IMG/VR virus record: IMGVR_UViG_3300042455_002195
Coordinates: 1-35,200 of that record
Direction: 5' to 3' (one strand)
From: a virus
Length of the DNA stretch: 35,200 bases
Below are positions 1-35,200 of the stretch, in pieces. Position numbers and translations under genes: made by a program. Within the stretch, counting starts at the first letter, position 1; the number at the start of each line of letters is the position of its first letter. The notes beneath the pieces were generated by a model that saw only the letters and a program-made list of their open reading frames with translations, was not told the origin of the DNA and did not search any database.

Positions 1-177
1 TACAAGGTTGTAGATCTTCTCGCTGAGAACACTCTGGCTTTGCAGGAGATATTCAATCACATGCACACTGGCCAGCAGCAGATTTTTTTTCACATCATCG
101 CTCAACTCATCGCAATTGCTGACTTTGCTTTGTAGGTGTCGATAGAATTCCTGTGGGTTTTCAAAAATTTGGCTCAT
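1..177 (-). CDS. hypothetical protein, 5' part only
   Basis: An open frame runs from an ATG at 177 off the left edge of the window with no stop, giving the first 59 residues. The peptide starts MSQIFENPQEFYRHLQ and looks soluble and helical, with many charged and polar residues and no signal peptide or membrane segment. It heads away from the other minus-strand genes in the same direction and is probably the last visible member of that gene group. I do not recognise the family. No clear Shine-Dalgarno sequence precedes the ATG, so the start is only the first ATG of the frame. Confidence 0.5.
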   Translation of the reverse strand, partial: MSQIFENPQEFYRHLQSKVSNCDELSDDVKKNLLLASVHVIEYLLQSQSVLSEKIYNLV

Positions 178-244
178 GCCAAAAATATACACAATTTAGG
201 TAAGAGAATCAATTGCCCGGATATGCTCATCCCAGAACTTGTCG

Positions 245-712
245 TCATCCATTTTCAGGTAATCTGCCATTGAACGAAATTCTGGCCATTGCAGATGCAT
301 GATGGCCTTTTTCCTGATCCACAAATTCCCAAAAATAAACATAACTGCTGGGACATAGGGGATCCACAACACCATTGGGATGCAATATCAGATGTCCCAC
401 CTCATTGAACCAATACACTGGTGCAGTCCAGATGCCTTGTGCATTGGCACTGGCAATGGTGTAGTAGCAGTCCTTTTGCATATCATTGATCACGTGGTGA
501 TCTTTTTTGAACCAGCAAATAATCTTCAACATCCAACATTTGTTGTTTATTACCAGGGCAACCAAAGGTGCGCCACCCACAAGAGGGGGCCAAATCAATA
601 CTAGTAAAATTGGGCTACCTGAGACTAAAATAGGTGGCAGGCTCAACACAGTTGCTGCACACCATACCAACAAAAATTTAGTGGATCTGGGTAGTTCTTG
701 ATAGTATTTCAT
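245..712 (-). CDS. small putative membrane protein
   Basis: Encodes 155 aa from an ATG that overlaps the stop of the upstream gene as ATGA, which indicates translational coupling. An in-frame ATG at 733 would lie deeper in the neighbour. Residues about 13-55 contain two hydrophobic stretches separated by a short turn, consistent with a two-pass inner-membrane hairpin. The rest is polar and Trp/Tyr-rich. No family is recognised. It is probably co-transcribed with the genes at 709-2019. A membrane location is inferred from hydrophobicity only. Confidence 0.55.
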   Translation of the reverse strand: MKYYQELPRSTKFLLVWCAATVLSLPPILVSGSPILLVLIWPPLVGGAPLVALVINNKCWMLKIICWFKKDHHVINDMQKDCYYTIASANAQGIWTAPVYWFNEVGHLILHPNGVVDPLCPSSYVYFWEFVDQEKGHHASAMARISFNGRLPENG

Positions 713-1275
713 TTTCCAAAAAGCCTTGCCCAAAAACCACGCTTTTTGTTGGCTTGCCTGTGCTCTGCAGCCTTGCGCGGAGATACCTGAGGTTCCTGCG
801 GCTTGACAGCCAGTTTCTTCATGCGTGATTCCACAATTTCATACCAGCTCAACAGGTCCACAGCGGCGCCATAGGCTTCCCAAACAATCAACAGTCGTGC
901 AGGACTGGATTGTGGGTCTTGGGTGATATTGCCAATCACAACTGCAATATTCCTGTTTTTGGCATAATCAAATGCTATTGTCAGAAACTCTGCTAATAGA
1001 TGTGGCTGCACACGGGCTGTGCCACGATACAAGGGTTGATCATATGTTTTGCGGGGCGCAGGATTGCTGTCTCTGTAAACCACACGATCCTTGTAAACTA
1101 TCTTGTCCTTGTAGACAACACGTTCCTGGATCTGGGTGCGGCCCTGTGGCATAAGACCCTCCAGGCCCTCTTTGGCAACCATGCGCCTAGCAGCATGCAA
1201 GGCAGCCTCTGCCTCTCCTGTGCCTGTTTCAGGACGGAGAGCTAGAGTGAGAATGTTTTTGAACCGTTCGCTCAT
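709..1275 (-). CDS. DUF2786-like protein with charged VVYKD repeats
   Basis: Encodes 188 aa. I chose the ATG at 1275 because AGAGG lies 5 nt upstream; an in-frame ATG 7 codons earlier has no such signal. Residues about 1-42 (ERFKNILTLALRPETGTGEA, then EAALHAARRMV) resemble the short helical DUF2786 domain of phage and bacterial proteins, whose function is unknown. Three near-repeats of VVYKDKIVYKDRVVYRD follow, likely an extended or coiled segment. A more compact domain comes next, and the C-terminus is very basic (RQANKKRGFWARLFGK), which could contact nucleic acid or membrane. The DUF2786 match is by eye. Confidence 0.6.
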   Translation of the reverse strand: MSERFKNILTLALRPETGTGEAEAALHAARRMVAKEGLEGLMPQGRTQIQERVVYKDKIVYKDRVVYRDSNPAPRKTYDQPLYRGTARVQPHLLAEFLTIAFDYAKNRNIAVVIGNITQDPQSSPARLLIVWEAYGAAVDLLSWYEIVESRMKKLAVKPQEPQVSPRKAAEHRQANKKRGFWARLFGK

Positions 1276-1298
1276 GGTTGCCTCTAGTTGGATCAATG

Positions 1299-1736
1299 TT
1301 AGCGGTTATCTATATCCTGATAACCCACAATATCACAAACACCTTCAACAAATTCATAGGCGTTCTCAATCACACGATCTGACTGATAAACGTCTTCTGC
1401 ACAATGAATGCGTTGATCCTGCACAAACTTCACACAATAGAGCCACAGCTTTTGGGCATCACTGTTTTGCACATTCTTGAGCATATTGCCCATGTATTCA
1501 TAACTGGCAATCATAAATCCAATGGGATCCATGCCAGCCCCAATCCCGTCATCCATGCGCCGCACCAGGAAATCTGCCACACGTTGCTGGTCAGGCGTAT
1601 AGAGCTGAACTTCCTCGGCGTTGACTGGAGTGCGCTGACCCAATTCAAATACCTGTTTGAGCAAGGGCATAAGGTTGTTGTTGACCTTGCCTAGTTCATC
1701 AAACATCAGCTCTTCCAGCAAATGATCAACCTGCAT
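1299..1736 (-). CDS. hypothetical protein
   Basis: Encodes 145 aa with AGGAAG about 8 nt upstream of the ATG at 1736. It overlaps the previous gene by 11 nt, so it belongs to the same transcription unit. The protein is acidic and mainly helical by composition, without a signal peptide, membrane segment or recognisable motif. Two cysteines near the C-terminus (LYCVKF and VCDIVG) are not arranged as a metal site. I do not recognise the family. Confidence 0.6.
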   Translation of the reverse strand: MQVDHLLEELMFDELGKVNNNLMPLLKQVFELGQRTPVNAEEVQLYTPDQQRVADFLVRRMDDGIGAGMDPIGFMIASYEYMGNMLKNVQNSDAQKLWLYCVKFVQDQRIHCAEDVYQSDRVIENAYEFVEGVCDIVGYQDIDNR

Positions 1737-2019
1737 TGTTGTGCTTCCTATATGCTGCCAGGATCAGAGACTCCATTTCAGGATAGCTGTGATCTTGCAC
1801 ATCCTCATCAACAGTCTCCAGCTTGAGCATTTCCTCTGCAACTTGCTCAGAGCAGACGTCAGAAAGATCAGGATCATCTTCCTCCTCGTCTGGCTGATTG
1901 TTCATGAACATTGCGGCCCATTGTGCTAGAAAATTCATGATATCCTGATCATCAGAGATGCGTATAAACAACACTCGCCTGTTTTCAAAGGGGTTGGGGT
2001 CCTGTTCCTCAGGGTCCAT
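1726..2019 (-). CDS. hypothetical acidic protein
   Basis: Encodes 97 aa and is strongly acidic, with a DEEEDDPDLSD run near the middle. AAGGA lies 8 nt upstream of the ATG at 2019, a good ribosome binding site. A putative promoter with an abnormal spacer (tandem 14-bp repeat at 2054-2081) lies directly upstream and is described separately. It is the first gene of a cluster that reads down to position 1. Strong acidity is typical of small early phage proteins that bind host proteins or mimic DNA, but nothing here shows that role. Confidence 0.6.
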   Translation of the reverse strand: MDPEEQDPNPFENRRVLFIRISDDQDIMNFLAQWAAMFMNNQPDEEEDDPDLSDVCSEQVAEEMLKLETVDEDVQDHSYPEMESLILAAYRKHNNAG

Positions 2020-2053
2020 GGTAAAATTCCTTGATTGTATATGTTACTATTAC

Positions 2054-2081
2054 ATGCACTCTGTGCAATGCACTCTGTGCA
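2054..2081 (-). repeat. tandem 14-bp palindromic repeat in a promoter region
   Basis: ATGCACTCTGTGCA occurs twice head to tail, and each copy contains the inverted repeat TGCAC-tct-GTGCA. On the minus strand the pair lies between a perfect -35 box (TTGACA, plus-strand TGTCAA at 2083-2088) and a weak -10-like TAATAG (plus-strand CTATTA at 2047-2052). The present spacer is 30 bp; with one copy it would be 16 bp. It may be a slippage duplication or a double operator. Confidence 0.6.
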
Positions 2082-2091
2082 ATGTCAATTG

Positions 2092-2934
2092 TTAAACCTT
2101 GTTCCAGTGTGCCTTCACGCAGCTACGGGCACGCTCACGGGTCATGCCCAGGTCCAGGATGGCCAGTTCAATCACCTTGTTGATATCATGGCCCAGATCC
2201 TTGTGTGCACGGATCAGACGGCGCACCTTCTCGGCCCAGGTGAGCTCGCCGTCCTTGGTGATGCGCACTTCCTTGCGGGCAGGAATCACAGGAGCCACCA
2301 CCACCTTGCGCTCAACAGCAGCAGGAGCAGGAGCCACAGGAGGCACAGGCATCTTGTTGCCAGGAATCACCATCTCGCCGATCTTGCGCATCTGCGGCAC
2401 CTCAGGCAAGGGCTGACCCTGGGGAGCCCAGGCGCAAAAACGATTTACACGCCCACGAGTCTTCTTGAGCACACGGCCCTGACCAGCCTGGATCTTGGTG
2501 TGGATCAGCTTGCTCACCGTGACCTCAGTGCCACAGGTGGCGCGGTAGGTGATGCCACCGCCCTTGGGGGTGGTTTCATAATCATGGCGGGTGTTGCCAT
2601 TGCCACCCAGCGCAGTGCAGATGCGGCGCCAGCCTGCATCATGCTTGCGGCCCAGATCAGGACGGGCATAGGTAACCAGGTGTGCCACTTCATGCGGCAC
2701 AGTGTTGTCCATCATGTCCTGGAAATGCTTGCCCTGGATGATTTCACGGTTGAACCTCAGCTTGAAGTCCTGGGCTTTGCGGGTGAACATGCAGAAGCGG
2801 CAAGATGCCCAACCAGCAGTGCGGCCCGTGAGATTGAACAAAATTTGCGGCTCAATTTTCACGCCATACAGGGCTTCAGCCTTGGCCAGCACCTGGGCGG
2901 TCTTGCTGCGGATAGCATCGAAACGGTCTTGCAT
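2092..2934 (-). CDS. SprT-like zinc metalloprotease
   Basis: Encodes 280 aa from the ATG at 2934; a GTG sits directly before it. Residues about 81-85 read HEVAH, the HExxH zinc-binding and catalytic signature, and a third ligand is likely H98 in the following KHDAGW motif. This spacing is that of the SprT/Spartan family. SprT proteins are known or suspected to cleave DNA-bound proteins, which would suit removal of DNA-protein crosslinks during phage replication; that role is inference. A Pro/Ala-rich linker with Val-rich stretches follows the protease domain, then a C-terminal helical region. A clean promoter lies upstream at 2961-2988. Confidence 0.8.
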   Translation of the reverse strand: MQDRFDAIRSKTAQVLAKAEALYGVKIEPQILFNLTGRTAGWASCRFCMFTRKAQDFKLRFNREIIQGKHFQDMMDNTVPHEVAHLVTYARPDLGRKHDAGWRRICTALGGNGNTRHDYETTPKGGGITYRATCGTEVTVSKLIHTKIQAGQGRVLKKTRGRVNRFCAWAPQGQPLPEVPQMRKIGEMVIPGNKMPVPPVAPAPAAVERKVVVAPVIPARKEVRITKDGELTWAEKVRRLIRAHKDLGHDINKVIELAILDLGMTRERARSCVKAHWNKV

Positions 2935-2960
2935 CACTGGTTTCCGTTGCTTACCTGATC

Positions 2961-2988
2961 AATATAGCACAGGCTGACCAAATGTCAA
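2961..2988 (-). promoter_or_regulatory. sigma70-type promoter of the SprT-like gene
   Basis: Read on the minus strand, TTGACA (2988-2983) and TATATT (2966-2961) are separated by 16 bp. The -35 box is preceded by GG, as in the other early promoters of this window. It points at the SprT-like gene starting at 2934. Confidence 0.7.
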
Positions 2989-2996
2989 CCACTTTC

Positions 2997-3248
2997 TTAC
3001 CCCAAAATCACCCACCAGTGGCTGCCCTGGGCAACGGTCTGGCCCCAGCACCCAGCATATTTCTCACCCTGGTCCAGGACCAGGTAGCTGACGCCAGCAG
3101 CCTCGAGAGCCTGCGTCACGTCGGCAGTCAACTTGGTGCTGTCCATGCCATGGCGGTAGAAGAAGCCACGGCGAACCACGATCTGGCCCTGCTTGTTGCG
3201 GCCGATTGCGACATCCATCCCCACCAGTGCATCTCGAATCTCTTTCAT
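2997..3248 (-). CDS. hypothetical early protein
   Basis: Encodes 83 aa from the ATG at 3248, preceded at 6 nt by a perfect AAGGAG. The protein is compact, has no membrane segment and ends with the aromatic stretch GSHWWVILG. I do not recognise a family. The gene has its own consensus promoter and the repeated leader (CATAGAGCAAGGAGCACA) shared with the genes starting at 3789 and 4073, so it is probably expressed early and strongly. Monocistronic expression is suggested by a gene-free gap on its upstream side. Confidence 0.65.
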   Translation of the reverse strand: MKEIRDALVGMDVAIGRNKQGQIVVRRGFFYRHGMDSTKLTADVTQALEAAGVSYLVLDQGEKYAGCWGQTVAQGSHWWVILG

Positions 3249-3273
3249 GGTGTGCTCCTTGCTCTATGTGGGC

Positions 3274-3302
3274 ATTATAGCACGTTGGCTCTTGAGTGTC
3301 AA
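3274..3302 (-). promoter_or_regulatory. early sigma70-type promoter with T-tract
   Basis: On the minus strand TTGACA (3302-3297) and TATAAT (3279-3274) are both perfect, with a 17-bp spacer. ATTTTTTGG lies directly upstream of the -35 box, as in the promoters at 3819-3846 and 4020-4048. The predicted leader carries CATAGAGCAAGGAGCACA before the start at 3248. Confidence 0.85.
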
Positions 3303-3477
3303 CCAAAAAATCGCCCAATGGTGAAAAAAATCTCAGCCTGTGAGCAGTATCCGCACACACATTTCACCAACGAGCCCCACGAGAATGGGCTGGTTCTTGC
3401 TAACCTGTTGATATCTTTTGAAAGCTAACCCATTGATCTCATTATATCTGCAGGACCCGCCCTTGTTGTGAGGATCC

Positions 3478-3789
3478 TCAGCCCTGGGCCTGGAACATCA
3501 GCACCGCAGCGCCCATTTCCCGCCACATCCGCTCTTGCCTCTGCAGATTCATCTTGCGGGTCTTGCACAGATCACGGATCTGTTCAAACACCTGCACCAT
3601 GTGTGCATGGCTCTTGAAACAATCGCGCAGATATTCATCTGCAGCCTCATTGGGCACATACAGCATGTCATCAGCCACAAAGGCCAGGATATGATCGCCC
3701 TTGCTCTGCACCACAGTGTTATACACACGGGGACGATCTTCCTTGCGCATGGCAGCAGCACGGTCAGCAGCTTGATCCCAGGTCAACAT
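3478..3789 (-). CDS. hypothetical early protein
   Basis: Encodes 103 aa beginning MLTWDQAADRAAAM. The ATG at 3789 is preferred because AAGGAG lies 8 nt upstream and because the open frame further upstream runs through the promoter itself. The protein is helical and basic toward its C-terminus (KTRKMNLQRQERMWREM). No family is recognised. It carries the same promoter/leader cassette as the gene at 2997-3248, and the 174-bp gap between the two genes contains no other gene that I can see. Confidence 0.6.
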   Translation of the reverse strand: MLTWDQAADRAAAMRKEDRPRVYNTVVQSKGDHILAFVADDMLYVPNEAADEYLRDCFKSHAHMVQVFEQIRDLCKTRKMNLQRQERMWREMGAAVLMFQAQG

Positions 3790-3818
3790 GTGTTGTGCTC
3801 CTTGCTCTCTATGACCCC

Positions 3819-3846
3819 ATAATAGCATGATCACAGCCTGAGTCAA
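3819..3846 (-). promoter_or_regulatory. early sigma70-type promoter with T-tract
   Basis: Minus-strand TTGACT (3846-3841) and TATTAT (3824-3819) are separated by 16 bp and preceded by GATTTTTTGG. The leader contains CATAGAGAGCAAGGAGCACA, nearly identical to those before the genes starting at 3248 and 4073. Confidence 0.75.
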
Positions 3847-3913
3847 CCAAAAAATCACCTAATAATCTTGCGCAAATGAGCAAAAATGCACAATTTTTAT
3901 ATCTAGAAAACGC

Positions 3914-3941
3914 TTGACCCAGAGGCGGTAGATGCTATAAT
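3914..3941 (+). promoter_or_regulatory. sigma70-type promoter, upstream of the tandem promoter pair
   Basis: TTGACC (3914-3919) and a perfect TATAAT (3936-3941) have a 16-bp spacer. Transcription would start near 3948 and meet a terminator-like hairpin at 3989-4017 before the next gene, so a short RNA of about 70 nt is the simplest product. Confidence 0.7.
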
Positions 3942-3947
3942 CAGCCC

Positions 3948-4017
3948 ATACAACGGCAGATAAGGGGCCAAACAGCAACCAGGGCACGAAAAAAGGTGGA
4001 CTAGACACACCTTTTTT
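3948..4017 (+). ncRNA. candidate short RNA ending at a terminator hairpin
   Basis: The interval between the predicted start of the promoter at 3914-3941 and the hairpin at 3989-4017 is about 70 nt and contains no plausible reading frame. It ends in a U-tract. It could be a small RNA, or a leader whose termination is regulated so that readthrough reaches the ATPase gene. Only the promoter and terminator signals support it. Confidence 0.4.
3989..4017 (+). terminator. intrinsic terminator-like hairpin between two promoters
   Basis: AAAAAAGGTG pairs with CACCTTTTTT across a 9-nt loop, ending in six U residues. The T-tract doubles as the T6GG element directly upstream of the next -35 box (TAGACA at 4020). 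Confidence 0.65.
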
Positions 4018-4019
4018 GG

Positions 4020-4048
4020 TAGACAACCCGCCCAAACGCTGCTATATT
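4020..4048 (+). promoter_or_regulatory. promoter of the AAA-like ATPase gene
   Basis: TAGACA (4020-4025) and TATATT (4043-4048) have a 17-bp spacer and are preceded by TTTTTTGG. The leader CATAGAGAGCAAGGAACACA matches the leaders of the minus-strand genes starting at 3248 and 3789. Confidence 0.65.
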
Positions 4049-4072
4049 GGCCACATAGAGAGCAAGGAACAC

Positions 4073-5119
4073 ATGCACATGGAACTCAATAACGCTTTTG
4101 TTCGCGTCCACACTGGCGCTACCAAGGCTGGCGTTGAAATTCGGGACACTGTGTTCCGCCTGCTGGGACACCTGCAGCGCAACGAGATCGGCATGTTCAT
4201 CACCGTGGACGGCAAGGACGTCAACATTGATGGCATCCGCAACGGCAAGAACCGCATCTACCTCACCAAGCCTACTGACTATGAGATGCTGGACGCCAAG
4301 ACTGGCGCCGCTGCTGTCAAGGCTGATGAGGACGAGGATCAGGGCCGCACTGACGATGAGATTGCTGCGGACCTCAAGGAAACTTTTGACATCCTCAGCG
4401 AGATGACCAGCGCCGTGGCCAACGGTGTGGTGAAAGGCCTGGTTGTCAGCGGACCCGCTGGCGTGGGCAAAAGCCACACTGTGGAATCCACTCTGGATGA
4501 CACCCTGGGTGTGCAGGCCAAGCTCATGAGCCGCCTGCCTCAGTATGATGTGTTCAAGGGCAATTTGAGTGCTATTACGCTGTATATGACCCTCTACAAG
4601 TATAGCGAGGAAGGCAGTGTGCTGGTGCTGGATGATTGTGATGGTGTGCTGTATGATGAAGATGCCTTGAATATTTTGAAGGCCGCTTTGGACACCAAGA
4701 AGGTGCGTCGCATTCATTGGGGCACCAACAGCCACATTCTGGAAAAGGAAGGTGTTCCCAGCTCTTTTGAATTCAAGGGCGGCATCATCTTCCTCACCAA
4801 TATTGACTTTGAGAACTGCAAGAGCGCCCGCATTATCAACCACCTGCAGGCCATCATGAGCCGTTGCCACTATATCCGGATCAGCATGAACACGTTGCGT
4901 GAGCGTGTGATCCACATGCGCAATGTGGTGGAAACCACCAACATGCTGGCTGACTATAACTTCACCAAGAACGAGGTTGATGAGGTTATGAATTTCCTGA
5001 TGGCCAATTTGAACAAGCTCAGGGAAGTGACCCTGCGCGCCGTGCTCAAGGCATGTGACCTCAAGAAGGCCATGCACACTACCTGGGCCAAGACTGCACT
5101 CCGCAGCCTCTGCAAGTAA
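4073..5119 (+). CDS. AAA-like P-loop ATPase
   Basis: Encodes 348 aa. The first ATG at 4073 has AAGGA only 4 nt upstream, so the second ATG at 4079 (10 nt) may be the real start. Residues about 124-132 read GPAGVGKSH, a Walker A motif. VLVLDDCDGVL near residue 185 is a Walker B motif, and IIFLTNID near residue 240 is placed like sensor 1. The C-terminal third is helical, as in AAA lid domains. Before the P-loop is a phage-specific domain and an acidic linker (DEDEDQGRTDDE). Proteins of this kind occur in T4-like phages, but their substrate is unknown to me. It has its own promoter and is followed by a long hairpin. Confidence 0.75.
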   Translation: MHMELNNAFVRVHTGATKAGVEIRDTVFRLLGHLQRNEIGMFITVDGKDVNIDGIRNGKNRIYLTKPTDYEMLDAKTGAAAVKADEDEDQGRTDDEIAADLKETFDILSEMTSAVANGVVKGLVVSGPAGVGKSHTVESTLDDTLGVQAKLMSRLPQYDVFKGNLSAITLYMTLYKYSEEGSVLVLDDCDGVLYDEDALNILKAALDTKKVRRIHWGTNSHILEKEGVPSSFEFKGGIIFLTNIDFENCKSARIINHLQAIMSRCHYIRISMNTLRERVIHMRNVVETTNMLADYNFTKNEVDEVMNFLMANLNKLREVTLRAVLKACDLKKAMHTTWAKTALRSLCK

Positions 5120-5123
5120 TCAA

Positions 5124-5162
5124 GATATAGTGAGCTAGGATTTGGTCCTAGCTCACTATATC
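5124..5162. terminator. 17-bp perfect hairpin between convergent genes
   Basis: Positions 5124-5140 and 5146-5162 are perfectly complementary around a 5-nt loop (TTTGG). The hairpin lies just after the ATPase stop (5119) and reaches the stop of the opposite-strand endonuclease (5161-5163). There is no U-tract on either side, so it is either an atypical bidirectional terminator or an mRNA 3'-end stabiliser. Confidence 0.6.
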
Positions 5163-5937
5163 ACACTATATGGGACTTGCGTTTGGTATATTTGCGTTTG
5201 GGTAATTTGGGTGTGCAATTGATACCATGGTATCTTGTATGTGTGGTTTTATTTTGTGTCTGGTATCCACATGCAGAGCATGTGAGCCAGAGTCTCGTAG
5301 GATCATTTAATGTCCGTTTCATGGACTCAATCCTATTGTTCACATGATCTGACGATTGAGGTCTTCCTCTGAGTTTAGCTGCATGTTTCTCTATAGATTC
5401 TGGTGATTTAGGTAGACCGGTTTTTATTTGACGCAAGTGTTCAATTGTTTCCGGTTTATGCCGTTTGCCTGTTTGACGTATACTGGCATTTTTCCTATAT
5501 TCATCGGATTTGGGAGGCATCTTTCTGCCTCTCTTTTTTAAACCTGCTGCCTTGTAGTTGGCCATAGCCTTGTCCGACCTTGTATATTTCTGTCCTAAAT
5601 TGTGGAAGACCTTTGCATTATCACCTTGGCGTCTATACCACTTATTAAGGCAGTTATATTCCCCCAAATGGGCGGATATTATATCTTGTTCAGCCCAATA
5701 AGCCTCATCAGGATCTAGATATTCTGCAATTATGACAGCATCAAAATTATCCGGAGTGTATTTTTGTAGCAGTTGTTTGATAATTTTTGAACTTGTGAAA
5801 TATTTGACCCATAGGTCTTGGATGGGCCGTCTACCCAGTAATATATGTGCTGCTCTAAATCCAAAGTAATATTCCCCTGTGGGTAGACAAGTAATCTTGT
5901 AGACATATGCAGGAATAGGTTGTAGATTGTTAGTCAT
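5161..5937 (-). CDS. GIY-YIG homing endonuclease with NUMOD3-like repeats
   Basis: Encodes 258 aa from the ATG at 5937, which has GGAG 8 nt upstream; longer upstream starts have no such site. Residues 11-16 (YVYKIT) and 22-27 (EYYFGF) form the two halves of a GIY-YIG-type core, followed by an Arg-rich helix and WAEQ, where the metal-binding Glu is expected. A basic middle region contains NUMOD3-like DNA-binding segments (GKRHKPETIEHLRQIKTG and LPKSPESIEKH). The C-terminus has a C-x2-C...H...H-x4-C pattern that could bind zinc. The family makes site-specific double-strand breaks that spread the gene. It is opposite in strand to its neighbours, as expected for a free-standing mobile gene like the T4 seg genes. 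Confidence 0.85.
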   Translation of the reverse strand: MTNNLQPIPAYVYKITCLPTGEYYFGFRAAHILLGRRPIQDLWVKYFTSSKIIKQLLQKYTPDNFDAVIIAEYLDPDEAYWAEQDIISAHLGEYNCLNKWYRRQGDNAKVFHNLGQKYTRSDKAMANYKAAGLKKRGRKMPPKSDEYRKNASIRQTGKRHKPETIEHLRQIKTGLPKSPESIEKHAAKLRGRPQSSDHVNNRIESMKRTLNDPTRLWLTCSACGYQTQNKTTHTRYHGINCTPKLPKRKYTKRKSHIV

Positions 5938-6005
5938 GCTGAATGCTCCCAATAAGCGTTTAGAGTGGGTGGGTGTTGGTAGCACCGCGATCCACACTTT
6001 ATTTA

Positions 6006-6033
6006 TTGACATCATACAGTCTCATGTTACTAT
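6006..6033 (+). promoter_or_regulatory. sigma70-type promoter of the 6061-7227 operon
   Basis: TTGACA (6006-6011), a 16-bp spacer and TACTAT (6028-6033). The predicted start near 6040 lies downstream of the in-frame ATG at 6034, which supports the ATG at 6061 as the first start codon of the operon. Confidence 0.7.
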
Positions 6034-6060
6034 ATGCAATATACAGAGGTGATAACAGTC

Positions 6061-6237
6061 ATGAAGCGAGTTACAGCGACCATTGAGTTTGTTCTTGATG
6101 GAGAGGACGAACTGTTGAAGATCATGAACAACCAGGAACTGGCTGTGGAGATCAGCGATCTCCTGGAGAGCGAGCGAGGCGGCATGGCTGAATTTGGCAG
6201 TGCTGGGGTGCGTAGCATCCAGGTAGACGAGATCTGA
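6061..6237 (+). CDS. small hypothetical protein
   Basis: Encodes 58 aa beginning MKRVTATIEFVLDGEDELL. The ATG at 6061 is chosen over 6034 because the promoter at 6006-6033 would start transcription after 6034, and AGAGG lies about 11 nt before 6061. The peptide is acidic and looks like a small alpha/beta domain. No family is recognised. The next gene starts 1 nt after its stop, so the two are coupled. Confidence 0.6.
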   Translation: MKRVTATIEFVLDGEDELLKIMNNQELAVEISDLLESERGGMAEFGSAGVRSIQVDEI

Positions 6238-6238
6238 T

Positions 6239-6547
6239 ATGACCTTGGACGAGGTTATCGCCACCCTGGACACCACCATCCAGGGCAAGCAGCAGATGCT
6301 CACAGAGTTCAGCAATGCAGCACCTGTGAGAGACCCTGTGCGCAACATGGTGGTCACGTCCACCTGTGCGTTCCTGCGCATCAACCTCACAGAGCTCAAC
6401 AACATACGTGAACATCTGCTACTGGTCAAAGAAACCACTGCCCTGGACCAGAACCAGGCACAGCAAGACAGCTGGCGCGCCAATCCTGATCGCATGGGTG
6501 GTGCATATACTAGTGAAGAGATTGCAGAAAGCCGCGGATGGCGCTAG
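6239..6547 (+). CDS. hypothetical protein
   Basis: Encodes 102 aa and starts 1 nt after the previous stop. The protein is helical, with a leucine-rich stretch (LTELNNIREHLLLVK) compatible with a coiled coil, and ends in a polar tail (RMGGAYTSEEIAESRGWR). No domain is recognised. It is the second member of an operon that ends with the kinase-like gene. Confidence 0.6.
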   Translation: MTLDEVIATLDTTIQGKQQMLTEFSNAAPVRDPVRNMVVTSTCAFLRINLTELNNIREHLLLVKETTALDQNQAQQDSWRANPDRMGGAYTSEEIAESRGWR

Positions 6548-6571
6548 TATAACAACAACAAGGAGACAAGA

Positions 6572-6751
6572 ATGACCAGTTTTTTGATTGTAAGTGTGAT
6601 GGTTGCAGGTATTACGCAGGGCCGGCCCATGGAATTGCAGAGTGTCACCAGCAACTGCTACACTGAGCAACTGGTGGTGGATGGCATCAACAAGAGCAAT
6701 GTTGCCAACAACGTGAATGTGCAATACATCACCAAATGTGTGAGCAAGTAA
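6572..6751 (+). CDS. small protein with an N-terminal hydrophobic segment, possibly exported
   Basis: Encodes 59 aa with a perfect AAGGAG 6 nt before the ATG at 6572. Residues 1-14 (MTSFLIVSVMVAGI) are hydrophobic, and the remainder is polar with exactly two cysteines (SNCYTEQ and ITKCVSK). That fits a small exported, disulfide-bonded product or a membrane-anchored peptide. The hydrophobic segment lacks a positively charged start, so a canonical signal peptide is uncertain. No family is recognised. It lies in the same operon as the kinase gene at 6757. Confidence 0.6.
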   Translation: MTSFLIVSVMVAGITQGRPMELQSVTSNCYTEQLVVDGINKSNVANNVNVQYITKCVSK

Positions 6752-6756
6752 ATCCC

Positions 6757-7227
6757 ATGCCCACATTTACCATGCTCATTGGTGTGCCAGGAAGTGGCAA
6801 AAGTACTTGGCTGGCTAAACAGTCTATTGACTGGACTAATACGGTAATCGTTAGTACAGACAATATTATTGAACGTAGGGCTCAGGAGCAAGGTAGGGCC
6901 TATTCAGAGGTCTTCCACAAGGAGATTAAGAGTGCTACATCAGAAATGAATCAAATTTTGCGTGATGCCTTGGCCAAAGGGTTGAACATCATAAATGATC
7001 AGACCAATACTACGGTGAAATCCCGCAAGAACAAGCTGGCTGCGTTCCCTGCAAATTATCGCCGGGTGGCTGTGTTCTTTCGCACACCAGATGATGATGA
7101 ACATCAGCGCAGGCTGCTCAGCCGTGCTGGCAAGACCATTCCTGTGGCTGTGCTCAACAGCATGAAAGCCCAGCTACAAGAGCCTGAGGCAGAGGAAGGC
7201 TGGGACGAATTTGTATATGTAGGTTGA
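6757..7227 (+). CDS. polynucleotide-kinase-like P-loop kinase
   Basis: Encodes 156 aa. Residues 9-17 (GVPGSGKST) are a Walker A motif. VSTDN about 20 residues later and INDQTN further on correspond to the substrate and base positions of the T4 Pnk kinase domain (ISDTN in T4). SRAGKTIPVAVLNSM near the C-terminus matches the lid/helix region of T4 Pnk (RGTKAVPIDVLRSM). The T4 enzyme phosphorylates 5'-OH ends of RNA and DNA to allow repair by RNA ligase. Here the C-terminal phosphatase domain is absent and no ligase gene is visible. The nucleic-acid substrate is therefore an inference from similarity. Confidence 0.75.
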   Translation: MPTFTMLIGVPGSGKSTWLAKQSIDWTNTVIVSTDNIIERRAQEQGRAYSEVFHKEIKSATSEMNQILRDALAKGLNIINDQTNTTVKSRKNKLAAFPANYRRVAVFFRTPDDDEHQRRLLSRAGKTIPVAVLNSMKAQLQEPEAEEGWDEFVYVG

Positions 7228-7251
7228 CATATCCCCATGTGACTGTATAAT
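7224..7251 (+). promoter_or_regulatory. consensus sigma70 promoter of a non-coding transcript
   Basis: TTGACA (7224-7229) and TATAAT (7246-7251) are both perfect, with a 16-bp spacer. GG precedes the -35 box as in the early promoters. The -35 box overlaps the last codon and stop region of the kinase gene. Transcription should start near 7258. Confidence 0.85.
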
Positions 7252-7257
7252 CTGGAT

Positions 7258-7731
7258 TATGGATATGCTTTTGCCACAATGTCTTGTTCCAAGGGCATCC
7301 CAGAACTGGAGATTGACAGATAATTACTCATTTTGAGTGTGTGCTGAATCAGTTGACAATCGCCTGACAATCCTCCTCAGGTAGGCCGGCGGAGGAGTAA
7401 TTAGCTGCCTATCAGCGGGGCCCATTGGTCAATACACATTCAAAATTCACAGTCACACAGGCTCACACCTGTTTGTCTGGAAGATTGCAGTAACAGGACA
7501 GCGCAGTAGGATGATCGCCGTATATGAGCTACCAGCTGTGAGGCAACTAAGCTCTAGAGTCTTACTGATCATCTTTCTGGAACCAGGAAAAAGCGCAGAG
7601 GTGCAATAATCCTCACTGGGAGTAGGTTTGGCAAACCGTTTGATTCCTTGTTATCGCCACCGATTCGAAATGGCAAGGTTCCTGCTGCAATAATAACCCC
7701 GCGGTGACTTGTTCACTGTGGGGTTTCTTTT
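7258..7731 (+). ncRNA. candidate large structured non-coding RNA
   Basis: About 470 nt between a perfect promoter and a strong terminator, without a credible reading frame. Complementary segments are abundant. The ends pair: ATTAT 7256-7260 with ATAAT 7690-7694, and TTGCCA 7271-7276 with TGGCAA 7671-7676. Internal helices include TAATTACTC 7321-7329 with GAGTAATTA 7395-7403, TCCTCC 7371-7376 with GGAGGA 7391-7396, GCTG 7404-7407 with CAGC 7413-7416, ACAGG 7457-7461 with CCTGT 7468-7472, GATGATC 7510-7516 with GATCATC 7567-7573, GAGCT 7526-7530 with AGCTC 7550-7554, and GGTTT 7625-7629 with AAACC 7633-7637. It lacks hallmarks of tmRNA, RNase P RNA and introns. It could belong to a large phage ncRNA class that I cannot identify by eye. 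Confidence 0.65.
7695..7731 (+). terminator. strong intrinsic terminator
   Basis: A 13-bp stem (7695-7707 with 7713-7725, two G-U pairs) and a CTTGT loop are followed by TCTTTTG. It closes the non-coding transcript that starts near 7258. Confidence 0.9.
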
Positions 7732-7804
7732 GTATACAGCTGAGTGAAAAAGTTACTGTTCATGCAATCAGGAATGTCAAAAAACTCATCCAGGATGCTG
7801 TAGA

Positions 7805-8284
7805 TCAACCCCATGTTTGAGGAATCTTGCCCTGAGGTATGGTAAAGGTAGTGTGCAGATCCTGGATTGCTCGCGGTTGGTTGATCACATATTTGGCAAC
7901 AGCAGTGGTGGTGCAATTTGCTACAAAATGGCTGGATATTTCATCCACCAGCTGACAAAATATATCACAATCCTGCCAGTCTTGAACAGTGTCCTTGGGA
8001 TAATTTTCTATAACATATGCCAGATGCAATAACTGTTGTTTGGGCAAACTAGTGCATATTCTAAGTGGACATTTTACCAAATCTAAAAAATAGGGCATAC
8101 AATTGTTGCCCAGGATTTCATAATGCCTGAGGCAATCCCACCCTACTTTTTTCATTGTAATGGCCCATAAACTGGACCTATAATCTGCATAATATTCATC
8201 TTGAGTATCATAGATGTAAGTTGCTCTATCTCTGGGATCTATAAAAGCCTGTTGCTTGGTTTTGCTTATGTTGTGTGATGGCAT
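7805..8284 (-). CDS. C-terminal part of a glycosyltransferase-like protein, frameshifted
   Basis: The 159-aa frame begins with an ATG at 8284, but the same frame stays open upstream as DYGFPQELMPSHN, which joins naturally to the preceding frame. The sequence contains KKVGWDCLRHYEILGNNCMP, which resembles the conserved HYEIL..G..P segment of a glycosyltransferase/exostosin-like family, and later a PKQQLLHL helix. I therefore read it as the second half of one gene covering 7805-8763, separated by a single-base loss near 8306-8314. A functional separate protein is possible but less likely, as no ribosome binding site is evident before 8284. Confidence 0.5.
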   Translation of the reverse strand: MPSHNISKTKQQAFIDPRDRATYIYDTQDEYYADYRSSLWAITMKKVGWDCLRHYEILGNNCMPYFLDLVKCPLRICTSLPKQQLLHLAYVIENYPKDTVQDWQDCDIFCQLVDEISSHFVANCTTTAVAKYVINQPRAIQDLHTTFTIPQGKIPQTWG

Positions 8285-8763
8285 GAGTTCTTGGGGAAAA
8301 CCATAGTCAAGGGGAAGATTTGATTGTGATCAAATATCAGTTCTCTTTTGAAATAAAGGCCCTTGCCCACAAACAAATTGTGAATACGGGGTGGATCCTC
8401 ACCATCCAAAAACAGTATGTGAGTGTTGGGATAATTTTCCAACGCATGATTCAGGATCTCCAAATCCATAAATGGAATTTTATTGAAGATGATCAGATCA
8501 AAAAACTTGCATTTGATTTTGGAAATTATATCATCCCTGTCGCAATGCAAATCTGGCAACAAGCCAAATAACGTGAACCCTTTTCCATACAGTTGTGCTA
8601 ACAAATCTCTGTCATATGACCTATACATGTGATCATGTTTGGGATAATCCACAACATCTGAGCCAAATAAAGATTTCAAACCGTGCAATAAACCATCAGC
8701 AGAATAGTCTACCAAATGCATCAGAGGCCAATTTGTGGTATTTCTATGATATAGAATTTTCAT
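8266..8763 (-). CDS. N-terminal part of a glycosyltransferase-like protein, frameshifted
   Basis: Encodes 165 aa from the ATG at 8763. The frame is compact and alpha/beta-like, with ILFLDGEDPP near residue 120 followed by a KREL..D..IFPL segment, then ends abruptly in SCHHTT after the sequence loses frame. The sense of the protein continues in the -1 frame (see the gene at 7805-8284). Together the halves would give about 319 aa, a normal size for a phage glycosyltransferase. The family assignment is by eye and weak; a virion- or host-glycan-modifying role is inference from the GT17 gene nearby. Confidence 0.5.
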   Translation of the reverse strand: MKILYHRNTTNWPLMHLVDYSADGLLHGLKSLFGSDVVDYPKHDHMYRSYDRDLLAQLYGKGFTLFGLLPDLHCDRDDIISKIKCKFFDLIIFNKIPFMDLEILNHALENYPNTHILFLDGEDPPRIHNLFVGKGLYFKRELIFDHNQIFPLTMVFPKNSCHHTT

Positions 8764-8836
8764 AATTGATATTGTGTAGACCTTATATTAAAAGTCAAAA
8801 ATACAAATCAATTGGATATATCTCGATTATGTTGAT

Positions 8837-8865
8837 TTGTCTCCTCGGCTAGAGCACAGTAATAC
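8837..8865 (+). promoter_or_regulatory. possible promoter of uvsW
   Basis: TTGTCT (8837-8842), a 17-bp spacer and TAATAC (8860-8865) lie 34 bp before the uvsW start. The match is imperfect. An 8-bp inverted repeat (CAAATCAA 8804-8811 and TTGATTTG 8832-8839) overlaps the -35 box and could bind a regulator. Confidence 0.35.
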
Positions 8866-8899
8866 ACTAAAATACATGATGACAATATAAAGGTTTCTC

Positions 8900-11470
8900 A
8901 TGAGTGATGTAGCAAAAATTGTGATTGAGGACGAAGTGAATGTTCATATCCAGAACATTGATTTGTCCACCAAAAAGGCTCTTGTAAAAGAGGTGGAATT
9001 TTTTCTGCCTCAGGCACGATATTCAGCGGCTTACAAATTAGGTAGATGGAATGGTTGTACAAGTTTTTGTACACTGGGAGGCAAAACTTATCTGAATGTC
9101 TTGGATAAATTGCTGCCTGTGCTACAAGACCGAGGCTATGAATTTGAGATTGAGGATCAGAGAGCTTTTCACAAATTTGATTTTCAACTCATTGATGAAA
9201 ATTATCTGAGTGATCTCACATGGCCCTTTGGACATAGATTTGCCAATCAGAATATTGTGATGCGAGACTACCAGGTGGAAGCCATCAATGTATGTTTGCA
9301 GAATTTACAAGGGGTAAATGTGTTGCCCACCAGTGCTGGTAAATGTCAGCCATTATATGCTAAAGTTAAAACACCAGATGGTTGGACTACTATGGGAGAA
9401 CTAAAGGTGGGGGATCAAGTGATGACCCCAAAAGGTAACTGTGTTCAAGTTCAAGCGGTGTTTGATCCAGGTCACAAGGATGTGTATGAACTTACGTTCA
9501 AAGATGGTAGAAAAGTGAGGTCTTGCGAAGACCATGTTTGGCCCATCTTTCATCATGACTGGCAGAACAAATTCAAACTGTTAAGTTTGAAGGAAGTAAT
9601 TGCATTGAAAAACAAAACTAGGCGATGCATTGGTGTACCACTAGCAACCATGGATCAAGATATTCAACCTAGATCTCTGCCATTAGATCCGTATCTGTTG
9701 GGAGCTATGTTGGGCGACGGATCATTTAGACATAACATTGGATTTACATCACAAGATCAATTTATTCTGGATAAGGTTTCCAGCCTACTCCATTCAGATT
9801 ATGTGTTAAAACATTGTGACAAGTATGACTGGAGCGTGGTGTTTAAAGATCATGCAACTCATATGACGTATAGATCCGAATATACAAAAACTCAAAAGAG
9901 GGACACACATGGCAAGATCATTAAAGATCAACAAATTCCTTCATACCATCTCTATAAATCAATTATTGATAAACTAGGTCTTATGGGCACATATAGCCAC
10001 ACAAAATTCATTCCTGAAATCTATCTGAATGCATCCTACACGCAGAGGATAGAATTGATCAAGGGTCTCATGGACACGGACGGATATGTGAGTAAAAGAG
10101 GGGATTATTCATATACCACCGTTAGCCCACAATTGGCAGCCGACTTTGTGTATCTGATCAGAAGTGTGGGGGGAATAGCCTATACCAAGATATTAAAAAA
10201 CAGATCTTATGTGAATAAATCAGGAGACAGAATTCCTGCTAAAGATGCATACACGGTTAGGTTATACCATCCTACACCCGAACTATTAGTGTCACTACCT
10301 CGCAAGATAGAACGACTTGGCAATAGCAAAGCAAGGACTATCCCAGTCCTCCACATTACCCATATCAAAAAGGTATCACATGAACCTGTCAAATGCATAA
10401 TGATTGATGATCCTGATCACTTGTATCTGACAGATGACTTTGTGATGACACATAATACGATAGTGACTGCAACACTCAGCAAAATTGTGGAACCCCATGG
10501 CAGAAGCATTGTGATTGTGCCCAACAAAAACCTAGTACAACAAACTGAAGAAGATTACAGGAACATTGGCTTGGATGTGGGAGTGCTGTATGGCGACAGA
10601 AAAGAGTATGATTGTCAACACACCATTTGCACATGGCAAAGTTTGAATGTGTTGGACAAAAAGCACAAGGACTGCCTGGACAATCAGCAAATGGATGTGT
10701 TCCTCAAGGATTTGGTTTGTATCATATGTGACGAGTGCCACGCGATAAAGGATCAGAATATCCTACACAAGCTGATGACCACTGTGTTCAAGAACATACC
10801 CATCAGATGGGGTCTTACTGGCACCATTCCAGAAGAAGAGTTCAAGCAGATGGGCCTGTTCACAGCCATTGGTCCACAAATTGGCGCACTCACGGCCAAA
10901 GAACTGCAAGACAAGGGTGTGCTGGCACAATGCCATGTGAGTGTGCTGCAAACACAAGAAAATCTACAATATGGCAATTATCAGGAAGAACTCAAATACT
11001 TGCTGACTGATGACAAGAGACTTGCATGGATGGCTGGTGTGATTGAGGAGATCAGCCAAAGTGGCAATACCCTTGTGTTGGTGGACAGGATTGAAACAGG
11101 ACAAAAGCTCTACAATCAAATCAGCAACAGTGTGTTTATCAGTGGAGAAATGAAAAGCAACGATCGCCGAGAGCACTACAAGGAAATCAATTTCAGTGAC
11201 AACAAGATCATGATTGCCACTTATGGCACCACCAGTACTGGCATAAATATATCACGAATATTTAATCTTGTGTTGGTTGAAGCAGGCAAAAGTTTTGTGC
11301 GAACTATCCAAAGTATAGGACGTGGCCTGCGTATGGCTGATGACAAAAATAGTGTGGAGATCTATGACCTATGCAGCCGAATGAAATTCTCAAACAATCA
11401 CTCCAACAAACGAAAGGCGTTTTACAGCAAGGCACAATACCCTTATGTGATCAAAAAGATCACGTATTAA
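8900..11470 (+). CDS. uvsW: UvsW recombination helicase precursor with intein
   Basis: An 856-aa precursor. The extein N-terminal domain (residues 1-148) matches the UvsW layout and ends in PTSAGK, the first part of the Walker A motif. A 371-residue intein (149-519) interrupts it, and T520 completes GKT. Downstream are DECH (611-614), a motif III-like GLTGT, motif V TYGTTSTGIN and motif VI QSIGRGLRM near residue 805, all of SF2 helicases. The mature protein would be 485 aa, close to T4 UvsW (about 500 aa). UvsW unwinds and anneals branched DNA during recombination-dependent replication. The helicase cannot bind ATP until the intein leaves. AAAGG lies just upstream of the ATG. Confidence 0.9.
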   Translation: MSDVAKIVIEDEVNVHIQNIDLSTKKALVKEVEFFLPQARYSAAYKLGRWNGCTSFCTLGGKTYLNVLDKLLPVLQDRGYEFEIEDQRAFHKFDFQLIDENYLSDLTWPFGHRFANQNIVMRDYQVEAINVCLQNLQGVNVLPTSAGKCQPLYAKVKTPDGWTTMGELKVGDQVMTPKGNCVQVQAVFDPGHKDVYELTFKDGRKVRSCEDHVWPIFHHDWQNKFKLLSLKEVIALKNKTRRCIGVPLATMDQDIQPRSLPLDPYLLGAMLGDGSFRHNIGFTSQDQFILDKVSSLLHSDYVLKHCDKYDWSVVFKDHATHMTYRSEYTKTQKRDTHGKIIKDQQIPSYHLYKSIIDKLGLMGTYSHTKFIPEIYLNASYTQRIELIKGLMDTDGYVSKRGDYSYTTVSPQLAADFVYLIRSVGGIAYTKILKNRSYVNKSGDRIPAKDAYTVRLYHPTPELLVSLPRKIERLGNSKARTIPVLHITHIKKVSHEPVKCIMIDDPDHLYLTDDFVMTHNTIVTATLSKIVEPHGRSIVIVPNKNLVQQTEEDYRNIGLDVGVLYGDRKEYDCQHTICTWQSLNVLDKKHKDCLDNQQMDVFLKDLVCIICDECHAIKDQNILHKLMTTVFKNIPIRWGLTGTIPEEEFKQMGLFTAIGPQIGALTAKELQDKGVLAQCHVSVLQTQENLQYGNYQEELKYLLTDDKRLAWMAGVIEEISQSGNTLVLVDRIETGQKLYNQISNSVFISGEMKSNDRREHYKEINFSDNKIMIATYGTTSTGINISRIFNLVLVEAGKSFVRTIQSIGRGLRMADDKNSVEIYDLCSRMKFSNNHSNKRKAFYSKAQYPYVIKKITY
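9344..10456 (+). mobile_element. intein with LAGLIDADG endonuclease in UvsW
   Basis: 371 residues, starting at Cys149 (CQPLYAKVKTPDGW, splicing block A) and ending in MTHN519 before Thr520. The block-B-like segment is RSCEDHVWP. Two LAGLIDADG-type motifs, LLGAMLGDGS near residue 264 and LIKGLMDTDGY near 385, mark an endonuclease domain with Asp/Asp active sites. The last block reads MIDDPDHLYLTDDFVMTHN. All residues needed for class 1 splicing (Cys1, the His of block B, terminal His-Asn, +1 Thr) are visible, so it is probably active in splicing, and probably in homing. Confidence 0.92.
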
Positions 11471-13278
11471 ATCTTGTAGAGCAGGCCTTGTGTGTGTTCA
11501 AACGAGCAGACAAAGTAGTGCAATATCTCAAAGACAATGTCCTATGGGGTTGGATTCAAGGTCAAATTGACTCTACCCTACTATTAACAAAAAAAGATAT
11601 TGAAATCCTCACGGCATTTGTGGATGGCGCTGCACCACAATGTGATCAAGGCAACTGGATCACCTACGCAAACTATGCTGTGGGATATAGGTTTTGTGGA
11701 CCTGCTGCAAAATGTGAGTGTGCTAGACAGAGTGTGAGCAAAAAGGTCAGCGTGATCAAAACCAATGCCACACAAGAACAAAAAGATCAAAGTCTAGCCA
11801 AACGCCAAGCAACCAATATTCAACGATACGGCATAGCCAATCCGTTGCAGAATGTGGAAAAGATCAAGCAATCCAATCTCAAGAATTTGGGAGTCACCAA
11901 TCCCAACAAACTCACAAGAGTTAGAAACAAGATTCGATCCACATGTGAAAGAAAATATGGAGGCCCTGCTCCTGCTTGTGACTCAAGCATACAGGATAAG
12001 ATCACGCAAACCAACTTGTCCAGATACGGAACAGCAAGCACCTTTGAGAATCCTCTAATTCGCGCAAAACAACTGTCTACTCTTGTGCAAAATTATGGTG
12101 TAGAATATCCCATCCAAAATCCTGAGATTGCGCACAAGATCAAACAAACCAATTTGAGCAGATATGGATACGAAAATGCAAGCCAAAATCCTGAGGTCAT
12201 CCAAAAAATAAAAGCAAGCCAACAACACACATTTTTGGACAATTTGATCACACGACTAGAACCACACAAAATAATACCATTGGGACAATTTGATCAAGTG
12301 AGCAATCATAGTCAATGGATGTGTGAGGTGTGTGAAAACGATTTTGTATCCACAGCAATAAATGGGAGGGTGCCCAGATGTCCCTGCTGTTATCCCAATC
12401 ATATCAGTCATCCGCAAAAAGAAATTGCTGACTATATTGCAAGCCTAGTAGGCAGAGACAACGTGCATCATAATGATCGCAAGATTTTGCTAGATACTGA
12501 TGACAAAAGGCGCAGCAAGGAAATAGACATCACAATACAAGGATATAATCTTGCTATTGAATTTTGTGGATTGCGATGGCATACCGAATTTTTTGGGAAA
12601 AAACACAAGAGGTATCATGCTCAAAAAACACAAGGATGCCAGGAAAAAAACATACAATTGTTGACAATCTGGGGCGATGAATGGGAATCCAATAGAAGTT
12701 TGTTGAAAAGCATGATAGCTGTGAGGTTGGGGTTGATCACCAACAAATATCATGCTCGCAAACTGAAACTGGCTACTGTGACCAGTCAAATGGCTAGACT
12801 ATTTTTTGATTCCAATCACATTCAAGGATATGTGAATAGTTCACAACATGCGGCCCTCATGGATGGTGATCAAATCATCATGTGCATGGCATTCATCAAG
12901 AGTCGTTTTGACAAAAATTATCAATGGGAATTGAGTAGAATGGCCACAATCAAGCATTCAATCGTTGTGGGGGGAGCAAGTAGATTGTTCTCCTATGCAA
13001 AACAACAATTGAACATGCACAGCCTGATATCATATTGTGATTTGAGATATGGCACAGGCAATGTGTATCAACAGTTGGGAATGACCAAAATGGGCCAACC
13101 CACACTGGGCTATGAATATGTGGACATCAACAATCCCAGTTATCGAATCAATCGCATCAAACTACAAAAACATAAATTGGGTGATATTGGCAATCAATCT
13201 GCCCTGGAATATCTCCAATCACAAGGCATTGACAGATTGTGGGATTGTGGGCACCAAAAATTTGTTTGGACAGCATGA
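11371..13278 (+). CDS. EDxHD/Vsr-like homing endonuclease downstream of uvsW
   Basis: Encodes 635 aa if it starts at the ATG 11371, which lies 100 nt inside the end of uvsW with GGAG 11 nt upstream. The N-terminal half has repeated NUMOD-like units of the type NLSRYGTASTFENP. A C-x2-C...C-x2-C knuckle follows (CEVCEN and CPCCYP). The nuclease core has E384-x-D386 and IEFCGLRWH (E397, H404), a Vsr-like fold signature. The C-terminal domain (SYCDLRYGTG...WDCG) is shared with the endonuclease at 22652-24148. Such enzymes cut specific sites and spread their own gene. No exon or intein features flank it, so it is free-standing. Confidence 0.8.
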   Translation: MQPNEILKQSLQQTKGVLQQGTIPLCDQKDHVLNLVEQALCVFKRADKVVQYLKDNVLWGWIQGQIDSTLLLTKKDIEILTAFVDGAAPQCDQGNWITYANYAVGYRFCGPAAKCECARQSVSKKVSVIKTNATQEQKDQSLAKRQATNIQRYGIANPLQNVEKIKQSNLKNLGVTNPNKLTRVRNKIRSTCERKYGGPAPACDSSIQDKITQTNLSRYGTASTFENPLIRAKQLSTLVQNYGVEYPIQNPEIAHKIKQTNLSRYGYENASQNPEVIQKIKASQQHTFLDNLITRLEPHKIIPLGQFDQVSNHSQWMCEVCENDFVSTAINGRVPRCPCCYPNHISHPQKEIADYIASLVGRDNVHHNDRKILLDTDDKRRSKEIDITIQGYNLAIEFCGLRWHTEFFGKKHKRYHAQKTQGCQEKNIQLLTIWGDEWESNRSLLKSMIAVRLGLITNKYHARKLKLATVTSQMARLFFDSNHIQGYVNSSQHAALMDGDQIIMCMAFIKSRFDKNYQWELSRMATIKHSIVVGGASRLFSYAKQQLNMHSLISYCDLRYGTGNVYQQLGMTKMGQPTLGYEYVDINNPSYRINRIKLQKHKLGDIGNQSALEYLQSQGIDRLWDCGHQKFVWTA

Positions 13279-13447
13279 GATTGTAGTCCAACATTGTACA
13301 CCTAACATGCACCGCCAACCTATTGCACTGAGAATGATTGTGTTTCCAAAATTTAATTTCACATACAGCCTCATGGACGAAATAAATATCGTTTATTGAG
13401 TCTCAACAAATTAGTATAAAACCAAACATCCTATCGGGACCAATGTC

Positions 13448-14206
13448 ATGAAAATCTATGATTGTTTTACCTTTTTTAATGAATTGGATCTACTTGAGAT
13501 CAGGTTGCAAGAACTCTATGATGTTGTGGATTATTTTGTGATTGTGGAAAGTGATACCAGCTTCAGAGGTAACCCCAAACCTTTTTATCTACAAGACAAC
13601 TGGCAAAGATTTAATAAATTTCATGACAAGATTAGGTATATTCAAGTTGCAAATATATCCCACACCAATATGATGTATGCGCAATATGCCCAAATCAACC
13701 AACGTTCTCTAGAAGATGCATGGACCAGAGAACGTTGGCAAAGAGATTGTATTTCACGTGCATTACATGATGCAACCCTTGATGATTGGGTGATCATAAG
13801 TGATTGTGATGAAATTCTCAGATCCACAAGTGTTGCAAAATTACGGGACATTACAGACTGTCATAGAGTAATCTTGAAAATGCCTCTCTTCTACTATAAG
13901 GTTAATTATATTAATAAAGCACAACCCACATGGGCTCACACAATTGCATGTAAAGGAGCTCATTTTACCAGTGCTCAACAGGAAAGAGAATTTACCGCTT
14001 ATTGGCTGGCACCTCCACCTGCCAATACAATGTTCCTGGACCACGCAGGATGGCATTTCAGTTATCTGGGTGATAATCAACAGATTATACATAAAATACA
14101 AAATTTTGCACATTCAGAGCACGATAATGCGGATCTACTAGCCAAAGTAGATATTAACAAATTGATCAGTTCTGGTGTAGACAAATATGGTGTAGGTCAA
14201 TATTAG
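13448..14206 (+). CDS. GT17-family glycosyltransferase, C-terminus cut by TAG
   Basis: Encodes 252 aa beginning MKIYDCFTFFNELDLLEIRL, the typical start of glycosyltransferase family 17, with FVIVESDTSFRGNPKP and the WVIISDCDEIL segment, whose DCDE is the expected nucleotide-sugar/metal site. Known members transfer GlcNAc; in phages the acceptor is unknown. The TAG at 14204-14206 looks premature. The same frame continues as NISITDYWPSSIYNNLRTYS and on to a TGA at 14315-14317, and this resembles the usual GT17 tail. GGGA precedes the ATG by 9 nt. It may be truncated but active, or a decaying gene. Confidence 0.75.
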   Translation: MKIYDCFTFFNELDLLEIRLQELYDVVDYFVIVESDTSFRGNPKPFYLQDNWQRFNKFHDKIRYIQVANISHTNMMYAQYAQINQRSLEDAWTRERWQRDCISRALHDATLDDWVIISDCDEILRSTSVAKLRDITDCHRVILKMPLFYYKVNYINKAQPTWAHTIACKGAHFTSAQQEREFTAYWLAPPPANTMFLDHAGWHFSYLGDNQQIIHKIQNFAHSEHDNADLLAKVDINKLISSGVDKYGVGQY

Positions 14207-14404
14207 AATATCAGCATAACTGATTATTGGCCCAGCAGTATCTATAATAATTTGCGAACATATTCGCATTGGATAAGTCCCAGTACTGATACAACAATTT
14301 TTGACATCTATCCCTGAACTCCATGTAAATATCCTGCATGCTCTTGTGGGAGACCAGATATTAAAATACTTACAGCAGACAACATTGCATTTGATTTAAA
14401 TCAA

Positions 14405-14860
14405 TTGCCTGAAAAAATAGATGATTTGAGATATTGTGTGTTGGATTACAGTGATCATCACAATGTGGACTATTACTGGCCTCCTCTGGTTTTCCTGGAT
14501 ATCTTCAGTGCTCCATGTGCTGATCTACGCATTGGTAACTACAACATTCAAATGCCACTAAACTGGAGCGTAGTGGTGGGAGACAAACATGGTGGTGACC
14601 TGGAAGTCATGAAACTGGTGGACATCATGGACAAGGATTTTGATGTTTTTGTTTTCAATCCCATCAGTGGCTATATGCCAGACTTTCAAATGATTGAAAT
14701 CATGAATGTGTTTGCAGACGTGCGCTGGTGCTTTCCCAAACTCAAGTTGGGACATTTTCTAGCTGTGCCCTTGGAGCTGAAACCTAAACCTGTGTGTGCA
14801 TTTTTCATCCAGGATGTGGGCAAAAACGCCGATCTTCTGGATATCAGAGACCTGGTATAG
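14405..14860 (+). CDS. conserved-looking phage protein, start uncertain
   Basis: The frame from the first TTG at 14405 gives 151 aa. No Shine-Dalgarno sequence precedes it. The sequence stays open and sensible upstream to 14318 (KILTADNIAFDLNQLP), and GGGAG at 14348-14352 lies 7 nt before an ATT at 14360, so an ATT start is possible. Motifs such as MPLNWSVVVGDKHGGDLE and FDVFVFNPISGY recall a family of unknown function seen in T4-like marine phages. It shares its reading frame with the GT17 gene upstream. A degraded start or an N-terminal truncation is likely. Confidence 0.5.
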   Translation: MPEKIDDLRYCVLDYSDHHNVDYYWPPLVFLDIFSAPCADLRIGNYNIQMPLNWSVVVGDKHGGDLEVMKLVDIMDKDFDVFVFNPISGYMPDFQMIEIMNVFADVRWCFPKLKLGHFLAVPLELKPKPVCAFFIQDVGKNADLLDIRDLV

Positions 14861-14869
14861 CCATCATGA

Positions 14870-14911
14870 GTGAACCTCAATTGGTTGCTCAGGCTAGCAA
14901 TTGAGGTTCAC
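14870..14911. terminator. 14-bp perfect hairpin between convergent genes
   Basis: GTGAACCTCAATTG (14870-14883) pairs perfectly with CAATTGAGGTTCAC (14898-14911). It lies between two convergent genes. There is no U-tract, so it is an atypical terminator or a stability element. Confidence 0.55.
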
Positions 14912-14942
14912 GAGTCTGCCAGTTTACCACTCTGGCTAGGTG

Positions 14943-16073
14943 TTATGCGCTTTCAATTTGTACAGTCAGACCAGAAGGATCTAGGCTGGTTGCTTCCAAA
15001 CTCCAGGGGGCAGCGTCGCCACTGGCATACACAAATCCTGTCCCACCATCTGTGTCTGTTTCCAACACAGCCAAATGCGCAGTAAGTTTGGTTACAAAAT
15101 ATGTGCTGTCCAAGGCATCTGTAGCTTGAATATAAGCTTGTCCTGCCACCAAACTATTGCTGGCAACCAAGGTGCATATGCTGCTGCCTTCTGTGGTTTC
15201 CATCAAATACTCATTGGTGCTGGTTTGTTTGATGACATCTGCATCCAAGGTTTGTGTGCCATCCACAACAAATGCGTGTGCTAGGATCACATTAGTGCCA
15301 GCAGCGGTCAAAACTGCGGTGGCCGCTGCTGCACCAGCTGAGAAAGTCACAGCAGCATCTGCTGCGTTAACGTATCCATCCCCGGCGTTGGTCACAGGCA
15401 CACTGAGCACACCATAGGTGACAGTCAATGTAGCACCAGTACCGTTAGCACTGTTGGTGGTGGTTGTTCTGGGGTTGGCACTTATTACAGTATAATCGCC
15501 AATTGCGTTCACAGTCACGGCATTGACACCAAAACCCAAATTGAAGGTTGTGCCTGCAAGAGTTCCTGGACCGTCTGTGGAATCTGGTTGTACTGGATCT
15601 GTGGGCAGTGCTGTGCTTCGCACACCTGCATTTGTGACTGTGACAGCAGTAATGACGCCATCGGCTACTGTGAGGGTGAGAACAGCTGGTGTTGCCCAAC
15701 CTGTGCTGAATGTAACTGTGTTTCCATCCACAAAACCACCACCATCACCAACAAGACCGACTGTGCGGATTTTCACACTTGCCACAGTGAATGTGGCAGC
15801 CGTTCCGGTGCCACCCACGACGGTGAGTATGTTTCCTGGAACATAATCTGCACTGACATCACCTGTGCCGCTAGTAGCAACAGTTGCACTGACGGCCTTC
15901 ATGTGAACTGTACCCAATGTGGCACTTGTGCCATTTGGTAAATTTGGAGCACTTATACTTACTGTGGGTAGGGTAGTGTAAGTTCCGGCATTGGTTATAG
16001 TAATGGAAGCTACACTTTCACCATTGCTGGTGGGAACTGGATTGAAATATTTTGAATTTAACGGTCTTCCCAT
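14943..16073 (-). CDS. putative virion structural protein with NAG repeats
   Basis: Encodes 376 aa from the ATG at 16073 (MGRPLNSKYFNPVP), which has AGGAG about 10 nt upstream. The protein is Thr/Val/Ala/Gly-rich and repeats a motif like ITITNAGTYTTLPTVSI and VTNAGDGYVNAADAAVTF at least three times, a beta-rich pattern usual in phage fibre and baseplate decoration proteins. No signal peptide, no catalytic motif. A late-type box CTAAATAG (16168-16161) lies 88 nt upstream, consistent with late expression. The precise role is unknown. Confidence 0.65.
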   Translation of the reverse strand: MGRPLNSKYFNPVPTSNGESVASITITNAGTYTTLPTVSISAPNLPNGTSATLGTVHMKAVSATVATSGTGDVSADYVPGNILTVVGGTGTAATFTVASVKIRTVGLVGDGGGFVDGNTVTFSTGWATPAVLTLTVADGVITAVTVTNAGVRSTALPTDPVQPDSTDGPGTLAGTTFNLGFGVNAVTVNAIGDYTVISANPRTTTTNSANGTGATLTVTYGVLSVPVTNAGDGYVNAADAAVTFSAGAAAATAVLTAAGTNVILAHAFVVDGTQTLDADVIKQTSTNEYLMETTEGSSICTLVASNSLVAGQAYIQATDALDSTYFVTKLTAHLAVLETDTDGGTGFVYASGDAAPWSLEATSLDPSGLTVQIESA

Positions 16074-16160
16074 TGTTATTGGTCTCCTACGTGGCGTTCT
16101 AGGCCATACGGGGCGGGTTTGTGCTCCCCATAAAACTGCACCTGTTGCAGTCAACTGTAC

Positions 16161-16168
16161 CTATTTAG
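16161..16168 (-). promoter_or_regulatory. late-type promoter box CTAAATAG
   Basis: The box resembles TATAAATA, the T4 late promoter motif, and lies 88 bp before the structural gene starting at 16073. It is palindromic, so the strand is assigned by context only. Confidence 0.35.
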
Positions 16169-16188
16169 ACAATTTTCTATCGTGTGTG

Positions 16189-16216
16189 TTGAGATAGCCA
16201 AATTCTCACGTATAAT
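16189..16216 (+). promoter_or_regulatory. sigma70-type promoter before gp62
   Basis: TTGAGA (16189-16194), a 16-bp spacer and a perfect TATAAT (16211-16216) lie 31 bp before the gp62 ATG. Confidence 0.6.
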
Positions 16217-16247
16217 TATCATATGATACAAACTGTTGAGATCACAC

Positions 16248-16757
16248 ATGGCCAAAAAAACTGAAGCCAAACGCAGCTACAAGCTTGACATAATGACCGT
16301 GTTGGAAGCTGCTGACAAAGGTGTCAAAGAATTCTATACAAATTTAACCGAGGAGGAGCAAAAAGCATTTTCTCCCAGGGTGTTGATCAGATGGCTCAGC
16401 ACTGTGAGCGACAAGAGTGCTCACAAAGAATATGCAATTTTGGCAACAAATGATCTGGTGAATTTGGGCATGTGGAGTCTCAACAAACATCCAGAATTGA
16501 TCTGGTTGCTGATGACTGTGGCAGGCACAGGCAAAAAACAATATCATCAGTGGATTCCCATGAGCAAAGGCACCAGCAGCACGCCCAAGTTGGATCAGCT
16601 GATCACACAGGTATGGCCACACACCAACAGCCAGGAACAGCAAATGTTGAAGAACTTGCGCAGCAGTCTAGAGTGGCAGGAACTGGCCAAGGACCTTGGT
16701 TGGGATGACAAACAAATCAAGGATTTGGTGAATGAGCTCAAAAAAATCTCACGATAA
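16248..16757 (+). CDS. 62: sliding-clamp loader small subunit (gp62-like)
   Basis: Encodes 169 aa from the ATG at 16248; a TTG four codons earlier is possible. The pattern NDLVNLGMWSLNKHPELIW followed by GTGKKQYHQWIPMSK corresponds to the core of T4 gp62, where LSQFPE... and GKRYGKWAK occur in the same order. T4 gp62 works with gp44 to load the gp45 clamp on the polymerase. T4 gp62 has 187 aa, and other phage members are of similar size. A zinc-finger gene overlaps its 3' end. The identification is by eye and moderate. Confidence 0.65.
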   Translation: MAKKTEAKRSYKLDIMTVLEAADKGVKEFYTNLTEEEQKAFSPRVLIRWLSTVSDKSAHKEYAILATNDLVNLGMWSLNKHPELIWLLMTVAGTGKKQYHQWIPMSKGTSSTPKLDQLITQVWPHTNSQEQQMLKNLRSSLEWQELAKDLGWDDKQIKDLVNELKKISR

Positions 16758-17457
16758 TGATGTGATAGATCTCAACAAACCTCACACATGTGAATTTTGT
16801 CACAAAAGTTTCAGCAAAGAAAGCACACTGGTGAGTCATGTGTGTGAAAACAAGCGCAGGTGGCAAAATCAAAACACCAGTTATGTGAAAAAAGGATATC
16901 TGGCCTATCAGTTGTTCCATCAAAGTCTCACACCACACAAGACTGTGGTGTTGCCCACCTATCAGCAATTTGCAGCCAGCAACTATTACACCAGCTTTAC
17001 AAAATTTGGCAGCTGGTGTGAAGAAAACCAGATTCAAGAATGGCAACTGTTGGTAAAATGGTTGCTTAAAAACAACAAAAAACTGGACCTGTGGTGCGAT
17101 TGGCTGGCATATCAGCAATTTCTGCAAGAGATTGTCAACGATGAGCCGCCACAACAGGCACTCAAACGCAGCTTGGATACCATTGCGGCCTGGAGCAAGG
17201 ACAGTGGCAACACCTGGACAGAATTCTTTGAGAGGGCTCATCCCAACATCATTGTCAACTGGATTATTCAGGGCAAGATCAGTCCTTGGTTTCTCTACAA
17301 TTGTCACAGTGCTGTGAATTTTTTGGAAAAGTGCAATCAGGAACAACTGAACATGCTGCAAGCACATGCACCCATTAGAAAATGGAAGGTGAAATTCATG
17401 AGAATGCAGGAAGATGCAGATGTGATCAAACAAACACTGGAACAGGCTGGTATGTGA
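16732..17457 (+). CDS. C2H2 zinc-finger protein
   Basis: Encodes 241 aa, overlapping gp62 by 26 nt, with AAGGA 8 nt before its ATG. Residues about 19-38 form a finger: CEFCHKSFSKESTLVSHVC, i.e. C-x2-C-x12-H-x-C. The rest of the protein is helical and Trp-rich (WLLKNNKKLDLWCDW), with no other motif. Similar one-finger proteins occur in T4-like marine phages near replication genes. A nucleic-acid-binding role is likely but unproven. Overlap with gp62 suggests joint expression. Confidence 0.7.
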   Translation: MSSKKSHDNDVIDLNKPHTCEFCHKSFSKESTLVSHVCENKRRWQNQNTSYVKKGYLAYQLFHQSLTPHKTVVLPTYQQFAASNYYTSFTKFGSWCEENQIQEWQLLVKWLLKNNKKLDLWCDWLAYQQFLQEIVNDEPPQQALKRSLDTIAAWSKDSGNTWTEFFERAHPNIIVNWIIQGKISPWFLYNCHSAVNFLEKCNQEQLNMLQAHAPIRKWKVKFMRMQEDADVIKQTLEQAGM

Positions 17458-17500
17458 TAAGAAGGTATAGATACACGATGATATCCCAAGGAGCACACAC

Positions 17501-17809
17501 ATGAGTGGCAGTTATACACAACAATATGGATCTGATACAGAACCAGTTGCCTACAACCAACCGCTGTCAAATCCCAGCACCAACATCAGCTACCTGGGCA
17601 AATACACCCGAGTGACTGTGGAGGGCAAGGAACTGCTGTTGGTAAATCCACAAGTGATTGATAATTTGGAAAAACAATTTCAAGAGCTGATCAATCGCAG
17701 CAATGATCTACTGCAAAGATGTTTGCGTATGCAACAGCAGCAGACTATAATGACTAATGCTATTTCACGCATGGAAAGAGAATTGGGGAACAAAATTAGT
17801 TATGACTGA
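17501..17809 (+). CDS. small coiled-coil protein
   Basis: Encodes 102 aa with a perfect AAGGAG 7 nt before the ATG. The first half is polar (Ser/Gln/Tyr-rich). Residues about 55-95 are heptad-like (LEKQFQELINRSNDLLQRCL then RMQQQQTIMTNAISRM), so a coiled-coil oligomerisation helix is likely. No family is recognised. Its stop overlaps the next start as ATGACTGA, indicating coupling. Confidence 0.65.
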   Translation: MSGSYTQQYGSDTEPVAYNQPLSNPSTNISYLGKYTRVTVEGKELLLVNPQVIDNLEKQFQELINRSNDLLQRCLRMQQQQTIMTNAISRMERELGNKISYD

Positions 17810-18401
17810 TCTCAATTTGCTGGGTGATATTGATATTGATACTGGTGACAGAAACCAATTGTTGAGTGTTCTGGAACACATACCTGCCACTGTGGATCGC
17901 AATGGAAAATTTACCAAACACAACACTGGTGTTTATTTCCATCAGGTGCCCACAGATCCTTTCAGCAACTGGTGCAGTTTGCCTTATGACACTGCACAGG
18001 ATCAGGGATGCTATAAAATAGATTTGCTCAACAACCATGTTTACAGCAAAATCAGAGATGAAAACCATCTCAATCATTTGTTGGAAACACCACCACTTTG
18101 GGAATTGTTGCAGCACCGAGAAATAGTGCAAGAATTGGTGCATATCCATCAACATTATGATCTGGTGGAATTGTTGAAACCTCAGAGTGTGCCACAACTG
18201 GCCATGGTGTTGGCCATGATTAGACCAGGCAAAAGACATTTGGTGAAAAAATGCCAACAGCAGGGATATGAGAGTATTGCTGAAGAAATTTGGTCACAAG
18301 ACAATCGAGGCTACACATTCAAAAAATCTCACGCGATATCTTTGTCGATGGTGATTGTGCTTCAATTGAATTTATTGATTGAAACAATCTCACAAGTGTA
18401 G
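17802..18401 (+). CDS. protein with DNA polymerase III alpha-like motifs
   Basis: Encodes 199 aa from the ATG at 17802, which overlaps the previous stop by 8 nt. The segment VELLKPQSVPQLAMVLAMIR plus PGK resembles the LKP....D..ALVAL.RPG motif of bacterial C-family polymerases (DnaE). Near the C-terminus GYTFKKSHAISLSMVIVLQL resembles the Y.FNKSHSAAYALVSYQT helix of DnaE, in the same order. The catalytic palm region is absent at this length. It may be a DnaE-derived fragment with a new role. The resemblance needs a profile comparison. Confidence 0.6.
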   Translation: MTDLNLLGDIDIDTGDRNQLLSVLEHIPATVDRNGKFTKHNTGVYFHQVPTDPFSNWCSLPYDTAQDQGCYKIDLLNNHVYSKIRDENHLNHLLETPPLWELLQHREIVQELVHIHQHYDLVELLKPQSVPQLAMVLAMIRPGKRHLVKKCQQQGYESIAEEIWSQDNRGYTFKKSHAISLSMVIVLQLNLLIETISQV

Positions 18402-18435
18402 TATATTCATCCTATAAGCGAAAAGGACCATTCAT

Positions 18436-18912
18436 ATGCGCAAGAGGCTGAGTTTCAAACGTAGTCACAACATGCTGGGTCACACATGCCATATCAGCAC
18501 TGGTGATCACAAGTTTGTTTTGGTGGAAAATCAAGAGCAGGATTTTCTCAAGAAAAACAAGAGCATCCAGGAGCAGTATTACTGGTTTCGGGCCCCCAGG
18601 ATCACACTTGATCAGCTGAGAACCACAGCTGAGAATTTGATTCATCTGGAAGACCGATTCAAGCTGGAGATCTGGGCAACCTTGAAAGATGATAATCAGG
18701 ATCCCATGTTTGATGCCAGTCTCAAGATTGTGGATCAAATGGATGCAGCCACATTTGTTTGGGGCCATACTGAAATGTGGATGAAGTGGGATGATGCCCA
18801 GGAAAAAGATTTGAAACAACAGATCAAAGCCAGCAATAAGCCTCTGCGTGCCAAAGTCACCAAGGATGGAAGAGTGCGAGTGAAAGTCACGGTGACCAGT
18901 CTTGAAGACTGA
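18436..18912 (+). CDS. hypothetical protein
   Basis: Encodes 158 aa with AAGGA 8 nt before the ATG. The N-terminus is very basic (MRKRLSFKRSH), then an acidic/aromatic middle (TFVWGHTEMWMKWDDAQ), then a basic Lys/Arg/Val-rich C-terminus (AKVTKDGRVRVKVTVTSLED). A small DNA- or RNA-binding protein is possible from composition only. No family is recognised. Confidence 0.6.
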   Translation: MRKRLSFKRSHNMLGHTCHISTGDHKFVLVENQEQDFLKKNKSIQEQYYWFRAPRITLDQLRTTAENLIHLEDRFKLEIWATLKDDNQDPMFDASLKIVDQMDAATFVWGHTEMWMKWDDAQEKDLKQQIKASNKPLRAKVTKDGRVRVKVTVTSLED

Positions 18913-18943
18913 CCTTAGGTCAATTGCCTCTGCATTGGAATCT

Positions 18944-19111
18944 ATGGTTATGTTTGAGTTGTATGACCATGATACACAATCACAGATTGTCACCTATTTG
19001 GCATTGCATGATATAGATTGTTTGCTGCCAAAATGTCTAAATGATGACAACAGCCTCACCATAGCCATTCGCATGGATGGCATTGTGAGGTGTATCAAAA
19101 TTGGCGGCTAG
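18944..19111 (+). CDS. small hypothetical protein
   Basis: Encodes 55 aa from the ATG at 18944; a TTG at 18902 in the same frame would overlap the previous gene by 11 nt and add 14 residues. The peptide (MVMFELYDHDTQSQI...) is a plausible small alpha/beta domain. Its stop overlaps that of the convergent gene by 4 nt (GCTAGC context). Evidence is limited to the open frame and tight packing. Confidence 0.4.
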   Translation: MVMFELYDHDTQSQIVTYLALHDIDCLLPKCLNDDNSLTIAIRMDGIVRCIKIGG

Positions 19112-19491
19112 CTGGTGCTTTTAACCAATTGAACCGTGCGTTTTTTGCTGCGACGGTTTATCAGCGTTTCCAGACTGGGCACAGGGCCACTTTGCACCTG
19201 TACCTCTTTCTGACTGAAACTTTTGAGATATCCACGAAATATCCGGAATCTAGCTCCCAGGAACACATTAATGGGCACCTGGCGGTTGCTGCCCCACCAG
19301 TATAATTCTCCACAATTCATGAATTCCTGTTTGTTTTCTGTACTCATGGTTTGATCAATCACATACATGTGCAGGAAATTGGTATCACTGTTCTGCACAA
19401 TGCCAAAATAATCCTTGTTCAAATACTTGATGTGAGTGAGATAGGGCCATCTAGGATCAACTAGAGTGGGCGAGGGGCTGGGTGTGGTCAT
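19108..19491 (-). CDS. hypothetical late protein
   Basis: Encodes 127 aa from the ATG at 19491. No Shine-Dalgarno sequence is present. Instead a late-type box CTAAATAA (19505-19498) ends 7 nt before the ATG, so the mRNA may be almost leaderless. The protein has a Pro/Ser-rich start (TPSPSPTLVDPRWPY), aromatic beta-like strands (GELYWWGSNRQVPINV) and a basic C-terminus. Probably a virion or assembly protein, inferred from the late box only. Confidence 0.55.
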   Translation of the reverse strand: MTTPSPSPTLVDPRWPYLTHIKYLNKDYFGIVQNSDTNFLHMYVIDQTMSTENKQEFMNCGELYWWGSNRQVPINVFLGARFRIFRGYLKSFSQKEVQVQSGPVPSLETLINRRSKKRTVQLVKSTS

Positions 19492-19497
19492 CAACGG

Positions 19498-19505
19498 TTA
19501 TTTAG
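19498..19505 (-). promoter_or_regulatory. late-type box 7 nt from a start codon
   Basis: CTAAATAA on the minus strand. With the T4 spacing (box at about -13 to -6) transcription would begin 2 nt before the ATG at 19491. Confidence 0.5.
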
Positions 19506-19509
19506 AAGG

Positions 19510-19517
19510 TTTAAATA
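19510..19517 (+). promoter_or_regulatory. late-type promoter box TTTAAATA
   Basis: TTTAAATA, one base from TATAAATA at its second position, lies 27 nt before the ATG at 19545. It is divergent to the box at 19498-19505, only a few bases apart. Confidence 0.45.
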
Positions 19518-19544
19518 CACCTAGGAAAAACTTTTGGCGATCTG

Positions 19545-20366
19545 ATGAGTCTTATCAATCTATACACATATAAACTACCTGTGCAGTTGAGTGAGACCAA
19601 TCATGGTGCGCCCAATTTCAACAGGCCCATGTATAATTATTCAACCAAAGTATACAAAAACAACAACAATATCATTGATTTTGTTGTGAGAGACAATGAT
19701 CGCAAGCCAGTCAAGCTGATTGACTGCAAGCTGACTGTGATTGTGCAAAATGTGGCAACTGGCATAACTGTTTTGGAAAAAGCAGCCAAAGTCACAGATG
19801 AAATCAAGGGCAGAGCGCAACTGATGATCACAGCCAGTGAAACAGAACCCTGGCTGCTGGGAGGCTATGCATACAACGTCAAGATCACCAGGCCAGGTGG
19901 TGCTCAGGAATTTTTGTATGTGGATATAAACAACAGTGCCACAGGCACCTTTGATTTGCTGCCAGCAGTGGGTGGTGAGCTGGTGCCTGCCCAGACCATA
20001 CTGGGCAGCCATTTCACACCCATGAGTTTTGATTGGGATAGCAATGACGATTGGCAAGTGAGTGGAGCTCAACCAGCCTATAACCAAGTGGGCGCCAATA
20101 CTGGATCATTTACTATTGCTGTCTATACCACAAATTGGCAAGGATCATTTAGAATTCAAGCCAGTTTGCAGAATCTTGCGCCTACGGAAAAAAGTTGGTT
20201 TGATATACCTCTTGTGGGCGGCCAACCTGTGTTGACAATCACCACTGACACTCCCCCCGTGCAAAGTTTGGGGTTCAGTCTCAATGCTCAATGGATTAGG
20301 TTCATGTATAAAGCTGGCATCAACAATCTTGGTAGTTTTGACAAGGTAGTGTATAAAATTACCTGA
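19545..20366 (+). CDS. putative baseplate/tail protein with BppU-like N-terminus
   Basis: Encodes 273 aa. Residues about 43-130 (IIDFVVRDNDRKPVKLIDCK, then VIVQNVATGITVLEKAAKV and YVDIN) resemble the immunoglobulin-like N-terminal domain of phage upper baseplate proteins (BppU type). The C-terminal half is beta-rich and aromatic (SFRIQASLQNLAPTEKSWF). This is typical of virion tail-tip proteins. A late-type box lies upstream, and there is no evident ribosome binding site. The specific structural role is inferred. Confidence 0.65.
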   Translation: MSLINLYTYKLPVQLSETNHGAPNFNRPMYNYSTKVYKNNNNIIDFVVRDNDRKPVKLIDCKLTVIVQNVATGITVLEKAAKVTDEIKGRAQLMITASETEPWLLGGYAYNVKITRPGGAQEFLYVDINNSATGTFDLLPAVGGELVPAQTILGSHFTPMSFDWDSNDDWQVSGAQPAYNQVGANTGSFTIAVYTTNWQGSFRIQASLQNLAPTEKSWFDIPLVGGQPVLTITTDTPPVQSLGFSLNAQWIRFMYKAGINNLGSFDKVVYKIT

Positions 20367-20388
20367 TTTGTCAGTATAATAAGCTGTG

Positions 20389-21405
20389 ATGGATATTCAA
20401 CAGCTTGTGATTCAACATTTGCCCACCAAACGCAGAACCAGCCCACACGGCTGGATTGTGTTTAATGCGCCCTGCTGTCAGCACAGAGGACATCGTGGGG
20501 ACACCAGAAGTCGTGGCAACGTGAAATTCAGTCAAGATGGCACAATTGGTGGCAATTGTTACAATTGTGGATTCAAATTTAGATTTGATGGTGTCAATCT
20601 CAGTGACAGCTTCATATCCTGGCTCACTTGGCTGGGTGTGGAACGCAGTGTGATCCAATCCATAAAATTGCAATTGTTGGCACAAGACATTGAGGGTAGA
20701 TCTGCTACAAATACCAGTTTGATTACAGCTAATACTACTAATTTTCCATCTGTGGAACTGCCTCAAGACAGTTTGAATATTTGCACTCTATTGGAAGAGG
20801 GGTGTGATGATCCAGCATTCCTCAAATGCATGGAATATTTGACCACTCGTGGTGAAGACATTCTCACAGGTTATGATTATTTTTGGTGTCCCAGCACCAA
20901 ACACAACATGAATCACAGAATAATCATTCCATTTTATCACAGCACTGATGTGGTGGGCTATACTGGCAGATATGCAGGCAAGCCTCCACCTGGAATACCC
21001 AAATACTACAACAGTGTGGTTCCCCAGGGATATTTGTTCAATCAGAATGTCTTACAAACTAACAGGCAATTTGTTGTGATTGTGGAAGGACCGTTTGATG
21101 CCATCGCCATACAAGGCATCAGTGCCTTGGGAAGTACAATACGTGATTTGCAAATTTTGGCTATCAGCAACAGTGGCCAAACACCGGTTGTGTTGCCAGA
21201 TCGTCAAAGGAAAAATCAAGATCTGATTGATATTGCTTTGGAATTTGGATGGCATGTGAGTTTTCCTGACTGGGAAGATCAGATTAAAGATGCTGCTGAT
21301 GCTTGTTTAGCATACGGACAAATATATACTATCACTAGTGCTCTAGCAGCACGCACCAGCAATCCAATTGAAATTGGACTCAAACGCAAGATGTTTCAAG
21401 GATAA
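20389..21405 (+). CDS. 61: DNA primase (gp61-like)
   Basis: Encodes 338 aa from the ATG at 20389; a GTG lies directly upstream. A zinc-ribbon region at residues about 29-60 (CCQHRGH then CYNCG) precedes a TOPRIM domain near residue 230 (VVIVEGPFDAIAIQG), with the catalytic Glu in EGPFDA and downstream acidic residues. T4 gp61 has this order. It makes RNA primers for the lagging strand and works with the gp41 helicase, whose gene begins 3 nt after this one. TATAAT lies 8 bp upstream of the ATG, without a matched -35 box. Confidence 0.88.
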   Translation: MDIQQLVIQHLPTKRRTSPHGWIVFNAPCCQHRGHRGDTRSRGNVKFSQDGTIGGNCYNCGFKFRFDGVNLSDSFISWLTWLGVERSVIQSIKLQLLAQDIEGRSATNTSLITANTTNFPSVELPQDSLNICTLLEEGCDDPAFLKCMEYLTTRGEDILTGYDYFWCPSTKHNMNHRIIIPFYHSTDVVGYTGRYAGKPPPGIPKYYNSVVPQGYLFNQNVLQTNRQFVVIVEGPFDAIAIQGISALGSTIRDLQILAISNSGQTPVVLPDRQRKNQDLIDIALEFGWHVSFPDWEDQIKDAADACLAYGQIYTITSALAARTSNPIEIGLKRKMFQG

Positions 21406-21408
21406 CGC

Positions 21409-22698
21409 ATGTCAGCAAATACAAGAGATTACAATGAAGATGTACAGAAATTGTTGGTTAGCGTTCTCTTGAGTGATGAAGAGATCTTTGCACGTTGCCA
21501 AAACATTTTGCAAGCCAAATATTTTGTAAACAAATTGCGACCAGTTGTGAGATTCATGCTGGATTTTGCCAATCAATATCGCGCAGTACCCAAACATGAG
21601 CAAATCCGGGCGCAATTTGGCATTGATCTGGACAAAATGGATAGAATGAATCCAGCACTGCAACAAGCATTCCTGGATCAGATTGAAGAATTTTGCAAGA
21701 ACAGAGCTCTGGCAGATGCTGTGCTCAGTGCAGGTGATCTGATTGCCAAGGGCAACTATGGTGAAGTTGAGAAGCGTGTGAGAGAAGCCATATTGGTGGG
21801 ACTCAACAGCAACATTGGCATCAGGTATTTTGATGATCCCAGAGCACGACTCATGAAGATCAAAAACAGCAATGGACAGGTGAGCAGCAGTTGGAAATCA
21901 GTTGATCAAAAGCTGTATGGTGGATTGAACAGAAAAGAACTCACCATTTGGTGTGCCGGCAGTGGTGGTGGCAAAAGTGTCACCATGCAGAACATGGGTG
22001 TGAACATGGCCCGTGCTGGATTGAATGTGATTTACATCAGTCTAGAGCTCAGTGAGGAAATGATCAGCATGCGACTGGACAGCATGGTGAGCGGGGTGGC
22101 CACACATGAAATCTTCAAGAGACTGGATGATGTGGAAATCAAGGTGCTGCAAGCCGGCAAAAAGAGTGCTGACTTGCATGTGAGGCAGATGCCACAAGGC
22201 ACAACCACAAATGACTTGCGAGCATATCTCAAGAATTATGAGATTGAAACAGGTCACAGGTGTGATGTGCTGATTGTGGATTATTTGGACCTCATGTTTC
22301 CCAACAATAAGAAAATTGATGTGAGCAATCTCTACATCAAGGATAAATATATAACGGAGGAGTTGAGGGGGTTAGCCATGGAAACAAACATGGTGGCCAT
22401 CACAGCTTCACAGTTGGGAAGGTGTTTAACATTGGATACACAGGTGCAATTGGCAAACGGACAACAGATTACTATTAGCAACCTCAAGGAGGGTGATCTT
22501 GTTCAAGGATCAAATGGAGTAGTTAAAGTAGTAAATGTTTTCCCCAAGGCCAAACAATTGGTATTCAAGATAAAGACAAAAAGTGGCAAAGAAATCAAAG
22601 CTACAGCACAGCATAAATTTCCAACTGCAGAAGGAACAAGGAGCTTGGAACATGGACTTACAGTTGGACAAAAACTCTATATCAAAAATTCTGAATGA
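21409..22698 (+). CDS. 41: gp41 replicative helicase N-terminal part fused to split-intein N half
   Basis: 429 aa. Residues 1-338 are the DnaB-family helicase with Walker A AGSGGGKSV near 183-191 and Walker B VLIVDYLDLM near 286-295. The part ends in ITASQLGR, the conserved SQLxR motif. Cys339 starts a 91-residue IntN (CLTLDTQVQLANG; block B TAQHKF). The frame then stops, so this is a separate gene from the C-terminal part at 24148-24669. The halves must trans-splice to give a 471-aa helicase, close to T4 gp41 (475 aa). AAGGA lies 6 nt before the ATG. T4 gp41 unwinds the fork and recruits primase. Confidence 0.93.
   Translation: MSANTRDYNEDVQKLLVSVLLSDEEIFARCQNILQAKYFVNKLRPVVRFMLDFANQYRAVPKHEQIRAQFGIDLDKMDRMNPALQQAFLDQIEEFCKNRALADAVLSAGDLIAKGNYGEVEKRVREAILVGLNSNIGIRYFDDPRARLMKIKNSNGQVSSSWKSVDQKLYGGLNRKELTIWCAGSGGGKSVTMQNMGVNMARAGLNVIYISLELSEEMISMRLDSMVSGVATHEIFKRLDDVEIKVLQAGKKSADLHVRQMPQGTTTNDLRAYLKNYEIETGHRCDVLIVDYLDLMFPNNKKIDVSNLYIKDKYITEELRGLAMETNMVAITASQLGRCLTLDTQVQLANGQQITISNLKEGDLVQGSNGVVKVVNVFPKAKQLVFKIKTKSGKEIKATAQHKFPTAEGTRSLEHGLTVGQKLYIKNSE
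22423..22695 (+). mobile_element. split intein, N-terminal half
   Basis: 91 residues starting at the Cys after SQLGR. Size and motifs (CLTLDTQVQ, then VVNVFPKAKQLVFKI) match the IntN of gp41-type split inteins, whose known IntN is about 88 aa. Block B carries T-x-x-H (TAQH). Confidence 0.92.
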
Positions 22699-24148
22699 AT
22701 TATGGACAAGAAACCAAGGCAAGGGGGCTCAATCCACTCTTGTGAGTAGGTTTAAATCAGTAGTGACTGCATTGGACGCTAGGTATCCACAAATAGATAA
22801 TTATGGACAGAAAGCCTATCTGTGGGTTAATGATCTAGACTCTGTACCATTATGTTATTGTGGCCAACCAACCATTTGGAAAAGTTACACAAGAGGATAT
22901 GGTGAATATTGCGGTATCAAATGCATGAGCAAGTGTCCTGTGACTCTTCAAAAAAAATCAGCCACTGTGCAAAATAGGTACGGGGTGAGTCACTTTTCCA
23001 AAACAGAGTTGTATAAAACCAAATTTAAAAATACCTGTATGGACAGGTATGGTGTGATAAATCCGGGGCAAATTGTTGATCTAAAAATCAGAAGATCCAA
23101 AACAAAAAGCCAAACATATCTCTTGAATTTAATCCATATCAACGAACACCATTACACTCCATTATTTGAATATGCTGAATTCCAAGGTGTGCATGAATCT
23201 AGCATGTGGAGATGTGTGAAATGCAAAACGGATTTTGAAATGTGCAATTTGATACAAGGTATCAGATGTTCCTCATGTTACCCTAAAACAAGATTGGTGG
23301 GAGAAAGCAAACAAGAAATAGAAATTGCAGACTGGCTCAAATCTTTGAATATATCTGTTGAACGCAAAAATCGCACCCTATTGAATGGAAAAGAGTTAGA
23401 TCTATTGATTCCTGATCATAATTTAGCTATTGAGGTATGTGGGTCATATTGGCACAGTGACAGATTTGTGGATAAATTGTATCATCAGCAAAAAACAGTG
23501 CAATGTGAACTACAAAACATACAATTAATAACCCTGTTTGATTTTGATTTGAAAAACCAAAATATAGTGAAAGACATGATCCTACACAAACTGGGTCTGA
23601 GCACCAAGAAAAAATTTATGCCCAGACAGGGAACTATACAACAAATCAATAGCAAACAGGCCAAAGAATTTAACAATTTATATCATCTGAGAGCGCATGC
23701 TGCTGCAAGCCATCATTTTGGTTTTTTTGTAAATGACGAATTGATTGCAGTGTCTAGCTGGAGCAAGAGCAGGTTTGACAAAAATAGTCATGCACTGGAG
23801 CTTGTGAGGCTGTGTTCCAAGAATCCAGTGTCAGGATTGCTGGGAAAAATGACACACTATGCCTCAAAGGTACTGAATGCAAAAACAATACACAGCTATG
23901 TTGATTTGAGGTATGGATCTGGTAGCAGTTATCAATCCGCAGGATATAATTTAATACGCACAACCAAACCTGGTTATTGGTATGTGGACGGAAATGCAAC
24001 ATGTTACCACAGATCTTCCTTTGCCAAAAGTAACCTCACACATTTTCCAAATTATGATCAGAACAAAACAGAATTTGAAATCATGAATGAACTTGGGTAT
24101 CATAGAATATGGGATTGTGGTAACAAATTATATGAATGGAAATTGTAA
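22652..24148 (+). CDS. EDxHD/Vsr-like homing endonuclease inside the fractured gp41 gene
   Basis: Encodes 498 aa. The start at 22652 is supported by a perfect AAGGAG 8 nt upstream, even though it lies within the IntN coding sequence. An open frame begins upstream at 22583 but lacks this. Order: C-x-C/C-x3-C zinc-like knuckles near the N-terminus, RYG-type NUMOD-like repeats (VQNRYGVSHFSKTELY), a C-x2-C...C-x2-C finger (CVKCKT, CSSCYP), then the nuclease core (KELDLLIPDHNLAIEVCGSY, WH). The C-terminal domain (DLRYGSGSSYQSAGY...WDCGN) is shared with the endonuclease at 11371-13278. Its stop overlaps the IntC start as TAATG. Confidence 0.9.
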   Translation: MDLQLDKNSISKILNELWTRNQGKGAQSTLVSRFKSVVTALDARYPQIDNYGQKAYLWVNDLDSVPLCYCGQPTIWKSYTRGYGEYCGIKCMSKCPVTLQKKSATVQNRYGVSHFSKTELYKTKFKNTCMDRYGVINPGQIVDLKIRRSKTKSQTYLLNLIHINEHHYTPLFEYAEFQGVHESSMWRCVKCKTDFEMCNLIQGIRCSSCYPKTRLVGESKQEIEIADWLKSLNISVERKNRTLLNGKELDLLIPDHNLAIEVCGSYWHSDRFVDKLYHQQKTVQCELQNIQLITLFDFDLKNQNIVKDMILHKLGLSTKKKFMPRQGTIQQINSKQAKEFNNLYHLRAHAAASHHFGFFVNDELIAVSSWSKSRFDKNSHALELVRLCSKNPVSGLLGKMTHYASKVLNAKTIHSYVDLRYGSGSSYQSAGYNLIRTTKPGYWYVDGNATCYHRSSFAKSNLTHFPNYDQNKTEFEIMNELGYHRIWDCGNKLYEWKL

Positions 24149-24267
24149 TGGATTTTTTTGAAGAAGATGAAATCATAGAGATTGAAGTAGTGGGTTGGGA
24201 AGATACTGTGGATATTGAAGTATCTGATAACCATTTGTTTGTAGCCAACCAAATTCTCACTCATAAT
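24148..24267 (+). mobile_element. split intein, C-terminal half
   Basis: 40 residues ending in His-Asn before Ser, the signature of the splicing C-terminus. Size and sequence (VDIEV.DNHLFVANQILTHN) closely follow known gp41-type IntC peptides, for example ILTHN at the end of gp41-8. Confidence 0.92.
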
Positions 24268-24669
24268 AGTTCAGTTAATGAACTAGAACATGATCACAGT
24301 CACATCGCCGGTGGTATCAGCAAAATTCAAACAGCAGACAATGTGATCAGTATTCTTGCCACACCTGCCATGAGAGAGCGCGGACAATATCAATTTCAGT
24401 TTCTCAAAACACGCAGCAGCAGTGGTGTGGGCAGCAAGATCATCATGGGCTATGATCAGGAAACCCTGCGCATATTTGATTTGGAAGAAGGCGATGCAGA
24501 TGTGCCAGTTAAAACCGCAAGTGACATGTTGGCAGATTTGCGTAGAAAGAACAATCAGGCTGCAACAGGCACTTCAACAACAGAGAACAAAAAACCGGAT
24601 CAACCATCAGTTAATCCGGTGAAAAGTGTAGTCAGTTTGAAAGAACTTACAAGTTTGATCAAGCGTTAG
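24148..24669 (+). CDS. 41: split-intein C half fused to gp41 helicase C-terminal part
   Basis: 173 aa from the ATG at 24148, translation-coupled by TAATG to the endonuclease stop. Residues 1-40 are IntC (MDFFEEDEIIEIEVVGWEDT, then VDIEVSDNHLFVANQILTHN). Residue 41 is the +1 Ser, and SSVNELEHDHSHIAGGISKI continues the helicase after the SQLGR break. The remaining 133 residues include the C-terminal RecA-like elements. A Pro/Asn-rich region precedes a short C-terminal LKELTSLIKR tail. No clear ribosome binding site other than the coupling. Confidence 0.92.
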   Translation: MDFFEEDEIIEIEVVGWEDTVDIEVSDNHLFVANQILTHNSSVNELEHDHSHIAGGISKIQTADNVISILATPAMRERGQYQFQFLKTRSSSGVGSKIIMGYDQETLRIFDLEEGDADVPVKTASDMLADLRRKNNQAATGTSTTENKKPDQPSVNPVKSVVSLKELTSLIKR

Positions 24670-25021
24670 GGGCTGAAAAATCCTGGCGTGCATGAATTCT
24701 CTTGAGCATGTTCATGGCTTTTTGTGTATTTTTACTGTCAGCAGCCAACAATCTTTCAAAAGCAATAGCCATTTCTGTCATTTCTTGCCTATTAAGGTCA
24801 TCTCCCTGCCGCATTTTGCGCAAGGCTCTGTTGAACAAACTTATGTCAGCCAACCCTAATATATCTGCCAGTTGACTTGGATTGATGCTGCCTTCCAGTT
24901 TGTCATGTGGCATTACATCTGTGTGTTTCTGATGATCCTCTTGATCTTGACTGGATGTATTATGAATCTCTTGCAATCTGCGAGCAATACTACGCATTTG
25001 TTCAGCTAAAAATTGTGCCAT
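24659..25021 (-). CDS. hypothetical late protein
   Basis: Encodes 120 aa. It overlaps the convergent helicase end by 11 nt. The N-terminus has a basic amphipathic helix (AEQMRSIARRLQEI) and the second half is all-helical (QLADILGLADISLFNRAL, MAIAFERLLAAD). No family name, but similar small helical proteins occur in T4-like marine phages. A perfect TATAAATA lies 29 bp upstream, so late expression is expected. Confidence 0.65.
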   Translation of the reverse strand: MAQFLAEQMRSIARRLQEIHNTSSQDQEDHQKHTDVMPHDKLEGSINPSQLADILGLADISLFNRALRKMRQGDDLNRQEMTEMAIAFERLLAADSKNTQKAMNMLKRIHARQDFSAPNA

Positions 25022-25050
25022 AATCCTGAGTTACCCCTGAGTATTTGTTA

Positions 25051-25058
25051 TATTTATA
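25051..25058 (-). promoter_or_regulatory. late promoter TATAAATA
   Basis: A perfect T4-type late box on the minus strand, reading toward the gene starting at 25021. Confidence 0.7.
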
Positions 25059-25082
25059 GATTTTTTTTGAAACCGTTTCCAC

Positions 25083-25090
25083 CATAAATA
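25083..25090 (+). promoter_or_regulatory. late promoter CATAAATA
   Basis: One base from TATAAATA, reading toward the gene at 25116. It is divergent to the box at 25051-25058. Confidence 0.55.
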
Positions 25091-25115
25091 ATTCACAAAC
25101 AGCTGGAATTTTGCG

Positions 25116-25379
25116 TTGAAGACCACAAAGAACATAATAGAAGAGCTGGGGCACCTGGTTCCTGTCAAAAACAAGCACACTGTCACTGAGGCCAGAGCCA
25201 TGCATGTGATCAGCAGTGCTATCAATCTCATTGAAAGCATCAAAGCAAATTATTCAGTTGATCTGTCTGAAGATCTCACCAAGAGGCTGATCAAAAGCAT
25301 CATCAGTAAGGATCCTCAAAAATTTCAACGCAAAATCAGTCAAATAAAAAAACAGGAAAAACAAAATGGCAATAACTGA
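25116..25379 (+). CDS. hypothetical late protein, TTG start
   Basis: Encodes 87 aa. No ATG exists near the start of the frame. A TTG at 25116 with GGAA about 9 nt upstream gives MKTTKNIIEELGHLVPVKNK, which looks complete. The protein is helical and basic at the C-terminus (KISQIKKQEKQNG). The late box at 25083 lies 25 nt upstream. Its end overlaps the next gene by 14 nt. No family is named; the reading is moderately certain. Confidence 0.6.
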   Translation: MKTTKNIIEELGHLVPVKNKHTVTEARAMHVISSAINLIESIKANYSVDLSEDLTKRLIKSIISKDPQKFQRKISQIKKQEKQNGNN

Positions 25380-26190
25380 TGCTGAACTAATAAGGAACAT
25401 GATTAACGTTTTGCAAGAGTCGCATGTGCCTGCAAACTCAATTGATGAAGCTGTGGCCACTGGTGTTCTTCAGAGATTGGGAAAATATAGCAAAAGTTTC
25501 CTCCCTGGCGGAGGTGGCCAAGGACAGAGAGAAGTTCAGGCGGCTGGTTACAGCTATGCCAAAATTTGGCAGAAATTCATGCAAAGAGAAGGCACCACCT
25601 ACAAGGATGTGGATTGGCAGGATTTGCGTAGATTTTTGAGCAGTCCTAATATAGCAAGATCATTAAAGTTGTCTGATGATCTCATGGGCAGTCCCTTAAA
25701 CATCCAGGAAATTCAATCTATTGTGGCAGACAAGAGGGTACGCAATGCCATTGCCAAGGAGATAGACACGGCTAGAGCGGGTGATAACACACATGCTCCA
25801 TTGGACAAAATTTTGCCTGCAACTGGTAATATTACCAGTCTAATGAATGTGGAAATTGGCGGTGCCCCAGTGGGCGCAGATGATCAAACCAGCCAGGATA
25901 CTAGAGCCAAAAGAGCCAAAAGAGCTGAAATTATAGTATTGGCAATTTTGGAAGCCGCTGTTGTGCTGATGTTTAGGAAAGATCAGGGAATGGAACCTTC
26001 CAGCACACCTGTTGCCCCACCATCAGCCACTGCTGCTCCCGCAGCACCTGCTCCTGCTGCGCCTGCTGCTCCCGCTGCGCCTGCTGCGCCTGCTCCCGCT
26101 GCGCCTGCACCTGCTGCTCCCGCTGCGCCTGCTGCGCCTGCACTGACCCCACAACAAATTCAATTATTGATAACGATCTTTGGTGTATAA
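25366..26190 (+). CDS. virion-associated protein with Ala-Pro-rich linker (putative)
   Basis: Encodes 274 aa with AGGA before the ATG. The N-terminal 180 residues are soluble and helical, followed by a hydrophobic helix (IIVLAILEAAVVLMF, about residues 186-200), a roughly 40-residue Ala/Pro-rich tract and a short hydrophobic tail (QQIQLLITIFGV). This suggests a membrane-anchored or tail/capsid-associated protein with a flexible spacer. No homologue is named. It is followed 1 nt later by the next gene, so they are co-expressed. Confidence 0.6.
   Translation: MAITDAELIRNMINVLQESHVPANSIDEAVATGVLQRLGKYSKSFLPGGGGQGQREVQAAGYSYAKIWQKFMQREGTTYKDVDWQDLRRFLSSPNIARSLKLSDDLMGSPLNIQEIQSIVADKRVRNAIAKEIDTARAGDNTHAPLDKILPATGNITSLMNVEIGGAPVGADDQTSQDTRAKRAKRAEIIVLAILEAAVVLMFRKDQGMEPSSTPVAPPSATAAPAAPAPAAPAAPAAPAAPAPAAPAPAAPAAPAAPALTPQQIQLLITIFGV
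26032..26142 (+). repeat. Ala-Pro codon repeat
   Basis: A run of GCT/GCG/GCA and CCT/CCC codons, with repeated units GCTGCGCCTGCTGCTCCC, encodes the Ala/Pro-rich linker of the protein at 25366-26190. The repetition could allow length changes by recombination or slippage. Confidence 0.75.
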
Positions 26191-26191
26191 T

Positions 26192-27367
26192 ATGACAGCA
26201 ATTACTCTCTTGGAAGATTACAGGCAAAATAAATTCAAGGATACTCTTTTTGAAACAGTTGCTGATGTAAGTTGGGGATTGGAGTTCTCATCTATCCTCC
26301 TGGAAACTAGGCAGGGATTGGAAACTGCTATAAATGAGTGGATAAAATATTGTGAACAGTATTTCATGCTCACCGAAGCTGAATCAATGTCAGATGAACA
26401 AGCTGATGATGTCATAAACCAATTTCTTGCTAGGCGCACTATTCCCCGCAGTAATTTGGATACACTTCATAATAAAGTTACCTCAGCATCATCAACCAAA
26501 CCACCCAGTGGAATGATGGCCAAGTTCAAAAGTATGGCTGCTAAATTTTTGGCACCCATACAAAAATTCTTATCCAAACTCAATCAAAAAACCACATACC
26601 CGCCAGTTGATGATGCAATACAGGCAATTATTAGACGGATAGAAGAAAAAACAGATAATGACCCACTAATAAAGAAACTATTACAGGGTATTTTGGCTAT
26701 CGCTAAAAAAGGTGGTTGGTTGGGAAGCGCAGCACTGATTGTTATGGGTGTTGCTCAAACTATTCTGGGATTGCCATTTTTGGGAACAGCAGGCATTGCC
26801 ATCAGTATTATTGCTGTGGCTGCAAGAATAATTGCAGATTTGGCGGCTGGTAAAAGTCTAGCATATACAATGGGCAAGGCCGCCGCACTTTGGGGTCTGG
26901 GATATGGGGCCAGACAATTGTTTGATTTGGTATGGCCCTTGTTACAACAGGCTGAGTCATTGCCAGTGCCGCCAATTCCTCCAGAGGTAAGAGCTGGTGC
27001 TAGCTCTACTCCCCAAGACTTTGATCCTACTGAATGGGCACCCACAGACAGTTCACAGGGAGAGATTCCAGGAGACGCCGACGCCGCAGTCCGCGCGCTC
27101 GGCGGCCCCATCACTAATTTACCATCAACAGGCAACAGTTACATAGATAAATTGCAAGATCTATATGGAGCACCTATTGAATCATATAGTGGATCTTTTA
27201 GAGATGCGTTTGCTGCTGCAAGAAAGGAATTAGGTACCGGGGGAATTTTTAGCTGGACAGATCCCACCACTGGCCAAATAAAACCATTTACAACAAATAC
27301 CAAGGGTGAAGGACAATTTGCCAATCTTGCGGGCAATGTGGTGAATTATTTGAGAGGTAATAGATAA
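26192..27367 (+). CDS. putative membrane-associated virion protein
   Basis: Encodes 391 aa from the ATG at 26192, 1 nt after the previous stop. An N-terminal helical domain (1-120) is followed by a hydrophobic region about 175-215 (GSAALIVMGVAQTILGLPFL, then GIAISIIAVAARIIADLAAG) that may form two membrane helices. A Pro/Asp-rich linker follows, then a C-terminal domain (SFRDAFAAARKELGTGGIFSW, then TTNTKGEG). That segment resembles a recurring short domain of phage and bacterial proteins (F..AF..AR...G.G.F.W). The linker includes a sharply GC-rich piece at 27072-27110. A role in DNA ejection is possible but not shown. Confidence 0.6.
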   Translation: MTAITLLEDYRQNKFKDTLFETVADVSWGLEFSSILLETRQGLETAINEWIKYCEQYFMLTEAESMSDEQADDVINQFLARRTIPRSNLDTLHNKVTSASSTKPPSGMMAKFKSMAAKFLAPIQKFLSKLNQKTTYPPVDDAIQAIIRRIEEKTDNDPLIKKLLQGILAIAKKGGWLGSAALIVMGVAQTILGLPFLGTAGIAISIIAVAARIIADLAAGKSLAYTMGKAAALWGLGYGARQLFDLVWPLLQQAESLPVPPIPPEVRAGASSTPQDFDPTEWAPTDSSQGEIPGDADAAVRALGGPITNLPSTGNSYIDKLQDLYGAPIESYSGSFRDAFAAARKELGTGGIFSWTDPTTGQIKPFTTNTKGEGQFANLAGNVVNYLRGNR

Positions 27368-27368
27368 C

Positions 27369-28055
27369 ATGGCACGAGATTGGAGAGCAGAACTCACAGG
27401 AATGGAAGATACTGTGGACGCACAACAAATAGTTGATGCGTTAAAACGACATGGCTACTCAAAAACTGATATAGCAAAGGCATTACAAGAATTCATGGCA
27501 GACAATCCCACCGCTGGAACATCTACACCAGCTACCTCCACAAAGCTCACTGTTGCTGAAGTTTTGGAAATGATAAAAGATCCTTCCCGGCATGCTGATC
27601 TCAAAGCAAGATTCGATGCCATGGCAGATCCAGACAAAGCAACTCTCAAAGCAGAGGTTGCCAAGATTATTGCTGCTGCAACCCAACCCAACCCCGACGC
27701 AGCATATAATGCGGCATTGGTACAGCCTGTGACTAATGCTGTTTCAAAAATTGAATCTATTGTTGCAGCAGCTATACCTAAACGCACTAAAATGTTGGAT
27801 ATAATAGAAGTTCTCAATTCCATTATTCCTACACCAGCTTTGCAGATAAAAGATGAAACAGGTGTTACTTATGCTGACAAAATTTTGAAAATATTAAGCC
27901 AGAATACTGATAAATTTGGAACTATTGCAACACCAGGAGATAAGTTTGTTAAATTGTTGACTCCATCTATACAAACAAACAAACGAATCACCCTGCCTCA
28001 GACTGCATTAGAAAGCCAATTGCGTCAACTTAAAAAAGCTGCGGGCATTATATGA
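27369..28055 (+). CDS. hypothetical late protein
   Basis: Encodes 228 aa, starting 1 nt after the previous stop. It is alanine- and lysine-rich and helical, with a first short domain (DAQQIVDALKRHGYSKTDIA) that looks like a small three-helix DNA- or peptide-binding fold, a Thr/Pro linker and a second helical domain. No family is recognised. It is part of the tightly packed late gene cluster; the next start overlaps its stop (ATGA). Confidence 0.6.
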   Translation: MARDWRAELTGMEDTVDAQQIVDALKRHGYSKTDIAKALQEFMADNPTAGTSTPATSTKLTVAEVLEMIKDPSRHADLKARFDAMADPDKATLKAEVAKIIAAATQPNPDAAYNAALVQPVTNAVSKIESIVAAAIPKRTKMLDIIEVLNSIIPTPALQIKDETGVTYADKILKILSQNTDKFGTIATPGDKFVKLLTPSIQTNKRITLPQTALESQLRQLKKAAGII

Positions 28056-28819
28056 ACCTACAAGAAAGCAGCCTCTTACACAGCCTCAGCAGTCTCAAGC
28101 GTTACAACGCCAAAGACATAGCTGATCTTTGTTTCTTGTATATGGTGGCACTGCATATCTTGAGAAGTGAATTTGATTTTGCACCACAAGCAAGATCATA
28201 TGCCAGTAAAACTCTGGGCTCAGGTGACTTTCAGAATATTCGTCTCAACAAAACTGATTTGTATCAGTTGTTGAATATCTTGTTGGCACAAGACATTTTG
28301 TGGACAGATCAACTGCAAAATCCCTCAGCCAGTCACACTTTTCTCACAGACATATATCTCAACCATGATGATGTGGTGAAATTTTTGCGCAACATCCAAC
28401 AGGGTGGATTCAATCCCACACAGAGTGCTAGATTGCTGCTCAAGATGGAAAATCAGTTGAAGGTCAGCACCACCAATTACAAAAGTGTGAGACGTATTGC
28501 CAGTGATTGGAACAAGGGTCATGTGGACAAACATGCCAAGTCACTGGTTGTAACAAGGTTACTACAAGCTTTGAGGCACAAGGCACTGCAAGGGGATCTG
28601 AGGGTTCTTTTGGAACAACTAGCGCAGTCGCAGAATTTAGAATACAATGATGCCTGCAATCAAGAAACCGGTGCCAACTGTGGTGTTTCCGCACAGATGT
28701 CATCTACAAAAAAAGAAAAAAAGCCCAGTCTTCTCAAGCAATTGGCTGTGGGAACAGGGTTGGGTATAGGTGCCTATCTGCTAGGAAAGGCCCTATTTGC
28801 ACCCAAGGATAAGAAATGA
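28052..28819 (+). CDS. hypothetical late protein with hydrophobic C-terminus
   Basis: Encodes 255 aa, start overlapping the previous stop by 4 nt. Mostly helical and Leu-rich (LLNILLAQDILWTDQL, ARLLLKMENQL). The C-terminus carries a glycine-rich hydrophobic helix (LAVGTGLGIGAYLLGKALF) followed by basic residues, consistent with a membrane anchor. No family is recognised. Confidence 0.6.
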   Translation: MNLQESSLLHSLSSLKRYNAKDIADLCFLYMVALHILRSEFDFAPQARSYASKTLGSGDFQNIRLNKTDLYQLLNILLAQDILWTDQLQNPSASHTFLTDIYLNHDDVVKFLRNIQQGGFNPTQSARLLLKMENQLKVSTTNYKSVRRIASDWNKGHVDKHAKSLVVTRLLQALRHKALQGDLRVLLEQLAQSQNLEYNDACNQETGANCGVSAQMSSTKKEKKPSLLKQLAVGTGLGIGAYLLGKALFAPKDKK

Positions 28820-29232
28820 AAATAAAAGAATTACAAGAAGCCATCAAAGGCTGGAAACATGCTAGCAGTGATTTGGTCAAGATGAGAGCTGCAACAAAAG
28901 CAGCTGGACAAAATGTCAAATTGGTGAGTCTCAAGAAAGACGGCACGGAAAGCCGGATGCACGATGCTACCAAAACTTTTGATACAGAAGCACAGGCAAG
29001 AGAATATCACGATAGAATAGTAAGTCTCAATCCAGGAAAGACTATTCGCCATCACCTGTATGTGGATAATAAACCACCAGAGATTTTGACAGAAACCAGC
29101 ACAGGTGGAGGCACCAGCAGTGGAGCAATAGCCAGTGTTGTGAATCCATTTGGCATAGTCATGCGCAGGCCCAGTTTGTTTGGTTATGTTCCTGCAAAAA
29201 AACGCAGCAAACCTCAGAAAAACAAACAGTAA
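28816..29232 (+). CDS. hypothetical late protein
   Basis: Encodes 138 aa with AAGGA 6 nt before the ATG. The start MKIKELQEAIKGW resembles the MKIxELxE starts common in T4-like marine phage proteins. A glycine/serine-rich stretch leads to SSGAIASVVNPFGIVMRRPS and a basic tail (PAKKRSKPQKNKQ), which recalls C-terminal tags in several of these proteins. Function unknown. Confidence 0.6.
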   Translation: MKIKELQEAIKGWKHASSDLVKMRAATKAAGQNVKLVSLKKDGTESRMHDATKTFDTEAQAREYHDRIVSLNPGKTIRHHLYVDNKPPEILTETSTGGGTSSGAIASVVNPFGIVMRRPSLFGYVPAKKRSKPQKNKQ

Positions 29233-29240
29233 TATAAATA
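29233..29240 (+). promoter_or_regulatory. late promoter TATAAATA
   Basis: A perfect T4 late box, 38 nt before the ATG at 29279, which also has AAGGAG. With the terminator at 29998 this makes a single-gene transcription unit. Confidence 0.75.
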
Positions 29241-29278
29241 CCTGTGCAACAATGCAACCTTAACAAGGAGAAATAATT

Positions 29279-29974
29279 ATGGCCTATGGTCAAACCAATG
29301 TAAATGAAGGTGCTCGTGGCGGTGAATTCCTCACTGGCGACCTCAGTTACTTTACAATCAAAACTGTTGTTCCCTGCTATCCCACCAATGTCAAGGCTCC
29401 TCTTGCTGATGCACTCAAAGCCCGTAATTGGACCAGCTTGGCTGTTGCTAGACCAATCACAGTTGTGGATGGCAACGGGGCCAGCGTGACTTATGACAGT
29501 GATGCTGAATACACCAGTGCTTACAACAAGCAACAAAACCTGGACACTCTCATGGCCGTGTTTGCCACAGGAGCCAATCCAGTTGTGGTAAACATTTCTG
29601 CTGCTATCAGTGCCGATCCCAGTGCTGCCAATGCAGCATTCCCCTCTACTGCTGTGGGCGTGGCAGATAATGAATTTGGTACAACATACAACGATCCTGA
29701 CACTGCTATCTACACAGTCAACATTGTTACTGAAAAGGCTCGCAGCTGGTTGGTATCTGGCACTGGTGCTGGATCCAATGCAAGTGGTTATCAATTGCTT
29801 GCTGCTCTGGACGGCGTGCCAGTTCTCGACACAACAGCAGTCACACCTGCTGGTCCCCAGGATGCAACAGCCATTGCTATCGCTGTTGCCACTGGTGCCT
29901 TTGTTGTTGATGGCGCAAGTGTTAATAACAACATTGTGGCTATTGCCAGCGAAACACTACCCAGTGTTGCCTAA
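29279..29974 (+). CDS. abundant virion protein candidate
   Basis: Encodes 231 aa. AAGGAG lies 8 nt before the ATG, a perfect late box is upstream and a strong terminator follows, so this is a single-gene unit with the best expression signals of the late cluster. The protein is Ala/Thr/Val-rich with low charge and many short beta-like segments, as in capsid decoration or tail proteins. No catalytic motifs, no signal peptide. The assignment rests on composition and expression signals; family not recognised. Confidence 0.65.
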   Translation: MAYGQTNVNEGARGGEFLTGDLSYFTIKTVVPCYPTNVKAPLADALKARNWTSLAVARPITVVDGNGASVTYDSDAEYTSAYNKQQNLDTLMAVFATGANPVVVNISAAISADPSAANAAFPSTAVGVADNEFGTTYNDPDTAIYTVNIVTEKARSWLVSGTGAGSNASGYQLLAALDGVPVLDTTAVTPAGPQDATAIAIAVATGAFVVDGASVNNNIVAIASETLPSVA

Positions 29975-29997
29975 TCTGTTTTGATGGGTTTTTGAAG

Positions 29998-30028
29998 CAA
30001 AAGGCGCAGAGATGCGCCTTTTGTTTTC
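29998..30028 (+). terminator. intrinsic terminator
   Basis: CAAAAGGCGCA pairs with TGCGCCTTTTG around a GAGA tetraloop, followed by TTTTC. It ends the gene at 29279-29974. Confidence 0.9.
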
Positions 30029-30053
30029 TCTATGCACTTTTGATGATTGCCAT

Positions 30054-30061
30054 GATAAATA
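30054..30061 (+). promoter_or_regulatory. late-type box GATAAATA, 7 nt from a start codon
   Basis: The box ends 7 nt before the ATG at 30069, the same spacing as at 34436 and 19491. It begins a new unit after the terminator. Confidence 0.6.
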
Positions 30062-30068
30062 ATCAATC

Positions 30069-30227
30069 ATGAAAGTAGATAATTTAGACAACAAATTGTG
30101 TAAAACTGTTTTTGTAAGACAGGCTGGCACAATACGGGCTGTGAAAATTCCTGTCAAGAACACACCCGCAATCAATCAACATCCCATGTTTCCAATTGAA
30201 AGGCCCAGTGCAGATGGCGGAGAATGA
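30069..30227 (+). CDS. small late protein
   Basis: Encodes 52 aa (start MKVDNLDNKLCKTVFV, end FPIERPSADGGE). It is not preceded by a ribosome binding site but by the late box at 30054-30061, so the mRNA would be nearly leaderless. The next gene starts inside its end (ATG at 30214, overlap 14 nt), which suggests coupling. The PMFPIERPSADGGE tail has a peptide-like, possibly conserved look. No family is recognised. Confidence 0.55.
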   Translation: MKVDNLDNKLCKTVFVRQAGTIRAVKIPVKNTPAINQHPMFPIERPSADGGE

Positions 30228-31068
30228 ACTAGCAAAGAAAACCAGTGATCTGGTGAATCGCAGCATGAGTGAAGTTATCAAAAGCATGGATGCTCTGGCA
30301 GCAGAGGGTCTGATCAACCTTACAGCAGCAGTGGATCAGGAAAACAGAGCCACTGCTGAAAAGATCCTGGATCAAGAACAACCAGAATCTCAGGAGATAC
30401 TCAATACAAGAGATGCTCTCAGAGAGATCAATCGCTTGGGTGAAAATCTCCTGGAAACCAATCAGCCCCTGGACAAAATTTGGGAAATGATTGGCAACAC
30501 GCAGCAATCTGAATGGCGTATGATGTGGCCAGCCATTCACAGAGATATCATGATTGCCTTGTATATGGAAGCCACTGATGAGGACACTGACAGCATCAGT
30601 GCTGATCAAGCACAAGAGATTTATGACTACAGCCAGGATTTCATTACAGAAACACATGTGATTTACAAAAATCAATTGTGTGAGGTTACAATTGCCCGAG
30701 GACCATCCGGAACCCTGGGCATTAACTATTTGGGGAAAACCAAAATGGTGAACAGAACTGATGTTACAAAAATTGACGAACATGTTTTGGGCATGACACA
30801 GATGCCTCATCTGGGCAGAATCATGGAGTTGGCTGGTGTGCAACCCTCGGCCCCTGTGACTGCCTCAGCCAAACAAGTGTTCAATCCAGACGATGCACCC
30901 ATTCGCAACACTTTGCTCCAACAAATACAGAAAAATCTACAGGAAATAGCCAATCTGGAACAAAGCGATCAACAGGATGCCAGCAAGGCTCATGCCTTGG
31001 CTGAAAGATTGGTGCGTAGAGCTCAGAGACTGTTGAGAGAATATCAAAACAACAGTAACAACACATGA
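30214..31068 (+). CDS. hypothetical late protein
   Basis: Encodes 284 aa from the ATG at 30214, overlapping the small gene at 30069-30227. It is helical and acidic through most of its length (DQEQPESQEILNTRDALREI), contains a central domain with GPSGTLGINYLGKTKMV, and ends in a coiled-coil-like, Arg/Gln-rich helix. No motif identifies it; a scaffold, head or assembly role is possible. Its stop overlaps the next start by 4 nt. Confidence 0.6.
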   Translation: MAENELAKKTSDLVNRSMSEVIKSMDALAAEGLINLTAAVDQENRATAEKILDQEQPESQEILNTRDALREINRLGENLLETNQPLDKIWEMIGNTQQSEWRMMWPAIHRDIMIALYMEATDEDTDSISADQAQEIYDYSQDFITETHVIYKNQLCEVTIARGPSGTLGINYLGKTKMVNRTDVTKIDEHVLGMTQMPHLGRIMELAGVQPSAPVTASAKQVFNPDDAPIRNTLLQQIQKNLQEIANLEQSDQQDASKAHALAERLVRRAQRLLREYQNNSNNT

Positions 31069-31295
31069 AAATTGTGGAACTTGCATCAGGCATCAATGTG
31101 ATTGTCAGTAATGAGGAACACCAACTGTTGGATCAGATCCAGGAACACAAGGGCATGATGTTCAAAAAGGATCTGGACCTCAGGCAGCAAGTGGTGGCTG
31201 GAAATTTGGTAAATCGGGATGTGTTGACAAGAGCACGCAAAGATGGCAAAATTTGTTATGTGTTGCCCGACCCATCAAATGTTTGGAGGATTTAG
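31065..31295 (+). CDS. hypothetical small late protein
   Basis: Encodes 76 aa, start overlapping the previous stop (ATGA). It begins MKIVELASGINVIVSNEEHQ, a pattern shared by short proteins in T4-like phages, and contains a helix-turn-like middle (VVAGNLVNRDVLTRARKDGK). It might be a small nucleic-acid-binding or winged-helix-like protein; that is a guess from shape. The next gene starts 3 nt later. Confidence 0.6.
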   Translation: MKIVELASGINVIVSNEEHQLLDQIQEHKGMMFKKDLDLRQQVVAGNLVNRDVLTRARKDGKICYVLPDPSNVWRI

Positions 31296-31298
31296 ATC

Positions 31299-31964
31299 AT
31301 GACTGTCAGCCCAAAAGAACGTGATTCCATGGCCAGGCTCATGCAAATCATGAATGGTGATGCAGCACCTGCTGTTCCCACGCAGAGATTGCAGGAAACT
31401 GTGCAAGACCCTTTGATCTTACCAGGGGCTGGCCAGATCACCAATCAGGACATCTCAGCAATGGCTGATGTGATACATAGGCTGGAAAATGCAGTGAACA
31501 ACGCTAGTGGTCACATGATCAACAGCAATGTAACTGACAGCCAGTTGCAGGAAGCTTTGATCACCAAGCCCACACAATCTGGTGTAAAAATTGGTATCTA
31601 TAAAATTGATCAAAGTCTTGACGAAAACCGTGTGGCAGGCAAACAGAGTTTCAATGTGGTGAACAGTACAACTGGAACCATGGTGGCTCACGAACTCAGT
31701 TTGTATGAAGCAGCACATGCACTGGTGAGGTATCTCAACAATGGCAAATACTTCAACAGTGTGGAAGTGCGTCAATTGTTGGAAGCAGAAGCCAGCTACA
31801 CCAGTCACAAAATTGATGCTGTGCGATTCCATCGCATGATGCTCAAAGCCCAAAAATCAGGCGACGGTACCAAAAGCCAGCTCATGGAAACTAGAAAACA
31901 GGCCAGCCTGGACAGGGCCATGGAAGCCAAACGCCAGGTCAAATACATCTACAATCATCAATGA
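31299..31964 (+). CDS. hypothetical late protein
   Basis: Encodes 221 aa with GGAGG 9 nt before the ATG. An N-terminal disordered, Pro/Ala-rich region is followed by a compact alpha/beta domain (KIGIYKIDQSLDENRVAGKQ, SFNVVNSTTGTMVAHELSLY) and a basic C-terminal helix (RKQASLDRAMEAKRQVKYIY). The basic end suggests nucleic-acid or scaffold contacts. Family not recognised. Its stop overlaps the next start. Confidence 0.6.
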   Translation: MTVSPKERDSMARLMQIMNGDAAPAVPTQRLQETVQDPLILPGAGQITNQDISAMADVIHRLENAVNNASGHMINSNVTDSQLQEALITKPTQSGVKIGIYKIDQSLDENRVAGKQSFNVVNSTTGTMVAHELSLYEAAHALVRYLNNGKYFNSVEVRQLLEAEASYTSHKIDAVRFHRMMLKAQKSGDGTKSQLMETRKQASLDRAMEAKRQVKYIYNHQ

Positions 31965-32263
31965 AAATACATCCCAGCGCAATTGCCAAAATCGCCAACA
32001 TTGTCAGCCCACAACATCCCTATTTGCGTGTGGAAATCAGGGCTGGGGGATGCACTGGTTTTGAAAAAGTTTTCACTCTAACCGATCAAGCAGATGTGGA
32101 TGATCTGGTTTTTGAGGGCATAGTGCTGGTGGATCCCATCAGCCATGAACTCATTGAGGCGGCACACCTGTCTTACAAGACTGATCTCAGTGGCAATCAA
32201 TTTGTATTGGAAATACCACAAGCCACAACCAATTGTGGCTGTGGTAAAAGCTTTGCTATCTGA
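31961..32263 (+). CDS. HesB/IscA-like iron-sulfur A-type carrier
   Basis: Encodes 100 aa, the usual size of the family (about 105-120 aa). The three cysteines of A-type carriers are in place: C37 in RAGGCTGFEKV, and C94 and C96 in NCGCGKSF near the C-terminus. Cellular members assemble and hand over Fe-S clusters. Phage copies occur in marine T4-like phages as auxiliary metabolic genes, and might support Fe-S proteins of the host or phage. It lies in a late cluster of structural genes and may instead have a virion role, which I cannot decide. Confidence 0.8.
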   Translation: MKIHPSAIAKIANIVSPQHPYLRVEIRAGGCTGFEKVFTLTDQADVDDLVFEGIVLVDPISHELIEAAHLSYKTDLSGNQFVLEIPQATTNCGCGKSFAI

Positions 32264-32274
32264 CTGTGTGAACA

Positions 32275-32282
32275 TATAAATA
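32275..32282 (+). promoter_or_regulatory. late promoter TATAAATA with start-proximal hairpin
   Basis: A perfect late box. Transcription would start near 32288. A 9-bp hairpin (GATCTAAAC 32283-32291 with GTTTAGATC 32299-32307) ends exactly at the ATG at 32308. Confidence 0.7.
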
Positions 32283-32307
32283 GATCTAAACAGCAGAAGT
32301 TTAGATC

Positions 32308-34353
32308 ATGTTTATCAATACCCTCGATATCCCTGGCTATAGCCGCTTACACCAAATACTTCATACACTCAAGCATGTGCATCAGTTTGAGTTTGACAGT
32401 CATGATGGTGATCAGTTGCAGGAAACCCAACAACATTATTTGCATGTGCAACAACAGATTGTTGAGACCAGCACATTCAACACCTATCATACCAATCCAG
32501 AATATGCCAAAGCAGCGTTGATAACAGAAGCTATAAAAATGCTGTTGGAAATTGCTCCCAAGAGAAGGAAGAAAGCTGCCGTGCAAGAAACTAAAAAGAA
32601 ACAACCCAAGCCTGATTTTTTGGATGTGGACAAGGATGGAAACAAAAAAGAGCTATTCAAGAAAGCTGTGGCTGACAAAGCCAAGGCAGACAACCTGGAT
32701 GAAAAGTGGGGCAAGGAGATGAAACCCGCTGCCAAGGATATGGACAAGTGGGAAGGTTATACTATCACAGAGCTCAAAGCACGCAAAAAGAAGCTCATGG
32801 ACAAAGAGGAAAGAACTGCTGCTGAGAGCAAGGAAGTTAGGCAGATCAATTTCGCTATCCGTGCCAAGCAGGGAAACAGTTTGGGCAAGGTCAAAGAAAG
32901 CATGCTCATGGAAGATGAGAATCTGGACAAAGCTGAGACACTGTTGGCAGCCAAGGATCTCAGCGATCGTCTACAGAACATGGCAGAAGATGCTGCCAAG
33001 ATGGCAGTGGACCGCCTCATGCCCTTGGTGGACGTGATGAAGAGCCAGTTTGGTCAAGAGCCAGCTGATGCTTTCAACCAGATAGTCAAGGCCCAACTGC
33101 AAACTGTGTTGGACACCATCATCAGCGCCAAGGATCAAACAGACAACGCCATCCTCACACTACAAGGCGGTGGTGTTCCCAGCATGGGCAGTGACATAAG
33201 TCAACCCGTGCCAGGTGCTGAAGCCCCTGCTGCAGAACCACAAGTGGGTGGCGAAGAAGAATTTCAAGCAGGACCTGCAACTGCTGGACCAGCAGAAGAG
33301 CCCTTGGGCAGAAGCATGAAAGAACCCATGCGTGAAACATTGCGCGCGGGCGGTCCTTTCAAAAGAAAGATGGAAGAAAGTGCCAAACCTGAAGACATAA
33401 TCACAGATGCCAATGATCGTCGCAGATATATTGCCTTGCGAAAGCAAGAAGAAGATCACTTGGCTCAAGCAGGAAAACCCAAAGACACAAAACAAGCTCA
33501 TCACAAAAAGATGGCTCAACAACACAATGATCAAGCCAACGATATTCTCGACAAATATCGCAGCAGTGTTGAAGAAGCTCAACAGCCCAACGCAACACAA
33601 ACAATTCAAGACATGGCCACCAAGGGCAAAGATGCCACAGGCAAACCTTTGAGCCCCACTCAAAAGATGGCCGCAAAAAAGGCAGCTGATGAACTTGTCA
33701 AGGCCAATCTAGAAGAGAAACTCACCAAGAAAATGGCTGCTGGCGAAATCATCAGTGATTTTGTCAACAGTGATGATCCCAAATTCAAGGGCAAGAGCAA
33801 AGCAGAAAGAACCCGCATGGCATTGGGAGCATACTATGGCATGCACCCAGAAAAGAGCAAAAAACAGGAAAGCTACAATAATGTGAAAGCGGTTGTTGAA
33901 TCACTCACAACTGAATTCAACAACCTGAAGATGAAATTTCAACAACACAAAAAGATTTTTCAAGAATCAGTAAGACATGGTGCAACATTTGATATCTTGA
34001 ATGAAGGGTATGGTTTGGAGGGTGCAGCTATCCTGGAACAAATGAAACAAATCAAGACACACCTGGATACACATCGCGCAACTTTGAAACAACTGAGAAC
34101 AGAAATACAAGAACAATTTGCATTAGACCAAACTATTGTTACAAAAGTGCAAAAACTAAGTGAACAAGCACAGACTTTGCCTTATGGCATTGTGGGTGTG
34201 CTCAGCAACAAACAAAAGTTCCGCAAGTTTTTTATCAATGAATCACAAAGAACCACATGGATAGAATACAATCAAGAATACATCAAGGAAAGCACACTGG
34301 TGGATCCTCAAGATCTAGACAGAGTTAGAAACAGACTTAAAAACAACATCTAA
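32308..34353 (+). CDS. large late virion-associated protein
   Basis: Encodes 681 aa. No Shine-Dalgarno sequence precedes the ATG; a hairpin abuts it. The N-terminal 90 residues are polar. A KKKQPKPDFLDVDKDGNKKE segment follows, a motif repeated in marine T4-like phage proteins, then long Lys/Glu-rich helices. The middle has Gly/Pro/Glu-rich disordered linkers. Near residues 485-512, FVNSDDPKFKGKSKAERTRM followed by ALGAYYGMHPEKSKK matches a conserved C-terminal tag of such proteins. The C-terminus is Gln/Lys-rich and helical. A head- or scaffold-associated role is likely but not proven. Confidence 0.65.
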   Translation: MFINTLDIPGYSRLHQILHTLKHVHQFEFDSHDGDQLQETQQHYLHVQQQIVETSTFNTYHTNPEYAKAALITEAIKMLLEIAPKRRKKAAVQETKKKQPKPDFLDVDKDGNKKELFKKAVADKAKADNLDEKWGKEMKPAAKDMDKWEGYTITELKARKKKLMDKEERTAAESKEVRQINFAIRAKQGNSLGKVKESMLMEDENLDKAETLLAAKDLSDRLQNMAEDAAKMAVDRLMPLVDVMKSQFGQEPADAFNQIVKAQLQTVLDTIISAKDQTDNAILTLQGGGVPSMGSDISQPVPGAEAPAAEPQVGGEEEFQAGPATAGPAEEPLGRSMKEPMRETLRAGGPFKRKMEESAKPEDIITDANDRRRYIALRKQEEDHLAQAGKPKDTKQAHHKKMAQQHNDQANDILDKYRSSVEEAQQPNATQTIQDMATKGKDATGKPLSPTQKMAAKKAADELVKANLEEKLTKKMAAGEIISDFVNSDDPKFKGKSKAERTRMALGAYYGMHPEKSKKQESYNNVKAVVESLTTEFNNLKMKFQQHKKIFQESVRHGATFDILNEGYGLEGAAILEQMKQIKTHLDTHRATLKQLRTEIQEQFALDQTIVTKVQKLSEQAQTLPYGIVGVLSNKQKFRKFFINESQRTTWIEYNQEYIKESTLVDPQDLDRVRNRLKNNI

Positions 34354-34369
34354 TCCCAATGCCAAAACA

Positions 34370-34397
34370 AACAAGGGCTCTTGCGAGCCCTTGTTCT
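34370..34397 (+). terminator. probable intrinsic terminator
   Basis: AACAAGGGCTC pairs with GAGCCCTTGTT around TTGC, 11 bp. The tail (CTGTCTC) is only moderately U-rich. Confidence 0.65.
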
Positions 34398-34421
34398 GTC
34401 TCTGCACTCTAGACATCCAAC

Positions 34422-34429
34422 CTAAATAG
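34422..34429 (+). promoter_or_regulatory. late-type box CTAAATAG, 7 nt from a start codon
   Basis: The last A of TAAATA at 34428 lies 7 nt before the ATG at 34436. It follows a terminator, so it starts a new unit. Confidence 0.55.
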
Positions 34430-34435
34430 TTGATC

Positions 34436-34786
34436 ATGAGAGCATTTGAAATATTACAAGAACAAACTGTTGAACAGGATGCACAAGATGCATTGATTAC
34501 GTTGCTCACCAGCATGCATGCTATGGGTATTGCCAAAGTCAAAGTCAGCCAGGTGATCAAAAGTCTAGAAGACCAGAATTTCTTCGTGGATATACCCTGG
34601 ATACGAGAAAACATTCAGGACATGGACATTGTTGATGCTGAAAGCAGTGATGAAGAAACCATCATACTCAACGATGTCAGTGGCAAGAGTGCTGAACCAC
34701 AAGCAGGCAAGCCAGAACAAGAACAAGACAGTGAGCAGCAAGTGGATCGCATGGCCAAACACGCTCTCAACAAAAGGATTAGCTAA
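34436..34786 (+). CDS. hypothetical late protein
   Basis: Encodes 116 aa from the ATG at 34436. The N-terminal domain (LLTSMHAMGIAKVKVSQVIK, DIPWIRENIQ) is compact and helical. The C-terminus is acidic and Gln-rich (QAGKPEQEQDSEQQVDRM). There is no Shine-Dalgarno sequence; the late box at 34422 lies almost at the start, so the mRNA is nearly leaderless. Similar IPWIREN-type proteins occur in T4-like phages. The stop overlaps the next start as TAATG. Confidence 0.6.
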   Translation: MRAFEILQEQTVEQDAQDALITLLTSMHAMGIAKVKVSQVIKSLEDQNFFVDIPWIRENIQDMDIVDAESSDEETIILNDVSGKSAEPQAGKPEQEQDSEQQVDRMAKHALNKRIS

Positions 34787-35200
34787 TGGTTACAGCTAGT
34801 TGGTTTTTATCAGCAACAGAAGCACGCAATAACATAGTCAAATGTATCGCTGTGCATGGCGAAATCACAGACATTGAAAATCAAGTTTTATTGGCTGTAC
34901 AAAGAGGAGATTATGAGGTCACTGTAAATGGTGGTACTCCCATGACCAACAACAGTCAAAATGTGAGCAGAACATTTACTGTAGATCAAATTACAAATAT
35001 ACTCACAATACCTCTTCATGGCTACAGCACAGGTGATGCAGTAATGGTGGGCAGTACCAATGAGTTGCCACCGCCACTCATGCCTTTTACCAATTACTAT
35101 GTGATTTATGTGGACATCAACAGCATCCGATTGGCCACCAGCAAACAAAATGCTCAAGCTGGCAGGGCAATCAGCATTGATTTGGATGCTGGTGTAACCA
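34786..35200 (+). CDS. virion structural protein, 5' part
   Basis: Runs off the right edge with 138 residues visible (MVTASWFLSATEARNNIVKC). AAGGA lies 7 nt before the ATG, which overlaps the previous stop. The segment YSTGDAVMVGSTNELPPPLM, then TNYYVIYVDINSIRLATSKQ and AQAGRAISIDLDAG is a beta-rich unit repeated in many phage tail and baseplate proteins. No catalytic motif seen. Likely a large structural protein; the rest is outside the window. Confidence 0.75.
   Translation, partial: MVTASWFLSATEARNNIVKCIAVHGEITDIENQVLLAVQRGDYEVTVNGGTPMTNNSQNVSRTFTVDQITNILTIPLHGYSTGDAVMVGSTNELPPPLMPFTNYYVIYVDINSIRLATSKQNAQAGRAISIDLDAGVT

What the first reader, a model, noticed from the sequence alone, without database searches (positions are those of the whole stretch)
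21409..24669. Complete fractured gp41 gene: split intein with an endonuclease gene between the halves
The helicase reads through SQLGR, then a 91-residue IntN and a stop. A free endonuclease gene follows with its own AAGGAG, starting inside the IntN coding region. A separate gene then encodes a 40-residue IntC and the rest of the helicase, starting at +1 Ser. The two exteins add up to 471 aa. Fractured genes of this type were known from marine metagenome fragments of gp41 and related genes; here all three parts are intact in a genomic neighbourhood with the primase just upstream. Trans-splicing must occur for replication to work. The overlap of the endonuclease start with IntN couples mobility to the intein.
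Basis: partly seen in the sequence, partly recalled or inferred. Interest (0 to 1): 0.9.

Follow-up and report, generated by a model that had tools for sequence, protein, structure and literature searches.

The report
Phage helicase gene split by intein
A large phage's replication-helicase gene is broken in two by a protein-splicing element (a split intein) with a DNA-cutting gene lodged between the halves; this arrangement has been known since 2009, but relatives collected here show the same site empty, unbroken, broken, and broken with the cutting gene lost, so the origin of split inteins can be tested.

Summary
The intein is closest to gp41-1 (6qaz, E 1.4e-25). The nuclease domain matches 3r3p (to my knowledge I-Bth0305I, EDxHD), with a C-terminal Mom-like fold. 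This is a 'fractured gene' as described by Dassa et al. 2009: a new member of a known kind. Complete cases also exist in isolates (MIJ3 polB, published; Shigella phage ESh36 gp41, unannotated). IMG/VR holds about 60 distinct broken gp41-type genes, plus empty sites, 9 contiguous mini-inteins, two endonuclease families in the gap, and about 10 split inteins whose endonuclease is gone, several with only its 3' stub left. A contiguous and a fractured allele, 96-97% identical in the intein, mark the breakpoint. In all 13 loci with the window-type endonuclease its start lies inside IntN; 9 of 13 carry an overprinted Shine-Dalgarno plus ATG, 0 of 52 others. Trans-splicing is very likely but untested; a second helicase outside this 35-kb fragment cannot be excluded.

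The parts
21409..22422 (+). N-extein (338 aa) of the gp41/DnaB-like replicative helicase, ending TASQLGR
   Evidence: Pfam DnaB_C E 2e-19; phrog_19 E 4e-56; aligns without gap at the junction to intein-free MIJ3, Atu_ph07, Phosso
22423..22698 (+). IntN, 91 aa (C1; block-B-like TAQH) and stop
   Evidence: With IntC matches gp41-1 6qaz over its whole length, E 1.4e-25; dN/dS about 0.11 against L009
22638..22643 (+). Shine-Dalgarno AAGGAG of the endonuclease, overprinted on IntN codons
   Evidence: SD + ATG in the +1 frame at this place in 9/13 HEN-A loci and 0/52 others, Fisher P 2e-8, not corrected for relatedness
22652..24148 (+). Free-standing endonuclease gene (HEN-A), 498 aa: DUF7487-like N part, zinc-ribbon-like CxxC pair, EDxHD/Vsr-like nuclease, C-terminal Mom-like GNAT domain
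   Evidence: phrog_3339 homing endonuclease E 2e-97; profile vs PDB 3r3p E 4.9e-7; AF2 pLDDT 85; Foldseek best hit Mu Mom 8bv8 E 1.4e-7
24148..24267 (+). IntC, 40 aa, ending LTHN
   Evidence: start overlaps the endonuclease stop (TAATG)
24268..24669 (+). C-extein, 133 aa, beginning with the +1 Ser nucleophile
   Evidence: phrog_19 continues, E 1.4e-7; 88% identical in L009
20386..21405 (+). Primase-like gene directly upstream (context)
   Evidence: phrog_47 DNA primase E 5e-26; same order in MIJ3 and Phosso

Best explanation
This is a fractured gp41-type helicase gene. Two cistrons make the helicase halves, each fused to half of a gp41-1-family split intein; the halves associate and trans-splice, joining Arg338 to the +1 Ser to give the 471-aa helicase (inferred). 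The gene between them encodes a free-standing EDxHD/Vsr-type homing endonuclease that cuts intein-free gp41 alleles of coinfecting phages near this conserved codon block; repair copies IntN, endonuclease, IntC and the +1 Ser codon into the recipient (inferred). The endonuclease is translated from a Shine-Dalgarno and ATG written inside the IntN codons, and the IntC start overlaps its end, so the three cistrons are translationally linked (sequence shown, coupling inferred). Comparison shows that this gp41 position exists as empty, contiguous mini-intein, split + endonuclease, and split with endonuclease deleted (states shown; direction of change inferred).
For: Anatomy exact. Intein: gp41-1 full-length match; C1, TAQH, HN and +1 Ser present. 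Purifying selection against L009: dN/dS IntN 0.11, IntC 0.15, exteins 0.05-0.09, endonuclease pN 0.235 at pS 0.84. Site vacant in close relatives L031-L033 (78-82% identical N-exteins) and in MIJ3, Atu_ph07, Phosso; the window's 7-member extein clade mixes empty, HEN-A and HEN-B alleles, as expected of mobility. +1 residue is Ser/Cys in 41/42 intein-bearing but 105/181 empty alleles, P 6e-8 uncorrected. Endonuclease homologous to 3r3p; nuclease residues conserved across 12 family members. Double overlap and intact ORFs in 13/13 HEN-A loci; overprinted SD 9/13 vs 0/52. Before/after pair L457 (contiguous, 387 nt) vs L458/L454 (fractured, 1675 nt), intein halves 96-97% identical DNA, breakpoint at intein nt 267-270. 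HEN-B stubs in HEN-less split loci. Found only in viral contigs; none in 84,980 species genomes at this sensitivity.
Against: No splicing or cleavage was measured. The endonuclease target is not known. The window is a fragment, so a second helicase gene cannot be excluded. The root of the intein tree is unknown, so gain and loss of the endonuclease cannot be ordered. The closest before/after pair carries the other endonuclease family (HEN-B), not the window's. Shuffle and Fisher tests ignore relatedness.
Confidence: 0.88

Rival explanations
1. The split intein is a decayed remnant and the phage uses another replicative helicase encoded elsewhere; the halves no longer splice.
For: The window is a 35-kb fragment, so the rest of the genome is unseen.
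Against: All parts keep dN/dS far below 1 against L009 at near-saturated synonymous sites; catalytic residues are intact; the gene sits beside the primase-like gene as in intact relatives.
Confidence: 0.05
2. The endonuclease is not a homing enzyme of this site but a resident restriction-modification-like weapon (Mom-like domain protects phage DNA, nuclease attacks competitors) that merely sits in the intein.
For: C-terminal domain has the Mom fold; PMC7824862 describes Mom-REase fusions in jumbo phages as conflict systems.
Against: The gene is placed inside inteins at the same place in 13 loci with an overprinted start, and also directly after an intact gp41 in L151; PHROGs names the family homing endonuclease; Mom Ser124, mutated in the inactive form solved as 8bv8, aligns with Gly398 here.
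Confidence: 0.12
3. Assembly or frameshift artefact that breaks a contiguous intein with an internal endonuclease domain.
For: Contiguous inteins occur at this site.
Against: Identical 11.5-kb stretch in a second contig; same two breaks in diverged L009 and further loci; the endonuclease is in another frame with its own SD.
Confidence: 0.01

Closest known systems
Fractured genes (Dassa et al. 2009, NAR 37:2560; text not held, known to me from the abstract)
   Same: Conserved replication enzyme broken by a split intein with a free-standing, often Vsr-related endonuclease gene between the halves; gp41 among the hosts
   Different: Those were metagenomic loci; here the same gp41 position is followed through empty, contiguous, split and endonuclease-deleted alleles
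gp41-1 and gp41-8 split inteins
   Same: Best solved relative is gp41-1 (6qaz), split at the same place; insertion SQLxR|S is, from memory, the gp41-8 insertion site (SQLNR|SAVEE)
   Different: The window intein lies on a long branch with L009 only
I-Bth0305I (EDxHD) and Hef-like homing endonucleases of T4-related phages
   Same: Nuclease domain matches 3r3p; about 400 phage records hold relatives, several annotated Hef-like or nuclease/acetyltransferase
   Different: Carries a Mom-like GNAT domain and sits inside a split intein
Phage Mu Mom
   Same: C-terminal domain is Mom-like: Foldseek 1.4e-7, hhalign E 4e-6
   Different: Fused to a nuclease; the Ser124 position is Gly (Gly or Ser in the family)
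MIJ3 polB split intein with endonuclease (PMC6892783)
   Same: Fractured gene in an isolated jumbo phage whose helicase is 43% identical to this one
   Different: PolB rather than gp41; MIJ3 gp41 is intact
Shigella phage ESh36 (ON528746) gp41
   Same: Complete fractured gp41 with overlapping endonuclease-like ORF
   Different: Other insertion point (DIAE|SAG), unrelated endonuclease-like ORF, unannotated in the record

Membership tests
Fractured gene | Host enzyme gene split in two ORFs at one point | tested here: met
   Halves 338 + 133 aa align end to end with intact relatives
Fractured gene | Complementary IntN and IntC at the break | tested here: met
   gp41-1 match across both halves, E 1.4e-25
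Fractured gene | Free-standing endonuclease gene between the halves | tested here: met
   498-aa ORF, phrog_3339 E 2e-97, 3r3p homologue
Fractured gene | Trans-splicing restores the enzyme | not testable with these tools
   Needs co-expression
gp41-type split intein | Catalytic C1, TxxH, HN and +1 S/T/C | tested here: met
   C1, TAQH, HN, S+1 in the sequence
EDxHD homing endonuclease (I-Bth0305I) | Vsr-like nuclease core with conserved acidic/His residues | tested here: met
   3r3p E 4.9e-7; E248, D250, E261, H268 invariant in 12 members
EDxHD homing endonuclease (I-Bth0305I) | Cuts the intein-free allele at the insertion site | not testable with these tools
   Needs cleavage assay
Mom DNA-modification family | Mom/GNAT fold | tested here: met
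   Foldseek 8bv8 E 1.4e-7; Pfam Mom above cut-off in L117 (30.7 vs 27.1), just below it in the window (26.8)
Mom DNA-modification family | Ser124, whose Ala mutant is the inactive form solved as 8bv8 | tested here: not met
   hhalign places Gly398 there; Gly or Ser in the family. Filed as Mom-like fold, not as a Mom modifier

The most novel reading that the evidence does not exclude
The window-type endonuclease is a combined cut-and-mark homing enzyme: its Mom-like domain modifies adenines so that the donor genome is protected while the nuclease attacks unmarked gp41 alleles, making the fractured intein a small selfish restriction-modification-like homing unit.
Probability: 0.12. Interest if true: 0.82.

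Novelty: new member of a known kind. Interest (0 to 1): 0.55.

Why it matters
By itself the locus is one more fractured gp41. With the relatives found here, the equivalent gp41 position is seen vacant, filled by a contiguous 129-143-aa mini-intein, broken by either of two endonuclease families, and broken with the endonuclease deleted and its 3' end kept ahead of IntC. That makes the long-standing question of how split inteins arise, and whether breaks can heal, testable with closely related alleles. It also links the Mom-nuclease fusions of large phages to homing, and offers dozens of new natural split inteins.

Tried and rejected
Continuous inteins in RAS14/XacN1 suspected from the long tblastn match: rejected, the proteins are intact and intein-free. 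Co-conversion tract around the insertion between window and L009: synonymous divergence dips to 0.24 in the last 18 codons before the junction but not after it; too few codons, not claimed. IntC- and mini-intein-led IMG/VR scans mostly returned empty alleles. Bacterial genomes: none. phmmer of the endonuclease alone against PDB: none; the profile was needed. Dassa 2009 is not in the library; no paper found with SQLNR/SAVEE, so the gp41-8 site identity rests on memory. The direction of split vs contiguous change was left open because the tree is unrooted and short.

Full report
Observation. Joined exteins make 471 aa and match intact jumbo-phage helicases without a gap at the junction. The intein is closest to gp41-1 over its full length. 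The window is a 35.2-kb virus fragment with a single gp41 match. A second IMG/VR contig is identical over 11.5 kb, and the diverged L009 (extN 93%, IntN 74%, endonuclease 66%, IntC 79%, extC 88%) has the same layout. Synonymous sites are near saturation between the two while non-synonymous change stays low in every part, the endonuclease included: the whole unit is maintained.

The site. Among IMG/VR relatives of the helicase most alleles are empty at this codon. IntN-led scans gave, after removing duplicates, 72 gp41-type loci carrying an IntN (two of them, L191 and L467, at another point of the helicase; one contig is cut): 13 split with the window-type endonuclease (HEN-A), 37 split with a second family (HEN-B; Vsr/MTES_1575-like by weak Pfam hits; a few of these assignments come from single-linkage clustering), 9 contiguous mini-inteins of 387-429 nt, 11 split without a full endonuclease, 1 other (ESh36). 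In extein trees the window's seven-member clade holds three empty, two HEN-A and two HEN-B alleles, so occupants change quickly between close relatives. The residue after the site is Ser or Cys in 41 of 42 filled alleles (the other is Thr) against 105 of 181 empty ones, as expected if the +1 nucleophile arrives with the element.

How the break forms. The contiguous allele L457 and fractured alleles L454/L458 are 96-97% identical in both intein halves; they differ by an endonuclease cassette of about 1.3 kb at intein nt 267-270. L231 (contiguous ...VVIN-MYQLFKIDDEI) is the unbroken counterpart of L038 (...SMIN / MYQLFEIEDEI). Loci without the endonuclease (L203, L204, L232, L248, L253, L254 and others) keep a 3' stub of HEN-B ahead of IntC, which fits the fact that IntC translation starts inside that stub. 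Contiguous alleles are scattered among split ones in the intein tree (6 changes). Break, endonuclease loss and possibly healing have therefore all happened here; their order is not resolved.

The endonuclease. HEN-A homologues share a DUF7487-like N part, a zinc-ribbon-like CxxC pair, an EDxHD/Vsr-type nuclease (3r3p, E 4.9e-7) and a C-terminal domain whose best solved fold match is phage Mu Mom. Large-phage Mom-nuclease fusions were described as restriction-modification-like weapons (PMC7824862); here the same architecture sits in an intein as a homing-type gene. The residue equivalent to Mom Ser124 is Gly in the window, so modification activity is open. In all 13 HEN-A loci the gene is intact (489-500 aa), starts inside IntN at +220 to +229 and ends at or across the IntC start; nine carry SD plus ATG overprinted on IntN codons, none of 52 other alleles do. 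L151 has the same endonuclease 2 nt after an intact gp41, a plausible free-standing precursor.

Known or new. The arrangement is that of Dassa et al. 2009 (from memory; not held). Complete examples in isolates are MIJ3 polB and, unannotated, gp41 of Shigella phage ESh36, the only record with that insert among 542 phage records that share its gp41 N region. So: new member of a known kind, with an unusually complete comparative series around it.

Noticed in passing
window 8900-11470: UvsW/ResIII-like helicase gene with a contiguous LAGLIDADG intein inserted in Walker A (GK|T), starting near 9344.
   Followed up: partly
window 11371-13278: Second endonuclease of the same phrog_3339 family (29-32% identical to the fractured-gene one) directly behind the intein-bearing helicase, its open frame overlapping that gene's 3' end.
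   Followed up: partly
window 5161-6015, minus strand: GIY-YIG SegE-like homing endonuclease gene; with the others the window holds at least four mobile nuclease modules.
   Followed up: no
L191 (ON528746.1) 1882-4862: Shigella phage ESh36, a T4-like isolate (record flagged UNVERIFIED), carries an unannotated fractured gp41 at DIAE|SAG; an endonuclease-like ORF overlaps both halves; IntC ends TKN. Among 542 records with the gp41 N region only ESh36 has the insert.
   Followed up: partly
L151 2470-5380: Intact gp41 followed after 2 nt by a free-standing HEN-A gene.
   Followed up: partly
L253 vs L255: Identical intein halves, but HEN-B has an internal deletion in L253; either a fresh decay event or a defective assembly.
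   Followed up: no
L197 5024-; L425 5027-: HEN-B frame shortened in L197, IntN frame broken after 43 aa in L425: decay or sequencing errors.
   Followed up: no
window 13448-14206: Glycosyltransferase family 17 gene (Pfam E 2.5e-29) in a phage.
   Followed up: no
window 2095-2937, minus strand; 6736-7227: SprT-like metalloprotease and a polynucleotide-kinase-like AAA_33 gene.
   Followed up: no
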